Notes under the pieces: generated by a model | What the model was told of the DNA's origin: nothing | The model's database searches: none | What the model saw: the letters and a program-made list of their open reading frames with translations, nothing else | Position numbers and translations under genes: made by a program | Origin: Spelaeicoccus albus | Lineage (GTDB): Bacteria > Actinomycetota > Actinomycetes > Actinomycetales > Brevibacteriaceae | Assembly: GCF_013409065.1 (NCBI RefSeq) | Contig: NZ_JACBZP010000001.1 | Span: forward strand, 806,001-870,000 | Length of the DNA: 64,000 nt | Reading direction: 5' to 3' | Part shown: positions 1 to 64,000 of the stretch, piece by piece | Layout of the letters: each line of letters opens with the position of its first letter | Numbering within the stretch: the stretch's first letter is position 1

Positions 1-1
1 G

Positions 2-508
2 ACTTGGAGAGACCACGCTATCGACCCGTATGGACGACACGATTTTGTCTCGACAATCGATTTCGAGGCATTGCGAAGGGCAGTCGGTGCGCAATACGCG
101 TTTTTTGCCCGTGGCCACCACACCACCATCGAAAGTGTTCGGCACGACGTGCTCGACGTCACCGACTTGACGACGTATCCCGATGTCAGCCGGCTGCTGC
201 TTGCGGCCGACATTCTCATTTCGGATTATTCTTCAGTGATGTTCGACTTCGCCATTACGGGAAAACCCCTTATTCAATACATTCCCGATTTCGACGATTA
301 TGTCACGACGTCGCGATCGCTCTACGAAACGTCAATGAAGTCAATCGTCTGGCCCAAAGCCTATTCTCAATCCGATCTTGAGCGCCTCGTACTCCGTTCG
401 ACCGGAATGAGACCTTTTGAAATGTACTCGCCCGAACGGTCTCCACTTTTCCACCGATCGAATTTCGAGCCCACCAGTAGGTCCGTGCTCGAGCGCTTTT
501 CAGTATGA
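2..508 (+). CDS. CDP-glycerol glycerophosphotransferase family protein, C-terminal part (5' end outside window)
   Basis: The open frame runs in from the left edge and ends at TGA 506-508, so only the last 168 codons are visible. It begins TWRD and carries the hallmark ISDYSSVMFDFA near visible residues 73-84, followed by TGKP. Both are typical of the GT-B C-terminal half of TagB/TagF polymerases, which transfer glycerol-phosphate from CDP-glycerol to a membrane-linked wall polymer. The same signature recurs in the large fusion protein downstream, so the locus has at least two such domains. Substrate and whether it primes or polymerises cannot be told from this fragment. Confidence 0.88.
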   Translation, partial: TWRDHAIDPYGRHDFVSTIDFEALRRAVGAQYAFFARGHHTTIESVRHDVLDVTDLTTYPDVSRLLLAADILISDYSSVMFDFAITGKPLIQYIPDFDDYVTTSRSLYETSMKSIVWPKAYSQSDLERLVLRSTGMRPFEMYSPERSPLFHRSNFEPTSRSVLERFSV

Positions 509-536
509 CGTTATCGCTCGAGCCGAGAGTATTCGG

Positions 537-1484
537 TTAGATAGCGGACGAGATGATCTCGCTCAAGCCGTACGAGGCCTTCCAGCCCAGCTCGTTTTGG
601 ATACGCGCGACGTTCGCGATCAATCTCGCAGGATCGCCCGCGCGTCGTCCGTCGACGACAGGCTGAATTTTCCGGCCTACGTGCGAACTGATCGTGTTGA
701 CCACCTCATATACCGATGCCCCTGTTCCGGTGCCAACATTGAAAGTGTCGTATGAGCGATCGGGCCGATCGAGGTATTCCAGAGCATCGATGTGCGCGGC
801 CGCGAGGTCAAGGACGTGCACATAATCTCGAATGCACGTTCCATCCGGCGTCGGATAGTTCGAGCCGAAAACGACCGGTTGCCGGTGCTCCACCAGACTT
901 TTCAAGACGATTGGGATCAGGTTCAGGGCTGATGGATCTTTCAACTCCGACCAGCCGCTTCCGGCAACGTTGAAATACCGCAGATTGGCAACGCGCAAGC
1001 CCCACGCCAGCGCGGCATTCCGCGACATCCACTCGCAAACTAGCTTCGACTGTCCGTACGGGTTGATGGGGCTGCATTCCACCCGTTCATCAACTTCCTC
1101 GACATCAGGCATGCCGTATACGGCAGCGGAGGAGGAGAATACGAGGCGCTCAACACAATTGACTTGCATTGCCGTGAGCAGGTTGGTCATGGAATGCACA
1201 TTTTGACGGTAATACCAGGTCGGATTGTTGACCGATTCACCCACCTGCTTTTTTCCCGCGACGTGAACAACTGACGTTATATCACGGCTCTTCATGATCT
1301 GCGACAAGTCGTTAGCGGCCGCATCGGCGCTCAAGTCAAAGCTCACGACATCCGTGCCCGCAATTCGCTCGCTGTCACCGGTAGTGAGGTCGTCAACAAC
1401 CACGACGTCGAAATCTCGCTCTTTCAGTAGCCTCGCAACGTGCGCGCCAATATAGCCGGCACCGCCGGTTAACAAAACGGTCAT
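537..1484 (-). CDS. galE: UDP-glucose 4-epimerase
   Basis: An extended short-chain dehydrogenase of 315 residues that should interconvert UDP-glucose and UDP-galactose (or the N-acetyl forms). The NAD-binding motif TGGAGYIGAH is at the very N-terminus (about residues 6-15), the catalytic pair is YGQSK (Tyr143, Lys147), and the FSSSAAVYG serine segment is near residue 117. I chose ATG at 1484 over the longer frame opening at 1535 because the Rossmann strand starts right after it, as in the family. It is convergent with the partial glycerophosphotransferase gene and divergent from the first sulfotransferase gene, and probably supplies a UDP-sugar for the surface polymer. Confidence 0.92.
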   Translation of the reverse strand: MTVLLTGGAGYIGAHVARLLKERDFDVVVVDDLTTGDSERIAGTDVVSFDLSADAAANDLSQIMKSRDITSVVHVAGKKQVGESVNNPTWYYRQNVHSMTNLLTAMQVNCVERLVFSSSAAVYGMPDVEEVDERVECSPINPYGQSKLVCEWMSRNAALAWGLRVANLRYFNVAGSGWSELKDPSALNLIPIVLKSLVEHRQPVVFGSNYPTPDGTCIRDYVHVLDLAAAHIDALEYLDRPDRSYDTFNVGTGTGASVYEVVNTISSHVGRKIQPVVDGRRAGDPARLIANVARIQNELGWKASYGLSEIISSAI

Positions 1485-1632
1485 TCCGAAATCATACCGT
1501 TGGCGATCCGTATGCCGAGCCGCCAAGTACACCAATCATCTCGTAACGTATTCTTGGCCTAGACGATCGTACGTAGCCTGAAATTCACCGCTTGCAGCCG
1601 ATTCGGGCCGTTGAACTGTAGGGGAATGACGC

Positions 1633-2679
1633 ATGACCGCCGACGACAACCTTCTAGATGCCCACCCGGTACCGTCCGGCAGCGCTGTAGTACAGATCGG
1701 CCCTATGAAGACCGGTACGACTGCCGTTCAACGCGCCGCCAGTCAGGCCAGAGATCGTCTCTTGGAGTTCGGAGTTCTTTACCCCGGCTCGGGCTTGAAT
1801 CACGGTGAGGCACTGATCGATTTTTTTGGCTTCGAAGCGAAAGCCGCCGGACGCCCCGGTGTGTGGGACGCTTTGTACGAAGAAATCGACTCGACCAAGC
1901 ACGATCGGCTCTTCTTGAGCCATGAATTCGTCGCAGAAGCCGACGCCGCAGGTATTGACAAGCTACGCACAGTTCTCGACCGACCGTTATACGCCTTAAT
2001 AACGGTTCGCAGCCTACCGGCGATTATTCCTTCGTTCTGGCAACAATCGGTGAAGTGGCGTAACTCGTATTCGTTCACGGACTGGCTTGAAGCCGTACTC
2101 GTCGATCCAGTTGATGAATCGGTAACGCCGCGATTCCATCGCCACACGCCATTCGCCGATATCGTCGAGCGATGGTGCGATGTCCTTGGCCCCGACAATG
2201 TCACGGTGGCCGTCTCGGACAAAGCGCATCCAAATCGCATATTCGACGTCTTCTCCAAGATCCTCAGCATCCCAACCGATACGTTGAGTACCTCAGGCGC
2301 CGACGAGTCCAATGTCTCGTTGTCATTCCAGCAGGCCGAGTTCCTTCGTCGAATCAACGCCGAAATGAAAAAACGCAGCGCAAAGGGAGCGGTATTTTCG
2401 AAGGTCGTCCGAGGAGGCGTGCTCAAAGCATTGCAAGCTACGGGCCCAAGTTCGAGTCAACCCATCGTCTTGCCCCGCTGGGCCCAAGAGCTAGCCCAAG
2501 AAATGGGCGAAGCGTTCGCCACCAGGATCTCGGCGACTGGAGCCCACGTCGTCGGCGATCTCAACGTGCTCGCTCTTGCCGGACAAACCTCGCCCCAAGC
2601 TATCGAAAGCCCGCAAGTCGTATCCATCGAAGAAGCAGTCGCAGCAGTCCTCGGCGTGTTCGATGCCACGCGGAGATAA
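1633..2679 (+). CDS. Sulfotransferase-like protein (paralog 1)
   Basis: A 348-residue protein with the two PAPS-binding landmarks of sulfotransferases. The 5'-phosphosulfate loop is GPMKTGTT at residues 23-30, with the expected Lys26. A putative 3'-phosphate site is Arg126 followed eight residues later by Ser134 (VRSLPAIIPS), the same Arg-Ser spacing as in classical SULT enzymes. A LSHEF segment near residue 97 may provide the catalytic base. It is about 40% alike by eye to the protein encoded at 4101-5171. A GTAGGGGA ribosome site precedes ATG 1633. No signal peptide is visible, so it should act in the cytoplasm on a lipid-linked or nucleotide-linked sugar. The acceptor is unknown. Confidence 0.7.
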   Translation: MTADDNLLDAHPVPSGSAVVQIGPMKTGTTAVQRAASQARDRLLEFGVLYPGSGLNHGEALIDFFGFEAKAAGRPGVWDALYEEIDSTKHDRLFLSHEFVAEADAAGIDKLRTVLDRPLYALITVRSLPAIIPSFWQQSVKWRNSYSFTDWLEAVLVDPVDESVTPRFHRHTPFADIVERWCDVLGPDNVTVAVSDKAHPNRIFDVFSKILSIPTDTLSTSGADESNVSLSFQQAEFLRRINAEMKKRSAKGAVFSKVVRGGVLKALQATGPSSSQPIVLPRWAQELAQEMGEAFATRISATGAHVVGDLNVLALAGQTSPQAIESPQVVSIEEAVAAVLGVFDATRR

Positions 2680-2707
2680 ATTCACCAATGGCATCTCGCG
2701 CTGGTTG

Positions 2708-3778
2708 CTAAACTATCGAATACACGCCCGGGCCGATCGCGACTCCCGCAAGCATCGCATTCATACCCATCGTGACAGTATGAATCGTATTTCTCGATAC
2801 TTCCGGATGAGAGTTGATTTTTGGATTCGACGATTCGAATAAACCCAAGTTCGCTCGCGCCGGATCGCCGATCACGTTCGTGATGTATTTGTACTGCGGA
2901 GAGCGCTCGGACGTCACGATAATGCCGGCTGCCCCGGTCTGAGCCTCATCCGACTGAAAATTATCTCTGTTTCGCCCGTAGGAGCGCATAAGCTCTGCGA
3001 AGGTATCGTCCTTCGAGCGATCGAAAATCGTGCGCTCATGAGACCGGGACGTAAAATGCATGTCATCAAGTTTGTCTTCGTAGTGGCGATCCGACACGAT
3101 AGGATCCACTGACACGAACTGATATCCACCCAATAAGCCGTGAAATAACGCCCCTGTTCCTCCTTTCGAGCCGCCATATAAAACGATATCTTCCTTGTTG
3201 ACGCCCAACGTCAACATAAGATGATTCAGAAGCCTCTGAATGCGAGAGGTATTGTCCGGGCAGAATCGCGTATTAAGATAAAACGATCCTAAAATGCCGC
3301 CTATATCAGCTAGTCGAACAACATAGGCATCCTGCGAAATATATTTCTGCAAACTCATAAAATTCGGAGCCATGTGTCTAACTAGATAAGGTGTGTATAT
3401 CCGCCTGAACATCGAAGCAAAAAGAACTACCAGTTTAGGTTTCGCGTTTTTGACCTGCGGCTCAGATACACTGAAAATAAGTCCGTCTGGCGACACATCA
3501 TATTTCCCATCTTTCACGGGTTTCCAGAGGTTTGGAATTGAGCCTTCGTGAACGAATCGTGTCTGGTCACCATCGCTCATGTACGAATAATAACCGTGGT
3601 TTGCCAGAACGATTAGGTTGTCGCGAGCGAAGGTAGATTTTCTTGCACATCTGATAAGGTTACCGCTGTCTGAATCGTTATGATTGACATGAACGAAATT
3701 GATTTCGCCGTTTCCATCGCGAAGCTTTTGTTCGAGGTGGTCGGCACCCCAGTTCACATCATGGACGTACACGCTCAT
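2708..3778 (-). CDS. XcbB/CpsF-like capsule biosynthesis protein, alpha/beta-hydrolase type
   Basis: A 356-residue protein with a serine-hydrolase-like nucleophile elbow YGGSKGGTGAL (Ser204) and a following VDP (Asp225), resembling the XcbB/CpsF group of capsule proteins and Asp2-like hydrolases. The family assignment is from motif memory, and its biochemical role is poorly defined even in known members. There is no signal peptide or membrane segment. GAAGGAA lies just before ATG 3778. Its DNA is markedly AT-richer than the rest of the window: 22/60 G+C at 3301-3360 and 25/60 at 3181-3240. That points to recent acquisition as part of a surface-polymer cassette. It sits between the two sulfotransferase-like genes, on the opposite strand. 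Confidence 0.55.
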   Translation of the reverse strand: MSVYVHDVNWGADHLEQKLRDGNGEINFVHVNHNDSDSGNLIRCARKSTFARDNLIVLANHGYYSYMSDGDQTRFVHEGSIPNLWKPVKDGKYDVSPDGLIFSVSEPQVKNAKPKLVVLFASMFRRIYTPYLVRHMAPNFMSLQKYISQDAYVVRLADIGGILGSFYLNTRFCPDNTSRIQRLLNHLMLTLGVNKEDIVLYGGSKGGTGALFHGLLGGYQFVSVDPIVSDRHYEDKLDDMHFTSRSHERTIFDRSKDDTFAELMRSYGRNRDNFQSDEAQTGAAGIIVTSERSPQYKYITNVIGDPARANLGLFESSNPKINSHPEVSRNTIHTVTMGMNAMLAGVAIGPGVYSIV

Positions 3779-4100
3779 GATCGATGTTCCTTCAGGTCAG
3801 TGATAATGCCGGGTTTCAGCACAACTAAATAATTAGATACTAGTCTATTCCAAGCCGACGGTGTGCGCCCGACCACGCTGGCGGCATAGCAGTTAGACGT
3901 GCAACGCTACGTTGCATCGGCCCTCGGACGGTATGCTCGTCTGCACGGGAGCGTGCGCCCTCCCTGTGGTACCGTCAATTTGCCGAGTTACTGATATCAG
4001 GGACGTCCAGGACGAGCAAAACGTGCAAAGCTCGTGTCTTTGGTAATCAATAGCGGTTCAAGTCTGCATTCACCAAGTTTATGTCATAGAAAGGACCACG
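3779..4100. other. Intergenic region between divergent genes, with an inverted repeat
   Basis: No convincing gene. The left part is AT-rich (around 3825-3850) and could hold the promoter of the capsule gene. A perfect 7-3-7 inverted repeat, TGCAACG-CTA-CGTTGCA, lies at 3900-3916. A ribosome site AGAAAGGA precedes the ATG at 4101. Nothing else is supported. Confidence 0.5.
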
Positions 4101-5171
4101 ATGGCGGACCCGTTGGCGCTCCCTGATGGTGCGTGTTTGTTTCACGTCGGATTAATGAAGACCGCCACGACGTCGATTCAGACAGCGGCCAGCCGCCAGC
4201 GAAAGCGACTCCTCGACCACGGTGTCCGTTATCCGGGTACCCGCTTTAATCACCGCGAGCCTGTCGCAGCTTTCATGGGCAAGTCGTGGGGCTGGGTACC
4301 GAAGGCCCCCGATATGAAATATTGGGACGATTTGATGGGAGAAATAAGGGAAGACCACCTGAGTCGCATATTTCTCAGTCATGAATTTGCTGCAGGGGCA
4401 GATAGTGAGACAATCGACCGCCTCATCGCCGAATTTGATCGCCCTCTGTACATCGTCATCACCGTGCGTCCGTATACTTCTGTTCTTCCTTCGATGTGGC
4501 AGGAGTACGTCAAAGGCGGTCTGACGGTCGACTTTGACACCTGGCTGACTCGGGTACTCAATGAACCGCCCGTCGGCGCTCCTTTGTCCCAGTTTCACCG
4601 GGATCACGATCAAGCACGGGTCGTCAAGACATGGGCTGAAGCGATCGGGCCGGAGCGAGTCAGCGTTGTGATCATCGACAAGAACGACCCTGGCCACGTC
4701 GGCACGGCATTCGAACGTATGCTGTGCCTTCCAGCCGGAACACTTTCCAAAGGCACCGCTCGTCAAAGGACGGTCAACAGCTCGATGTCGTATTCTGAAA
4801 TCGAACTGCTCAGGGTACTTAACAATGAGCTGAAAGCCAACAACGTGGATTCGGCGACTTGTCGGACACTTGTTACTCAAGGGGCCGTCTCGCGACTGTT
4901 GAAAACACAACGCCCAAAGCCGCCAGAGGACAAAATCGCCCTACCTCCGTGGGCGTCGGAGCGGGCTGTCCGTCGTTCCGAAGAATTCGTGCAAGCCATC
5001 CGCGAGTCCAGAGTACACACGGTCGGCGATCTCGCATCCTTAACGGCGACTGGCGACGTGCGTTCGTCAGACGCTGCCGAAACGGCTGGTCAAGTCTCGC
5101 AAGAGGCCGCGCTCGCCTTGCTGTCGGGCACGATCTCAGCGTCTCTCGGTCGTGGCCCTCTCTTCAAGTAA
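4101..5171 (+). CDS. Sulfotransferase-like protein (paralog 2)
   Basis: A 356-residue paralog of the protein at 1633-2679. The phosphosulfate loop is GLMKTATT (residues 17-24, Lys20), with Ala where paralog 1 has Gly. The 3'-phosphate pair is Arg123 and Ser131, again eight residues apart. The LSHEF segment and the 'hTVGDL' C-terminal block are also conserved. It has no signal peptide. The gene reads toward the large glycerophosphotransferase-glycosyltransferase gene and the two overlap tail to tail by 36 bp. Two sulfotransferase-like genes in one polymer locus suggest two modified positions or two acceptors. The alternative is a diverged nucleotide-binding protein without sulfotransferase activity. 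Confidence 0.7.
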   Translation: MADPLALPDGACLFHVGLMKTATTSIQTAASRQRKRLLDHGVRYPGTRFNHREPVAAFMGKSWGWVPKAPDMKYWDDLMGEIREDHLSRIFLSHEFAAGADSETIDRLIAEFDRPLYIVITVRPYTSVLPSMWQEYVKGGLTVDFDTWLTRVLNEPPVGAPLSQFHRDHDQARVVKTWAEAIGPERVSVVIIDKNDPGHVGTAFERMLCLPAGTLSKGTARQRTVNSSMSYSEIELLRVLNNELKANNVDSATCRTLVTQGAVSRLLKTQRPKPPEDKIALPPWASERAVRRSEEFVQAIRESRVHTVGDLASLTATGDVRSSDAAETAGQVSQEAALALLSGTISASLGRGPLFK

Positions 5172-8100
5172 GCGAAAACCCGCAGAACTCATGTCCGATC
5201 TGTGAGCCAATACCCGGTGCTCAAATTGGTTTGCCACCCTGGCTTGGTACCTGCTCGCATCGAACGAGCCGGCGGGGATTTCTCCTCGCAACATCTCAGC
5301 CATACCCGAAGCCAACCCAGTTGCAGAATTCTCCACAAGACGGCCATGCTGATTTCCCAGAACCCCTCGAGCACCGGAGATGTCCGTCGCCACGATGCGT
5401 TTTCCCAGGACTAATGACTCCAGCAGAACCATCGGTTGGCCTTCATGATTCGACGACAAGACAAAGCAATCGGCCCGCCGCAACGATGGGAACGGATTCG
5501 ACCTATGCCCGGCAAGCATCACGTTCTCCCCAAGGCCCAATCGGCTGACCAAAGATTCGAGTTCCCCGCGCAACGGGCCGTCGCCAACAAGTAGAAGCTG
5601 GATCTTGTATCCGGATTTGACCAACTGGGCCGCTGCGCGAACCAATTTTTCCTGATCTTTTTCAGGAGACAGCCTTCCAATCGTGACAAACACGGTGGCA
5701 GATTCGTCCAACCACGTCACGATGTCCGGGTCCAACGGTTCAACCGACTTACTCACGACTCCGGCGACATCCAACTGGTTTTCGCAGAAGACGAAATGGT
5801 CCGGCGAAACATCAAAGCGCTCGCCGACTCCACTCACATTGATGTCTCTCAGCACATTTGAGACGCTGACCAAATTGTCGAACCTGGGATAGATTCGATA
5901 GAGGGATTCCAAATAGCTCGCTCGAGTCAGCCACTCCCGAATCATATCGCTGTGCAGGTAGATCGATTTCACCGTCGACGCTGCCGCCGCAATCAATGAA
6001 GCCCAAAACAACGAATACCCGTCGTATTCGACACTCGCGTCGAACTGCGTATCGCCAAAAGTACGTCGCCACTCACGTTCGTACGCATTCATATACGTGC
6101 GCCACTGCTCTTCGTTCGTGAGATCTCGCAGAGCGGTGAGTTTGTCGGACAGCCATCGCTCCTCGGGTAGGGGAACCCGCTGACCAACCCGTCCGATCAC
6201 TTGCACATGCCGGGGCAGAGCTCGAATCTTTTCCAGCCGACCCGCGTCGTTACCGACAATATCCGAGTCAATGATCAGGGTCACACGCATCTGAGACGGA
6301 TCAATATTGTTGATGAGGTTCAGGAACGACGTGGTGACACCATTGGGTATCAAACTCTCACGAACGAGAATCGACCGAAGGGGAAGTGAATCGAATTCGA
6401 CTCGATCATCGTCTTTATCGTGCAAGAAGAATTCGACCGTACGTTTCGAAGCACCACCGTCTTCGTGTGCGCAGAACCTACCGAGAGCGTCGTCACGTCC
6501 GTCTTCAACCGGAAAATCGTTCATCAGTAGCGTCGTGATGCCCGCGCGCAACTGATCAATGTCAGCATATTGCTTTCCCGGAAGGTTTTCGAAGTAAAGT
6601 CCGCGATTATTTGCGTATTCATCAATATCGTAGACATAGAGCAACAGCGGTTTACGAGTCGGAAGAAAATCGAACATTATGCTCGAATAATCGGTGATTA
6701 ATGCGTCGATCGCCCCGAGCAAATCGTTCGTATCAACCTCGGACGGCACGACATTCAATTGCAATCCGCGTGCCTTTATCGCCTGTTCCGTAAACGGGTG
6801 AACCCGGACAAGTAGCTTGCACGGCAAGTCTTGGAGCTTTTCTAGATCGGTGAGCAATTTGTCCAGGTCGGAGCCCTCTTGGCCCGCCTTGCCCCGCCAG
6901 GTTGGAGCGTAGAGCACGGCCGGCTCATCTCGGCCGATTCCGAGCTTGTCACGTAGAATCCTTCGGCGTTCGGCGTTGAGTCCAATCGTCCTGTCAATAC
7001 GTGGGTAGCCAGTCTCCGCCAGTTTGCCGGTGAACAAACCCCGAATGTCATGGCTGTCAATCAAACTGTTCGTCGTGTGCCTGTTCGGGCTAATGATATG
7101 TGTAGCCTGGAGGAAATTGCGGGCAACATTCTTATGCTCGAAGAAGCTGGATTGGACATACTTTCCCAGCGTCTTGACCGGGGTGCCGTGCCACGTGTTC
7201 AAATATTTCTGTCCGTCGCGACGTATGAAGTAATTCGGGAACGTAACATTGTTGATCAGATATTTGGCCGTGGCCAGATATCGTCGGTATAGATCCGACT
7301 CGCGAGTCACGAAGATCACGTTCGGCATGCCGCGCAGGTCGGGAGCCGGGCGCGTATCCTTCGCCAGCACCCATACGTGCACATACTTTTTAAACTCGTC
7401 GCGCCGATTTAGTTCATCAAAAATCGCTTTCGGGTTACACGATGAATTCTTTCCCATGTGACTTTCGTAAAGAATAACATCGTCGCGCAGTTCCAGAGTC
7501 TCGGTCCATTGGACATACTGCAAATTTCTTTGTGCACCCGGACTCATTTTTCCGGCAGGTACGCCCGTTGGGCGCGGTTCCGTTTCCGTTTGACGGAAAG
7601 CCCGGCACGCAGCCACATAGTCTTCTAATCGACAATGGACTTCTCCTAATCGAGCTAGTACGTCGGGCGAAAAAGAGTCCAGGCGATCGATTGACATCTC
7701 ATAAGCTGTTTTTGCTCGCTGCCAGGACTGCAAGCTGACGAAATAGTCGCCGAGCTCAACGCATCTGATTCCGGATTGGAGGGACGGTAGATCTTCGATG
7801 CTTCCATCCAGATAATGTTCAAAGGCCCCGTTGGCAACTGCACCTTGCTCAGATCGGCTATCCACTGTTTCGAGTGCTTCTTGACTATCTTCACGCTCCT
7901 GCGTGAGAATGTCCCGAACTTCCGGCGACCAAGCGCGAGAGTATTTGGCACGAGTGGTACGACGATACGCCTCCGCTGCTTCTTGATACTCGCCCAATTC
8001 TTCGAGCACATACCCGAGGCGAAACTGCCATTCGCGTTCGATCCGTCCGGCCAGCCAGCAAGCGATTTGATACGCCTGCGCCGCGTCGTTGAAGTTGCCG

Positions 8101-9071
8101 CTACGCTCATTGGCAAATCCAAGCCGATAGAACGTTCGAGCTGCTGAGGGATCCAGTCGTGCCGACTGTGTGTAGGCGTCAATTGCTCGCGGCCACTCGT
8201 AGCAGCGGTCCGCAGCCAGCCCGATTCGGTACATAAATTCGGCGGTGCGGCCCATGCTATGGACGTCTCGTTCGTACGCGGCAAGTGCACGTTTCCAATC
8301 ACCGCAGCTCTGATAAAACACGCCCACACCGAACTCACTTGCCCGGAGCTTCTTGTCGCGCGCCACCGCGGACTCGTATGCCACCCGCGCTTCGTCGCCC
8401 CGCTCAGCCAGCTCGAGTGCCCTTCCATACTGGAACCACCAATACGCCTTTGACCCGTCTATTGCGAGCGCATTGCCAAAGCTGTAGGCAGCCTCGGAAA
8501 ATTGATTCAAGGAAAACAACACTTCGCCGAGGCGATAATGCCATTTGGCGGACGTCGAATGAGCTTCGACCCCGGCTTGAAGGACCTTCACTTCTTCCCA
8601 ATTGACGCCGTGCTTCCGGACACACTCGGCTAATGCGGCGTGGTAATTCGCTTCATCGGGGTTCTGGGCGATTGCTAGCTTAAATTCCTCCGCAGCCTCC
8701 GGTTGTCGGCCGAGAGCGGCGAGTACGCGGCCTCGACGGAAATGCCACTGCGCTCGGGAATCATCGCCGTGTACGGCGGCCGAATATTGTTCGAGTGCGT
8801 CTTTCAGTCGCCCTTCTCTTTCCAGAATGAATCCAAACCGGTATCTCCAATCCCACTGATTTGGAGCCAAATCGACAGCCTCGCGAATATATCGTTCAGC
8901 TTGATCCATGTTCCCGAGCGCAAAATGCGTATGGCCAAGCCTATAGGCGAGACGAGCAGCTTTTACGTCCCCAGAACGATAAATCAGAGAATAGAGTTTT
9001 TTGGCACGGACGATTTGGCCTCGGCTCTCGAGCCTCCGGCCAATAGCGTAGGGAAACTGCCAACCTAGCAT
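5136..9071 (-). CDS. TPR - CDP-glycerol glycerophosphotransferase - GT4 glycosyltransferase fusion protein
   Basis: About 1,311 residues from ATG 9071, which follows GGAGGA; an earlier ATG at 9146 lacks a good ribosome site. Residue numbers here count from 9146. Residues 60-400 and 455-520 are tetratricopeptide repeats. Residues 550-880 form a TagF/TagB-type domain with NTWHGTPVKTLGK (650-662), YAPTWRG (746-752), RVHPF and TDYSSIMFDF (818-827). Residues 920-1320 form a GT-B retaining glycosyltransferase of family 4 with GRLSPEKDQEKL (about 1157), VGDGP and EGQPMVLLES (about 1235). It could add glycerol-phosphate and a hexose to the same cytoplasmic lipid-linked polymer, with the TPRs acting as scaffold. 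No membrane segment is visible. Confidence 0.88.
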   Translation of the reverse strand: MLGWQFPYAIGRRLESRGQIVRAKKLYSLIYRSGDVKAARLAYRLGHTHFALGNMDQAERYIREAVDLAPNQWDWRYRFGFILEREGRLKDALEQYSAAVHGDDSRAQWHFRRGRVLAALGRQPEAAEEFKLAIAQNPDEANYHAALAECVRKHGVNWEEVKVLQAGVEAHSTSAKWHYRLGEVLFSLNQFSEAAYSFGNALAIDGSKAYWWFQYGRALELAERGDEARVAYESAVARDKKLRASEFGVGVFYQSCGDWKRALAAYERDVHSMGRTAEFMYRIGLAADRCYEWPRAIDAYTQSARLDPSAARTFYRLGFANERSGNFNDAAQAYQIACWLAGRIEREWQFRLGYVLEELGEYQEAAEAYRRTTRAKYSRAWSPEVRDILTQEREDSQEALETVDSRSEQGAVANGAFEHYLDGSIEDLPSLQSGIRCVELGDYFVSLQSWQRAKTAYEMSIDRLDSFSPDVLARLGEVHCRLEDYVAACRAFRQTETEPRPTGVPAGKMSPGAQRNLQYVQWTETLELRDDVILYESHMGKNSSCNPKAIFDELNRRDEFKKYVHVWVLAKDTRPAPDLRGMPNVIFVTRESDLYRRYLATAKYLINNVTFPNYFIRRDGQKYLNTWHGTPVKTLGKYVQSSFFEHKNVARNFLQATHIISPNRHTTNSLIDSHDIRGLFTGKLAETGYPRIDRTIGLNAERRRILRDKLGIGRDEPAVLYAPTWRGKAGQEGSDLDKLLTDLEKLQDLPCKLLVRVHPFTEQAIKARGLQLNVVPSEVDTNDLLGAIDALITDYSSIMFDFLPTRKPLLLYVYDIDEYANNRGLYFENLPGKQYADIDQLRAGITTLLMNDFPVEDGRDDALGRFCAHEDGGASKRTVEFFLHDKDDDRVEFDSLPLRSILVRESLIPNGVTTSFLNLINNIDPSQMRVTLIIDSDIVGNDAGRLEKIRALPRHVQVIGRVGQRVPLPEERWLSDKLTALRDLTNEEQWRTYMNAYEREWRRTFGDTQFDASVEYDGYSLFWASLIAAAASTVKSIYLHSDMIREWLTRASYLESLYRIYPRFDNLVSVSNVLRDINVSGVGERFDVSPDHFVFCENQLDVAGVVSKSVEPLDPDIVTWLDESATVFVTIGRLSPEKDQEKLVRAAAQLVKSGYKIQLLLVGDGPLRGELESLVSRLGLGENVMLAGHRSNPFPSLRRADCFVLSSNHEGQPMVLLESLVLGKRIVATDISGARGVLGNQHGRLVENSATGLASGMAEMLRGEIPAGSFDASRYQARVANQFEHRVLAHRSDMSSAGFRLLEERATTERR

Positions 9072-9231
9072 TCGTCCTCCACCGTAACTGATTTGGGGAT
9101 TTTTCGACTCGTCGGTGCCCTCATGCGATCGAATCGCTGAAGGCATAGCTGCGATCCGCCACGTACCGTCGTACTCATCGAACTGTCAATTTCAGACACT
9201 TCTATGCGCCAGGCCGTTCCGGTCATCATCG

Positions 9232-10503
9232 CTATGCAGCCGCCGCGCTGATTGTAACGGTGTTGATCGGGATCTCACTCATGACGTCGTCGAAAGCGGC
9301 GTGCCCCGTCAGCTTAACGAGAATATTCGCGTCAGCCAGTGCTTCGCCTGCTTCGACGAGTTCGACGTTCTCGAATGAGACGAGTGCATCCGGCAACTCA
9401 TCGACGTGCGGCTCGACAGCGAGAACCTTCGCATCCGGCAATATTTCTGCCAATAGCCGGGTGATTTCTACGGCAGGCGAGCCGCGCAGGTCGTCGACGT
9501 TCGCTTTGAATGCCAAGCCGAGCACAGCAATGGTTGGCTTATCGAACTTTCGCGCCGCCTCAACAATCTTGTTGACGACGAACTGTGGTTTCGCATCGTT
9601 GACTTCGCGGGCCATACGGATCATCCGTGACTCCTCGGGGGCCTTCGACACGATGAACCAGGGATCGACGGCGATGCAGTGGCCCCCAACCCCCGGACCC
9701 GGGTTGAGGATGTTCACTCGGGGATGGTGGTTGGCCAGTCGGATCAACTCGCCCACATCGATGTTCAGCTTGTCGGAGATGATCGACAGTTCGTTGGCGA
9801 AGGCGATGTTCACATCGCGAAACGAGTTCTCGACGAGTTTGCTCATCTCGGCCGTCACCGCGTCCGTGCGCAGTAACTCGCCTTTCGTGAACAACCCGTA
9901 GAGATCGGACGCCCGTTCAGTTGCTCCATCGTTGAGCCCGCCAACGATTCGATCATTTGTCACGATTTCAATCATGATTCGTCCGGGCAGTACTCTCTCC
10001 GGGCAATGCGCAAAGTACACGACGGACGACTCCGGCGCGCCCTCAAGGCTCAAGTCCGGCCGCTCGGCTAATACTCTTTCCGCCAATCTCGCCGTCGTGC
10101 CGGGGGGCGACGTCGATTCGAGCACAATCAGCTCGCCGCCACTGAGGTGCGGTGCAATACTTGCGGCTGCCGCATCAATGTGTCGAAGGTCGGCATCGTG
10201 CGATTCCGTGACGGGAGTCGGGACGGCAACGATATACGCGTCAGCCGGCTCGGGTACCCGGCTGGCACGCAGATTCCCGGTACTCACGGCGCCGGCAACC
10301 GTCGTGCCGAGATCGGGCTCAGCAAACGGCACTTCACCACGGCTGACGGCATCGACCGTGGCAGCGTTCAGGTCGACCCCCACGACGCTTACGCCCTGCT
10401 GGGCGATCACCGCAGCAGTGGGCAGGCCGATATAACCCAGCCCGACCACGCACACCTGCTTGAATTCGTTCGTCAACGTCTTTTCTCGATCCTCACGCTT
10501 CAC
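9232..10503 (-). CDS. wecC: UDP-N-acetyl-D-mannosamine dehydrogenase (UDP-sugar 6-dehydrogenase family)
   Basis: A 423-residue UDP-glucose/UDP-ManNAc dehydrogenase. The N-terminal Rossmann motif is VVGLGYIGLP, the active-site cysteine lies in GGHCIAVDPWF, and the C-terminal UDP-binding domain has LGLAFKANVDDLRGSP. The wording of the active-site block (GVGGHCIAVDP) favours the WecC branch, which makes UDP-ManNAcA, over UDP-glucose dehydrogenase, but substrate specificity is not certain. The start is GTG 10503, 5 bp after the stop of the upstream glycosyltransferase gene, so the two are co-transcribed. Product: an acidic sugar donor for a teichuronic-type polymer. Confidence 0.85.
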   Translation of the reverse strand: MKREDREKTLTNEFKQVCVVGLGYIGLPTAAVIAQQGVSVVGVDLNAATVDAVSRGEVPFAEPDLGTTVAGAVSTGNLRASRVPEPADAYIVAVPTPVTESHDADLRHIDAAAASIAPHLSGGELIVLESTSPPGTTARLAERVLAERPDLSLEGAPESSVVYFAHCPERVLPGRIMIEIVTNDRIVGGLNDGATERASDLYGLFTKGELLRTDAVTAEMSKLVENSFRDVNIAFANELSIISDKLNIDVGELIRLANHHPRVNILNPGPGVGGHCIAVDPWFIVSKAPEESRMIRMAREVNDAKPQFVVNKIVEAARKFDKPTIAVLGLAFKANVDDLRGSPAVEITRLLAEILPDAKVLAVEPHVDELPDALVSFENVELVEAGEALADANILVKLTGHAAFDDVMSEIPINTVTISAAAA

Positions 10504-10508
10504 CAGTG

Positions 10509-12428
10509 TTAAACCATCACATGCTTGGTCGGGTCTCCGTAGAACGTGACGACGCCGGTCGCCAAAAGCTTGTCATCGGTCTGATCCCACGTGTGGTCTC
10601 CCGCTGAACCCCCGCGCCATTGCACAAAATTGAATCTATCGGATGAGTAAATCGTCCCCCCGGCGTCGGCCGTGTCACGCAGGAACTGCGAATCCTCACC
10701 CAACGACTGCGACGCGAATGGCACGCTCAGGGCATGCTCGCGCGCGGTCACGAGCGTCGGCCCCATCACGAAATCCGTCATGCGGTGCTCCCGCTCGGCA
10801 AACCGCAAGATTGTCGCCCCCGAGTCCGCAAGATGCATATAGTGCGCCTGCTTGCCCACGACATCCGCGCCGCTGTACATCAACGCGTTCGCTTGATCGG
10901 CCAGATAATCGGGGCCGTAGAGGTCATCGTCGTCAATCTTCGCGACCAGGTCGCCACCGGCAGCCTTGACCAGCCGGTTCAGGCAATCCCCAAGCGGAAC
11001 GTCGCGACCTGCCGATAGCAGTGTCAGTTTCTCGATGCCCAGTTCGTTGGCCTTTGCATGCAGATGCGCGGCGTCCGGTTCGAACCCGTGCGTGAGCAGC
11101 ACCAGTTCGACGTCGATACCGCGCTGCGCCGCCACAGTGTGCAGCACATGGTCGATTTGGTGCGGCCGGATCGTCGACACCAACGCGGATACGGATCGTG
11201 CCGGCACCGATTCGTCGAGGCCGACGGCTGCCGCGACGGCGCGAGCGCGGTGCGCATACGTATGCTGCGCCCAGATTTGGCGCTGACCCCGATGAACCAG
11301 CCGGTCATTGTGCTCGTTCGACCGGATGAGCGAGCGGATCACGTCGTACGCATTGTCTTCGTCGTTCGCGACGGGAATCTCTTGGTGCGGGAAGAACTTG
11401 CCGATCGCTTCGGTCGGCATTGTCACGACGGGAGTGCCGCAGGCCGTGATCTCAAAAATCCTTCTGGCGCACATACTGGGCGAGTCGACCACCGAATTCA
11501 CGTTGAGAAACGTCTTGTACGTTTTATACGCGGTGAGCATCTGCGGATACGACAGTGTGCCGACGATATGAGACGCATACGGGGACGGGAACTGATAGTT
11601 GGGGTCGCCGCCGAGTTCTCGGGCGAAGATGTCCAGCCCGGCGTCGTCCTTGTTATGGGCGCGAATCGACGCCTTCAGCAACGTCTCAAGCTGCCGGCGC
11701 CGTTCCGGGTATTTGTGCGCGAAGTACATGCCTCCGAATGCGATTCCGCGCGAGTGAAACCCCGATCGGGGACGGACGGGATTGTGGATGCGAGGCTGCG
11801 CCGCAAACGGCAGCACGCCGACGCCGCGATGGCCGAGGTCGCGCCGGTACGAGTCGAGTTTGTTGATGTCTGAGGTGAAGACGCGGTCGAAGAGCTTGGC
11901 GACGTCGAGGAAATCGTCATAGTGCGGTGGATCTTCTTTGTTCCAGAAGACCGTCGGGATGCGCTGGTCGCTGCACCAGGCAAGCATCTCGACGACTGCC
12001 GGCCGCGGTGCGCTCGCGCCGGTCAGGTGGTATTTCCACGCGCCATGATTGCCGCTCCAGGCCGATTCGACGAAGACAAAGTCCACTCGGGTGGCCGTCA
12101 ATTGTTCTCGCCACGCGTCGGGCAGGAGTTCGACGGTATTCCATTCATAGCGGAACGCCAGCAGCGAGAAATCGTCGAGAATGACGGCGACAGTTGGCGC
12201 GCCGTCGTCCGGCGCAGGGTCGGGAAGCGGCCATTCGGGGATGTCGGTGACGACCGCCGGCGAATTCGGCGTCATTGCCGCAGCGACACCGCGTGGACCC
12301 GCCGCGGCGATGCGGGTTCGGCGGGCGTATTTCTTCAATCCGGCGACTCCGCCGCGACGAAAATGCCAGAATGCTTTGCGTGGATCGCCGAGGATCGCCG
12401 ACGCGACCCCTTTACCCAAGTGGGACAC
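10509..12428 (-). CDS. Two-domain glycosyltransferase (CgeB-like GT-B plus GT2)
   Basis: A 639-residue protein starting at GTG 12428. The first ~400 residues resemble CgeB-type glycosyltransferases: a DDFS strand, a TVFWNKEDPPHYDDF segment, FLNVNSVVDSPSMCARRIFE and CGTPVV. The last ~230 residues are a GT-A family 2 fold with a nucleotide-sugar/metal motif KIDDDDLYG and a late GEDSQFL base motif. It thus has two catalytic modules, either of which could extend the surface polymer. No transmembrane helix is visible. It is the promoter-proximal partner of wecC. Sugar specificities cannot be read from the sequence. Confidence 0.8.
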   Translation of the reverse strand: MSHLGKGVASAILGDPRKAFWHFRRGGVAGLKKYARRTRIAAAGPRGVAAAMTPNSPAVVTDIPEWPLPDPAPDDGAPTVAVILDDFSLLAFRYEWNTVELLPDAWREQLTATRVDFVFVESAWSGNHGAWKYHLTGASAPRPAVVEMLAWCSDQRIPTVFWNKEDPPHYDDFLDVAKLFDRVFTSDINKLDSYRRDLGHRGVGVLPFAAQPRIHNPVRPRSGFHSRGIAFGGMYFAHKYPERRRQLETLLKASIRAHNKDDAGLDIFARELGGDPNYQFPSPYASHIVGTLSYPQMLTAYKTYKTFLNVNSVVDSPSMCARRIFEITACGTPVVTMPTEAIGKFFPHQEIPVANDEDNAYDVIRSLIRSNEHNDRLVHRGQRQIWAQHTYAHRARAVAAAVGLDESVPARSVSALVSTIRPHQIDHVLHTVAAQRGIDVELVLLTHGFEPDAAHLHAKANELGIEKLTLLSAGRDVPLGDCLNRLVKAAGGDLVAKIDDDDLYGPDYLADQANALMYSGADVVGKQAHYMHLADSGATILRFAEREHRMTDFVMGPTLVTAREHALSVPFASQSLGEDSQFLRDTADAGGTIYSSDRFNFVQWRGGSAGDHTWDQTDDKLLATGVVTFYGDPTKHVMV

Positions 12429-12577
12429 ACCCGCCCTGAAAGCTTCCCCCGTTTTCCACCAGTCGATACTAACAACTGATTCCGCAATTGCGTTAAAGTA
12501 TCTTGCTCGGTCAGCCGGCCGGCGGCGTACGGCGGCGCGCCAATCCGGCTAGCTGCTCGCCGACGACTGCTCCGCTG

Positions 12578-14176
12578 TCACTTGGCGATCTCGAGCACGG
12601 TTGCCGTGCCGGCATTGAGTGTCAGCCGCAGTTTTTTGCCCCGTCGATCGCCGCGCAACGGCTTCGGCTCGATCGGGCCGGCGAGCGCACGCCGGCCGTT
12701 GATGACGCTGGCGTCGTCCGCTTGCAGGGACGGTCCGGCCAGCTGGTAGGCGCGCACACGCTTGCCGGCGACGGGGAGCGTCACCGTGGTACGTGCGCGT
12801 TTGTACTTCACCGGATCGAGTTCATTGATGACGACCACCGCAATCGTGTTGCCGGCGCTGATTGCGTACGCGAAGACGTGTTTGCTGCCGTGGACCCGGG
12901 CAGACATGAAGCGGCCGTTCGGAATCGACGCGACCGCGGCCAACGCCGCATACCCGGAGCGTCCGCGGAATTGCCCGGACGGGTCATCGTAGCTGCCGCC
13001 GGCGCAGACCATGGAGATCGGCGGCCCGCCGTTGCACGCGGCCAACGACGAATGCATGGCGAGCCGGCGGACACCGTGGCTTGCGGCGTTCAGCGTGTAA
13101 TCGACTGCCCACAATGCTTCGGCGTGGCTGGATGCCGCCCCGTTCGAGCCCGGACACGACGTCGGCCCGGTCTCGTCGAGCCACAGTGGCAACCCGGCCC
13201 GGCCTGCGGCCCGGTGCGCCCACGACAACATTTTGCTCGTCTTGTCGTGAATCCCCGGCGCCACGAGATTTGTCGCCTTCGGCGAGTACTTTTCCTTACC
13301 GTTCTTGCCGCACGCGTACAGCGGGTACCAATGCTGTGTCATTGCCGCCGACCGCGGAATCTTCGCGCCGGTGAACGCCCTCCACCACTGGGCGTCGTAC
13401 GCGTCCGGGCCGATAATCGGCACCGTCGGGCTCAACGCGTGGATAGCTGCCGAATACGCTTGCACCTGTTTGATGTACTTCGCCGTAGTCCATCCCTGGG
13501 GGCGGACGTCGAGCTTCTTGTCACCCGTCGCATAGCCGTTGGGCTCATTACCGATAGCCACGCCGATGAGGCGCCCGCCCAAAATTCGATGCGCATACTT
13601 GGCCATATCGCCGGCACGCTTCGGATCGAAGTGTCCGAGGTTCACGCCGAGGGTCACTTTCGAGCCTGTCGCGTCGAGAAGCCGCTTCAGCCTGCGTAGA
13701 TCGTTCGGGCCGACGCTGACGGTTGCCCACTTCGGTTTCTTCTCGCCGGACGATGTCCAAAAGAACCGCCTGTCGAGCGAGTTGCCGCCGAATCGGAGCG
13801 CCGGATGGTCGAGCTTCTTCACGAGGTCATCGAGATTGGAATTCGCCGGATCCAGCCGTGGATCGGCAAGGTCGGTGGCTTCGAAGGAGAGGCCGACCGA
13901 GGCGTCGCGCAGTTCGAACTTCGACTTTGCGCGGCCGATCTCGATCCGCACGTCGTGGGGCTTCTTGGTGGCGTGACCGTTCGGGCTCGCTTGCGAGAAA
14001 AAGCGCGATGTGTGGGTTGGGGTCGGCGTCGGTGCGCCCGTCGGTGAGTGCGATGGCGACTCGGATTGCGTCGGCTCGGGCGGGGCGGGTTCCCCTTGGC
14101 ACGACACTGTCGCAACGAGCGACGCGACGATCACAAGACTCGCCGCAGTCCGGCGCATACGGGCGGCTCGAGTCAT
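12578..14176 (-). CDS. GH79-like glycoside hydrolase, probable lipoprotein
   Basis: About 532 residues from ATG 14176. A basic N-terminus and hydrophobic stretch end in VATVSC, a lipobox-like site (Cys26) with Thr at the -3 position instead of the usual Leu. A Pro/Ser/Thr-rich linker follows. The catalytic (beta/alpha)8 barrel shows AIGNEPNGYA (acid/base Glu near residue 211) and WLDETGPTSCPG (nucleophile Glu near residue 335), and the C-terminus is a small beta domain. This layout matches GH79 (beta-glucuronidase/heparanase type). Beside the wecC-type dehydrogenase, it may trim or remodel a uronic-acid-containing wall polymer outside the membrane. Confidence 0.78.
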   Translation of the reverse strand: MTRAARMRRTAASLVIVASLVATVSCQGEPAPPEPTQSESPSHSPTGAPTPTPTHTSRFFSQASPNGHATKKPHDVRIEIGRAKSKFELRDASVGLSFEATDLADPRLDPANSNLDDLVKKLDHPALRFGGNSLDRRFFWTSSGEKKPKWATVSVGPNDLRRLKRLLDATGSKVTLGVNLGHFDPKRAGDMAKYAHRILGGRLIGVAIGNEPNGYATGDKKLDVRPQGWTTAKYIKQVQAYSAAIHALSPTVPIIGPDAYDAQWWRAFTGAKIPRSAAMTQHWYPLYACGKNGKEKYSPKATNLVAPGIHDKTSKMLSWAHRAAGRAGLPLWLDETGPTSCPGSNGAASSHAEALWAVDYTLNAASHGVRRLAMHSSLAACNGGPPISMVCAGGSYDDPSGQFRGRSGYAALAAVASIPNGRFMSARVHGSKHVFAYAISAGNTIAVVVINELDPVKYKRARTTVTLPVAGKRVRAYQLAGPSLQADDASVINGRRALAGPIEPKPLRGDRRGKKLRLTLNAGTATVLEIAK

Positions 14177-14400
14177 AGGCAAGACGTACCACGAAACATG
14201 CCTGCTGCCCGCATCCGCCGCCCGGGCAGTGATGAGGACCGGCCCTTCAACGCCAGGTCACTGTTTGGCTACGGGCAACACACGGTTTGTGATCAAATCA
14301 CATCGCCGGCGACGCTCGCAGCAGTTGCCGGCGCACGTTTGCGTTACCGTATCCAAGGCAGACCGCACGCCACACCCCGCCCACTCGAGGAGATACAACC

Positions 14401-19098
<4,698 letters not shown>

Positions 19099-19102
<4 letters not shown>

Positions 19103-20058
19103 GAGGACTTCCTGTTCGTCAGCCGGAGGAACCCGAACGACAGCACGAACGCCACGACGGCGATGAGCACGGCCTGCGCCGCCGCGACGTTGTAGTCGTT
19201 GTAACTGAACGCGGTCGTATAGGCCGACAGGTTCGGCGTGTACTGGCTATCGATCGCCGGAGCCACCGATTGCAGCACCTGCGGCTCGGCGAACAGCTGC
19301 AACGTGCCGATGATCGAGAAGACGGTGGTCAGCACCAGCGCCGGCGCGATCAGCGGGATCTGGATGCTGCGGGCGATGCGCCACGGGGACGCGCCGTCCA
19401 CCCGTGCGGCCTCGTAGAGTTCGCCCGGTATCGACTTCAGCTGGGCAATGATGATGAGCATGTTGTACCCGGTGTAGCTCCAGGTGACGATGTTTGCAAT
19501 CGACCAGAGCACCGTGCCCGAGCCGAGGAAGTCGACGTCGAGGCCCATCCATTTCGCCGCGTCGATGATGGGGCTGAGTCCGGGAACATAGAGGAACGAC
19601 CACAGGATCGTCGCGATGACGCCGGGGATACCGTACGGCAGAAAGAACGCGGCGCGAAACAGTCCGGGCCACTTCGCCGAGGCGGATTCGAGGAGAAGCG
19701 CGAGCACGGTTGCCGCGACGATCATGATGGGAACCTGCACGATCCCAAATAGAAACATGCGCCAGATCGAGGCCACGAAGTTGCCATCGGCCAGCGCCTT
19801 CGCATAATTGTCGAACCAGGCGAACCTGCTCGTCACGCCGTCTTCGCCGAACAATCCGCTTCGCGATACCTTGACGAAGCTTGACCCGATTGCCGTGATG
19901 ATCGGCAGGATGAACGTGAAGAGGAACAGCAGGAGGAAGGGCGCCAACAGCAGCCAGGGCGCTCGCCGGACGGCTCCCCCTCGCCGCCGTGCCGGACGCC
20001 GTCCCGAATCGTCATGCCGAGTTTCCGCGGCCGTGCCGGTTGTCGTCTGCACGCTCAT
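19099..20058 (-). CDS. Carbohydrate ABC transporter permease (MalF/UgpA type)
   Basis: A 319-residue inner-membrane permease. I start it at ATG 20058, which overlaps the TGA of the binding-protein gene; the frame is open further upstream but that part reads as a shadow of the binding-protein gene. A basic, Arg-rich N-terminus precedes the first helix (WLLLAPFLLLFLFTFILP). The EAA loop is ELYEAARVDGASPWRIARSI. It forms the heterodimeric channel with the downstream MalG-type protein. The substrate is inferred to be a galactoside from the linked GH2 gene. Confidence 0.92.
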
Positions 20059-21392
20059 GCGCGCTCCTTCCGGATGCTCAGGCCCTTGTCCTTGAATGCG
20101 GCCATAATGTGTTTCTCGGCGGCCGCCACGCAGTCGACGAGCTTTTTGCCGGAGGCTTTGTGCCGGAATTCGTCGGAAAGGATGCTGAACGATTGTTGCG
20201 TGATGGGCCACCAGGACCAATCCGGGTTCTGCTGTTTGGCGGCGGGCACGAAGACTTTCTCGTTGTATTTTTGGCCGCTGAAGAACTTCGACGGCTTTTG
20301 TCGCGGCGCACCGATATAGTCCGGCGTCGGCGACCATCCGATGCCGCAGTGTGTGATGAGCGCGTCGATGCCTTCGCGCGAGCTGCACATCCACACCGCG
20401 AACTCAAGCGCTTCTTTCGGATGCTGGGAATTGGCCAGGACCGCGGCCGTTGAGCCGCCGAGTTGGCTTGAGCCGTAACCGTCGTCGTCCCATGTCGGCA
20501 TCGGCGCGACTTTCCATTTGCCCGATCCTCCGGACACGCCCTCGATCAGGGCGTCTCCCCAACTCGCACTGGTGATCGACGCCAGGTTTCCTTTGGACGC
20601 CGCTGCGAACCATCCGGGCGAATATGGCTCGAATTTGGTGGTGACGAGGTCGTCGTCGATGGCTTTGTCGAAGAATTTCGCTACCCGCATCGTCGCCGGG
20701 TCGGTCATGTTGACGGCCCAGCCATCGTTAGTCGGCTTGAACCACCGTGCGCCGGCTTGTTCGGCGAGCGAGCAGAAGACGCTGGCGTCCGATAGCGGGA
20801 AACAATCGATGTAGATGTGGCGCCGCCGCAATTCCCGGGCGAGCTCTGCCCATTCGCCCCATGTTGTCGGCGGCGTTCCGCCGGCTTTGGCAAAGAGCTT
20901 GGGCTGGTAGAACGTGGCCATCGGGCCGGAATCCTGCGGGATGCCGTAAACGCCGTCGACAAAGCTCACTTGGTTCCACAGCGTCCGGTCGAATTTGTCG
21001 GCGTGCTTCTCGGCGCCGTAGCGGGAGAGGTCGACGAGTCCGTTGACGAGCATGAATTCCGGTATTGTCCGCATCTCGATCTGCGCGATGTCCGGACCGC
21101 CGCCGGCAGCCAGGGCCGAGTACATCTTCGGGTACCCGCCGCTATTGCCGCTGGGAATCCACACTGCTTCGACGTGCACGCCGGGGTGCTGCGCATTCCA
21201 GATATCGGCGACCTTCTGCAAGTCCTTCAGCCACGACCAGTACGTCAGCTTCACTGTTTCGCCATGCGCCGGCGGTATGGTCGGCGCCGCGTTCACGCTG
21301 GTCGTGCCGGGAGTTGTACAGCCCGATAAGACGCCGAGTGCTGCGCTGCCGAGACCGGCGCCGAGCACTTGCCGTCTGGAAAATGGTGCCAT
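20055..21392 (-). CDS. Extracellular sugar-binding protein of ABC importer (Tat-type lipoprotein)
   Basis: About 445 residues from ATG 21392; upstream Met codons in frame lack a signal-peptide context. The N-terminus reads FSRRQVLGAGLGSAALGVLSGC. The twin Arg followed by a hydrophobic run and a lipobox LSGC suggests Tat export and lipid anchoring outside the membrane. The mature part is a family 1 solute-binding protein (SBP_bac_1 fold) with TYWSWLKDLQKVADIWNAQH near its start and GIPQDSGPMATFYQP. First gene of the operon with both permeases and lacZ, divergent from a TetR regulator. Confidence 0.9.
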   Translation of the reverse strand: MAPFSRRQVLGAGLGSAALGVLSGCTTPGTTSVNAAPTIPPAHGETVKLTYWSWLKDLQKVADIWNAQHPGVHVEAVWIPSGNSGGYPKMYSALAAGGGPDIAQIEMRTIPEFMLVNGLVDLSRYGAEKHADKFDRTLWNQVSFVDGVYGIPQDSGPMATFYQPKLFAKAGGTPPTTWGEWAELARELRRRHIYIDCFPLSDASVFCSLAEQAGARWFKPTNDGWAVNMTDPATMRVAKFFDKAIDDDLVTTKFEPYSPGWFAAASKGNLASITSASWGDALIEGVSGGSGKWKVAPMPTWDDDGYGSSQLGGSTAAVLANSQHPKEALEFAVWMCSSREGIDALITHCGIGWSPTPDYIGAPRQKPSKFFSGQKYNEKVFVPAAKQQNPDWSWWPITQQSFSILSDEFRHKASGKKLVDCVAAAEKHIMAAFKDKGLSIRKERA

Positions 21393-21513
21393 CTCAAGTT
21401 CCACATCGTTGTGCCGATTTATCGGCTCATGCCGATCCGTGGACATGACGATAGCACAATCCCGAGTAGGTACTCGTAATTCATTTGTCGCGCCGCCACG
21501 GTAGTCTGGCAGC
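21393..21513. promoter_or_regulatory. Divergent control region of galactoside operon and TetR gene
   Basis: The 121-bp gap holds two palindromes. CGAGTA-GG-TACTCG at 21463-21476 has perfect 6-bp arms, and GCCGA-TTTA-TCGGC at about 21412-21425 has 5-bp arms. The first is the better candidate for the TetR operator because it lies between the two starts and about 40 bp from the regulator's GTG. No clear -10/-35 boxes could be fixed. Confidence 0.5.
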
Positions 21514-22128
21514 GTGACTTCCGACCAGCGTCCGGCGAAGCGCGGACCGTACGCAAAGTCCGCCGAGCGGCGGCGCAGCATCATCGAGGCGGCCACGGAA
21601 GTCTTCGGCTCGCGCGGCTACAAGGGTGGATCGCTTCAGGACGTCGCCGACCGGATCGGCTTGAGCCAAACCGGCCTGCTGCACTACTTTCCCTCGAAAC
21701 GGGACCTGCTGGTGGCCGTGCTCCGTCATCGGGACGAGATCACCGACACCGGCCCCGCCGAATCGTCCGGCCGCGATTTTGCTGCCATCCTCGTTGACCA
21801 GGCCGCATTCAACGAGAGCGTGCCCGGCCTCATCGAGCTGTACACGGTGCTGTGCGGCGAATCGGTCACCGACGACTATCCGGCGCGCGACTACTTCGTC
21901 AAACGCTTCGACCGCGTCCGGCGCGAATACGCCGAGGAGCTGCGTACGTTGGCCGCGGCGGGTCGGCTGCGCCCGGGAGTCGATCCGGCTCGTGCCGCCG
22001 CATCGATCATCGCATTATGGGACGGCATACAGCTTCAATGGCTCCTCGACAACAGCATCGATATGGCGGCATGCTTGCGCGACTACCTCGACGGGATCAT
22101 CCTCCCGGCGCCGGCAAAAGAAAGTTAA
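21514..22128 (+). CDS. TetR/AcrR family regulator of the galactoside operon
   Basis: A 204-residue regulator starting at GTG 21514. An N-terminal TetR helix-turn-helix occupies about residues 20-65 (IIEAATEVFGSRGYKGGSLQ, then GLSQTGLLHYFPSKRDLL). A helical ligand-binding/dimer domain follows, with a C-terminal part resembling TetR_C_6. It is divergent from the binding protein-permease-lacZ operon with only 121 bp between starts, so it most likely represses that operon and itself, released by a sugar-derived ligand. It is followed by a strong terminator hairpin. Confidence 0.88.
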   Translation: MTSDQRPAKRGPYAKSAERRRSIIEAATEVFGSRGYKGGSLQDVADRIGLSQTGLLHYFPSKRDLLVAVLRHRDEITDTGPAESSGRDFAAILVDQAAFNESVPGLIELYTVLCGESVTDDYPARDYFVKRFDRVRREYAEELRTLAAAGRLRPGVDPARAAASIIALWDGIQLQWLLDNSIDMAACLRDYLDGIILPAPAKES

Positions 22129-22237
22129 TTACGTAGGTATTACTGATGTGGGGTAGCCGCTTCGCCCCTAATGTAGTAGTCAACCGAGTAATCGGCTTGC
22201 AACGCTACAGATACAACTGAATAAGCAACCCCCCAAA

Positions 22238-22277
22238 CGTGTTGAGGCCACCGCGAAGTCGCGGAGGCCTCAACACG
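22238..22277. terminator. Bidirectional terminator hairpin between convergent genes
   Basis: Arms CGTGTTGAGGCC (22238-22249) and GGCCTCAACACG (22266-22277) pair perfectly over 12 bp. After one A-A mismatch a further 5-bp stem CCGCG/CGCGG closes on a 4-nt loop. CCTTTT follows at 22287-22292 for the plus strand. It lies between the TetR gene and the convergent LAL regulator gene. Confidence 0.8.
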
Positions 22278-22317
22278 CGTCAGGCGCCTTTTAATGTGTG
22301 CCGGTCATACGTACGCG

Positions 22318-24879
22318 TCATACGTACCGGCCCAAGTCACCGCGCGACGACACGTTCAACTTCGCAAACACGCGGGACAAGTGACTGTCGACGGTGCGCG
22401 ACGACACGTGCAAGCGCTCGGCAATCGCCCGGCTTGTCAGGCCGGACGCCGCGAGCGCCGCAATCTCGTACTCGCGCGGCGTCAGCGCCGGCCGCGGCTC
22501 GCGGGCGTGTACCCACGTGCCCGATTTCCCCAAGTCGCTGACCGCCCGCTTGATCCGGACGGCGTCACCGGCCTCGAGCGCATCGACGTGCTCGCGCACG
22601 AGGCGCGCCCGGCGGCCGTCCACGCAGGCCGCCACGGCGCGGACTTGTTCGGCGAGCGTGGACCGGGCGCCGCCGCGGCGCCCGGCGAGCAGGTAGCGCA
22701 CGTGCAGCGCGTCGAGCTCGGTCGACAGCAAGCCCCTCCTTTGCGTCCAGGCAATCAGCTTGTCGGCTTCGTCCACCGCATCGTCTCCGAGGACGACAGC
22801 CGTGCATACCAACGCCAGTCGGAGCTCGTCTTCGGTCATGCGCACGCCCCTCAGGGGCTCCGAGCGTGCCCGTTTCAGCGTGGTTCTGGCCGCCGTGTCG
22901 CCAATGACCGCCTCCGCGTACGCCCGTTTGATCCACGCGTACGCGCGCAATCCGCCTCTGTCGTTGTTCTCCAGCCGCTCCGTGGCATGCCGAAGATCGG
23001 TCACGGCGTCCGACCACCGTCCTTGCGCCATGGCGATCTCGGCGCGACCGATCGAGCTGAGATCCTGCTCGTATTTCACGAACGACAGGTCCTCATCGTC
23101 TCCGCCGGCCACCCATCCTTGAGCGGCGTCGATGTCGCCCTGGTAGAGCGACGCCCGGTGCTGCGCCGCCCGCAATTGGCCGACGTTCCACGGCTCGGCA
23201 TCGCTGTTCCCGCGCGCCACGTCGACAGCCCATCGGCACACTGCCAGGGCGGCGTCGCTCTTGCCCCGTGCCGACAGCCCAAACGCATAGGGCGCCAGCA
23301 GCGCAAAGACTTCGGCGGGCATTCCGGCGTCGTGCCGCTCCACCAGCTCGCCGGCGGCCGGCATGAAATACTCCCAATCACCGGCCCAGCCGCGCATCGA
23401 CAACGCCAACAGGTCGGCAGCGTCCTCGCAATGCCACTCCAGCACCCATGCGCCGTCGGCGATTATTGCTTGCGCACGGTCGGGGTCGTCGTCCAGATAC
23501 TGCGCGAGGCCCGCGCGCATTTTCACGATCTCGCAGGCGGCGTCCTCCCAGCCGGCGGCGCGCACTGCCGCAACGACGTCCGGATCCTGCAAAAGCCGCC
23601 AGCCCTCGTCGATGTCCTTGCGGGACCTCTCCTGGTTGCCGACGAAGCCGAGGGCGAACCCCCGCACGGCAAGCGCACGCAGTCGCTGCGCTCCGGTGAG
23701 GTCGCCGGCTCCGAGCGCCTCACCGGCCAGGTCGACGCTCTTGTCGATATCGTGCAGTTGCACGGCCGCCACCGCGGCGCCGAGCAGGGCGTCGAATCCG
23801 GGGTCGATGCCGCATTCGAGCGCCCACATGGCGGTGCGCAACCGCGCTGTCGGAGTATCCGACGACGAAGGCCGGGTCCGGTATTCATTGGCCAGACGGT
23901 AGAGGTCGCGCCGCGTCGCCGCCGGCACGATCTCGCGCACGACTTCGCCAATGAGCGGATGCGACGGACGCACACGAGCCACGTCGACCGGCCGGCTGAC
24001 GTCCACCGTGACGAGACCCGATTCCAGCGCCCGGTCGTAGTCGGCCGCATCCACGAGGCGCAGCAGCTGCCGGCGCGGCATCGGTTCGCCCAGGGCCGCG
24101 AGCTCGACCACGGCCCGGACGGCGTCCGGAAGCCTGTCGAGATCGGCCCGCAGCAAATCCTGCAAACGCCGGCTGGCCGACATCCGCCCGTTCCACCGCC
24201 AACCGCCCGCCGTCCGGACGAGCGCGCCGGAGTTCCGTCCGGCCCGGACGAGTTCGCGGATGAAGAGCGCGTTGCCGCCGCTGCTGCGCCACAGCCGACG
24301 CGTGAACTCGTCGTCGACCGGGCCGCCCAACGCCAGCTCGAGCAATGCGCCGGTTTCGTCGCAGGTGAACGGGCCGATGTCGATTTGTTCGATGTGTGCA
24401 TCCTTGACCAGCAGCTTCATCGATTGCGGCAGGAACTGGAAGCGACGGGTGGTCGCCAGCACTATCGCATGCCCGGCGCGCACCAACCACGACACGTACT
24501 GGCTGCTCATCTCGTCGAGCAACCCGGCATCGTCCACGCGCAACAGCGTCTTGCCGGTGCCGGCCTGTCGGATCGGCCGGACCGCGTTGTCCAAGGCGAC
24601 CTGGTCGCCGTCCATGGTCAAATCACCCACGTGCCGGGCCATCGTGCTCCACGGTAGCGACGAGTCGCCGGCAGCGCCCATGATCGGCAGTTCCGTCGCT
24701 TGATGCTGCGCGGTGTATTGGGCAGCGATCTTTTCGGCCAGCGCCGTCTTGCCCGTGCCGGCATCCCCGAGCAGCACCAGGCCGCGGGCACCGGCTTCCA
24801 GGATTGCCAGCGCCCGCGCGAATTCGGGCCCACGCGCGAGTATCGGCCAGGACGGCCGTTCCAGCGACTCTGCTGACAT
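22318..24879 (-). CDS. LAL-type LuxR family ATPase regulator (copy 1)
   Basis: An 853-residue large ATP-binding LuxR regulator. The Walker A motif GDAGTGKT is at residues 38-45, a Walker B-like segment LLRVDDAGLLD is near residue 112, a long helical TPR-like middle follows, and a C-terminal LuxR helix-turn-helix (LTPREYEIAALAASGLTSRA, ...HVSSRTVDSHLSRVF) covers roughly residues 785-850. Such proteins couple ligand sensing and ATP binding to activation of catabolic or secondary-metabolite genes. It is a close paralog of the next gene upstream on the same strand, and the 104-bp gap has no clear separate promoter. Target genes are unknown. Confidence 0.9.
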   Translation of the reverse strand: MSAESLERPSWPILARGPEFARALAILEAGARGLVLLGDAGTGKTALAEKIAAQYTAQHQATELPIMGAAGDSSLPWSTMARHVGDLTMDGDQVALDNAVRPIRQAGTGKTLLRVDDAGLLDEMSSQYVSWLVRAGHAIVLATTRRFQFLPQSMKLLVKDAHIEQIDIGPFTCDETGALLELALGGPVDDEFTRRLWRSSGGNALFIRELVRAGRNSGALVRTAGGWRWNGRMSASRRLQDLLRADLDRLPDAVRAVVELAALGEPMPRRQLLRLVDAADYDRALESGLVTVDVSRPVDVARVRPSHPLIGEVVREIVPAATRRDLYRLANEYRTRPSSSDTPTARLRTAMWALECGIDPGFDALLGAAVAAVQLHDIDKSVDLAGEALGAGDLTGAQRLRALAVRGFALGFVGNQERSRKDIDEGWRLLQDPDVVAAVRAAGWEDAACEIVKMRAGLAQYLDDDPDRAQAIIADGAWVLEWHCEDAADLLALSMRGWAGDWEYFMPAAGELVERHDAGMPAEVFALLAPYAFGLSARGKSDAALAVCRWAVDVARGNSDAEPWNVGQLRAAQHRASLYQGDIDAAQGWVAGGDDEDLSFVKYEQDLSSIGRAEIAMAQGRWSDAVTDLRHATERLENNDRGGLRAYAWIKRAYAEAVIGDTAARTTLKRARSEPLRGVRMTEDELRLALVCTAVVLGDDAVDEADKLIAWTQRRGLLSTELDALHVRYLLAGRRGGARSTLAEQVRAVAACVDGRRARLVREHVDALEAGDAVRIKRAVSDLGKSGTWVHAREPRPALTPREYEIAALAASGLTSRAIAERLHVSSRTVDSHLSRVFAKLNVSSRGDLGRYV

Positions 24880-24983
24880 GCCCCAGTTGTATCAAGATTC
24901 GACGCCGCCCACGTGCGCGGCGAAGTTGCCTATGCGGACTTGTGACAAAGAGGCCGCCGCGTGTCGGCGCGTGAGATCGTTTC

Positions 24984-27554
24984 CTACACGTAACCGCCCA
25001 ATTCGGACCGTGAGCGCACGTTGAGCTTGGTGAAGACGCGGGAGAGGTGGCTGTCGACGGTGCGCACCGACAGGTGGAGACGCTCCGCAATGGCTCGGCT
25101 GGTGAGTCCGGACGCCGCGAGCGCCGCGATCTCGTGCTCGCGGCTGGTCAGCGGAGGCCGGGGCATTCGGGCGTGCACCCACGTTCCGCACTGGGCCAGA
25201 TCGCCGGTACACCGTTTGGCCAGGACGTCATCGCCGGCCTGCAACGCGTCGACGTGCCCGGCGATCGCACGGGCACGCTCACCGTCGATCAGCGCGGCCA
25301 CCTCACGGATGCGGCCGGCGAGCCGGGCCCGCGTGGTGTCGTCCGCCCGGCCGGCCGACAGGTATCGCACGTGCAAGGCGTCGAGTTCGGCGAGAGCTAG
25401 TCCGTGTTGCCGCGTCCAGGAGATCAGCTCGTCGAGTTCGGCCGTCACGTCGTCGCCCAGGACGACGGCGGCACACAGTTGCGTCACACTCAGCTCCCCG
25501 GTGATCACGCGGGCGCTGCGAAGGCTCTCCCGCCGCGCCCGTGACAGGGTGCGACGGGCCTTGGGGGAGCCGGCGACCGCCTCCGCGAACGCTCTCGTGA
25601 TCCACGCGTATGCCGACATTCCGCCCTGATCGTTGTCGCTCAGCCGGTCGGTCACGTCCTTCAAATCCGTCGCCGCCTTCGACCAGCGCCCTTCGGCCAT
25701 GTCGATCTCCGACCTGGCGACGGCAGTCAGATTGCGTTCGAACTTCACGAACGGCAGATCTTCGTCAGCATCGCCGGGCCCCCAGCGGCGTGCGGCTTCG
25801 ACATCGCCGGCCCACAACAGCGCGTGGTGTTGGGCGTTGCGCAGCTGTCCGACGGCCCACGGCTCGGCTTCACTGTTGGCCCGGGCCGCTTCAACGGCCC
25901 ACCCGCATAAGTCCAGGGCCGCATCGATCTCACCGTGCGCGCACAAGCCGAACGCGTGCGGCGCAACGAGTTGGAAAACCTCGCCGGGCATGTTCGCCCC
26001 GAACCTGTCGATGATGGCGGCGGCCTCCGGCATGAACTCGTCCCACTGGCCCGCCCAGCCGTGCAATGTCAGCGAAAACAGCCGCGCGGCGTCCGGCGAC
26101 TGCCAGTCCAATACCCACGCGCCCTCGGCGGCGAAGTCCTGCGCACGGGCGGGATCGTCGTCCAGATATTGCGCCATCCCGGCGCGCATCGTCACAATCT
26201 CGCAGGCTGCGCTCTCCCAGCCGCCCGCGCGCAGATCGGCCGCGACCTCCGCATCCTGCAAAAGCCGCCAGCCGGCGTCGAGGTCCTTGCGGGACCTCTC
26301 CTGATTGCCGACGAAGCCGAGAGCGAAAGCCCGCACGGCAAGAGCGCGCACCTTTTGCGCGCCGGTGATCGGCGCGCCGTCCGGCATCTCGGCCAGGGCG
26401 TCGTGGGCAAGAGCGATGCACCTATCGATGTCGTGAAACTGCATGGCGGCCGCCGCAGCCGAGATCAGCGCGTCGAAGCCCGGATCGATGCCGCATTCGA
26501 GGGCCCAGGCGGCAGTGCGCAGCCGCGCGGTCGGCGTGTCCGAGGGCAGCGCCCGGCTGCGGTATTCGTTCGCGAGCTGGTAAAGGTCGCGCCGGGTGGC
26601 CGTGGGGACGATTTCACGGACCACCTCGCCAATGAGCGGGTGCGAGGGCCGTACGCGCTTGATAGCGCTCGGCCTGCTGATTTCGACCTTGATCAGGCCG
26701 GATTCGAGGGCCAGGTCGTAGTCGGCGGCGTCGACCAGATGCAGTAGGTCCGTGTGCGGCATCGGTTCGCCCAACGAGACCAGTTCGACGACCGTGCGGA
26801 TGGGGCCGGGCAGCGAATCGAGCTCCGTGCGCAACAGGTCGTGCAGCTGCCGGGTGGCCTTGAACGTGCCGGTCCACTGCCAGCCGTCCGACGACGAGTT
26901 CAGCGCTCCGGAGCGGAGCCCCGACCGCACGAGCTCGCGCACGAACAGCGCGTTACCGCCGCTGTGGCGCCAAATACGGCGCGCCAACGCATCGCGCACA
27001 TCGCCGCCGAGCGCCCGGGACAGCAGCTCGAACACCTGCGACTCATCAAGCGGTCCGACGTCGATCTGCTCCACTTGCGCGTCCTTGACCAACAACTGCA
27101 GGGACGTCGGCAGGAACCGGAATGCACGCGTCGTCGCAACTATTGCGGCATGCCCCGTGCGCACCAGCCACGACACGTATTGACTGCTCATCTCGTCGAG
27201 CAAGTGGGCATCGTCCACGCGCAGCAGCACCCGGTCGGTCGCGCTGAACGGCCGGACGGTGCGCTCCAACTCGATTTGGTCGCCGCCGAACTGCAGATCG
27301 CCGACGTGCCGAGCCATGGTCCCCCACGGCATGCCGGCATCGCGGGCTGCTCCGATGATGGGCAGTTCCACGGCTTGGTGGGCCTCGGCATAGGCGCTGG
27401 AAACGCGTTCGGCCAAGACGGTTTTTCCGGTTCCGGACTCGCCCAGTAGCAGCAATCCGCGTGCGCCCGACTCGAGTGCATCCCAGGCCATGCCGAACTC
27501 CTCGGGGCGTTCGAGCATGGGCCACCCCGAGCGCTCGATCGACTCGGCGGTCAT
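24984..27554 (-). CDS. LAL-type LuxR family ATPase regulator (copy 2)
   Basis: An 856-residue paralog of the protein encoded at 22318-24879, colinear over its whole length. It has Walker A GESGTGKT (38-45), LLRVDDAHLLDEMSSQYVSW, the middle block ECGIDPGFDALISAAAAAMQ and the C-terminal helix-turn-helix ending SHLSRVFTKLNVRSRSELGGYV. The N-terminal 'M(T/S)AES(I/L)ER' and the helix-turn-helix are nearly identical in the two, which suggests overlapping DNA sites, while the middle domains have drifted. It is transcribed ahead of copy 1. An unusual palindromic element lies upstream. Confidence 0.9.
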   Translation of the reverse strand: MTAESIERSGWPMLERPEEFGMAWDALESGARGLLLLGESGTGKTVLAERVSSAYAEAHQAVELPIIGAARDAGMPWGTMARHVGDLQFGGDQIELERTVRPFSATDRVLLRVDDAHLLDEMSSQYVSWLVRTGHAAIVATTRAFRFLPTSLQLLVKDAQVEQIDVGPLDESQVFELLSRALGGDVRDALARRIWRHSGGNALFVRELVRSGLRSGALNSSSDGWQWTGTFKATRQLHDLLRTELDSLPGPIRTVVELVSLGEPMPHTDLLHLVDAADYDLALESGLIKVEISRPSAIKRVRPSHPLIGEVVREIVPTATRRDLYQLANEYRSRALPSDTPTARLRTAAWALECGIDPGFDALISAAAAAMQFHDIDRCIALAHDALAEMPDGAPITGAQKVRALAVRAFALGFVGNQERSRKDLDAGWRLLQDAEVAADLRAGGWESAACEIVTMRAGMAQYLDDDPARAQDFAAEGAWVLDWQSPDAARLFSLTLHGWAGQWDEFMPEAAAIIDRFGANMPGEVFQLVAPHAFGLCAHGEIDAALDLCGWAVEAARANSEAEPWAVGQLRNAQHHALLWAGDVEAARRWGPGDADEDLPFVKFERNLTAVARSEIDMAEGRWSKAATDLKDVTDRLSDNDQGGMSAYAWITRAFAEAVAGSPKARRTLSRARRESLRSARVITGELSVTQLCAAVVLGDDVTAELDELISWTRQHGLALAELDALHVRYLSAGRADDTTRARLAGRIREVAALIDGERARAIAGHVDALQAGDDVLAKRCTGDLAQCGTWVHARMPRPPLTSREHEIAALAASGLTSRAIAERLHLSVRTVDSHLSRVFTKLNVRSRSELGGYV

Positions 27555-27647
27555 GTAGTTGTTTTATCAGAATTCCGGCAGGCGGGGGTTGGATTGGGTT
27601 TTCACGCCCCCGGCTGCTGCCGCCTCCCGCTCCGCCCGCTTCGCCCC

Positions 27648-27717
27648 GCAAAACGCGCCGCCGCGTAGGGGTCGCCCCGTCATGACGGGGCGGGATATAC
27701 GCGGCGGGGCGTTTTGC
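27648..27717. repeat. Long intergenic palindrome, AAAACGC...CCGTCATGACGG family, copy 1
   Basis: A 70-bp imperfect palindrome centred on CATG (27681-27684), with 35-bp arms. The outer arm GCAAAACGCGCCGCCGCGTA pairs with its complement with one mismatch, and the inner core is CGCCCCGTCATGACGGGGCG. Half-units GGCGGGGCGTTTTGCAC recur in tandem to about 27740. The outer and inner motifs match the palindrome at 38884-38949. It lies downstream of the HxlR gene and upstream of a LAL gene, and could also terminate transcription. Confidence 0.75.
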
Positions 27718-27817
27718 ACAAGGCGGGGCGTTTTGCACAGGGCGGGGCGGGATTCAGCGGGATGCGGGGGGCGGGGGTGGGTTGGCCGCGCCGACGGGTG
27801 GCGGTGTCGCCGGACGG

Positions 27818-28189
27818 CTAGCGTTCGAGGATCTCGTCGGCGTGCTCTGCTACCCACTCCGTCAACGGCTTCAACAGAGCGGCAACTTCTTCGCCGCGGC
27901 CGGTGAGGCTGTAATCGACCCTGGGCGGAATGACGGCGTGAGCGTCGCGGCGAACGAACCCGTCGCCCTCCAGTGTCTTCAGAGTTTGCGCAAGCATCTT
28001 TTCGCTGATGCCGTCCGTCCGGCGGCGCAGTTCGCTCCACCGGTGCGAGCCGTCGGACAGGGCAAGCAAGATCAGCACTCCCCATTTGCTCGACACATGA
28101 TCGAGCACGATTCGGGCCGAACAGCCGGCCGGATACGTTTGTCCAACGAGCAATGCGGGCGGCCGAGTCGAGCCATCACTTACTTTCAT
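27818..28189 (-). CDS. HxlR family transcriptional regulator
   Basis: A 123-residue winged-helix regulator with the family's typical layout. CSARIVLDHVSSKWGVLILL is near residues 23-42, with a single Cys in the position often used for redox or electrophile sensing. The recognition helix region is GISEKMLAQTLKTLEGDGFV and the wing contains PPRVDYSLT. It is divergent from an NmrA/QorB-like oxidoreductase gene with about 100 bp between starts and an inverted GTACC...GGTAC site directly before its own start. That is the usual arrangement for an HxlR repressor controlling a quinone or aldehyde detoxification enzyme. Confidence 0.92.
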   Translation of the reverse strand: MKVSDGSTRPPALLVGQTYPAGCSARIVLDHVSSKWGVLILLALSDGSHRWSELRRRTDGISEKMLAQTLKTLEGDGFVRRDAHAVIPPRVDYSLTGRGEEVAALLKPLTEWVAEHADEILER

Positions 28190-28193
28190 GTGT

Positions 28194-28216
28194 GTACCTT
28201 ACCTCAAAGTGGGTAC
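28194..28216. promoter_or_regulatory. Candidate HxlR operator
   Basis: GTACC and GGTAC form a 5-bp inverted repeat with a 13-bp centre (TTACCTCAAAGTG) beginning 5 bp upstream of the HxlR start. The GTACCTTAC...AAAGT...GGTAC form looks like many HxlR-family operators. Binding is inferred. Confidence 0.55.
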
Positions 28217-28255
28217 TGTATTTTTGGAAGTAATCGAGAAAGTGTCTGGTTGGCA

Positions 28256-28276
28256 CAGGTGACAGCAGTTCACCTG
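28256..28276. promoter_or_regulatory. Inverted repeat just upstream of the oxidoreductase gene
   Basis: CAGGTGA and TCACCTG form perfect 7-bp arms around a 7-nt centre, ending 15 bp before the ATG at 28292 and overlapping the leader near the AAAGGA ribosome site. It may be a second operator or an RNA hairpin affecting translation. Confidence 0.4.
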
Positions 28277-28291
28277 ATGAAAGGAACGATC

Positions 28292-29170
28292 ATGACATTT
28301 GTCGTCACCGGCGCAACCGGAAAACTCGGCCGCCTGACCGTCGAAGCGCTTCTGGCCAAGAACATTCCTGCCGAGCAGATAGTTGCCGGCGGGCGGGATC
28401 TGACCAAGCTCGCCGACTTCGCCGACCGCGGAGTTCACGTGCGCCGCATCGACTATGACGACCCGGATTCCCTGCATGACGCGTTCTCCGGCGCCGACAA
28501 AATACTGTTGGTTTCCGGCACCGACGTCGGACGGAGAGTCCAGCAACACCGGAATGCCATCGAGGCGGCCGGGCGAGCCGGGGTGAAGCTCGTCGCCTAT
28601 ACCAGCGTTCCGCACGCCGACACCACGACGCTGAAGCTCGGTGCCGAGCACCGGGCGACGGAGGAAGTCTTGCGCTCGTCCGGCGTGCCGTTCGCCATGT
28701 TGCGCAATAGTTGGTATTTGGAGAACTACACGGAGCAGCTGGAAACGTTCCTTGAATACGGCGTCATCGTCGGCAACGCCGGCGACGGGCCGATCAGCGC
28801 CGCCACCCGCGCCGATTATGCGGAAGCTGCGGCCGAAGTGTTGATCAAGGACGGTCAGGCCGGCAAAGTCTACGAACTCGGAAGCGATCACCCGTTCACC
28901 ATGTCGGAACTGGCCGAACAAGTCAGCACCGCGACGGGGCGCCCGATCGAGTATCGGGATCTGCCGACCGACGATTACACACAGGCATTGATCGGCGCCG
29001 GGCTGCCGGAAGACGACGCCGAGATGTTGGCCGACAGCGGACCCAGCCTTGCCCGCGGCGACCTGCTGGTCGCCGGCGATGACCTCCGAACGCTCATCGG
29101 CCGTCCCACCACCACGATGCCCGAGGCGGTGCGGGAAACTGCGGACGCGCTAGTGGGCTCGCGGGACTGA
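28292..29170 (+). CDS. NmrA/QorB-like NAD(P)-binding oxidoreductase
   Basis: A 292-residue atypical short-chain dehydrogenase. It starts at ATG 28292 behind AAAGGA; an alternative ATG five codons earlier is possible. The NAD(P)-binding glycine motif VVTGATGKLGRLT is at residues 3-15, GGRD follows the second strand, and NSWYLENYTEQLE is typical of the QorB/NmrA group. There is no canonical Tyr-x3-Lys pair, as expected for this family. Members reduce quinones or sense NADP. With the divergent HxlR repressor gene it likely forms an electrophile/quinone stress module. Confidence 0.87.
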   Translation: MTFVVTGATGKLGRLTVEALLAKNIPAEQIVAGGRDLTKLADFADRGVHVRRIDYDDPDSLHDAFSGADKILLVSGTDVGRRVQQHRNAIEAAGRAGVKLVAYTSVPHADTTTLKLGAEHRATEEVLRSSGVPFAMLRNSWYLENYTEQLETFLEYGVIVGNAGDGPISAATRADYAEAAAEVLIKDGQAGKVYELGSDHPFTMSELAEQVSTATGRPIEYRDLPTDDYTQALIGAGLPEDDAEMLADSGPSLARGDLLVAGDDLRTLIGRPTTTMPEAVRETADALVGSRD

Positions 29171-29186
29171 CCTCGTCAATGACACC

Positions 29187-29216
29187 TGCTCGGCGTCTGT
29201 CATAAGACGCCGAGCA
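29187..29216. terminator. Bidirectional terminator hairpin overlapping the pdxR stop
   Basis: TGCTCGGCGTCT (29187-29198) and AGACGCCGAGCA (29205-29216) make a perfect 12-bp stem with a 6-nt loop. It lies 17 bp past the oxidoreductase stop and includes the last codons and stop of the convergent pdxR gene. Confidence 0.8.
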
Positions 29217-30744
29217 GCGTGCGTAAGCCGGCGCGGAGTTCGTCGTCGCTGACTCCGCCGTATCCGATGACAATGCCCGGCTGGGATGCGGCGCGATCAC
29301 TCCAATAATCCGCAAGGTCTCCCACCAACACCCCGCGTTCGGCGGCTTGGCGGACGCGGTGGCCGACGTCCGCATCCGGCGGCAGTTGCAGCACGGCGTG
29401 CAGACCGCCGTCGATCGGCTGCATGCCGACGTCCGGCACGCCGTCCAACAGGCTCGCCAGTAACTCGCGTCGCCGCTTGTAATCCCGGCGCATTCGAGCG
29501 GCGTGCCGGCGCAGCCCGCCCGACGTCAGGTATCCGGCGAGCGCCTGTTGGACGATCCCGGACACCGGAGCCCCCAAGGCCTCCCGCATGTCGATGAGCT
29601 CGCGGGCGAGTTCCGGCGGCGCGATCAGGTATCCGGCTCCGAGCCACGGCGTGAGGAGTTTCGAAAACGTGCCGAGCGTGACGACGGTGCCTTGATTGTC
29701 GCCCACGTTGACGTGCGCAAGCGACGCAAGTGCCGGCAGCGGCGCGCTGACGTAGCGGAACTCGCTGTCATAATCGTCCTCGACCACGAGCGCTCCGCAT
29801 TCACGGGCCCACTCGAGCAACGCCGTCCGGCGCGCCACCGGCATGCTGCCGCCTAGCGGATACTGGTGGCTCGGCGTCACGATCACGGCATCGGGCGGCG
29901 TGCCGTGCCGCGCCAGCTCGGTGACGACGAGGCCGTCGGCGTCGACGGGCACCGGCACGACGTCCGCGCCGAGCCGGACGAGCACTTGCCGGAGGGTCGG
30001 GTATCCCGGGTCCTCGACGGCGACGCGCAGCGACGGCGCGTTGCGGCGGTGAGTGACGATCCCCGGGCCGCGCGCCGCGAGCGTGAGCAAAAGCAGTGCC
30101 ATCCCCTCGCGGGCGCCGGCGGTAATCACGATAGTTGCCGGGTCGGCGACAAGCCCGCGCATGAGTCGGAGGTGTTCGGCGATCGCTTCGCGCAGTTCGG
30201 CAATGCCGGCCGGAGGAACCGTTGCCGACCGGGGCGTGGACGACGTCGCTTGTCGCCAGGCGGCGCGCCAGCCCGAATCGGCCAGGCGACGCGTGTCGGT
30301 GCGGCCCGGGCGAAGGTCGATCACGGCGTCCGGCGCCCAGGTCTTCGCACCCGCGGCGGAACGGCGCAATGACCGTTCGGCCGGAGCGGGTCCGCCGTCC
30401 GGATGAGCGTCATCCGGAGGGGGCGCGTCGCCCGGATGCACGGCGCCCGCCTGCGCGTCGTCCGGATGCACGCGCGCCAACTGCGGATTGATCACGGTTG
30501 CGGTCCCGCGGCTGCCGATCAGGTACCCCTCCGCGGTCAGCTGGTCGTATGCGCTGACGACGGTTCCACGTGAAACACCGAGCTGGCCGGCCAGCGCTCG
30601 GGTCGCCGGCACGCGATCACCCGGCTGCAACGAACTATCGCGGACGGCGCGGCGGAACTGTTCGGCGATCTGGACCGGCAGCGGCGTCGCCGAGTGCCGG
30701 TCCACGACGAACGGGCGCTCGGTTCCCGGCGTCAATCGTGGCAT
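29200..30744 (-). CDS. pdxR: MocR-type regulator of vitamin B6 synthesis (GntR plus aminotransferase domain)
   Basis: A 514-residue MocR-family protein. The N-terminal GntR winged helix (about residues 20-90: [40 protein letters not shown]) is linked by an unusually charged Asp/Pro/His-rich segment to a fold-type I aminotransferase domain. That domain carries the PLP-binding lysine in [17 protein letters not shown] and [13 protein letters not shown] acts as effector, not cofactor for catalysis. It is divergent from pdxST, which it should activate when PLP is scarce and repress or ignore when it is plentiful. The linker's repeated HPDDA/HPGDA motifs are a local oddity. Confidence 0.93.
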
Positions 30745-30773
30745 CGTGTCTCCCCCGCGTCGGCTTTACGGCG

Positions 30774-30820
30774 ATTGGTCCAGTGCAATTCGCCAATTCT
30801 GGATCTAGCAATGGTCCACT
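30774..30820. promoter_or_regulatory. Candidate PdxR binding region
   Basis: ATTGGTCCAGT (30774-30784) and AATGGTCCACT (30810-30820) form a direct repeat spaced 36 bp. TCCAG (30779-30783) and CTGGA (30799-30803) add an inverted pair inside. Paired direct repeats are typical of MocR regulators, and the site lies midway between pdxR and pdxS. On the other strand the second copy reads AAGTGGACCA, similar to the corynebacterial PdxR box as I recall it. Confidence 0.55.
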
Positions 30821-30906
30821 TATCCCTCCAGCATAGAAGTATGGCGACCGCTCGGGCCGTCCGAACGCACAAACTTTTCAAACGCACACACCTTTCAGGA
30901 GGAGCC

Positions 30907-31821
30907 ATGACGACCGAACTCGTTGAGGAGCACGACACCGACCAGACATCGCCGGAGCTGGTGAACCGCGGCCTGGCTCAAATGCTCAAGGGCGGCGTCA
31001 TCATGGACGTCGTCACCGCGGAGCAGGCGCGCATTGCCGAGGACGCCGGCGCCGTCGCCGTCATGGCGCTCGAGCGGGTGCCGGCCGATATTCGCGCGCA
31101 AGGCGGAGTCGCCCGGATGAGCGATCCGGATCTGATCGACGGCATCAAGAACACCGTGTCGATCCCGGTGATGGCCAAGGCCCGCATCGGACATTTCGTC
31201 GAAGCGCAAGTACTGCAGAGCCTCAAAGTCGATTACATCGACGAATCCGAAGTGCTCAGCCCCGCCGATTACGCCAACCACATCGACAAGCGTCAATTCC
31301 ACGTTCCGTTCGTGTGCGGCGCGACGAATCTCGGCGAAGCGTTGCGGCGCATCACCGAGGGCGCGGCCATGATCCGGTCAAAGGGCGAAGCCGGCACCGG
31401 CGACGTATCCGAGGCCACGAAGCACATCCGCACGATCCGCGCCGAGATCGCGGCGTTGAAGTCGAAGTCGTCGGACGAATTGTTCGTCGCGGCGAAAGAA
31501 CTGCAGGCGCCGTACGACCTGGTCGCCCAGGTGGCACGGGACGGCAAATTGCCGGTCGTGATGTTCACGGCCGGCGGCGTGGCAACGCCGGCGGACGCCG
31601 CCATGATGATGCAGTTGGGCGCGGACGGCGTGTTCGTCGGCTCGGGCATCTTCAAGTCCGGCAATCCGGAAGCCCGGGCGGCCGCGATCGTGAAGGCCAC
31701 CACGTTCTACGACGATCCCGCTCAGATTGCCGACGCATCCCGCGGACTCGGTGAAGCGATGGTCGGCATCAACGTGGGCGACCTGCCGGCTCCGCACCGC
31801 CTGGCCGAACGCGGCTGGTGA
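30907..31821 (+). CDS. pdxS: Pyridoxal 5'-phosphate synthase, synthase subunit
   Basis: A 304-residue (beta/alpha)8 enzyme making PLP from ribose 5-phosphate, glyceraldehyde 3-phosphate and ammonia. ATG 30907 is chosen because AGGAGG stands directly before it; the frame is open further upstream but without homology. Family blocks are [21 protein letters not shown], the catalytic-lysine segment [28 protein letters not shown] and the phosphate-binding [22 protein letters not shown]. It works as a dodecamer with PdxT, whose gene overlaps its stop by 4 bp (GTGA). Confidence 0.97.
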
Positions 31822-32537
31822 GTGCCGTGAAGGGCGGCCCGGCGGTCGCTGCGGGCTCCGGAGCCGACGGGCGCGACGCGGCCGGATCCGGCGGCGTGCG
31901 AATCGGCGTCCTGGCGTTGCAAGGCGACGTGCGCGAACATCGCGCAGTGCTGGAGCGGCTCGGCGCCGACGTCACGCTGGTACGGTCGCCGGCGGAGTTG
32001 GCGGCTGTCGACGGTCTCGTCATGCCCGGCGGGGAAAGCTCGACGATGTGGCGACTGGCGAAGTTGACGGGTCTCGTGACCGACGAGCCCGCCGCGGTCG
32101 GCGCGTCGTCCCCGCACGGACCGTTGCCGGACGCCGTCCGGAACGGCATGCCGGTGCTTGGCACGTGCGCCGGCCTGATCATGCTGGCCGCGACGATCAC
32201 CGACGCCGCACCCGGGCAACGCGGACTCGGCCTTCTGGACGTGACGGTTCACCGCAATGCCTTCGGGTCGCAGCTCGATTCGTTTGAAACGGATTTGCTG
32301 ATGCCCGCGGTCGACGACGAGCCGGTTCGGGTGGCTTTCATCCGCGCACCGATCGTCGAAGCCGCCGGTGAAGACGTCGAAGTGCTTGGCAAGTTGCCGG
32401 ATGGGCGAATCGTGGCAGTGCAACAAGGCCACGTCATCGGCTGTTCGTTCCACCCCGAACTCACCGGCAACGACGGGCTGCACAGGTACTTCCTGGATGC
32501 GGTCCGAGGAACTGCCGGAGCCGCACGGGTGGCCTGA
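31818..32537 (+). CDS. pdxT: Pyridoxal 5'-phosphate synthase, glutaminase subunit
   Basis: A 239-residue class I glutamine amidotransferase releasing ammonia for PdxS. It starts at GTG 31818 inside the pdxS stop. The core begins around residue 28 with [22 protein letters not shown] is the oxyanion region, the nucleophile Cys lies in LGTCAGLIM, and the His-Glu pair is in [10 protein letters not shown]. The ~27-residue Gly/Ala-rich N-terminal extension and a short insert after [11 protein letters not shown] make it longer than the usual ~190-200 residues. A later start is possible, but the GTGA coupling favours this one. Confidence 0.96.
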
Positions 32538-32583
32538 ACGCCGCGTCGTCCAGGCCCACAACGATCGGGCGGGACGAGCTCGC

Positions 32584-33081
32584 TCAGGACAGTTGCCGGT
32601 CGATATCCATCCGGTGATGGCGCACCTCGTGCAGCGTGTGCACGGCAACCCACCGAAGCGTGCGTTCGGTTCGTTGCGGGTAGTTGTACATCACCAGACG
32701 GTTCCAGTCCGAGTCGCCGAGCAATCGCAGGTCATCGGCCAACAAGGCCGAAGCCATCCGTAGCTGCGCGGCGACGCCGTCCGGATTCTGCAACGCGTAG
32801 CCGTCGTGTTCGACCCGCTCGTCGCGCCCCATCGGGTCGAATGTCGGCGTGTCGCGCCGCCGGGCCGCCAAGACCCGTTCACGTTGCACGAGCAGCATGT
32901 CGCGAAGATGGCACCCGTATTCCAGCGGCGACCAGATTCCAGCCTCACGTCTGCCGCGAGCGTGATCGCCGGCGGATTCGAGCCTGGAGGCGAATTCCGC
33001 GGTTTCCGCAACTATCGCATCGGCCACGTCGACCGAAGCGACATCGGCATAGTCGAAGCCGCATTCGGCGCAGGTGTCCAC
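32584..33081 (-). CDS. DinB-like four-helix protein
   Basis: A 165-residue protein of the DinB/MDMPI superfamily. It has an N-terminal CxxCGFDY pair of cysteines, a helix with WSPLEYGCHLRDMLLVQRER and a last helix with HTLHEVRHHRMDID. The His residues of these helices (HLRD, HEVRHHRMD) form the metal site usual for this fold. Biochemical function is unknown for most members; some use mycothiol or act as thiol transferases. It is convergent with pdxT and downstream of rskA, with a hairpin between. Confidence 0.82.
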   Translation of the reverse strand: MDTCAECGFDYADVASVDVADAIVAETAEFASRLESAGDHARGRREAGIWSPLEYGCHLRDMLLVQRERVLAARRRDTPTFDPMGRDERVEHDGYALQNPDGVAAQLRMASALLADDLRLLGDSDWNRLVMYNYPQRTERTLRWVAVHTLHEVRHHRMDIDRQLS

Positions 33082-33116
33082 ATCGATAAGGCTAGCAACG
33101 CCAGCGAACGCCGGCG

Positions 33117-33141
33117 GCCCATCCGCAAAACGCGGATGGGC
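33117..33141 (-). terminator. Hairpin downstream of rskA
   Basis: GCCCATCCGC (33117-33126) and GCGGATGGGC (33132-33141) pair perfectly over 10 bp with a 5-nt loop. It lies in the 82-bp gap between rskA and the DinB-like gene. No T-run follows, so termination may be partial. Confidence 0.6.
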
Positions 33142-33163
33142 GGATGTTGGCCGGGGGCGGAAG

Positions 33164-33955
33164 TCAGCTCGAGCCGAGACTGATCAGCGAGAACGGCTTC
33201 GTCGTAGGCTGCTTCGAACCGCCGTCGGGTTCCACCGTGATCGCGAACGCCCCGGCGTCCTTCACGCCCTTGATCAGCGCCGTCGTCGTCGGCTTGACGT
33301 CGCCGCGATTCATGATCGCCACCGATCGGGGGTTTTTACCCTGGGCGTCCATCAGCCACATCTGGTACACCTTGCCCTTCGGCGGCGCACCGACCTTGTG
33401 CAGCAGCACGACTGCGGCGTTTTCGTCCTCCGACGTCACCATCGTGGTCGTGCCCCCGCCGGGCAGCTCGGCGGTGTTGAGCGTGGCGTCCGGCGCGTCG
33501 AGAACTTCGGCCTGCAGATCGGACGGTTGCGGCTGATTCGACCGCGCGATGCCGTACCCGATTCCGATACCGCCGGCGGCAATGAGGACGGCGGCCGCCA
33601 CCCCGGCGATCACCGTCAGCGCGCGGCGCCGCGGGCGAAGCGGGGTCACGGTGCCGGCGTGGCGTCGCCGAGCGGTCGTCGGGCCGTCGTCGTCCGGCGC
33701 CCGAGAATCACGATGTGGGGCGGACATCTCGCCGGGAACGGCAAGCACCCGGCTCCGCAGGCTCTCGGGCGGATCGACGGCGTCCGCAACGCTGAGCTCC
33801 GCCAGCGACTGCCGGACTTCGGCAACGCGCGCCCTGAACTCGGCGCGCGTTGCCTCATCGGCGGCTTCCAGTCGACGCTCGATGTGAGCGCGTTCCTCAG
33901 GGTCCACCGCGTCGAGCGCGTATACGTCCGCAAATGACAGAAATTCGTCATCCAT
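33164..33955 (-). CDS. rskA: Anti-sigma-K factor
   Basis: A 263-residue single-pass membrane anti-sigma factor. The N-terminal cytoplasmic ~100 residues (FADVYALDAVDPEERAHIER...) bind the sigma factor. A transmembrane helix ALTVIAGVAAAVLIAAGGIG is near residues 112-131, and the extracytoplasmic RskA domain has YQMWLMDAQGK and VAITVEPDGGSKQPT near its end. The gene start overlaps the sigma gene stop by 8 bp, so the pair is translationally coupled. It should hold SigK inactive until regulated proteolysis. Confidence 0.93.
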   Translation of the reverse strand: MDDEFLSFADVYALDAVDPEERAHIERRLEAADEATRAEFRARVAEVRQSLAELSVADAVDPPESLRSRVLAVPGEMSAPHRDSRAPDDDGPTTARRRHAGTVTPLRPRRRALTVIAGVAAAVLIAAGGIGIGYGIARSNQPQPSDLQAEVLDAPDATLNTAELPGGGTTTMVTSEDENAAVVLLHKVGAPPKGKVYQMWLMDAQGKNPRSVAIMNRGDVKPTTTALIKGVKDAGAFAITVEPDGGSKQPTTKPFSLISLGSS

Positions 33956-34520
33956 CGCGGTTCACCCCCAAACATTTCTTCAGCCGCAACAGTCCATCGC
34001 GGATCCTTGATTTCACGGCCGGCAAGCCCGCATGCACGCGTTCGGCGACCTGGCGGTAGGTCAGGCCCGCATAATAGGCGAGAGTAATTGACTCCCGCTG
34101 GGAATCGGTGAGCGTCCCCATACAGGACATCACCTGTTCGGCTTCCGAGTGCTGCGCGACGGCTTCGGCGACTTCATCATGAGCGACGGCTGCGGACGCC
34201 GATTCGTACCTATCCTCACGGTCGCTCCGAGCCCGCTCGCTGCGTACCTTGTCGACGGCGCGCCGGTGTGCGATTGTGATCAGCCATGAAATCGCCGACC
34301 CTTCGGCGGGTGAATACCGTCCGGCCTCGCGCCAAACCTGAAGATACGCCTCCTGAGTGGCGTCTTCGCTGAGGTTCGGGTCAATCAACACGCGACGCGC
34401 CATTCCATATACGCGCGCCGCCGTGGCGTCGTAAAGTTCCGCAAACGCCGCTTGATCGCCGTCGGCGGTCCGCTCGATCAGCCGCGCCAGGCGTTTGGCG
34501 GAAACCAGGTCCGATTCCAT
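33948..34520 (-). CDS. sigK: ECF RNA polymerase sigma factor SigK
   Basis: A 190-residue ECF sigma factor. Region 2 covers about residues 18-90 (AAFAELYDATAARVYGMARR, DATQEAYLQVWREAGRY, ISWLITIAHRRAVDKVR). Region 4 covers about residues 130-185 (LTDSQRESITLAYYAGLTYR, PAVKSRIRDGLLRLKKCL). Partner gene rskA and wording of regions 2 and 4 fit SigK. It is divergent from a CHRD surface protein and sortase pair, which with itself is probably its regulon: matching promoter-like elements face both ways in the 254-bp gap. Confidence 0.92.
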   Translation of the reverse strand: MESDLVSAKRLARLIERTADGDQAAFAELYDATAARVYGMARRVLIDPNLSEDATQEAYLQVWREAGRYSPAEGSAISWLITIAHRRAVDKVRSERARSDREDRYESASAAVAHDEVAEAVAQHSEAEQVMSCMGTLTDSQRESITLAYYAGLTYRQVAERVHAGLPAVKSRIRDGLLRLKKCLGVNRDG

Positions 34521-34605
34521 ACGGACTAAAGCCTAGACGCAGTGACCGCCCGCGTTTCGGACCGACCCGGTGCGCACTCATGAACTCACCCTCCTGATGC
34601 CGGTT

Positions 34606-34632
34606 ATTCGCTGCCGCGAGCGCATTGGATGG
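34606..34632 (-). promoter_or_regulatory. SigK-type promoter in front of sigK
   Basis: On the minus strand CCATCC (34632-34627) and GCGAAT (34611-34606) are separated by 15 nt. This is one base off the CCATCC / CCGAAT pair described for mycobacterial SigK. It ends about 85 nt before the sigK start and suggests autoregulation. Confidence 0.6.
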
Positions 34633-34694
34633 GTGGCAGCCTGCCCGGGCCTGCCGGGCCGGCCGGCTGCTCGAAAAGTTTTTCACCGGGTGAC

Positions 34695-34721
34695 CCATCC
34701 GGTCGCTCGGGTGTTCCGAAT
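34695..34721 (+). promoter_or_regulatory. SigK-type promoter in front of the CHRD-sortase operon
   Basis: CCATCC (34695-34700), 15 nt, CCGAAT (34716-34721): both hexamers match the mycobacterial SigK consensus exactly as I recall it. The spacing equals that of the divergent sigK promoter candidate. The ATG of the CHRD gene lies 53 nt further, preceded by AAGGAG. Confidence 0.65.
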
Positions 34722-34774
34722 CACTGGCATGCGAGCCCGAACAGGGTTCGCGACCACGATTAAGGAGCATCATC

Positions 34775-35611
34775 ATGCTGAAGAGCAGAACGAAGAAGCT
34801 TTTGTTGGCACCCGTAGTCGCCGCAGGAGCGCTCGCGTTCGCCAGCACCACGGCGTTCGCCCCCGCAGCAGCGGCCGCAACCGGGCAGCAGCCCTCCGCA
34901 AGCGGCGCCGACTGGTCGTTCCAGGCCAAGCTCGATCCGGTCAACAACAGCGGCGCCTCGGGCAGCGTGTGGATCACCGGGCACGGCAGCACGGCAACCG
35001 TCACGGAGAAGGCAAGCGGTCTGGCGTCGAAGTTCATGGACGGTCCCTTCCCGCACGTCTCGCACATTCACGTCGTGACCAGCGGCAGCGGTTCCTGCCC
35101 CACCGGCATGACCGACGACAAGAACGGCGACGGCGTCGTCTCCACTCCGGAGGCGGCAGGCGATTACGGCGCCGTGAACACCACGCTGACGACGTCCGGC
35201 GATACCAGCGCCAAGTCGGCGCTGGCCGTCAAGCGCGCGGCGATCCCCGGCTCGTCGGGCACGTACAAGCGCACCTTCCAGCTGAGCGACAAGGCTATTC
35301 AAGCCATGAAGGACGGCCAGGCATCCGTCGTCATCCACGGTCTGGATCCGGCCACGCTGAGCAAGAAGGCGCAAAACGAGAAGAGCCCGCTGTCCAAGGA
35401 CCTGCCGCTTGCAGCCACGGCTCCGGCCGCGTGCGGCACACTCGCCCTGTCGCAAATGAACAAGGCGCCCAACGGTGCTCCGCAGACCGGCGGAGGATCG
35501 ACCTCGCAGGGTGTCGACGGTGAGTTGATCGCGCTCGGCGGCGGCCTGTTGGTCGTGGCCGGCGGAGCAGCCCTGGTTGCCCGTCGTCGTACCGCCACCC
35601 AGCGGAAGTAA
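34775..35611 (+). CDS. CHRD-domain surface protein with sorting-signal-like C-terminus
   Basis: A 278-residue secreted protein. A Sec signal peptide covers about residues 1-35 (KSRTKKLLLAPVVAAGALAF, AAAAA cleavage region). A CHRD domain follows (residues ~45-215) with WITGHGSTATVT, HVSHIHVVTSGSGSCPTGMT and SVVIHGLDPATLS. The C-terminus has the order of a cell-wall sorting signal: APQTG (235-239), a hydrophobic helix (IALGGGLLVVAGGAALVA) and a basic tail RRRTATQRK. The motif has Ala in place of the Leu of LPxTG. The sortase gene 9 bp downstream is the likely partner. Expression is probably SigK-dependent. Confidence 0.85.
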   Translation: MLKSRTKKLLLAPVVAAGALAFASTTAFAPAAAAATGQQPSASGADWSFQAKLDPVNNSGASGSVWITGHGSTATVTEKASGLASKFMDGPFPHVSHIHVVTSGSGSCPTGMTDDKNGDGVVSTPEAAGDYGAVNTTLTTSGDTSAKSALAVKRAAIPGSSGTYKRTFQLSDKAIQAMKDGQASVVIHGLDPATLSKKAQNEKSPLSKDLPLAATAPAACGTLALSQMNKAPNGAPQTGGGSTSQGVDGELIALGGGLLVVAGGAALVARRRTATQRK

Positions 35612-35620
35612 GACGACATC

Positions 35621-36334
35621 ATGACCCGCATCGGGTTCGGCCGCCGCGGACGGATGGTTCTGTCCGCGGTGGCCGTCGTCCTTGCCCTCGTCGGCGGATG
35701 GGCGATCCTGTCGGGGTTTGCCAAGAACGACCCTCCGCCGCAGCCCTCAGCCGCCGAGGCCACGCCGACGAAGGCCCCGCACCCGAGTTCCGGCTCGAAG
35801 AGCCGGTCGGGCTCGCACCAGCCGCAACCCACCGGCGCCGGTACGTCGTCGCCGAAACCGCCTCCGCACCTGAAGCGGTCGAAACCCGTGCACCTCACGG
35901 TGCCGGCCATCGGCGTCGACACGTCGCTCATCACGCTGGGGCTGGACGAAAACGGCGAGATGGAAGTTCCCGACGTCCGCAAGGCGAAGGATTCCAAGGC
36001 CGGCTGGTACAAGTATTCGCCCACGCCGGGCCAGCTCGGTCCGTCGGTGATCATTGGCCACGTCGATTCCGAATACAAGGGGCCGGCCGTGTTTTACAAG
36101 CTCGGCGACATCAAACGCGGCGACACGGCCACCGTCACGCGGGCCGACGGGACGAAGGCAAAGTTCGTCGTCACGAAGGTCGTCGAAGTCAAGAAGGCCA
36201 CGTTCCCGACCAGCAAGATCTACGGCAATACGGACGACGCCGAGTTGCGGCTGATCACGTGCGGCGGCGAATTCAACAGCGCCACCGGGCATCATTTGGA
36301 CAATATCGTCGTGTACGGCAAATTCACGCCGTGA
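35621..36334 (+). CDS. Class F sortase
   Basis: A 237-residue membrane-anchored transpeptidase. The N-terminal signal-anchor helix covers about residues 12-33, a Pro/Ser-rich linker runs to about residue 85, and the sortase beta-barrel starts at VHLTVPAIGVD. The catalytic His147 is in VIIGHVDSEY and the catalytic Cys214 in LRLITCGGEF. At the place where many sortases have the catalytic Arg (a few residues past the Cys strand, before DN.VV) this protein reads GHHLDNIVVYG, so the Arg is absent there or supplied elsewhere. It should cleave a sorting motif of the neighbouring CHRD protein and attach it to the wall. Confidence 0.88.
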   Translation: MTRIGFGRRGRMVLSAVAVVLALVGGWAILSGFAKNDPPPQPSAAEATPTKAPHPSSGSKSRSGSHQPQPTGAGTSSPKPPPHLKRSKPVHLTVPAIGVDTSLITLGLDENGEMEVPDVRKAKDSKAGWYKYSPTPGQLGPSVIIGHVDSEYKGPAVFYKLGDIKRGDTATVTRADGTKAKFVVTKVVEVKKATFPTSKIYGNTDDAELRLITCGGEFNSATGHHLDNIVVYGKFTP

Positions 36335-36395
36335 CTCCCCGGAGTTACTTGGCGACCAGCACGGCGTTACGGCCGCGGCCGGTGCCGGCGCGTTG

Positions 36396-37787
36396 TCATT
36401 CGCGGCGCGTGACGTTCTTCAGCGTCCGGTCGGTGACAGTGACGACGAGCAGGATTCCGGCCGAAACGACCATGAACCAGGCCAAGTCGTGCATGCCGCC
36501 GGTCGTGGCCCGCTCACCGAACAGCGCGCCGCTGGCCGACGAGGCAAGCATGGCGCCGAGGTACATGAACGTTCGAAGCAGTCCCGATGATGCTCCGATC
36601 CGCGCGGGATCGGCCTGGTAGTAGACGGTGTTCTGCAAAGCCAGGTTCACGAGGCCCTGCGGGACGCCGAACGCAAGAGTGACGACCACGAGCAGCCACA
36701 CTGCCGTGTCGGCACTCGTGAAGAGCAGGAGACTGCACGCGACGAGCTGCGCGGCCGCCCCGACGATGAGCTTGCCGCGGACCTGGGGACGCGGACCGGT
36801 GAGTGTGGCCACGATGATCCCGACGGCGAAAGTCGGCAGCAGCACCAGTCCGGCTGACGAGGCGCTCAGACCGCGGCCGTCTTCGAGCCACTGAGTGAAC
36901 CCGTACAGAAAGCTGTACGACACGACCGCCGCCACGACCGCACGGGCGTAGGTGACCAGCAGCGGCACGTTCCCGGCGAACACGCGGACGTCAATGAACG
37001 GGTCGTCGACGCGCAGCTCGCGCAAGGCGAATCCGGCTCCCGCAACAATCGTGATGCCGAGCAACCATGCCATCGAAGCGTGCAGATTCATCAGGAACAG
37101 CAACAGGCTCACCAGCGTGGTCGCGAAGAGCAGAATGCCGACGAGATCGAGTCGAAGGCCGGACGACGGGTCGGCTCCGGACGAGGCGTGTTTCGGCAGC
37201 ACGAGGTAGCCCAGGACCAGGCACGCGATGCCGAGCGGAATGTTGACCGCGAACGTGGCGCGCCAGCCGCCCACGCCGATGAGCACACCACCGAGCGTCG
37301 GACCGATCACGGCAATGGTCTGGGTTGCGATCGACAGCGCGGTGAGGACGCCGGCAGGACTCTGGACTCCGGTGCGCTCGCCTTCGCTGCGGATGAGGTA
37401 CATCGAGGCCGGGTAACCGGCGCACGTGCCGAACCCGAGAATGACGCGGGCCGCGATGAGCACGCCGATGCTCGGCGCGAAGGTACCCACGATCCCCGCA
37501 ATGAGGGCAAGGGAGGCGCCGATGAGGAAGAGTCGCCGTGGACCGAACACGTCGACCAGGCGTCCGACGAGAGGCTGCCCGATGGAGGTTGCCAGGTAGA
37601 GCGCCGATACGAGCCACGCGGTTCGCGACGCGGGCGCCCCGAATGCCGCGGCAATGGGAACCAATGCGACCGCGATGATCGACGAATTGATCGGGTTGAG
37701 GATCGACCCGAGAATCATCGGAGCAAGCAGCCGCCGGTCAAATCGGTCGGGGCGCGGCGCGTGCGTCCGCGGAGAAGCAGAGGTCAT
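36396..37787 (-). CDS. MFS drug transporter (DHA2-like)
   Basis: A 463-residue multidrug-type exporter with about 14 hydrophobic segments. It starts at ATG 37787, overlapping the MarR gene stop by 4 bp. Typical blocks are LNPINSSIIAVALVPIAAAF in helix 1, GRLVDVFGPRRLFLIGA (motif A) and GFGTCAGYPASMYLIRSEGE. It probably exports a toxic compound by proton antiport. Coupling to MarR indicates the regulator and pump are made together and that the drug itself is the inducer. The substrate cannot be read. Confidence 0.9.
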   Translation of the reverse strand: MTSASPRTHAPRPDRFDRRLLAPMILGSILNPINSSIIAVALVPIAAAFGAPASRTAWLVSALYLATSIGQPLVGRLVDVFGPRRLFLIGASLALIAGIVGTFAPSIGVLIAARVILGFGTCAGYPASMYLIRSEGERTGVQSPAGVLTALSIATQTIAVIGPTLGGVLIGVGGWRATFAVNIPLGIACLVLGYLVLPKHASSGADPSSGLRLDLVGILLFATTLVSLLLFLMNLHASMAWLLGITIVAGAGFALRELRVDDPFIDVRVFAGNVPLLVTYARAVVAAVVSYSFLYGFTQWLEDGRGLSASSAGLVLLPTFAVGIIVATLTGPRPQVRGKLIVGAAAQLVACSLLLFTSADTAVWLLVVVTLAFGVPQGLVNLALQNTVYYQADPARIGASSGLLRTFMYLGAMLASSASGALFGERATTGGMHDLAWFMVVSAGILLVVTVTDRTLKNVTRRE

Positions 37788-38236
37788 GCGCGGGCGAGGC
37801 GTTCGATGATCGCCATCGCGTCGATCACTGTCTTGCGTTCGTCGTCGGTCAATTCCGTGTCCATGGTCTGCGCCAGCCATTCGCCGCGCGCAGCGCGCAG
37901 GCCGCTGCTGCGTAGCGCGCCTTCCTGCGTCAGGGCAATGATGTGACGCCGACCGTCGCTCGGATCGGGCGTTCTGGCAACGAGCCCGAGTTCTTCCAGG
38001 GCGGCGATCGTCACGGCCATCGACTGCGGCTTGACCCCTTCGAGCGCGGCCAGCGCCGACGCGCTTGCGGCTTCGCCCTTGTTGAGCCGCGCCAGGACGG
38101 AAACCTGACTGGCCGAGAGTTCCGTGTCGACCTCGCGCATCCGCCGGCGCAGCCGTCCGAATGCAACGCGCAGGTCGATCGATGCCCGAAGCGAGGACGT
38201 GTCGTCATCCCTCGCTTGTGCGATCCCGGTATCCAT
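37784..38236 (-). CDS. MarR family regulator
   Basis: A 150-residue winged-helix regulator. The DNA-binding core is near residues 45-105 (LSASQVSVLARLNKGEAASA, MAVTIAALEELGLVARTPDP, wing SDGRRHIIALT). First gene of a two-gene operon with the MFS exporter and divergent from an isochorismatase-like hydrolase gene, 64 bp apart. It likely represses both directions from that gap. Confidence 0.9.
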   Translation of the reverse strand: MDTGIAQARDDDTSSLRASIDLRVAFGRLRRRMREVDTELSASQVSVLARLNKGEAASASALAALEGVKPQSMAVTIAALEELGLVARTPDPSDGRRHIIALTQEGALRSSGLRAARGEWLAQTMDTELTDDERKTVIDAMAIIERLARA

Positions 38237-38255
38237 ATCATCAGCTTATGCTTAT

Positions 38256-38291
38256 CAGTTTAATTTGTACAGTCTGAACTGACGATATAAT
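38256..38291 (+). promoter_or_regulatory. Promoter of the hydrolase gene with overlapping inverted repeat
   Basis: A consensus -10 box TATAAT is at 38286-38291, only 10 nt before the ATG at 38301, so the transcript should be leaderless or nearly so. CAGTT (38256-38260) and AACTG (38277-38281) form an inverted repeat over the -35/spacer region, a plausible MarR site. Confidence 0.6.
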
Positions 38292-38300
38292 GTTGGACGC

Positions 38301-38867
38301 ATGAGTACCTCCGGCACGGCATTATTGGTCATGGATTTTCAGCACGGCATCGTCGAGCGTCTCGATACGCCCGAGGCGGTCTCGACCGCCGGCAGGGCTG
38401 TTGCGGCCGCCCGCAATGCGGGTATACCGGTCTTCTTCGTCCGGGTGGCTTTCCGCCCGGGATACCCCGAGGTGGCCGACACGAATCTCAGCTTCGGGCG
38501 CGCCAAACAACACGCCGGGGACACCATGAACGAGGCCAACGCCGCCACACAGATCGACGCGGCGCTGAGCCCACTCCCGGGCGAGCCAATCGTCACCAAG
38601 CGCCGCATCAGCGCCTTCACGGGCAGCGACCTCGACGTTCTGCTCCGCGGCGCCAATGCCGACCACATCGTTTTGGCCGGCATATCCACCAGCGGCGTCG
38701 TGCTGTCGACGCTACGGCAAGCCGCCGACCTCGACTTCTCGATCACAGTGCTGGAAGACGCGTGCGCGGACGCCGACCCGGAGGTCCACCGCGTCCTCAC
38801 CGAAAAAATCTTCCCGCGTCAGGCCGCGGTGACCACTGCCGACGAATGGATAAAATCGCTCAATTAA
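38301..38867 (+). CDS. Isochorismatase-family hydrolase lacking the usual cysteine
   Basis: A 188-residue alpha/beta protein of the cysteine-hydrolase superfamily. The Asp of the triad is in LLVMDFQHG (Asp12) and the Lys in VTKRRISAF (about Lys99-100). The motif that normally reads GxxTSxCV is GISTSGVVLSTLRQA here, so Val stands where the nucleophilic Cys is expected. That variant occurs in isochorismatase-like branches that use water rather than a thiol, or in inactive members. No ribosome site is visible. Divergent from a MarR-MFS operon. Confidence 0.82.
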   Translation: MSTSGTALLVMDFQHGIVERLDTPEAVSTAGRAVAAARNAGIPVFFVRVAFRPGYPEVADTNLSFGRAKQHAGDTMNEANAATQIDAALSPLPGEPIVTKRRISAFTGSDLDVLLRGANADHIVLAGISTSGVVLSTLRQAADLDFSITVLEDACADADPEVHRVLTEKIFPRQAAVTTADEWIKSLN

Positions 38868-38883
38868 CCTGGGCCCACCTCGT

Positions 38884-38949
38884 AAAACGCGCCGCGTCGT
38901 CGGGAACGCGCCGTCATGACGGCGCGTTCCCGACGACGCGGCGCGTTTT
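38884..38949. repeat. Perfect 66-bp palindrome, AAAACGC...CCGTCATGACGG family, copy 2
   Basis: Two 33-bp arms meet without a loop at CATG (38915-38918). Outer ends are AAAACGCGCCGC and GCGGCGCGTTTT, and the core is CGCCGTCATGACGGCG. Every base pair checks by eye. It lies between convergent genes (hydrolase and YdeI-like) and shares outer and inner motifs with the palindrome at 27648-27717. It may double as a bidirectional terminator. Confidence 0.85.
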
Positions 38950-38982
38950 GCGTAAAAAGTTAGCGGGCAAGGCGGCCGGCGG

Positions 38983-39249
38983 TCACGTGCCGGTGCGTTC
39001 GCGATGCTTGCAGCCGGGCCAGCAGCAGGGACGCCGCTGGCCTTCTTCCAATTCTTCCTGCGTCCTGCGGATACGGCGCTCGCGAGTTTTCTCTTGTTTG
39101 GCGTCTTCGACCCAGCAAATGAACTCGTTACGTGCCAACGGAGTAATGTCCGTCCACGCCGCAAACGCCTCGGCGTTCCCGGTCAGCGCCGCCCGTAAAT
39201 CGGCGGGCAGTTCGTGCACGACGCCGCCCGGAACTTGCTCCGTCTCCAT
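38983..39249 (-). CDS. YdeI/OmpD-associated-type small protein
   Basis: An 88-residue protein resembling the C-terminal YdeI domain: LPADLRAALTGNAEAFAAWT, LARNEFICWVEDAKQEKTRE, RIRRTQEELEEGQRRPCCWP. The last part has CCWPGC-K-H, possibly a metal site. This is the common short actinobacterial form. Function is not established; homologs have been linked to bacteriocin or peptide resistance. It follows the DUF2332 gene by 9 bp on the same strand. Confidence 0.75.
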   Translation of the reverse strand: METEQVPGGVVHELPADLRAALTGNAEAFAAWTDITPLARNEFICWVEDAKQEKTRERRIRRTQEELEEGQRRPCCWPGCKHRERTGT

Positions 39250-39258
39250 GCGGCAATT

Positions 39259-40278
39259 CTAGCCCGGCGCCTCGAGTCGCCGGTAGAACTGTCCATGCGG
39301 TCCGGTCCGCGCGACCGGCCTGCCGTCGACGGCGAGCACGAACGCGCCGTCCGCGATCTGCGCCGGCGCCACGGCGTCCGCATGCCCCCGCGTGGCCTGC
39401 GTCGCCCGAGACATCCGTGCGGCGATTTGCGGAAGCACTGACGGGCCCTCGTTACTCAGCCACACGGCGTCCAGCGCGCTCACCTGCCGGGCGAAATGCT
39501 GCCGCTTTTCCGACGGCAGATACGCCAGGACGGCGCTGTGGAAGACCACGAGAGTCGCATCAGGCGGCGCGGCGGCGGCCTGCCGGTTCAGTTCGCGGGT
39601 CAGATCACCGGCCACGATGGTCGGACGGTCGGCAGTCACGACTGATGCTGCGGCGTGGAGGTTCGCGCGGCGGGCCTCTTGCCCGGGCCAGATGAGGGTG
39701 TCGAGCCAGGCCAGTTGGCCGGGGTCGGCGACATCGACTGGATGCAGGTCGATACCGGCCCGCCACACGACGTCCGGAAGCCGTGTCGGAACGTCGTCGT
39801 CCCGGTCGATCGCACAGTCGAGCACTACCGGGGCCGGCACGCCGTCCGCATCGAGCCGAGTGGTGCCGGACGGCCCGTGGTACCGATAGGAGTAGCGGTC
39901 CGGATACAGGCACAATCCGGCGGAGGCGCCGACTTCCAGGAGTGCGATCGGTCCGTCGATTCGCGCCAGAGCCGGCAGCAGGGTCGCGCATCGAGCCGGT
40001 TCGTTGGTCTGCGTCGAGCGGGCCCGAATGACTGCCGCAACGGCATCCCACGACCGAAGCAAATAGTCGCGGAAGTCTCGATAGTCGGCAAGCGGGGCGC
40101 CGCACCATCGGGCGGCGGCGAATACCAGATTGGCTTGGCGCTTTTGCGGCGGGAGCGCATCGAGAAGAGCCTTGACCTCCTCATCGGTGGCCACGCCGCG
40201 CGCCCACTCCTCGTAACGGTCGCTGACGCCGTGCGCTTCGACGTCGGCAAAACGCGTGTAATACTCCGCCAGATCCAT
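39259..40278 (-). CDS. DUF2332 family protein
   Basis: About 339 residues from ATG 40278; the frame continues to 40425 but that part overlaps the neighbouring MarR gene and lacks family sequence. Blocks typical of DUF2332 are YTRFADVEAHGVSDRYEEWA, LLEVGASAGLCLYPDRYSYR, WRAGIDLHPVDV and FHSAVLAYLP. The GASAGL block followed by acidic residues suggests a methyltransferase-like Rossmann fold, but no activity is known. It sits downstream of the MarR gene and probably shares its transcript with the small YdeI-like gene. Confidence 0.8.
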   Translation of the reverse strand: MDLAEYYTRFADVEAHGVSDRYEEWARGVATDEEVKALLDALPPQKRQANLVFAAARWCGAPLADYRDFRDYLLRSWDAVAAVIRARSTQTNEPARCATLLPALARIDGPIALLEVGASAGLCLYPDRYSYRYHGPSGTTRLDADGVPAPVVLDCAIDRDDDVPTRLPDVVWRAGIDLHPVDVADPGQLAWLDTLIWPGQEARRANLHAAASVVTADRPTIVAGDLTRELNRQAAAAPPDATLVVFHSAVLAYLPSEKRQHFARQVSALDAVWLSNEGPSVLPQIAARMSRATQATRGHADAVAPAQIADGAFVLAVDGRPVARTGPHGQFYRRLEAPG

Positions 40279-40342
40279 GCCTGCGACTTTACGGGCCGAC
40301 GCGGATGATTCGGACTGGGCCGATCGGGTGTGATCGTCCGGT

Positions 40343-40837
40343 TTAAAGACCGAGACCGAGGAGGTCGTCGTCCGCGGGCTCGCCGGCGGCCACCGAAAAC
40401 TTCGACAACGCGGACGCCACGGCATTCCGGTCTTTTTTGGACATGGTCGCCAATACGTCGGCGATCTCGCGTCGCCGTAATTCGGTAGCCCCGTGCACGA
40501 GACGCCAGCCCTTGGATGTCACGTCGATAATGACTTCGCGGCGGTTCTCGACGCTCGCCGCCCGTTCGACCCAGCCTTCGGCGACCATTCGGTCAATAGT
40601 GCGGCTGAACGTCGAGGGCACCGCCTTCATCCGTGCCGCAAGCGCCCCGATTCTCATTGCACCGCTTCCGGCCAAGATCACCAAAACGCGAAATTGCGGA
40701 AGCGTCACTTCTTCGAGTGCCGAGCTAACGGAACGGGCAATGATTCCAAGAAGCGCTCGAGACGTCGTCAAGGTGGCGTCGGCAGCACTGAGAACGTGCT
40801 CCTCCTGGGTCGAATCCATCGTCTCCGATTGTTCCAT
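40343..40837 (-). CDS. MarR family regulator next to the chloride channel gene
   Basis: A 164-residue regulator with a long N-terminal helix and a winged helix at about residues 55-110 (LPQFRVLVILAGSGAMRIGA, PSTFSRTIDRMVAEGWVERA, wing ENRREVIIDVT). It is divergent from a ClC-type transporter gene. A palindrome ATGCAATAGTTGCA lies in the 72-bp gap, so it likely represses the channel gene and itself. Confidence 0.9.
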   Translation of the reverse strand: MEQSETMDSTQEEHVLSAADATLTTSRALLGIIARSVSSALEEVTLPQFRVLVILAGSGAMRIGALAARMKAVPSTFSRTIDRMVAEGWVERAASVENRREVIIDVTSKGWRLVHGATELRRREIADVLATMSKKDRNAVASALSKFSVAAGEPADDDLLGLGL

Positions 40838-40874
40838 ATCAATCCCCGACTGCTATCTTTCACTCATGCAGTAA

Positions 40875-40887
40875 TGCAATAGTTGCA
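40875..40887. promoter_or_regulatory. Candidate MarR operator
   Basis: TGCAA-TAG-TTGCA is a perfect 5-3-5 inverted repeat, with an additional ATGCA half-site at about 40866-40870. It lies 22 bp before the channel start and 37 bp from the MarR start, the position expected for a shared operator. Confidence 0.55.
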
Positions 40888-40909
40888 ACTCTACATAGAA
40901 AGAAGTCGC

Positions 40910-42703
40910 ATGTCTCAGCCCGCGCCCGCCCGCCCCAGCCGATGGGAGGTCTGGACCGGACGCCTCGGGTTCGACAAGCGGGGTGACAGCGCCGTCTCGA
41001 TGCACATGGTGCTCCCGGCGCTCGTCATCGGGCTCGGCGCGGGACTTGCCGCCGTCGGCTTCCGATGGCTGATCACCGCCGCGACGTGGGTCTTCACGGG
41101 TACTGCGGATTACTCCGCGACGAACGGCCACCCGGCCAATCAGTGGGTTCCCGGGCTGGGTGCCGTTTTCGTGATTTTCGCGCCGGCGGTTGGCGGTCTG
41201 ATTTATGGGCCGCTGGTGCACCTGTTCGCTCGCGAGGCCCGCGGTCACGGCGTGCCGGAAGTGATGTACGCCGTGAACAAGCGCGGCGGCAGGATTCGCG
41301 GATCGGTTGCCGTCGTCAAGGCATTGGCGTCGGCGATTTGCATCGGTTCGGGCGGGTCCGTCGGGCGCGAGGGCCCGATCGCACAGATCGGTTCGGCCCT
41401 CGGCTCGGCCTTTGCGCGGCTTTTGCGGCTGCCGGAATCAAGCACGCGCACGCTCGTTGCGTGCGGGGCGGCCGGCGGTATCGCTGCCACGTTCAATGCA
41501 CCGATCGCCGGAGTGTTCTTTGCGCTCGAGCTCTTGCTGCTTGACTTTGCGGCAAGTTCGTTCGGCGCCGTCGTGCTGTCCTCAATCACCGCGTCCGTCA
41601 TCGGTCGCGCTTTCCTGGGCGATCATGCGTTCTTGCAGCTTCCGAAGTTCACCGTCGCGAGTCCGTGGGAGTATTTCCTTTTTGCCGTTCTCGGGCTGGT
41701 TGCCGGGTTCGTCGGCGTCGGATTCACGAAGGTGCTCTATCTCATCGAAGATGTTTGCGACTGGGCATGGCGGGCACCGGAATGGCTGCGGCCGGTTGCC
41801 GGCGGCATCCTGCTCGGACTTTTGTTGTTTGCGCTGCCGCAGCTGTACGGAGTCGGATACCCGGTCCTCGAGAACGGCGTCAACGGCAAATACGCGATAG
41901 GGCTCCTGCTGCTCCTTCTCGTGGGAAAGATCGTGGCCACGAGCCTCACCATCGGAGTGGGCGGCTCGGGCGGCGTCTTCGCCCCCTCGTTGTTCGTCGG
42001 CGCCATGCTGGGGGCCGCGTTCGGCGACATCGTCGGCGCCGTGATCCCCTCCCTCGCCGGACAGACCGGCGCCTTTGCTCTGGTCGGCATGGGCGCCGTG
42101 TTCGCCGGATCGGCTCGGGCGCCGATCACCGCGGCGTTGATCATCTTTGAAATCACCGGTGAATACTCGGTCATCATCCCGCTCCTGCTGGCCATCATCA
42201 TCTCCACGGCGATGTCCCGGATGCTCACGCAAGACACGATTTACACGCTCAAACTCCGACGCCGCGGAGTCGACATCAACTCGAAAGAGGGAGACGACGT
42301 GCTGCGCACCATCACCGTGTCGAAAGTCATGGTGAAGCCGCCGCCCGCGCTTGGGGAATCCATGTCGGCGCGTGCAGGCGCCGATTTGATCATCTCCTCG
42401 GGCCGTCTCGCACTTCCCGTCCACTCGGACTCGGGCGAATTCATCGGCGTCATCGACACGCAAGTCGTTTCGGACACACTGGCCACGGACGACGACGCTG
42501 ACGAGCGCACCGTCGGCGACCTCTGCGAACGACCTCGGACAGTTGGTCCGGAGACCACGTTGGAAACCGCACTCGACGCCGTCATGTCCGCGACGGGCGG
42601 CGACGGCGTTCCGGTGGTCAATGACAACCAGGAACTCGTCGGTTGGCTCCGCCAGGACTCGATTCTCAAAGCGCTCACTGCCGCTCGCAACGGTCGGTCC
42701 TGA
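40910..42703 (+). CDS. ClC-family chloride channel/antiporter with CBS domains
   Basis: About 597 residues from ATG 40910 (a TTG nine codons earlier is less likely). The ClC core has GHGVPEVMYA, GSGGSVGREGPIAQIGSALG and GVGGSGGVFAPSLFVGAMLG, the three anion-selectivity segments. The C-terminal ~130 residues form a CBS pair (SKVMVKPPPALGES..., GDLCERPRTVGPETTLETAL). In the 'gating glutamate' position the sequence reads GREGP, as in channels and exchangers alike. It probably moves Cl- or a similar anion, with CBS domains sensing nucleotides. Regulated by the divergent MarR protein. Confidence 0.93.
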   Translation: MSQPAPARPSRWEVWTGRLGFDKRGDSAVSMHMVLPALVIGLGAGLAAVGFRWLITAATWVFTGTADYSATNGHPANQWVPGLGAVFVIFAPAVGGLIYGPLVHLFAREARGHGVPEVMYAVNKRGGRIRGSVAVVKALASAICIGSGGSVGREGPIAQIGSALGSAFARLLRLPESSTRTLVACGAAGGIAATFNAPIAGVFFALELLLLDFAASSFGAVVLSSITASVIGRAFLGDHAFLQLPKFTVASPWEYFLFAVLGLVAGFVGVGFTKVLYLIEDVCDWAWRAPEWLRPVAGGILLGLLLFALPQLYGVGYPVLENGVNGKYAIGLLLLLLVGKIVATSLTIGVGGSGGVFAPSLFVGAMLGAAFGDIVGAVIPSLAGQTGAFALVGMGAVFAGSARAPITAALIIFEITGEYSVIIPLLLAIIISTAMSRMLTQDTIYTLKLRRRGVDINSKEGDDVLRTITVSKVMVKPPPALGESMSARAGADLIISSGRLALPVHSDSGEFIGVIDTQVVSDTLATDDDADERTVGDLCERPRTVGPETTLETALDAVMSATGGDGVPVVNDNQELVGWLRQDSILKALTAARNGRS

Positions 42704-42983
42704 CGTCGGTGAAGTTCCAGTCGCTGCCCGAGCCTTCTCACCAGCCGACGTTGTGTGCGGCGGGCCGGAAAACAGTTGGCCCGCGCCGAACCGAGTTTGG
42801 TAAGTTTCGACCATGTCGTGCTTTGCGTCGCCCAGCGGGCGTCAGGAGGTGTCCGGCGCCACGGGCGTCGGCACGAGGTAGTCACCGCCTCATCGAACCG
42901 GTTCTTTGCCGAACGACATTCTTTTGCGGCCGCCGCTTGCCCTGATCGGCGGCGCGGCCGATCCAACAGTTAGGTGACAACTC
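42704..42983. other. Gene-free interval between channel and FBP genes
   Basis: About 280 bp. Short open frames exist but none has a ribosome site or recognisable family. No hairpin of note was found. AGGTGA stands before the FBP gene's ATG at 42984. Confidence 0.4.
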
Positions 42984-43469
42984 ATGCTGCCATTGACCGA
43001 ATCGCAGATTCGCGGTTCGCTGATCAACGCCTCCCGCAAAGAGGTCAAGGACATCACGCTGCCGTCCGATTTCGACGACGTCGACTGGGACCGCCTCGAC
43101 TATTACGGGTTCCGCGACCGCAAGGCGCCGCGCCGCGGGTACGTTGTCGTGCGCATCGACGACAAGCCCGTCGGGGTCATGCTGCGCAAATCGGAAGTCA
43201 AGCCCAACAATCGCGCGCAGTGTTCGTGGTGCCGCGACGTGACGTTGCCGTGCGACGTCGTGTTCTTCAGCGCCAGGCGCGCCGGATCCGCCGGCAAGAA
43301 GGGCGACACGCTCGGCACGTTGGTCTGCGAAGACTTCTCCTGCTCGGAGAACGTCCGACGGCTTCCGCCCCTTCCGTACGAGGGATACGACCTCGAGGCC
43401 GCGCGCGACCGACGAATCGTCGAACTGTACGAGCACGTGGTCGGATTCGCCGAGGCCGTGGCGGCGTAA
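42984..43469 (+). CDS. FBP domain (treble-clef zinc finger) protein
   Basis: A 161-residue protein matching the FBP C-terminal/elongation-factor-G-binding family: LTESQIRGSLINASRKEVKD at the start, CSWCRDV (Cys pair one), VCEDFSC (Cys pair two) and IVELYEHVVGFAEAV at the end. The four cysteines should bind zinc. Homologs such as FusB bind EF-G and rescue stalled ribosomes, some giving fusidic acid resistance. The actinobacterial single-domain form has no proven role. A strong bidirectional terminator follows. Confidence 0.88.
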   Translation: MLPLTESQIRGSLINASRKEVKDITLPSDFDDVDWDRLDYYGFRDRKAPRRGYVVVRIDDKPVGVMLRKSEVKPNNRAQCSWCRDVTLPCDVVFFSARRAGSAGKKGDTLGTLVCEDFSCSENVRRLPPLPYEGYDLEAARDRRIVELYEHVVGFAEAVAA

Positions 43470-43471
43470 AT

Positions 43472-43523
43472 CCGGGCCGAGTTTCTCAGTGCGGGCGTCG
43501 CCGTCCGCACTGAGAACGCCCGG
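43472..43523. terminator. Bidirectional terminator between convergent FBP and SDR genes
   Basis: The inner stem TTCTCAGTGCGG (43483-43494) pairs with CCGCACTGAGAA (43505-43516). An outer stem CCGGGC (43472-43477) pairs with GCCCGG (43518-43523). It fills the whole gap between the two stop codons. Confidence 0.85.
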
Positions 43524-44288
43524 CTATTTCGCGTGCGGGTCGGATTCGTTCAGCGTCTTGACGACGTCGTCGTAGTCGCCGCGCGCCTCGCCGTAACGGA
43601 GGAACTTCACTCGCTCGACCTGGATCTCCGGTGCCTCGGGCTGCGATTCGAGCAGGGATACGACTTCCGACACAAACTCGTCCAACGGCATTGCCGGCTC
43701 GCTGTCCTCCTGGCCGGGAAGCAACGACGTGCGAACGGCCGGCGGCACCAGTTCGATGATCTGCACGCTGGTATCGGCCAGCTGCAAACGAATCGACTCG
43801 CTGAGCATGTGGATCGCCGCTTTGGAGGCGTTATAGCTCGGCGTAGCAACGAGCGGCGCGAACGCCAGACCGGACGAGACGGTGACGATCGCGGCGTCCG
43901 GCTTCGACTGCAGGTGTTCGGTGAAAGCGGCGATGAGCCGGATCGGCCCGAGCACGTTCGTCGTCATGACTGCCTCGGCCGTCTCCAGGAACGATCCGGG
44001 CTGATGCCAGTCCTCCACGCGCATGATGCCGGCCATCGCCACCAACACGTTGAGATCCGGATGATTTTCCAGTACCTCCTTGCCGGCCGACGAAATGCTC
44101 TCGGCGTCAGTCGTATCGATGCGTACCGTGTCGATGCCGGGGTGGTCGGCAGCGATCTGCTCGAGCAGGTCGGTACGGCGTCCACCCACGATGACCGTGT
44201 TGCCCTTCTTCTGCAGTTCGACGGCGAGGGCAAGCCCGATTCCGCTCGTGGAACCCGGGATGAATATGGTGTTTCCGCTAATGTTCAT
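43524..44288 (-). CDS. Short-chain dehydrogenase (DltE-like)
   Basis: About 254 residues from ATG 44288; a further in-frame ATG lies 11 codons upstream. The cofactor motif is PGSTSGIGLALA, VAMAGIM stands for the NAG motif, the catalytic Ser is in TVSSGLAF and YNASK gives the Tyr-x3-Lys pair. The wording fits the DltE-like subgroup of unknown substrate. It is divergent from an XRE regulator of the MmyB type, a pairing often seen with SDR genes and likely regulatory. Confidence 0.88.
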   Translation of the reverse strand: MNISGNTIFIPGSTSGIGLALAVELQKKGNTVIVGGRRTDLLEQIAADHPGIDTVRIDTTDAESISSAGKEVLENHPDLNVLVAMAGIMRVEDWHQPGSFLETAEAVMTTNVLGPIRLIAAFTEHLQSKPDAAIVTVSSGLAFAPLVATPSYNASKAAIHMLSESIRLQLADTSVQIIELVPPAVRTSLLPGQEDSEPAMPLDEFVSEVVSLLESQPEAPEIQVERVKFLRYGEARGDYDDVVKTLNESDPHAK

Positions 44289-44389
44289 GCCTCGAGTTTC
44301 GGCCCCCGTCGGCGTCGCCACCAGAGACCGGTGATCGGGGGATCGGCGATCCCTGGTTCGCCGGCCGTCCCGAGGCGGATACTACAGAC

Positions 44390-45268
44390 ATGGATCGTTC
44401 AGCTCTTGCCGACTTTTTGCGCCGACGCCGGGAGTCCCTGCTGCCGGAGGATGTCGGTCTTCCGGAAGGGGCGCGTCGGCGTGCTCCGGGCCTGCGGCGC
44501 GAAGAAGTCGCCTCGCTGGCTGTCATCTCGACCGACTATTACACGCGGCTCGAACAGCAGCGGGGCCCGCAGCCCAGTGAACAGGTGTTGGCGTCGCTTG
44601 CTCGGGCGCTGCGGTTGACCGGCAGCGAGCGCGATTATCTGTTCCGCATGGCCGGGCGCAATGCGCCCTCGCCGGTTGCCGTCGCCGGTCATGTGGCGCC
44701 GGCGCTGGTGCGCGTCCTCGATCGTCTCAGCGATACCCCGGCGCTCATTTTGTCGAACTTGGGCGAGACTTTGCTGCAGAACAAGATGGCCGAGGCGTTG
44801 TTTGGCGATACGTCCGGTTATGCCGGCGCGGCACGCAGCGAGATCTACCGCTGGTTCACCGACCCGGACGCTCGCCTGCGTTATCCCGAGGATGACCGCG
44901 ACCGGCAAAGTCGCGCTCAAGTGGCAAACCTGCGGGCGGCGTACGGCGCCATGGGCGCGAACTCGCCCGCCGGCGTCCTCGTGCGAAAGCTGCAGAAGGA
45001 GAGCCCCGAATTCGCGGAACTGTGGGGTCGGCACGAGGTCGCCCAGCGGTTCGCGGATCACAAGACGCTCATCCACCCGGAGCTTGGGCCGATCGAAGTT
45101 GATTGCCAAGTCTTGTTCACCGAGGATCAGTCTCAAGCGTTGCTCGTGCTCACCGCTCCGCCGCACAGCGACGGATACGAAAAGCTGCAACTGCTCGCCG
45201 TGCTTGGGCAGGAGCGATTCGCCGCGGAGGAGAACAGTCAGGGGCGTCCAGAACCGCGCGCACTTTGA
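44390..45268 (+). CDS. XRE family regulator with MmyB-like ligand-binding domain
   Basis: A 292-residue regulator. The N-terminal Cro/C1 helix-turn-helix covers about residues 8-70 (LADFLRRRRESLLPEDVGLP, RRAPGLRREEVASLAVIS, YYTRLEQQRGPQPSEQVLAS). The C-terminal MmyB-like domain has ALILSNLGETLLQNKMAEAL and LWGRHEVAQRFADHKTLIHP, a PAS-like fold thought to bind a lipid or fatty acid. It is divergent from the SDR gene, which it most likely controls. Confidence 0.92.
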   Translation: MDRSALADFLRRRRESLLPEDVGLPEGARRRAPGLRREEVASLAVISTDYYTRLEQQRGPQPSEQVLASLARALRLTGSERDYLFRMAGRNAPSPVAVAGHVAPALVRVLDRLSDTPALILSNLGETLLQNKMAEALFGDTSGYAGAARSEIYRWFTDPDARLRYPEDDRDRQSRAQVANLRAAYGAMGANSPAGVLVRKLQKESPEFAELWGRHEVAQRFADHKTLIHPELGPIEVDCQVLFTEDQSQALLVLTAPPHSDGYEKLQLLAVLGQERFAAEENSQGRPEPRAL

Positions 45269-45350
45269 ACGCGATTTCAGTTGGCCGGCCGTGCCGAGGC
45301 GCGTGCCGTGGCGCGTGCGCTTGCACGACAGGCATGCAAGGGTGGACTCC

Positions 45351-45752
45351 ATGACACGCGATTCCCGGCACATCAGCGTCACTATCGAGCGCCCTGCAGC
45401 GGACGTCTACACTTACGCAGCCGACCCGTCGAACTTACCGCAGTGGGCGGCGGGGCTGGCCAATTCGGCGGTGGAATTCGACGACGGCGAGTGGGTGGCC
45501 GAGTCCCCGATGGGCCGCGTTAGAGTCAGTTTCGCCCGGCGCAATGACTTCGGCGTCTTGGATCACACCGTCACGCTCCCCTCCGGCGAAAGCGTCTTTA
45601 ACCCGCTACGGGTGATTTCCTACGGCGACTCCTGCGAGGTGGTCTTCACGGTGCGCAGGCGCCCGAGCATGACCGAGGCGGAATTCGACAGTGACGCGGA
45701 CGCCGTGTCCCGCGACCTCGCGTCGCTCAAGCGCCGGTGCGAGGCGCACTGA
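45351..45752 (+). CDS. SRPBCC-like (START/polyketide-cyclase fold) small protein
   Basis: A 133-residue protein from ATG 45351 with AAGGGTGG before it. The opening ISVTIERPAADVYTYAADPS followed by NLPQWAAGL is the classic first strand and helix of SRPBCC proteins, and the closing helix is FDSDADAVSRDLASLKRRCE. The fold binds hydrophobic ligands. No specific role can be given. Same strand as the XRE gene, 82 bp downstream. Confidence 0.75.
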   Translation: MTRDSRHISVTIERPAADVYTYAADPSNLPQWAAGLANSAVEFDDGEWVAESPMGRVRVSFARRNDFGVLDHTVTLPSGESVFNPLRVISYGDSCEVVFTVRRRPSMTEAEFDSDADAVSRDLASLKRRCEAH

Positions 45753-45801
45753 GTTCACCGGCGCGCCTGCAGCTCACCCTTGACGCACCGTCGTCCGTAG
45801 T

Positions 45802-45817
45802 ATGCAATATATTGCAT
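45802..45817 (+). promoter_or_regulatory. Operator overlapping the GntR start codon
   Basis: ATGCAATATATTGCAT is a perfect 16-bp palindrome whose last bases are the first two of the GntR start codon (45816-45818). A TAGTAT -10-like box at 45798-45803 precedes it. This implies a very short or absent leader and autorepression that would also block acdS. Confidence 0.7.
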
Positions 45818-46502
45818 GCCGCTTCCTTCGGATCGACACGTCATCGGTCGCACATTGCTTCGCGATCAGGCTTTCGAGGCACTGTGCTCGGCAATCGTCG
45901 ACGGCACACTCGCACCCGGCGAACAGTTGAACGACAACGACATCGCCGACTGGCTCGGGTTCAGCCGAACTCCGGTTCGCGAAGCTCTTGCCCGACTCGA
46001 AGCGAACGGCCTTGTGACGGCGACGCCGGGCCGGTCCACAGTGGTGGCCGCGATCGACTCGGATGCCGTGAACGAAGCCGCGAACGTCGCAGCGGCGCTG
46101 CATTCACATGCGATGCGGATGGCGGTGCCGCGATTTGCCCCCGCCGATTACGCAGCAATGCGGGCCGAGAACGAACGATTTGCTGCAGCGCTTCGCAGCC
46201 GGGATCCGCGAGCGGCTTTTGAAGCAGACGACTGCTTTCACGACGTCGCCCTACGCGTGTGCGGCAACGAAACTCTCACCGGCTTGCTGACGCAAGTCTC
46301 ACCGACGTTGCGGCGGGTTGAATTCGCCCGCTTCGGGTCGCTCCTCGGGGAAGAGTCGATACACCAGCACGCTCGCATCATGACGGTCGCAGAAGCCGGG
46401 GACGCGGACGGCGCGGCCGGCGCCGTCCGGGCGAACTGGCAGACCCTGTATCTGTCGGGCGGCCAATCGACCACTGGAATCAATTCACGGGAGACGGCAT
46501 GA
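45816..46502 (+). CDS. GntR/FCD regulator of ACC deaminase
   Basis: A 228-residue FadR-type regulator. The N-terminal GntR winged helix is at about residues 12-75 ([40 protein letters not shown]). The C-terminal FCD domain carries the metal-ligand pattern [10 protein letters not shown] ... QHARIM. Its stop overlaps the acdS start by 4 bp, so regulator and enzyme are one unit. ACC or a related amino acid is the natural candidate effector. The start at ATG 45816 lies inside a 16-bp palindrome. Confidence 0.92.
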
Positions 46503-47506
46503 AACTGTCCGATTACGAACGCTATCCACTGATGTTCGGGCCGAGCCCCGTGCACCGATTGCCGCGGCTGTCCGAGCATTTGGGCGGTCCCGCAATCTGG
46601 GCCAAACGCGAAGATTGCAACAGCGGACTGGCTTTCGGTGGCAACAAGACCCGAAAACTGGAGTACCTCGTGCCGGAAGCCCGCGCGCAAGGCGCCGACA
46701 CTCTGGTCACGATCGGCGGCGTCCAATCGAATCACACGCGCCAGGTGGCTGCCGTGGCCGCGCACCTGGGACTCAAGGCGGTGCTGGTTCAAGAGGCCTG
46801 GGTCGATTGGCCGGACTCCGTCAACGACCGAGTCGGCAATATCGAACTATCGCGCATCATGGGCGCGGACGTGCGGCTGTCATCCGAAGGGTTCGGCATC
46901 GGGTTCAAATCCAGCTGGGAGGAAGCGATCGAAGACGTTCGCGCGTCCGGGGGAACCCCGTACGCCATTCCGGCCGGCGCCTCCGACCACCCACTGGGCG
47001 GCCTGGGGTTCGCGAATTGGGCGTACGAAGTCGAGCAGCAAGAGCGGGAGCTCGGCGTCTTCTTCGACACCGTCGTCGTCTGCGCCGTCACCGGCTCGAC
47101 GCTCGCCGGCATGATCGCCGGCTTTGCCGGGCAGGATCGGCCCCGCCGCGTCATCGGCATCGACGCCTCGGCCACCTTGGACCAGACCCGCGACCAAGTC
47201 GCCCGCATCACCCGATCGACCGCCAAAGCGATCGACCTCGGCCGGGATCTCACCGACGACGAGATCACCGTGCTCCCCGGATGGGCCGGCGACCACTACG
47301 GCATCCCCGTCGACTCGACCGTCGAGGCCATCGAGCTCACCGGTCGCCTCGAAGGCGTCATCCTCGATCCGGTCTACGAAGGCAAGTCCATGGCGGGGCT
47401 GATCGATCTCGCCACTTCCGGTGAAATCGCCTCGGAATCAAACGTGCTCTACGCGCATTTGGGCGGCCAGCCGGCCATCAACGCATACTCCGCCTTGTTC
47501 CACTGA
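46499..47506 (+). CDS. acdS: 1-aminocyclopropane-1-carboxylate deaminase
   Basis: A 335-residue fold-type II PLP enzyme splitting the plant ethylene precursor ACC into 2-oxobutyrate and ammonia. [29 protein letters not shown] (PLP Lys50), [20 protein letters not shown] (Ser77), [18 protein letters not shown] (Tyr293, Glu294) and [14 protein letters not shown] (Leu321) follow the Pseudomonas enzyme almost block for block. Glu294 and Leu321 correspond to the Glu295/Leu322 pair that separates true ACC deaminases from D-cysteine desulfhydrases. A downstream palindromic repeat may end the transcript. Confidence 0.94.
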
Positions 47507-47552
47507 GAACCCCTGCCGCACCGCCCTTTTGCGCACCACCCTTTTGCCCCCT

Positions 47553-47711
47553 CGCCGAGTGGTGGCGAGTGGCTGCCCCCTCTTGCCGAGTGGTGGCCAA
47601 TGGCTGCGAAATCGGCGATTTCGCAGCCATTGGCCGCCACTCGGCGGGGCCGGATAGCCGTTCGCCGCCACTCGGCGGGGTCGGATAGCCGTTCGCCGCC
47701 ACTCGGCGGGG
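47553..47711. repeat. 31-bp convergent repeat element, locus A
   Basis: Two forward units (GCCGAGTGGTGGCGAGTGGC type; AGTGG at 47558 and 47589) face three reverse units (CCACTCGGC at about 47638, 47669 and 47700). All steps are exactly 31 bp. The innermost pair forms a 30-bp stem (47585-47614 with 47616-47645, one G-T wobble) around TGCGAAATCG-G-CGATTTCGCA. It lies between acdS and a phosphotransferase gene. Same family as loci at 59826 and 61996. Confidence 0.9.
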
Positions 47712-47821
47712 CGAACCGTCGGTTACGGCTGGATTCATGACACCGGAGCGCAAAAGTGGTGCCCCGGGCCACGCGAGTTCACGATCGACGGTCGTACCCG
47801 GCGGCCAGTATCGTAAACGAC

Positions 47822-48688
47822 GTGACCGAACCCACTCAGCCGCCGGCCGGATTCGCCAAGCTGTCTTGTCGACAACGCGAACTTGTCGCTCAATGGCTGC
47901 CTGGCGCCGTCCCCGTCACCGATCACAGCTGGGGACTGGTCGACACCGCCGTTGTCGAAGCGACATACGCCGGTAATCGCTTCATCATCAAAGCCGGTGG
48001 CGCGACGAATCACCACCTGAACCGCGAGATTGAGGCCCACTACCATTGGTTGGCGCCGTGGACGGCGATCGGACGGGCGCCTGAACTCGTGGCGGCGGAC
48101 GACGACGCAAAGGTTCTCGTCACGCGCTACTTGCCCGGTCGACTCGTTTTGGACACCAGTGCTGCTCGGGAGCCCGACACATACCGGCAGGCTGGTCACT
48201 TGCTATCGCTCATTCACGCGCAAACTAGCGCCGTCGACGTCGACTACGAGACAAGGGCCAACCGAAAATCGATGGCTTGGCTGGATGGCCCGCACCGCAT
48301 CGCGCCGGCGACAGTCCGACGGCTACGCGCGCTCATCGATTCGTGGCCGATTGGACCCGTCACCGTCGTACCGACGCACGGCGACTGGCAGCCGCGCAAC
48401 TGGATCATCAACGAGGGCACCTTGTCGGTGATCGACTTCGGCAGGGCGGCGCTTCGGCCCGCCATGACCGATCTGACTCGGCTGGCCTCGCGTGAGTTCG
48501 CTGAAGACGGCTCACTCGAGGCGGCATTCCTGGATGGTTACGGCTTCGACCCGCGAGAGCCGGACTCATGGTTCCGCGAGCGCGTGCGGGAGGCCATCGG
48601 AACTGCCGCTTGGGCATACCAAGTCGGTGACCGGCCGTTTGAGGGCCACGGGCACCGCATGATCGAAAGCGCGCTCGACACGCCTTAA
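47822..48688 (+). CDS. Aminoglycoside phosphotransferase-like kinase
   Basis: A 288-residue APH/choline-kinase fold protein from GTG 47822. The frame is open further upstream but without family sequence, and a TATCGT box 8 nt before the GTG suggests a leaderless start. The catalytic loop is VVPTHGDWQPRNW, the metal-binding motif VIDFGRAALRP, and the N-lobe Lys is in NRFIIKAGG. Such proteins phosphorylate small alcohols or antibiotics. The substrate is not predictable. Confidence 0.82.
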   Translation: MTEPTQPPAGFAKLSCRQRELVAQWLPGAVPVTDHSWGLVDTAVVEATYAGNRFIIKAGGATNHHLNREIEAHYHWLAPWTAIGRAPELVAADDDAKVLVTRYLPGRLVLDTSAAREPDTYRQAGHLLSLIHAQTSAVDVDYETRANRKSMAWLDGPHRIAPATVRRLRALIDSWPIGPVTVVPTHGDWQPRNWIINEGTLSVIDFGRAALRPAMTDLTRLASREFAEDGSLEAAFLDGYGFDPREPDSWFRERVREAIGTAAWAYQVGDRPFEGHGHRMIESALDTP

Positions 48689-48723
48689 CCACTACACGGC
48701 GAAACGCCCCTCAGGCGCGCGTA

Positions 48724-49692
48724 CTACGGCAGAATCACGTGCTTGCCCGGCCGGCCGCCCGACTCGATCGCCTCGTGCGCCGCGGCGGTCTGCTCGAGCC
48801 GGTATGTGTCGGCGATGAGCGGTCGCAGCTGACCGCTTTCGATGTAGCGCGCATAGTCGATCAAAAGTGCTCTGGTCGGATTGCCGCTGAACGCCCGGAT
48901 CCGCCGTCCACCGTGAATAACCGACGCCAGCACCGCAGCAAATCCGCGCAATGGCGGGTTGACCATGATCGAGACCATTCGCCCTCCGGGTGCCAACAAT
49001 CTGCGATAGTCGTTCATCCGAGTGCCGACGGTATCGAAAATGACGTCGAACCGGCCGAGATCGTCCGGCCCGATCGACCGGTAGTCCAGCGCGACATCGG
49101 CGCCGAGCTCTCCGGCCACCTCGAGGTTGGCCGCGCTGACTAGCGTGGTCACGCGGGCGCCGAACGCGCGGCCGAGTTCGACACCGACGTATCCGACGCC
49201 ACCCGTGCCGCCGCGAACCAACAGCCGTTCGCCCGGCCGTACCCGAGCCTTGTCGCGAAGTGCGGTGAAAGCTGTGATGCCAACCAGCAGCGCGGCCGCA
49301 CCATCGAACGTCGCGCCGTCCGGCATTGGCGCGAGCCGTGCTGCGTCGACCGCGACATACTCGGCCGTAGCGCCGGCAGCAGCCTGCGACAGCACCATCT
49401 TCTTACTGTCGAGACTTCCCCACACCCGCTCACCGACCGTCATGTCGGTGACGCCGTCACCAAGTTCGGCGACCTCACCGGCGACGTCGATGCCGAGACC
49501 CTTCGGGAACCGTGATCCGGACATGAGGCGCAATCGGCCGGCCCGCATCCAGACTTCGCCGCCGTTCACCGTCGTCGCCCGGACTCGGACCAGAACCTGC
49601 CCGGCCTTGGGCCGGGGAACCGGCGCCGTCCCGATCTTGATCATGTCGGGCGGCCCATACCCGTGGAGTTGGGCTACGCGCATCGTTGTCAT
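48724..49692 (-). CDS. Zinc-independent medium-chain dehydrogenase (quinone oxidoreductase-like)
   Basis: About 322 residues from ATG 49692, preceded by AGGGGAGC; the frame extends to 49743 without homology. The GroES-like N-domain has MRVAQLHGYGPPDMIKIGTA and PKGLGIDVAGEVAELGDGVT. The NADP-binding domain has RGGTGGVGYVGVELGRAFGA. The Cys/His zinc ligands of alcohol dehydrogenases are missing, as in the QOR branch. It likely reduces quinones or enals. Divergent from a TetR regulator with palindromes between. Confidence 0.9.
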   Translation of the reverse strand: MTTMRVAQLHGYGPPDMIKIGTAPVPRPKAGQVLVRVRATTVNGGEVWMRAGRLRLMSGSRFPKGLGIDVAGEVAELGDGVTDMTVGERVWGSLDSKKMVLSQAAAGATAEYVAVDAARLAPMPDGATFDGAAALLVGITAFTALRDKARVRPGERLLVRGGTGGVGYVGVELGRAFGARVTTLVSAANLEVAGELGADVALDYRSIGPDDLGRFDVIFDTVGTRMNDYRRLLAPGGRMVSIMVNPPLRGFAAVLASVIHGGRRIRAFSGNPTRALLIDYARYIESGQLRPLIADTYRLEQTAAAHEAIESGGRPGKHVILP

Positions 49693-49743
49693 TGGTGCTC
49701 CCCTGATCGTGACGAGCTGCTGGAAAAAAAACTGGGAGCGCAT

Positions 49744-49790
49744 GACTCCACTTCAAAAGTGTACACTAAACGGAGAGACTGACTCCACTT
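49744..49790. promoter_or_regulatory. TetR control region with palindrome and direct repeats
   Basis: AGTGTACACT at 49758-49767 is a perfect palindrome. CACTT-CAA-AAGTG (49749-49761) overlaps it. GACTCCACTT occurs twice (49744-49753 and 49781-49790). The sites lie between the divergent oxidoreductase and TetR starts. Confidence 0.6.
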
Positions 49791-49797
49791 TAGCTAG

Positions 49798-50445
49798 GTG
49801 AGTATGCCGCCCGCCACGAATCGAGCGCCGCGCAAAGACGTGGCCCGCAATCGGCAACTACTCCTTGACGCCGGCCGGCACGTTTTCGCCGAACGCGGCT
49901 TGGACGCGACCCTCGACGACATCGCCCACTCGGCAGGCGTCGGTGCCGGAACCGCCTACCGGCACTTCGGAAGCCGGCAAGGAATCATCGATGCGATCTT
50001 CAGCGACGTTGCGCATTCGTTCATCGACGACGCCGAACACGCGCTGACCATCGACGACCCCTGGCGAGGATTCGTCACGTTCGTCGAACGCCTTGCCGAA
50101 CGACAGGCCGCCGACCGTGGGCTGTACCAGGTCTTCACCGGCCAGTCCGGCGGATGCATCAGCCGGGAGGACTGGCAGACGCTATCGAGCTCCATTACGG
50201 CCGTGGCCGATCGGGCCAAGGAGTCCGGCGTCCTCAGGGACGACGTCGGGCTGAGCGACGTCGTCGGGCTGTTCTCAATGCTGGGCCCGGTTTACGACCT
50301 CAGCACGGCCACGGCCACGCCGATCTGGCGGCGGCATATCGACATCTTCCTTCGCGGCGTCCGGACCGACGCCCCACATGGCTCGATCGCGGCGCCGCCG
50401 GGCCTCAGCGCGGATGCCATCTCGCTGGCAATGGGCATCCAGTAG
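49798..50445 (+). CDS. TetR family regulator
   Basis: A 215-residue regulator from GTG 49798 (ATG 49804 is an alternative). The N-terminal helix-turn-helix is RQLLLDAGRHVFAERGLDAT, then AGVGAGTAYRHFGSRQGIID at residues ~20-65. The C-terminal domain resembles the SCO4850-like TetR_C. It is divergent from the QOR-like gene with repeats between, so it presumably represses that gene. Confidence 0.9.
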   Translation: MSMPPATNRAPRKDVARNRQLLLDAGRHVFAERGLDATLDDIAHSAGVGAGTAYRHFGSRQGIIDAIFSDVAHSFIDDAEHALTIDDPWRGFVTFVERLAERQAADRGLYQVFTGQSGGCISREDWQTLSSSITAVADRAKESGVLRDDVGLSDVVGLFSMLGPVYDLSTATATPIWRRHIDIFLRGVRTDAPHGSIAAPPGLSADAISLAMGIQ

Positions 50446-50561
50446 CCGCCCGCCGGTCGCGGCCAACGCTCCCCCGGCCGTCCGGCGACAGTTGTCACGT
50501 TTCTATTGCGCCACGCGTGTTCAAATCGCATTTACCTGCAATTCGACTGCAGTAGTGGCAT

Positions 50562-50574
50562 GCTGTGATACAGC
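50562..50574 (+). promoter_or_regulatory. Inverted repeat upstream of the Ugp-type operon
   Basis: GCTGT-GAT-ACAGC, a perfect 5-3-5 repeat, lies about 75 bp before the first permease gene in a 203-bp gap. CTGCAATTCGACTGCAG is close by. It is a candidate operator; the regulator is unknown. Confidence 0.4.
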
Positions 50575-50648
50575 TAATAACGATTACACGCCGCCGGATC
50601 GGACATCGACGTTCGTCTCGGCTTGATCGAACAGCATGAAAGATTGGT

Positions 50649-51575
50649 GTGAGTAATACAGCAAGCACAAAACCGGTAAAGATGCGCCGACGATTCGGTC
50701 GCAAGCACGCACGTGAGTATCTGACGTTCGTGGCGTTCGTGCTACCCAATATCGCCTTGATCGCGGTATTCATCTATCGACCGCTGATCAGCAACATCTA
50801 CTACTCAATGCTGGATTGGCGTCTGGGATCGGCCACGGCGAAAATCGTCGGCCTGGCCAACTACGTCAACTGGTTCACCGACCCGGGCAGCCTGGAAGTC
50901 ATCCGGATCACCGTGATCTTCACTATCGCGACCGTCGGCGGCTCGATGGTCATCGGGCTGGCGTTGGCGCTGGCTCTCAACCAACGCATTCCTGGAACGG
51001 CCTTCGCCCGGTCGGCGGTATTCGCGCCATATGTGCTGTCCGGCGTGGGCGTCGGCATGGTGTGGCTGTTCATCTTCGACCCGACGTACGGGGCACTCAG
51101 CGGCATTTTGCGGCTGCTCGGCACCAGCGGGCCCGACTGGTACCTCGACCGCAATTGGGCGCTGGTCATGCTGATCATCGTGTACGTGTGGAAAAACCTC
51201 GGATACGCGGCGGTCATCTATCTGGCCGGGCTGCAATCGGTGCCGAACGACTTGCTCGAAGCCGCGCAGATCGACGGCGCCGGCGGATCGAAGCGGTTCT
51301 TCAAGATCGTGCTGCCGCTGCTGTCGCCGACGACGTTCTTCCTGCTCGTCACGATCGTCCTGAATTCGCTGCAGTCCTTCGACCTGATCCGGATCATGAC
51401 GAAAGGCGGCCCGCTCGACGGCACCAAGACGCTCATTTACCAGGTGTATGAGGAAGCATTCGTCAACGGTCGCGCCGGCTACTCCTCGACGGTGGCAATC
51501 ATCCTGTTCGTCGTGCTGCTTCTGCTGACCGTCGGACAAATGCGGTATCTCGAACGGAGGGTGCATTACTCGTGA
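50649..51575 (+). CDS. ABC transporter permease (UgpA type)
   Basis: A 308-residue inner-membrane permease from GTG 50649, with six helices (LTFVAFVLPNIALIAVFIY first) and the EAA loop DLLEAAQIDGAGGSKRFFKI. It belongs to the sugar/glycerol-3-phosphate CUT1 group. Its stop overlaps the next permease's GTG by 4 bp. No ATPase gene is linked, as in the galactoside operon. Confidence 0.92.
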   Translation: MSNTASTKPVKMRRRFGRKHAREYLTFVAFVLPNIALIAVFIYRPLISNIYYSMLDWRLGSATAKIVGLANYVNWFTDPGSLEVIRITVIFTIATVGGSMVIGLALALALNQRIPGTAFARSAVFAPYVLSGVGVGMVWLFIFDPTYGALSGILRLLGTSGPDWYLDRNWALVMLIIVYVWKNLGYAAVIYLAGLQSVPNDLLEAAQIDGAGGSKRFFKIVLPLLSPTTFFLLVTIVLNSLQSFDLIRIMTKGGPLDGTKTLIYQVYEEAFVNGRAGYSSTVAIILFVVLLLLTVGQMRYLERRVHYS

Positions 51576-52474
51576 GCCAAACGACTCAAAAGGCGCCCGA
51601 ACGACCGCGCAAGAAATCGTCGGAGATGCACGGACCGTTCAGCCGACAGAACCTCAAAGCGACGTTGCTCAAGGGTTATCTGCCGCTCTTGATCGCCACC
51701 CTTGTGATGGTGCTGCCGCTGCTTTGGATGATCATTTCATCGTTCAAACTGCGCGGCGAGATCATTTCCATGCCCGTGCAATGGCTGCCGCATTCGGCAT
51801 ACGGCGGCAACTACACGATCGCCGCCGACAAAGTGCCGTTCGCCCGAGACTTCCTCAATTCGATAATCGTCACGTTCTTCGGCGCCGGCATCAAGGTCGT
51901 CCTGGCCATCTTGACGGCGTACGCGCTCGTGTTCATCCGTTTCCCGTTCAAACGGGTCGTCTTCGTCTTGATCCTCGTCACCCTGATGGTGCCGCCGCAG
52001 ATCGCCATGGTGCCCAACTACGTGTTCATCGTTGGTCTCGGAGGCATGAACACCTATTGGGGCATCATCCTGCCGGGGCTGGCGTCGGCGTTCGGTACGT
52101 TCTTGCTCAGACAGCAGTTCATGACGTTCCCGCAATCCGTGACGGAGGCCGCCGAAATCGACGGAGCCAGCCATTGGAAACGGCTCTGGAGTATCGTCGT
52201 CCCGATTTCCGCGCCCGCGATCGCGACCGTCACGCTCGTCTCGATCGTTTACGAGTGGAATGACTATCTGTGGCCGCTCGTCATCATCGACGACCCCCAC
52301 ATGATGACGCTGCCGGTCGGCCTGACTCTTCTGCAAAACGTCGAAGCGGGCTCGTCCCAGTGGGGCGTCATGATGGCCGGCACGGTCCTCGTCATCGTGC
52401 CGATTCTCATCGTGTTCGCCATGCTGCAGCGCTACATCGTCTCCGGTCTCACCCAGGGAGCCGTCAAAGATTAA
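51572..52474 (+). CDS. ABC transporter permease (UgpE type)
   Basis: A 300-residue inner-membrane partner permease starting at GTG 51572. It has six helices, the EAA loop EAAEIDGASHWKRLWSIVVP and a MalG-type end QRYIVSGLTQGAVKD. Pairs with the upstream UgpA-type protein. The N-terminus is basic and soluble (KAPERPRKKS). Confidence 0.93.
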   Translation: MSQTTQKAPERPRKKSSEMHGPFSRQNLKATLLKGYLPLLIATLVMVLPLLWMIISSFKLRGEIISMPVQWLPHSAYGGNYTIAADKVPFARDFLNSIIVTFFGAGIKVVLAILTAYALVFIRFPFKRVVFVLILVTLMVPPQIAMVPNYVFIVGLGGMNTYWGIILPGLASAFGTFLLRQQFMTFPQSVTEAAEIDGASHWKRLWSIVVPISAPAIATVTLVSIVYEWNDYLWPLVIIDDPHMMTLPVGLTLLQNVEAGSSQWGVMMAGTVLVIVPILIVFAMLQRYIVSGLTQGAVKD

Positions 52475-52522
52475 CAACGTGTGCTCGATCCAGTTCCTTC
52501 TCCAGTGACGAAAGGCATTCTC

Positions 52523-53890
52523 ATGAGTGACATCAATACGCCGGACGGCGCGTCGGGCTTCGGACGCCGTCGACTGCTTGGCTTCGGTGCGGCAGGGCTT
52601 TCCGCAGCCGCAGTAGCCGCCTGCTCCGGACCGTCCACCAGTTCCAGCGACTCGAAGACTTCCGGCAGCGAGGATTACTCGGGCGTCAAACCGGCAAAGA
52701 AGATCGAATTCTGGTCGAACCACCCCGGGGCGAACCAAGCCTACGAACAAAAAGTCGTGGACAAGTGGAACTCGCAGCAAAGCGACACCAAGGTCAAGCT
52801 CGTCACCGCCGGCCAGGATTATGCATCGGTGGCGCAGAAATTCCAGACCGCACAAGCAGGTGGCGGACTGCCCGGCGTCGTCATCTTCTCCGACGTCTGG
52901 TGGTTCCGGTATTACCTGAACAAGTCGATCATCCCGATGGACGCGCTAGTGAAGTCGGAAAAGATCGACAAGGACGACTACAACTCCACCCTCTGGGGCG
53001 ACTACACCTACGACAACAAGCAGTGGGCTGTGCCGTACGCACGCTCCACTCCGATCTTCTACTACAACAAGTCGCACTGGAAAAAGGCAGGACTGCCCGA
53101 TCGCGCCCCGAAGACCTGGATGGAATTCGAGGAGTGGACGAAGAAGCTCAAAAAGGCCGACCTTGGCACGAAGACCCAATTCGAGTACGGAGCGCTCGCC
53201 GACTACATCGCCTGGACGTTCCAGAACAACGTCTGGGGATGGGGCGGCAACTACAGCAAGAAATTCGACATGACCATCGACGACGACGGCGCCGTCAAAG
53301 CAACCGACTGGGCGCGCAAGGGCGTGTTCGAAGGCAAGTGGGCCAAGGTCGCGTCGAGTTCGTCGACCGACGACATGTCGGCCGGCGCCTGTTCGGCGAC
53401 CGTCAGCTCGACCGGCAGCCTCGTCGGCGTCCTTGACGCCGCCAAGGGCAAGTTCGAGGTCGGCGTCGGGTTCTTGCCGGGCGGCCCGGAAACCACCGAT
53501 AAGGTCTGCCCCACCGGCGGCGCCGGTCTCGGCATCCCGAAGGACATTACACCGGAAGAGCAGGTCGCGGCGGCGCGGTTCATCAAGTTCCTGACCTCCC
53601 CCGAGAACACCGTGGGGCTGTCCAAGGCAACGGGGTACATGCCGCTTCGCAAGTCGGCGGATACAAAGAAGCTGATCGCCGCCAACCCACTGATCTCGAC
53701 GGCCATCAAGCAGCTGCCGCACACCCGTTCGCAGGATTGGGCTCGCGTGTTCATCCCGGGCGGCGACAAGATTCTCACCGACGGGTTCACCAAGGTGTTC
53801 ACCGAGAACGCGGATCCGAAGTCGGCTCTGGCGGACGTCAAGAAAAAGCTGGAACAGGCTTACAAAACTGACGTGAAGCCTAACCTGTAA
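52523..53890 (+). CDS. ABC transporter substrate-binding protein (UgpB type), Tat-type lipoprotein
   Basis: About 455 residues from ATG 52523, with GAAAGG before it. The signal is GFGRRRLLGFGAAGLSAAAV then AACSG: twin-Arg, hydrophobic stretch and lipobox, so likely Tat-exported and lipid-anchored. The mature fold is SBP_bac_1 (KKIEFWSNHPGANQAYEQKV, PYARSTPIFYYNKSHWKKAG). Wording is closest to UgpB, which binds glycerol-3-phosphate or its diesters, so a polyol-phosphate is possible. Last gene of the operon, closed by a strong terminator. Confidence 0.9.
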   Translation: MSDINTPDGASGFGRRRLLGFGAAGLSAAAVAACSGPSTSSSDSKTSGSEDYSGVKPAKKIEFWSNHPGANQAYEQKVVDKWNSQQSDTKVKLVTAGQDYASVAQKFQTAQAGGGLPGVVIFSDVWWFRYYLNKSIIPMDALVKSEKIDKDDYNSTLWGDYTYDNKQWAVPYARSTPIFYYNKSHWKKAGLPDRAPKTWMEFEEWTKKLKKADLGTKTQFEYGALADYIAWTFQNNVWGWGGNYSKKFDMTIDDDGAVKATDWARKGVFEGKWAKVASSSSTDDMSAGACSATVSSTGSLVGVLDAAKGKFEVGVGFLPGGPETTDKVCPTGGAGLGIPKDITPEEQVAAARFIKFLTSPENTVGLSKATGYMPLRKSADTKKLIAANPLISTAIKQLPHTRSQDWARVFIPGGDKILTDGFTKVFTENADPKSALADVKKKLEQAYKTDVKPNL

Positions 53891-53900
53891 CGTTTGCCGG

Positions 53901-53930
53901 CGGCCCGAACGACATTCGTCGTTCGGGCCG
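53901..53930 (+). terminator. Rho-independent terminator of the Ugp-type operon
   Basis: CGGCCCGAACGAC (53901-53913), loop ATTC, GTCGTTCGGGCCG (53918-53930): a perfect 13-bp stem, 10 bp after the stop, followed by TTTGTGCGTGTT. Confidence 0.9.
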
Positions 53931-53963
53931 TTTGTGCGTGTTGCGACGCGACTGCCGAGCGCC

Positions 53964-54006
53964 TTGACGTGTCAGCCGAAATCGACAAGTATATAAAGTC
54001 ATATAC
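53964..54006 (+). promoter_or_regulatory. Promoter and operator of the homoprotocatechuate operon
   Basis: TTGACG (53964-53969) is a good -35 box, and the -10 region falls in AAGTATATA near 53987-53995. GTATAT-AAAGTC-ATATAC at 53989-54006 is a perfect 6-6-6 inverted repeat over that -10, a fitting site for the operon's own GntR protein. AGGAGG follows before the ATG at 54036. Confidence 0.65.
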
Positions 54007-54035
54007 GATTTCTGACAACGACGCAGGAGGAACGG

Positions 54036-55538
54036 ATGTCGCAGCCCGATCCGATCACCGCTCACTTCGGGCACCGCCCCGGAAAGATCTACGCCGTCCA
54101 CCTCAACTATCCGTCTCGTGCAGCCCAGCGCGGGCGCACTCCAGCGGCAGCGTCGTACTTCTTCAAGCCGACCTCGTCGCTGGCCGGGCCCGGTGAGGTG
54201 GCGCGCCCGCAAGGCACGGAACTGCTCGGGTTCGAAGGCGAAGTCGCCCTCGTCATCGGCACCTCCGCCCGCAATGTGGCACCGGACGCGGGCTGGTCGC
54301 ACGTCGGTTGGGTGACGGCGTCCAACGACCTGGGCCTGTACGACATCCGCTATGCGGACAAGGGCTCAAACGTGCGCAGCAAGGGCGGCGACGGATACAC
54401 GCCGGTCGGCCCCGAGCTGATCGACGCGCACCGGATCGACCCGGCCGGGCTACGCATCCGCACGTGGCGCGGCGACGACCTCATTCAGGACGACACCACC
54501 GCCGACCTCTTGTTCGACTTCGGACACCTTGTCGCAGATCTGTCGCGCTTTGCCACTCTCGAGCCCGGCGACGTCATCCTCACGGGGACGCCGGCCGGCG
54601 CGTCGGTGGCCGAACCCGGACAGACCGTCACTGTCGAAGTCAATTCGATAGCGGACGAGTCGATCACGAGCGGCAAGCTCACGACGACCGTCGTCCATGG
54701 TCCGGCGCTTGGCGATTGGGGGTCGGCTCCGAAAGTGGACGACCAGGTCCGCGCCGACGCTTGGGGCACGCCGTCCGCCGCGAGTTCCGACTCGCCGCAG
54801 GCTCCTCGCGGTGCCGACGGCGGCAGCGGCCCGCTGACTCCGGAACTTCGCGAGCGGATCAAGGGCGTAGCCGTGGCCACGCTCTCGGCCCAAATGCGTA
54901 AGCGCGGTTTCAATCAGGTGAGCATTGACGGCGTCCGGCCCCTCGTCGCGGGCACCACCATCATCGGCACGGCTCGCACCTTGCGTTTTGTGCCGTTCCG
55001 CAAGGACCTGTTTGCCGAGTCCGGCGGCGGCTTCAACGCCCAGAAGCAGGCAATTGATTCGGTCGGTGACGGCGACGTTCTCGTGATGGATGCCCGCGGA
55101 CGCTCGGATGCCGGCACTCTCGGCGACATTCTGGCCATGCGCGCCAAGGTGAACGGCGCCGCCGGCGTGATCACGGACGGCGCGATCCGCGATGCCGCCG
55201 CCGTGGAAGAGGTCGGCATGCCGGTGTATTCCTCCGGCTTCCACCCGGCGGTGCTCGGCCGCGTGCACGTGCCATGGGAGACCGACGTGACGGTGTCGTG
55301 CGGCGGTGCAAGTGTGCAGCCGGGCGACGTCATCATCGGCAACGACGACGGCATTCTCGTCATCCCGCCGGCCCTGATCGATGAAGTTGTCGCGAGCGCC
55401 GAGCAACAAGAAGACGAAGAGACGTTCATTCTCGAGCAGGTGAAGGCCGGACGCAGTGTCGAGGGTCTCTACCCGCTGAATAAACAGTCGCGCGCCGAGT
55501 ACGAGGCGTGGGCTGCCCGCAGAGCGGAGGACCGATGA
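54036..55538 (+). CDS. Fusion of HpaG-type fumarylacetoacetate hydrolase domain and RraA-like domain
   Basis: A 500-residue cytoplasmic protein. Residues ~15-235 are an FAH-fold HpaG-type isomerase/decarboxylase (FEGEVALVIG metal Glu, ASNDLGLYDIRYADKGSN, DLIQDDTTADLLFD, LEPGDVILTGTPAG). After a Ser/Pro/Gly linker, residues ~275-490 are an RraA-like domain with GRSDAGTLGDILAMRAK, GVITDGAIRD and GNDDGILVIP. Canonical HpaG has two FAH domains, one for isomerisation of the ring-cleavage product and one for decarboxylation. Here the second is replaced by an RraA fold, some members of which are metal-dependent decarboxylases or aldolases. Confidence 0.88.
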   Translation: MSQPDPITAHFGHRPGKIYAVHLNYPSRAAQRGRTPAAASYFFKPTSSLAGPGEVARPQGTELLGFEGEVALVIGTSARNVAPDAGWSHVGWVTASNDLGLYDIRYADKGSNVRSKGGDGYTPVGPELIDAHRIDPAGLRIRTWRGDDLIQDDTTADLLFDFGHLVADLSRFATLEPGDVILTGTPAGASVAEPGQTVTVEVNSIADESITSGKLTTTVVHGPALGDWGSAPKVDDQVRADAWGTPSAASSDSPQAPRGADGGSGPLTPELRERIKGVAVATLSAQMRKRGFNQVSIDGVRPLVAGTTIIGTARTLRFVPFRKDLFAESGGGFNAQKQAIDSVGDGDVLVMDARGRSDAGTLGDILAMRAKVNGAAGVITDGAIRDAAAVEEVGMPVYSSGFHPAVLGRVHVPWETDVTVSCGGASVQPGDVIIGNDDGILVIPPALIDEVVASAEQQEDEETFILEQVKAGRSVEGLYPLNKQSRAEYEAWAARRAEDR

Positions 55539-56191
55539 CCGTCGCCCCGGCGCCGTCGAAAGCCGAACGCGCCTATCAGGTCATCCGCTCGCGCATCGCC
55601 GACGGCACGTACACGCCCGGATATCGACTCACCTTGAGCCGATTGGCAAGCGAGCTCGGCGTCTCGGCCGTGCCGATCCGCGAGGCGATCCGCCGGCTCG
55701 AGGCCGAGTCGCTCGTCGAATTCGAGCGCAATGTCGGTGCAACGGTGGCCGGCATCAACGAGCAAGAGTACGAGTGGACCATGCAGACGCTCGGCCTGGT
55801 GGAAGGCGCCGCAACCGCCATGGCCATGCCCTTTGTCGATGCCGCCGCCATCGACGAGGCCCGCGCGATCAATGAGCAGATGCGCGGCATCGTCGAGGCT
55901 TTCGACCCGCAGCGCTTCACTCGCCTGAACACCGAACTGCACCGGCTGCTCTATCGGGACTGCCCGAACGAACACCTACTCGACCTGGTCGAACGCGGCT
56001 GGTCGCGCCTGAGCCTGATGCGCTCATCGATCTTTTCGTTCGTGCCCGAACGCGCGCGTGAATCGGTGGACGAACACGAGCACATTTTGCAGCTGATCTC
56101 CTCAGGAGCCGCGCCGGACGAGGTCGAACACGCCGTCCGCGCCCATCGCGGAGCCACATTGCAGGCGTTCCTCGAACGGGGCGCGAAGTGA
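55535..56191 (+). CDS. GntR/FCD regulator of the homoprotocatechuate operon
   Basis: A 218-residue FadR-type regulator from ATG 55535, overlapping the upstream stop by 4 bp. The winged helix is at ~residues 10-70 (AYQVIRSRIADGTYTPGYRL, ELGVSAVPIREAIRRLEAES) and the FCD domain has RLNTELHRLLY and DEHEHILQLI metal ligands. Encoded inside the operon it probably regulates, consistent with the palindrome over the operon's promoter. Confidence 0.9.
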   Translation: MTVAPAPSKAERAYQVIRSRIADGTYTPGYRLTLSRLASELGVSAVPIREAIRRLEAESLVEFERNVGATVAGINEQEYEWTMQTLGLVEGAATAMAMPFVDAAAIDEARAINEQMRGIVEAFDPQRFTRLNTELHRLLYRDCPNEHLLDLVERGWSRLSLMRSSIFSFVPERARESVDEHEHILQLISSGAAPDEVEHAVRAHRGATLQAFLERGAK

Positions 56192-56231
56192 CTGCAGCGC
56201 TACCTACCCAGACGATCAACAGGGAGACACC

Positions 56232-57155
56232 ATGAAATTCCGGTCCGAGCCGCAAAGCCTCACGGGCGCCATCGCCGCCGTCTTCACGCCGTTCACGGCG
56301 GACGGCGTCGTCGACTTGGAGAACCTGCGCCAATTGATCCGGTGGCAGCTGGCGAACGGATCCGACGGCATCTCGATCGGCGGTTCGACCGGCGAACCGT
56401 CGGCGCTGACCCTTGCCGAGCGGGCTCAAATGATCCGCGTGGCTGCCGAGGAGACGCAGGACGCCGTCCCGTTCCTACCGGGCACGGGCTCGGCGAAACT
56501 CGATGAGACGCTCGAGCTCACCGGGATCGCGCGGGATGCCGGGGCCGACGCCGCGCTCATCATCACGCCGTACTACGCCAAGCCGACGCAAGAAGCGCTT
56601 TACCAGTGGTACAAGACGGTGGCTGCCGAATATCCCGATCTGCCGATCGTGGCGTACAACGTGCCGAGCCGCACCTCCGTCGAGATCTCCCCGGACACCG
56701 TCGGCCGGCTCTTCCGCGAGGTCGACAATTTCGTCGGCGTGAAAGAGACGACGAAGGATTTCGAGCACTTCTCGCGCGTGCTGTACGAATGCGGCCCCGA
56801 GCTGATGGTGTGGTCGGGCATCGAGTTGCTGTGCCTGCCCATCTTGGCGCTGGGCGGTGCCGGATTCGTTTCGGCGCTGTCGAATATCGCCCCGGCGGCG
56901 GTGTCGCAGATGTACCGGGCCTACTCCGAGGGCGACTTCGAGACGGCCCGCCGAATCCATTACGGCGTACACCCGCTCGTCGATCTGCTCTTCGCCGAAA
57001 CGAATCCGGCGCCCTCGAAGTGGTTGATGAAGGAACGCGGGCTCTTGACCAGCGACTTCGTCCGTCCGCCGCTGATTCCGCTGACCGCGCCCGGACAAGC
57101 GACGGTGCGCAAGCTGGCCGAGGCCGGCGCCGACTACCTCACCCCCGTGAAATAA
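56232..57155 (+). CDS. DapA-family aldolase/lyase of the homoprotocatechuate pathway
   Basis: A 307-residue Schiff-base (beta/alpha)8 enzyme. The oxyanion/pyruvate site is GGSTGEPSALT, the catalytic Tyr is in ITPYYAKPTQEAL and the Schiff-base Lys in FVGVKETTKDFEHF. By position it likely does the job of HpaI, cleaving 2,4-dihydroxyhept-2-enedioate to pyruvate and succinic semialdehyde. HpaI itself is a metal-dependent class II aldolase of another family. True dihydrodipicolinate synthase is unlikely in this setting. AGGGAGA precedes the ATG. Confidence 0.85.
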   Translation: MKFRSEPQSLTGAIAAVFTPFTADGVVDLENLRQLIRWQLANGSDGISIGGSTGEPSALTLAERAQMIRVAAEETQDAVPFLPGTGSAKLDETLELTGIARDAGADAALIITPYYAKPTQEALYQWYKTVAAEYPDLPIVAYNVPSRTSVEISPDTVGRLFREVDNFVGVKETTKDFEHFSRVLYECGPELMVWSGIELLCLPILALGGAGFVSALSNIAPAAVSQMYRAYSEGDFETARRIHYGVHPLVDLLFAETNPAPSKWLMKERGLLTSDFVRPPLIPLTAPGQATVRKLAEAGADYLTPVK

Positions 57156-57165
57156 GGAGAATCCG

Positions 57166-58662
57166 ATGACTCATTTCGTTCCGGAAAACCTTCCCACGCA
57201 CTTGCAGCATTACATCGACGGCCGATTCGTCGATTCGGTCGACGGCGACACGTTCGACGTGCTCGACCCCGTCACCAATCAGCCGTACGCGTCCGCGGCG
57301 TCCGGCAAATCCGCCGACATCGACCTGGCAGTGGCAGCCGCTCGGACGGCTTTCACCGACGGCCCCTGGCCGACCATGAAGAACCGCGAGCGCGCCCGCG
57401 TGCTGTATGCGATTGCGGACGCCGTCGAAGCCGAGGAGACCGAACTGGCCGAGCGCGAAACGTTCGATACCGGTCTGCCGATCACTCAGGCGCGCGGGCA
57501 GGCACGTCGGGCCGCCGAGAACTTCCGATTCTTCGCCGACGTCATAGTGGCGTTGCGGGATGACGCTTACAAGGTCCCCGGCACTCAGATCAACTACGTC
57601 AACCGCAAGCCGGTGGGCGTGGCCGGGCTGATCACGCCGTGGAACACGCCGTTCATGTTGGAATCGTGGAAGCTGGCGCCGGCGTTGGCGTCCGGGTGCA
57701 CTGTCGTTCTGAAACCCGCCGAGTTCACGCCGTTGTCGGCCTCGCTGTGGGCACGGATTTTCGAAAACGCCGGATTGCCGCACGGCGTCTTCAACCTGGT
57801 CAACGGGTTTGGCGAAGAGGCCGGCGACGCACTGGTCAAACATCCCAAGGTGCCGCTGATTTCGTTTACCGGCGAAAGCGCAACCGGCCGGCTGATCTTC
57901 CGTAACTGTGCCGAGAACCTAAAGGGCATGTCGATGGAGCTTGGCGGCAAGTCGCCGGCCGTCGTGTTCGCCGACGCCGATCTGGACGCCGCCATCGACT
58001 CGACGCTGTTCGGCGTCTACTCGCTCAACGGAGAACGCTGCACAGCCGGTTCGCGGATCCTCGTCGAGCGCAGCATTTACGACGAATTCTGCGAGCGATA
58101 CGCCGCCCGGGCCGACAAGATCGTCGTCGGGGACCCGCACGACCCCGCTACGGAGGTTGGCGCGCTGGTGCATCCGGAGCACTACGAAAAGGTCATGAGC
58201 TACGTCGAGCTCGGCAAGTCCGAGGGCCGACTCATTGCCGGCGGCGGCCGGCCGGACGATCAGCCGGACGGCAATTACGTACGGCCGACGGCGTTTGCGG
58301 ACGTGAAGCCGGACGCCCGAATCTTCCAGGAGGAAATCTTCGGACCGGTCGTTGCCATCACGCCGTTCGACGACGAGCGCGAGGCACTGCAATTGGCAAA
58401 TGACGTCAAGTACGGTCTTGCCGCGTACGTCTGGACCAACGACCTCGAGCGAGGACACCGCTTCTCGCAAAATATCGAGGCCGGCATGGTGTGGATGAAT
58501 TCGCACAACGTGCGCGACCTGCGCACGCCGTTCGGCGGAGTGAAGGCGTCCGGGCTCGGACAAGAGGGCGGCCAGCGGTCAATTGATTTTTATTCGGAAG
58601 AACAAGCGGTGCACGTATCGCTCGGCGAGGTACACACGCCGCGATTCGGCGCACGGAATTAA
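57166..58662 (+). CDS. hpaE: 5-carboxymethyl-2-hydroxymuconate semialdehyde dehydrogenase
   Basis: A 498-residue aldehyde dehydrogenase oxidising the ring-cleavage semialdehyde with NAD. Motifs: TPWNTPFMLESWKLAPALAS, FTGESATGRL, ELGGKSPAVVFADADLDAAI (Glu), and NGERCTAGSRILVE (catalytic Cys). The closing EIFGPVVAITPFDDEREALQ and the context between the DapA-like and dioxygenase genes fit HpaE. Ten bp after the preceding gene, with AAGGAGAA before the ATG. Confidence 0.93.
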   Translation: MTHFVPENLPTHLQHYIDGRFVDSVDGDTFDVLDPVTNQPYASAASGKSADIDLAVAAARTAFTDGPWPTMKNRERARVLYAIADAVEAEETELAERETFDTGLPITQARGQARRAAENFRFFADVIVALRDDAYKVPGTQINYVNRKPVGVAGLITPWNTPFMLESWKLAPALASGCTVVLKPAEFTPLSASLWARIFENAGLPHGVFNLVNGFGEEAGDALVKHPKVPLISFTGESATGRLIFRNCAENLKGMSMELGGKSPAVVFADADLDAAIDSTLFGVYSLNGERCTAGSRILVERSIYDEFCERYAARADKIVVGDPHDPATEVGALVHPEHYEKVMSYVELGKSEGRLIAGGGRPDDQPDGNYVRPTAFADVKPDARIFQEEIFGPVVAITPFDDEREALQLANDVKYGLAAYVWTNDLERGHRFSQNIEAGMVWMNSHNVRDLRTPFGGVKASGLGQEGGQRSIDFYSEEQAVHVSLGEVHTPRFGARN

Positions 58663-58676
58663 GGAGAAGGACAACG

Positions 58677-59798
58677 ATGTCTGACAATACTGTGCCTGCG
58701 GCTTTGCCCCCTGCCCCCGACGTCATCCGCGCCGCCTCGGCCGAGTTGATCGTGACCGACCTGGCGGCAGCGCGCAGCTTTTACGTGGACGTGCTCCGCC
58801 TGGTGGTCACCGAAGAGGACGAGAACGCGATCTACTTGCGCGCGTTCGAGGATTATCTGCACCATTCGCTCGTCCTGCGCAAGGGCCCCGTGGCAGCGTG
58901 TGCGGCCCTGAGCTACCGGGTCCGGTCCGAAGCGGAGCTGGACGTCGCCGAAACATACTACAAGGCGCTCGGCGTCGACGTCCGGCGTCTTCCGGCCGGC
59001 ACGAAGCGGGGCATCGGGGAGATCGTGCAAGTGCAGGACCCGCTCGGATTCCCGATCGAGTTCTTTTACGGTGCGGAGCATGTCGAGAGGTTCACTCAGC
59101 GGTATGACGTGCACGGTGCCGGGGCGATCGCGCGGCTCGATCACTTCAACGTGGTCACGCCCGATATTCCGGCGGCGCAAAAATACTACGAAGGTCTCGG
59201 TTTCAAGGTTTCCGAGGACATCGAAGACGACGAGCAGACCGTGTATGCGGCGTGGATGTATCGCAAGTCGACGGTGCACGACGTCGCGTTGACCGGCGGC
59301 GACGGCCCGCGCATGCACCACATCGCGTTCTCGACGAATGAGCGGCACCAGATCCTGCACATTTGCGATCAGCTCGGTGCGCTGCGCCGGTCGGACGCCA
59401 TCGAGCGCGGCCCGGGACGGCATGGCGTGTCGAACGCGTTCTACCTGTATCTGCGCGACCCGGACGGCCACCGGATCGAGATCTACACGCAGGACTATTA
59501 CACCGGCGATCCGGACAATCCGGTCATTCGGTGGGATGTGCACGACAATCAGCGCCGTGATTGGTGGGGCACGCCCGTCGTTCCGAGCTGGTATTCCGAA
59601 GCATCGACGGTACTGGACCTGGACGGGCACCCCGCCGAGCTGGTCGAACGGAAGGACAGCTCGGAAGCCGCCGTGACAATTGGCGCCGACGGATTCTCCT
59701 ACACGCGGGCGGACGAGACGCGCTCGGACGGCTCCGCTGGTCCGGGCTCCGGCCGTTCGGGCGAGGTTCAGGGCGTGAAACTCGGCCACCAGGTCTAA
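58677..59798 (+). CDS. hpaD: Homoprotocatechuate (3,4-dihydroxyphenylacetate) 2,3-dioxygenase
   Basis: A 373-residue type I extradiol dioxygenase built from four VOC modules; it opens the ring next to the hydroxyls. Metal ligands are His156 (ARLDHFNVV), His215 (MHHIAFST) and Glu268 (HRIEIYTQDY). His201 (STVHDVALTG) and Asn158 are the second-sphere residues. Each is one position beyond its counterpart in the well-studied Brevibacterium fuscum enzyme (His155, His214, Glu267, His200), and long blocks (ERGPGRHGVSNAFYLY, VHDNQRRDWWG) match it. AAGGAGAAGG precedes the ATG. Cofactor iron or manganese cannot be told. Confidence 0.96.
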   Translation: MSDNTVPAALPPAPDVIRAASAELIVTDLAAARSFYVDVLRLVVTEEDENAIYLRAFEDYLHHSLVLRKGPVAACAALSYRVRSEAELDVAETYYKALGVDVRRLPAGTKRGIGEIVQVQDPLGFPIEFFYGAEHVERFTQRYDVHGAGAIARLDHFNVVTPDIPAAQKYYEGLGFKVSEDIEDDEQTVYAAWMYRKSTVHDVALTGGDGPRMHHIAFSTNERHQILHICDQLGALRRSDAIERGPGRHGVSNAFYLYLRDPDGHRIEIYTQDYYTGDPDNPVIRWDVHDNQRRDWWGTPVVPSWYSEASTVLDLDGHPAELVERKDSSEAAVTIGADGFSYTRADETRSDGSAGPGSGRSGEVQGVKLGHQV

Positions 59799-59825
59799 CC
59801 CCGCCCAACCCCCGCGCATACCCCG

Positions 59826-59950
59826 CGCCGAGTGGTGGCGAATGGCTACCCGCCCGCACCGAGTGGTGGCGAATGGCTACCCGCCCGCGCCGAGTGGTGG
59901 CGAATGGCTGCGAAATCACCGATTTCGCAGCCATTCGCCACCACTCGGCG
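59826..59950. repeat. 31-bp convergent repeat element, locus B
   Basis: Three forward units (CCGAGTGGTGGCGAATGGCT; AGTGG at 59831, 59862 and 59893) and one reverse unit. The junction makes a perfect 30-bp stem, 59888-59917 with 59921-59950, closing on ACC inside TGCGAAATC/GATTTCGCA. It lies between the convergent hpaD and MFS genes. Confidence 0.92.
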
Positions 59951-60012
59951 AGCGTGGACGGTAGGAATGCGCGGGACATGCGACGGGGCACGTGGCGGGG
60001 CAAGGCGGCAGC

Positions 60013-61284
60013 TTACCGGGACGCGACCTGACCGATAGAGTTCGCCGGCGCCTCATTCTCGGGAAGGTGCTTGCGATACGACAGCATGATGACGGCGGCA
60101 CTCGCACACGCCAGCACGGCCAGGCCCAAGAACAGCCCAACCGTCGTCAGCGGCGGGGTGATGGCGGCGAGCAGAGTCGGGGTGAGGAATCCCGCGTACG
60201 CGAGGGCGTAGAACACACCGGTCAATCCAGCGAGTTCCCGCTCCGGAGCAATCCGCTGCACCTCAAGCAGTCCCGACACCAGCCCGATGCCCATGGCGAT
60301 TCCGAAGACGACAGCGGCGACGAGTCCGATCACCGGCGACGAATAAACGACCGCCAGCGTCAGCACGAGGATTCCGCCCGTAATGCCGGCAAGGCACACC
60401 ACCAGGCCGCGCGCGTTCGACGTCGAATCGATCCGTTTGGCCAGCGGCTGCACGAGTGAAGCCACGCCGAGCGTCACAACGCTGAGTATCGCCGCATACC
60501 CGAGACCCCATCCGGCAGTCCGATCCGCCAATAACACCGGAAGATAGCCATAAGCCAGCGCGGCTGCCGCAAATAACCATGGTGCCGCGACAACGACGAC
60601 TCGCGTGAACCGTCGATGTGAGGCCGACGGAACACGGAACCGATCCCGGAAGCCGAGCTTCACGCCATCCCACCGCACCGTTTCGGGAACACGTCGAATG
60701 AGAAAAAGCAGCGGCGCCGTCATAACCACGTGAACAGCGAACGGCAATTCCTCGCCCCAAGCCGTGAATTGCGCGATGCCGCCGGCGACGAGCGCGCCGG
60801 TGGCCGACCCCGCCGTGAAGGCCAATGACGAGCGACGCGCGCCGCTGCCGACGTCCGCATCATCGTCGAACGGGGCCCGCGAGAGTTCCTTGATCCAGCT
60901 CGTCCCCACCGACATGGCAGCACCCACCGCTACACCGGACAACAGCCGTCCGACATAGATGCCCGCAACATTTGCCTCGCCCAGCAGCAGCGACAGGCTG
61001 GCCGCCAGGGAGCTGACCACTGCGACGATCATCAGTGGGCGGCGCCCGAACCTGTCCGACAGCGCGCCGGCCGCCAATAACGCCGGAGCCAACCCGAATA
61101 CGTAGACGCCGAGAAACGCGTTGACGTCGACTGTCGAATAGTGCTCGACGTTCTCGTACATCAGCAACAGCGGGCTGAACTGATTGCCGCACCAGGAGCA
61201 GGCGAACAGCGCGCAAAAGACTACCGGCCACGCGCCGGCGGCCGGCCGGTTCGCGGAACCCCGGCTTGCAACACGACGGCTCAC
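60013..61284 (-). CDS. MFS transporter
   Basis: A 423-residue permease with about 12 helices from GTG 61284, overlapping the GntR gene stop by 4 bp. Motif A is ALSDRFGRRPLMIVAV and GRLLSGVAVGAAMSVGTSWI follows. Its place beside the homoprotocatechuate operon and its coupling to a GntR regulator hint at uptake or efflux of an aromatic acid, but the sequence does not prove it. Confidence 0.88.
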   Translation of the reverse strand: MSRRVASRGSANRPAAGAWPVVFCALFACSWCGNQFSPLLLMYENVEHYSTVDVNAFLGVYVFGLAPALLAAGALSDRFGRRPLMIVAVVSSLAASLSLLLGEANVAGIYVGRLLSGVAVGAAMSVGTSWIKELSRAPFDDDADVGSGARRSSLAFTAGSATGALVAGGIAQFTAWGEELPFAVHVVMTAPLLFLIRRVPETVRWDGVKLGFRDRFRVPSASHRRFTRVVVVAAPWLFAAAALAYGYLPVLLADRTAGWGLGYAAILSVVTLGVASLVQPLAKRIDSTSNARGLVVCLAGITGGILVLTLAVVYSSPVIGLVAAVVFGIAMGIGLVSGLLEVQRIAPERELAGLTGVFYALAYAGFLTPTLLAAITPPLTTVGLFLGLAVLACASAAVIMLSYRKHLPENEAPANSIGQVASR

Positions 61285-61931
61285 AGTACCCCCTGGTTGC
61301 GTGCAATGTGCCGGTGCAGAATCTCCCGGTAGCCGTCGGCGGATCGCGACACGACGGCGTCCCGCAATTCCTCGTGCTCACGAAGCGACATCGCCAACTG
61401 ACCGGGATCAACGGCGAAGAGTTGATGCCGCACGCGCTGTTGACGGTCGCGAAGCAGCGCAAAGAAGTGTCCGGCGATATCGTTCCGCGAGGCCTCGACG
61501 ATTGTCGTGTGAAAAGCATCGTCCGCCGCCACGAATCCGTCGACGTCTCCGGACGCAGCGCATCGGCGTTGATCGGCCAGCAATTCGTCCAGCCTGGCCG
61601 TGAGTTCGGTGGAAGGTGCCGCGGTCGCCGTGGTCGCTGCGCTGCCCTCGATCGCTTCGCGCATTTCGAGGACGTCGCTCGATTCGCGCGGATTCATGGG
61701 CACGACGATTGCTCCGCGGCGAGACGAAAGGGTGATGAGTCGCTCGGCCGCAAGCCTGAGGAATGCCTCGTGTACCGGCGTCCGACTGATCCCGAGGTCC
61801 GCCCCGATGCTCGCTTCGCTGAGAAGACTGCCGCCGGCGAGCTCGCCGCGGATAATCATGTCTTTGGTGTGGGTATACGCACGTTCTGCGGCGGAAAGCT
61901 GGTCTGTCACGCTCTCCGACGTTACTTGCAT
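61281..61931 (-). CDS. GntR/FCD regulator
   Basis: About 216 residues from ATG 61931, chosen because the winged helix starts soon after and the codon lies at the edge of a long inverted repeat; the frame extends to 61982. GntR domain: YTHTKDMIIRGELAGGSLLS, SIGADLGISRTPVHEAFLRL. FCD domain: DDAFHTTIVEAS and SLREHEELRDAV. Co-transcribed with the MFS gene. Confidence 0.88.
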   Translation of the reverse strand: MQVTSESVTDQLSAAERAYTHTKDMIIRGELAGGSLLSEASIGADLGISRTPVHEAFLRLAAERLITLSSRRGAIVVPMNPRESSDVLEMREAIEGSAATTATAAPSTELTARLDELLADQRRCAASGDVDGFVAADDAFHTTIVEASRNDIAGHFFALLRDRQQRVRHQLFAVDPGQLAMSLREHEELRDAVVSRSADGYREILHRHIARNQGVL

Positions 61932-61949
61932 GCATGCTTGCATGCAAGT
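61924..61949 (-). promoter_or_regulatory. GntR operator overlapping its own start codon
   Basis: ACTTGCATGCA (61924-61934) and TGCATGCAAGT (61939-61949) form perfect 11-bp arms with a 4-nt centre. The start codon (61931-61929) is inside the left arm. The same layout is seen at the acdS regulator. Confidence 0.7.
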
Positions 61950-61995
61950 TGGTTGTCGGTGCGCGGCCGGGTGGATGATCAACGAGAACTTTGCC

Positions 61996-62121
61996 CGCCG
62001 AGTGGTGGCGAATGGTCAACGGCCCCCGCCGAGTGGTGGCGAATGGCTGCGAAATCGCCGATTTCGCAGCCATTCGCCACCACTCGGTGAAAGGGGGCAG
62101 CCGTTCGCCACCACTCGGCGG
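61996..62121. repeat. 31-bp convergent repeat element, locus C
   Basis: Two forward units (AGTGG at 62001 and 62032) face two reverse units (CACTCGG at about 62081 and 62112), steps of 31 bp. The junction makes a 29-bp perfect stem, 62029-62057 with 62059-62087, around GCGAAATCG-C-CGATTTCGC. It lies between the GntR gene and the 3' end of the KstD-like gene. Confidence 0.92.
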
Positions 62122-62145
62122 ACGAGGTCGTGGAGAAAGGCGCGG

Positions 62146-63789
62146 CTACAGCTGCCGCACGATCCCGCGTGCGGCTTGTCGGCCCGAAAAGATGCATCCG
62201 CCCAAGAACGTGCCCTCCAACGACCGGTACCCGTGCATCCCCCCGCCTCCGAAGCCGGCAACTTCGCCGGCCGCGTACAGGCCCGGCAGCGGATCGCCGG
62301 ACGGCGTGAGCACGCGGCCGTCGAGATCGGTTTCCACGCCGCCGAGGGTCTTGCGCGTGATGACGTGCAGTCGGACGGCGATCAGGCCGCCGGCTTTCGG
62401 GTCGAGTAGCCGGTGCGGCCGGGCCACGCGGATCAGTCTGTCGCCGATGTAATGCCGGGCGCCGTGAATCGCAGTAACCTGGGCGTCCTTGGAGAATCCG
62501 TTCGCGATTTCCCTGTCGCGGCCCGTCACTTCGGCCTCGACCCGGGCTGGATCCACCAAGTCGCCGGCCAGTGCATTCATCTTTCCGACCAGTTCCGGCA
62601 GCGTATCTGCGCGGAGGAAGTCTTCGCCACGATCGAGGAAAGCCTGCACCGGCGCCGTTGGGCCCGGGAGCGCCCTTCCCAACGTCGACTTCAAGTTCCG
62701 GCCGGTGAGATCGGGATTTTGCTCGGAGCCGGAAAGCGCGAATTCCTTTTCCACGATCTTCGTCGTCGTAATGAACCACGAGTGGTCGTGCCCGGTTTGC
62801 CGCAAGTGCGCGAGAGTGCCCAACGTGTCGAAGCCCGGGTAGAGCGGGCCGGGCAGCCGCTTGCCCGTCGCGTCCAACCACAGCGAGCTCGGGCCCGGCA
62901 GGATCCGGATGCCGTGCTCCGGCCACACGGGCGAATGGTTCTTGATCCCCTCAACGTAATGCCACATCCGATCCTCATTGATCACATGCGCGCCGGCGAG
63001 CTTTGAAATCCCCAGCATCCGGCCGTCAACGTGAGCCGGGACGCCGGTGATCATGTGCTCGGGCGGGGCGCCGAGGCGCTCCGGCCAGTTCGCGCGAACG
63101 AGTTCGTGATTGCCTCCGATGCCCCCGGACGTCACCAGGACAGCCTGCGCCGAGAGCTCAAAGGCTCCGGACGACGTCCGGCTGCTCGGTTGGCCGCGTC
63201 CGGCCTCGCTGGGCTCAAGCCTCGTACCGCGCACGCCGGTGACAAAGCCGGCGTCAACGATCAACTCGTCGACCCGGTGACGAAAATAGAACCGCATCCT
63301 GCCGTCGTGTGCGGCTTGCTTCACCCGGCGGACGAACGGCTCGAGCACGCCCGGCCCGGTCCCCCACACGATATGGAAGCGCGGCACCGAATTCCCCGGG
63401 CCCTCGGCGTCATAACCGCCGCGTTCGGCCCATCCGACCACCGGAAAGAATTTCATGCCGCGCTCGCGCAGCCAGCTGCGTTTCTCGCCTGCAGCGAATT
63501 CCACGTACGCGCGCGCCCACTTTTCGGGCCAATAGTCCTCGGGCCTGTCGAATCCGGCGGTACCGTGCCAGTCCTGCCACGCCAGGTCGGCCGAATCGCG
63601 AATCCCCAGGCGGCGTTGTTCGGGAGAATCGACGAGAAAGAGCCCGCCGAACGACCAGTACGCTTGGCCGCCCAGCGACGCTTCCGGTTCCTGCTCGACA
63701 ACGACGACCTGCTTGCCGGCCTCGGCGAGTTCGGCAGCGGCAACCAAGCCGGACAAGCCGGCCCCGACCACAATGACATCGGCATCCAT
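62146..63789 (-). CDS. FAD-binding dehydrogenase (KstD/fumarate reductase flavoprotein family)
   Basis: About 547 residues from ATG 63789; the frame is open to 63864 but the FAD motif begins right after this Met. The N-terminus MDADVIVVGAGLSGLVAAAE is the dinucleotide fold, and GQAYWSFGGLFLVDSPEQRR is typical of the 'FAD-binding dehydrogenase' group related to ketosteroid dehydrogenases. The C-terminal FAD block is PLPGLYAAGEVAGFGGGGMH. It probably desaturates or reduces a carbonyl compound. The substrate is unknown. Confidence 0.88.
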   Translation of the reverse strand: MDADVIVVGAGLSGLVAAAELAEAGKQVVVVEQEPEASLGGQAYWSFGGLFLVDSPEQRRLGIRDSADLAWQDWHGTAGFDRPEDYWPEKWARAYVEFAAGEKRSWLRERGMKFFPVVGWAERGGYDAEGPGNSVPRFHIVWGTGPGVLEPFVRRVKQAAHDGRMRFYFRHRVDELIVDAGFVTGVRGTRLEPSEAGRGQPSSRTSSGAFELSAQAVLVTSGGIGGNHELVRANWPERLGAPPEHMITGVPAHVDGRMLGISKLAGAHVINEDRMWHYVEGIKNHSPVWPEHGIRILPGPSSLWLDATGKRLPGPLYPGFDTLGTLAHLRQTGHDHSWFITTTKIVEKEFALSGSEQNPDLTGRNLKSTLGRALPGPTAPVQAFLDRGEDFLRADTLPELVGKMNALAGDLVDPARVEAEVTGRDREIANGFSKDAQVTAIHGARHYIGDRLIRVARPHRLLDPKAGGLIAVRLHVITRKTLGGVETDLDGRVLTPSGDPLPGLYAAGEVAGFGGGGMHGYRSLEGTFLGGCIFSGRQAARGIVRQL

Positions 63790-63840
63790 GCACCGATACT
63801 GCCACAGTCCGCGTCCCGCGGCGGGCCGCACCGAGCAATG

Positions 63841-63965
63841 ACTCGGCGCGGCCGGAGACGACATCCGGCCGCGCCGAGTGGTTGGTCAGCCCGGATCCGT
63901 CAGCCCGGATCGGACACCACCGCGCGGACAACGCGGAGCGGACAATACGGAGCGGGTGTTACGGC
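63841..63965. repeat. Hairpin and 14-bp tandem repeats at the right edge
   Basis: ACTCGGCGCGGCCGG (63841-63855) and CCGGCCGCGCCGAGT (63865-63879) pair perfectly over 15 bp. Then GTCAGCCCGGATC occurs at 63885 and 63899 (14 bp apart). GCGGACAACGCGGA (63924-63937), GCGGACAATACGGA (63938-63951) and a degenerate third unit (63952-63965) also step by 14 bp. No gene is recognised between 63790 and the window end. Confidence 0.7.
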
Positions 63966-64000
63966 GCCGTATCGTCGGACCTGCTTCGAACGGCTCCTAC

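Follow-up and report, generated by a model that had tools for sequence, protein, structure and literature searches.

A protein of 500 amino acids, in which an FAH domain is joined to an RraA-fold domain, was identified in the window (the whole stretch of 64,000 nucleotides that was analysed), and this fusion very probably stands in for HpaG in actinomycetes. The fusion is real and would make for a variant form of the homoprotocatechuate pathway. Judged from sequence and genomic context, it is highly likely that the protein carries out middle steps of this pathway, in which the tri-acid made by HpaE (CHM/OPET) would be converted to the di-acid (HHDD/OHED), and it would thus replace HpaG and probably HpaF too. 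How this work is divided between the two halves is put forward more tentatively: the proposal as a whole, in which the RraA half is the decarboxylase and the FAH half the tautomerase/isomerase, is given a probability of roughly 0.45. It builds on what was found by sequence analysis and genomic comparison, namely the fusion, a conserved site in each half, an hpa cluster around the gene, the lack of HpaG-N and an aldolase encoded separately. The features of the fusion and its cluster are as follows.

54036-55538, + strand: FAH-RraA fusion, very probable HpaG stand-in, 500 aa (ORF, Pfam, NCBIfam NF009399)
54084-54692, + strand: FAH domain, residues 17-219 (Pfam FAA_hydrolase range)
54771-54824, + strand: linker, residues 246-263, predicted to be disordered (pLDDT below 50)
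54876-55361, + strand: RraA-fold domain, residues 281-442 (Pfam), with D364, R385 and D386
55535-56191, + strand: GntR/FCD-type regulator (Pfam), overlapping the fusion by ATGA at 55535
56232-57155, + strand: DapA-like protein of the DHDPS fold, probably standing in for HpaI and possibly a hydratase-aldolase (TIGR02313, TIGR00674; exchanged for HpaH and HpaI)
57166-58662, + strand: HpaE (TIGR02299, 673 bits, cut-off 638)
58677-59798, + strand: HpaD, 3,4-dihydroxyphenylacetate 2,3-dioxygenase (TIGR02295, 415 bits, cut-off 321)

The ORF of the fusion occupies exactly 54036-55538 on the + strand, starts with ATG and is preceded by AGGAGG at 54025-54030. Pfam matches to FAA_hydrolase (residues 17-219, 147.3 bits, E 6.8e-43) and RraA-like (residues 281-442, 115.2 bits, E 4e-33) were both far above the gathering score, and NF009399 matched residues 9-498 with 741 bits (cut-off 444), which makes the protein a member of that family and agrees with the original prediction of an FAH domain fused to an RraA fold. 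NF009399 (PRK12764, 'fumarylacetoacetate hydrolase family protein') is an equivalog model of 501 positions with a two-domain architecture identical to that of the fusion. The architecture is therefore already catalogued, in a family that is unnamed and has no stated reaction; its place in a pathway is what the present analysis adds. A chance pairing of domains can be dismissed, as this model covers residues 9-498 and the fusion exceeds its cut-off in 31 of the 394 genomes sampled from the class. An AlphaFold2 model, for which 29 fusions served as input, showed two domains that were for the most part confidently predicted (mean pLDDT 87.8), with a pLDDT below 50 at the linker; with a pTM of only 0.53, it does not predict how the domains are placed relative to each other. 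In a Foldseek search with the fusion, the best 50 of 901 matches were all FAH proteins. One copy of the fusion, that of Cryobacterium sp. MLB-32 (L018:4387-5832), is interrupted in the assembly, as its extracted ORF stops at 370 aa while the RraA match runs on beyond it.

As with HpaG, the gene is encoded together with HpaE and HpaD, both of which scored above their equivalog cut-offs in the window, and the HpaG-type position in an hpa cluster that had been predicted is thereby supported. References for HpaF, HpaG, HpaH and HpaI found no match in the window except the fusion itself. In the host genome (4.03 Mb) no match to HpaH was detected and the best HpaI match reached 78 bits, while CHMI gave no match in a search whose controls gave no match either. 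Three other single-domain FAH proteins are encoded in the host genome, none of them passing the cut-off for HpaG-N or HpaG-C.

Across the class, the fusion was found above the NF009399 cut-off in 31 of 394 genomes and HpaE above its own cut-off in the very same 31, the chance of identical sets being about 1e-46 if the genomes are treated as independent, which they are not. In four other genomes of the class, HpaE-like matches of 604-620 bits fell short of the cut-off, and the fusion did not pass its own cut-off either. HpaG-N passed its cut-off in none of the 31 fusion genomes (and in two of two control records); all 31 contain weaker FAH matches, of up to 127 bits. CHMI (HpaF) was matched in only one of them, with 39.9 bits on another contig; the positive control of the CHMI model was a protein scan, in which four of four known CHMI scored 105-166 bits.

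A set of 52 fusion loci, comprising 17 and 30 from two genome sets that possibly overlap, four from plasmids and the window, was scored by TBLASTN against references from the window, Rhodococcus and E. coli (two of these loci share one genome, G208). Within 12 kb of the fusion, HpaD was found in 52 of 52 loci and HpaE in 51, a recurrence in other actinobacterial hpa clusters that had been suggested as a check on the original prediction and was borne out, and E. coli-type HpaF and HpaG (at least 180 bits) were found in none. A GntR match of at least 120 bits was present in 49 loci. The loci include Arthrobacter, Pseudarthrobacter, Cryobacterium, Pseudoclavibacter and Haloechinothrix, and the fusion also occurs on large replicons of Embleya, Paenarthrobacter and Rhodococcus; on annotated plasmids its neighbours are hpaE and genes that carry hydratase and HpaI aldolase annotations. 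Within the host phylum at large, growth on 4-hydroxyphenylacetate, homoprotocatechuate and tyrosine is reported for Arthrobacter Rue61a (PMC3534580). In the accessible parts of the open-licence full-text literature, no report was found of an RraA domain with FAH in the homoprotocatechuate pathway.

HpaG/HpcE (PRK15203; TIGR02305, TIGR02303) resembles the fusion in lying beside HpaE and HpaD, in its FAH fold and in having two joined domains, but the second domain of the fusion is of the unrelated RraA fold instead of being a second FAH lobe. With one FAH domain only, the fusion falls outside HpaG as defined by two FAH lobes, or by each lobe above its cut-off: it reached 106.9 bits with PRK15203 (cut-off 811), 125.5 bits with the C-terminal lobe TIGR02303 (cut-off 276.4) and 71.5 bits with the N-terminal lobe TIGR02305 (cut-off 228.65). 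The FAH half is thus nearer to the C-terminal lobe, and it was likewise nearer to the C lobe of 1gtt (107.8 bits) than to the N lobe (57.7 bits). The E-E-D triad of HpaG-C is retained, and the metal-site residues E67, E69, D98 and K116 were invariant in 29 of 29 rows. At the lid, S27-R28 are found where HpaG-C has an H..E pair; the H column of the lid holds R in 12 of 12 fusion rows and H in five of five HpaG-C and three of three Deinococcus rows, and HpaG-N likewise lacks the lid H (0 of 5). A tree of FAH domains was considered as a route to the parent lobe and does not settle function: the fusion halves fell into one group with FAH-only and BG43 proteins, at a support of 100, separate from HpaG-N and with no specific link to HpaG-C.

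The 'GDIL...R-D' metal-site residues that had been pointed out in the second domain are present as D364, R385 and D386, invariant in 29 of 29 rows of the fusion alignment. They form the D-X20-R-D motif, which we take to be the metal and enolate site of RraA-fold class II pyruvate aldolases/oxaloacetate decarboxylases, so that the fusion carries the motif of this enzyme group. It was found in 49 of 49 fusion proteins examined, three of the 52 loci having been left out of the count for proteins shorter than 450 aa (L018 with 370 aa, L019 with 444 aa, and L011, which lies at a contig end). E. coli RraA has R-Q at the position where the fusion has R-D, and the domain is thus of the catalytic type. 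In an RraA-fold enzyme of P. putida, Arg-123 and Asp-124 are placed in the metal/enolate site (PMC5065237). Catalytic enzymes of this fold are described as breaking C-C bonds, with class II pyruvate aldolases as the best-known members, and the HMG/CHA aldolase is reported to decarboxylate oxaloacetate as well (PMC5065237). The latter group (LigK/PcmE, TIGR02798, NF006731) shares the RraA fold and the R-D metal-site residues with the fusion, which scored below the cut-offs for both LigK/PcmE (83.3 against 304.5 bits) and NF006731 (93.2 against 179 bits); unlike it, the RraA domain here is fused to FAH and belongs to a pathway with a separate aldolase. Above its cut-off of 208, at 236 bits, the RraA half matched NF006093 (PRK08245 subfamily, 'hypothetical protein'), a stand-alone family without a stated function that is here one half of a fusion.

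The original prediction had named action on RNase E-like partners as an alternative that would undo it. The common fold and weak scores with the RraA regulator models PRK09372 (55.3 bits, cut-off 136) and TIGR02998 (27.3 bits, cut-off 241.25) are what such a role could be argued from; it was rejected as exceedingly improbable on score, both cut-offs being missed, on motif, given R-D in place of the R-Q of E. coli, and on gene context, with HpaD nearby in every locus. Stand-alone RraA proteins were also considered as a guide to function and were dropped, the sole close relative (60% identity to the fusion half; L021:9992-10702, from a Microbacterium MAG) lying in a different cluster. It directly follows a VOC dioxygenase and precedes a dienelactone hydrolase-family gene. 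Ten further stand-alone RraA loci (33-39% identity; L097-L099, L111-L117) had no match to HpaE or HpaD.

With the fusion in the place of HpaG, three activities still lack a gene: CHM isomerase, OPET decarboxylase and HHDD isomerase. HpaH and HpaI were found beside the fusion in 33 of the 52 loci and a DapA-like gene in 13 (window included), the two sets never occurring together; the six loci with neither full set nearby all have an HpaI of 296-328 bits elsewhere in the genome. Every one of the 52 thus has a separate gene for an aldolase, HpaI or DapA-like, at the locus or elsewhere in the genome, so that OPET decarboxylation is the sole C-C cleavage still lacking an enzyme. It is for the same reason that the RraA half is probably not the aldolase itself: a role as the pathway aldolase, in place of HpaI, would suit the best-known chemistry of the fold and the solved-structure relative 3noj, and was set aside as very improbable with HpaI or a DapA-like protein at hand throughout. 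According to the proposal favoured here, the metal-dependent RraA half would take CO2 off OPET, a vinylogous beta-keto acid, by way of a metal-held dienolate, a route modelled on the handling of oxaloacetate by its relatives. The metal-dependent FAH half would interconvert keto and enol forms, converting CHM to OPET and/or HHDD to OHED. OPET decarboxylation by the RraA half is plausible, with the shared distribution of fusion and HpaE and the unbroken retention of D-X20-R-D in its favour, although we know of no RraA-fold decarboxylase of a vinylogous acid.

The position of the FAH half among the HpaG lobes counts against this division of labour. For E. coli HpcE, decarboxylation has been ascribed to the C-terminal lobe, which bears the E-E-D metal triad, and isomerisation to the N-terminal lobe, an assignment described as resting on the crystal structure alone (PMC12718150). 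The FAH half being nearer to the C-terminal lobe, the missing half is by homology the isomerase half. As a whole the original prediction was hence only partly supported, the substitution of the RraA fold for the decarboxylation step being no more than plausible: the chemistry of the fold and the one C-C cleavage left agree with it, while the likeness of the FAH half to the decarboxylase lobe of HpaG does not. A reversal of the roles is accordingly a possible reading, if a rather doubtful one, in which OPET decarboxylation falls to the FAH half, as in HpaG-C, and the RraA half replaces HpaG-N and/or HpaF, either through protonation of a metal-bound enolate or because it completes a complex that the decarboxylase needs. 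To our knowledge, no isomerase of the RraA fold has been described, which speaks against this reversal; the favoured proposal calls for none. The lack of HpaG-N in the fusion genomes fits it, as does the poor performance of the A. baumannii decarboxylase in the absence of its isomerase partner (PMC12718150). Against it also stands work on FAHD proteins from three domains of life: those tested are reported to be mainly oxaloacetate tautomerases with a decarboxylation about 2x10^4 weaker (PMC10825186), a finding that favours a tautomerase role for the FAH half as proposed. The loss of the lid H..E pair of HpaG-C argues against a decarboxylase, and HpaG-N, the lobe assigned as isomerase, is without the lid H as well; as an argument on role the pair is nevertheless ambiguous, because in FAHD1 it has been proposed to act in hydrolysis and ketonisation alike (PMC7115867) and its loss therefore also counts against a tautomerase.

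Variants in which the halves are apart or altered bear on a further reading, considered unlikely, in which the FAH half performs all of the steps needed and the RraA half has an accessory role, as a scaffold or through a useful but non-essential activity. Plasmid stretches of Deinococcus, to which that comparison was confined, include those of D. deserti and D. ficus, where a single FAH gene lies with HpaE, HpaD, HpaH and HpaI and no RraA, and that of D. wulumuqiensis, with one FAH and a CHMI. Another 18 FAH-only loci (L090-L096, L100-L110) had no RraA match, together with an HpaE-like match in 18 of 18 and a LigB-type HpaD-like match in 17; one of them lies near a glutamine synthetase-family gene. 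A 403-aa FAH-RraA relative with 31% identity, encoded on plasmid pRLCBG43 of R. erythropolis BG43 (L026:7968-9179), retains the FAH site, whereas D-X20-R-D is gone from its RraA part; it adjoins a VOC protein, a hydroxylase and a second FAH. The cases other than D. wulumuqiensis favour a self-sufficient FAH domain, those of D. deserti, D. ficus and the FAH-only loci weigh against an RraA decarboxylase, and CHM is reported to isomerise spontaneously, CHMI accelerating the reaction (PMC12718150). Such self-sufficiency is at odds with the retention of D-X20-R-D in every fusion of an hpa cluster that was examined, with the D. deserti FAH passing the HpaG-C cut-off (331 bits) where the FAH half of the fusion does not, and with the poor performance of A. 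baumannii OPETD alone (PMC12718150). The FAH and RraA halves can exist separately, and the assignment of roles is not settled thereby.

No HpaH or HpaI was found near the fusion at the 13 loci with a DapA-like gene. Among the 31 genomes of the class, 22 have HpaH of 297-376 bits near the fusion (above the cut-off in 11) and HpaI of 280-330 bits, none of the latter passing the cut-off of 368.8; these matches, like those of the six loci with HpaI elsewhere, are likely, though not certain, to be HpaI. In the nine genomes with the DapA-like gene, HpaH was without a match in six, below the cut-off in two (197 and 223 bits) and fully matched elsewhere in one (G233), while HpaI was without a match in three, at 20-144 bits in five and at 364.5 bits elsewhere in G233. 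Two further genomes of this type (L015, L018) had no HpaI match.

The best model for the DapA-like protein of the window was TIGR02313 (HpaI-NOT-DapA), with a score of 315.3 bits that is below the cut-off of 396.7 and leaves it outside the family, and it passed the dapA cut-off (TIGR00674, 278 bits against 206). TIGR02313 was also the best model for two cluster relatives (352 and 325 bits), ahead of TIGR00674 and again below the cut-off; a difference from this family is that HpaH is missing as well as HpaI at the DapA-like loci. The protein is a class I aldolase of the DHDPS fold by its Pfam DHDPS match (293 bits), and K171, Y142 and R147 were invariant in 12 of 12, these being presumably the Schiff-base lysine, the tyrosine and the carboxylate-binding arginine. 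Its predicted model matched the DHDPS 7kly at Z 41.3 and, at Z 39.3, a DHDPS structure holding pyruvate and succinic semialdehyde, which are the products expected at this pathway step. That the gene might be the only DapA of its genome was rejected, as another (G000, 2266046) passes the dapA cut-off with 254.8 bits.

The DapA-like protein is therefore a probable stand-in for HpaI. It may in addition be a hydratase-aldolase, of what we take to be the NahE/PhdJ kind, because HpaH is missing together with HpaI, which is the sole argument for this activity; an unrelated hydratase is the alternative. It is conceivable, though speculative, that in the window and 12 other loci five lower-pathway steps would be covered by two proteins, with the fusion in place of HpaF and the HpaG lobes and the DapA-like protein in place of HpaH and HpaI. 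With HpaH and HpaI exchanged for one gene, the hydratase-aldolase idea can be checked with a single protein. Two control genomes, Thermus composti and Deinobacterium chartae, passed for HpaE and had no match to HpaH or HpaI, which fits such an exchange. In Rhodococcus sp. JS3073 and R. koreensis (L121, L122), a DapA-like protein 61% identical to that of the window adjoins an FAH gene, with no HpaE, HpaD, HpaH or HpaI match nearby; the former locus also adjoins a gene with DHBP synthase and GTP cyclohydrolase II domains.

If the proposal for the fusion is correct, it would supply a function for a catalogued, unnamed family and explain a pathway with hardly any HpaF and without an HpaG-N above the cut-off. 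Some soil actinobacteria would then seem to rely, midway through the breakdown of tyrosine-derived compounds, on a single fusion protein that joins two unrelated folds and replaces the usual isomerase/decarboxylase. With the RraA half as the decarboxylase, the chemistry of its fold would extend to vinylogous beta-keto acids; were it the isomerase, the fold would gain a type of reaction that is, as far as is known, new to it.

Other genes were identified on either side of the cluster. A PLP-dependent protein encoded at 46499-47506 reached 530 bits with the ACC deaminase model TIGR01274, above its cut-off of 392. Just ahead of the fusion and on the same strand, 50649-53890 encodes an ABC transporter solute-binding protein (52481-53890) with two upstream ORFs that appear permease-like by eye. 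Beyond HpaD, an MFS transporter and a second GntR/FCD regulator are encoded on the - strand (60013-61982), and these could serve the hpa cluster.
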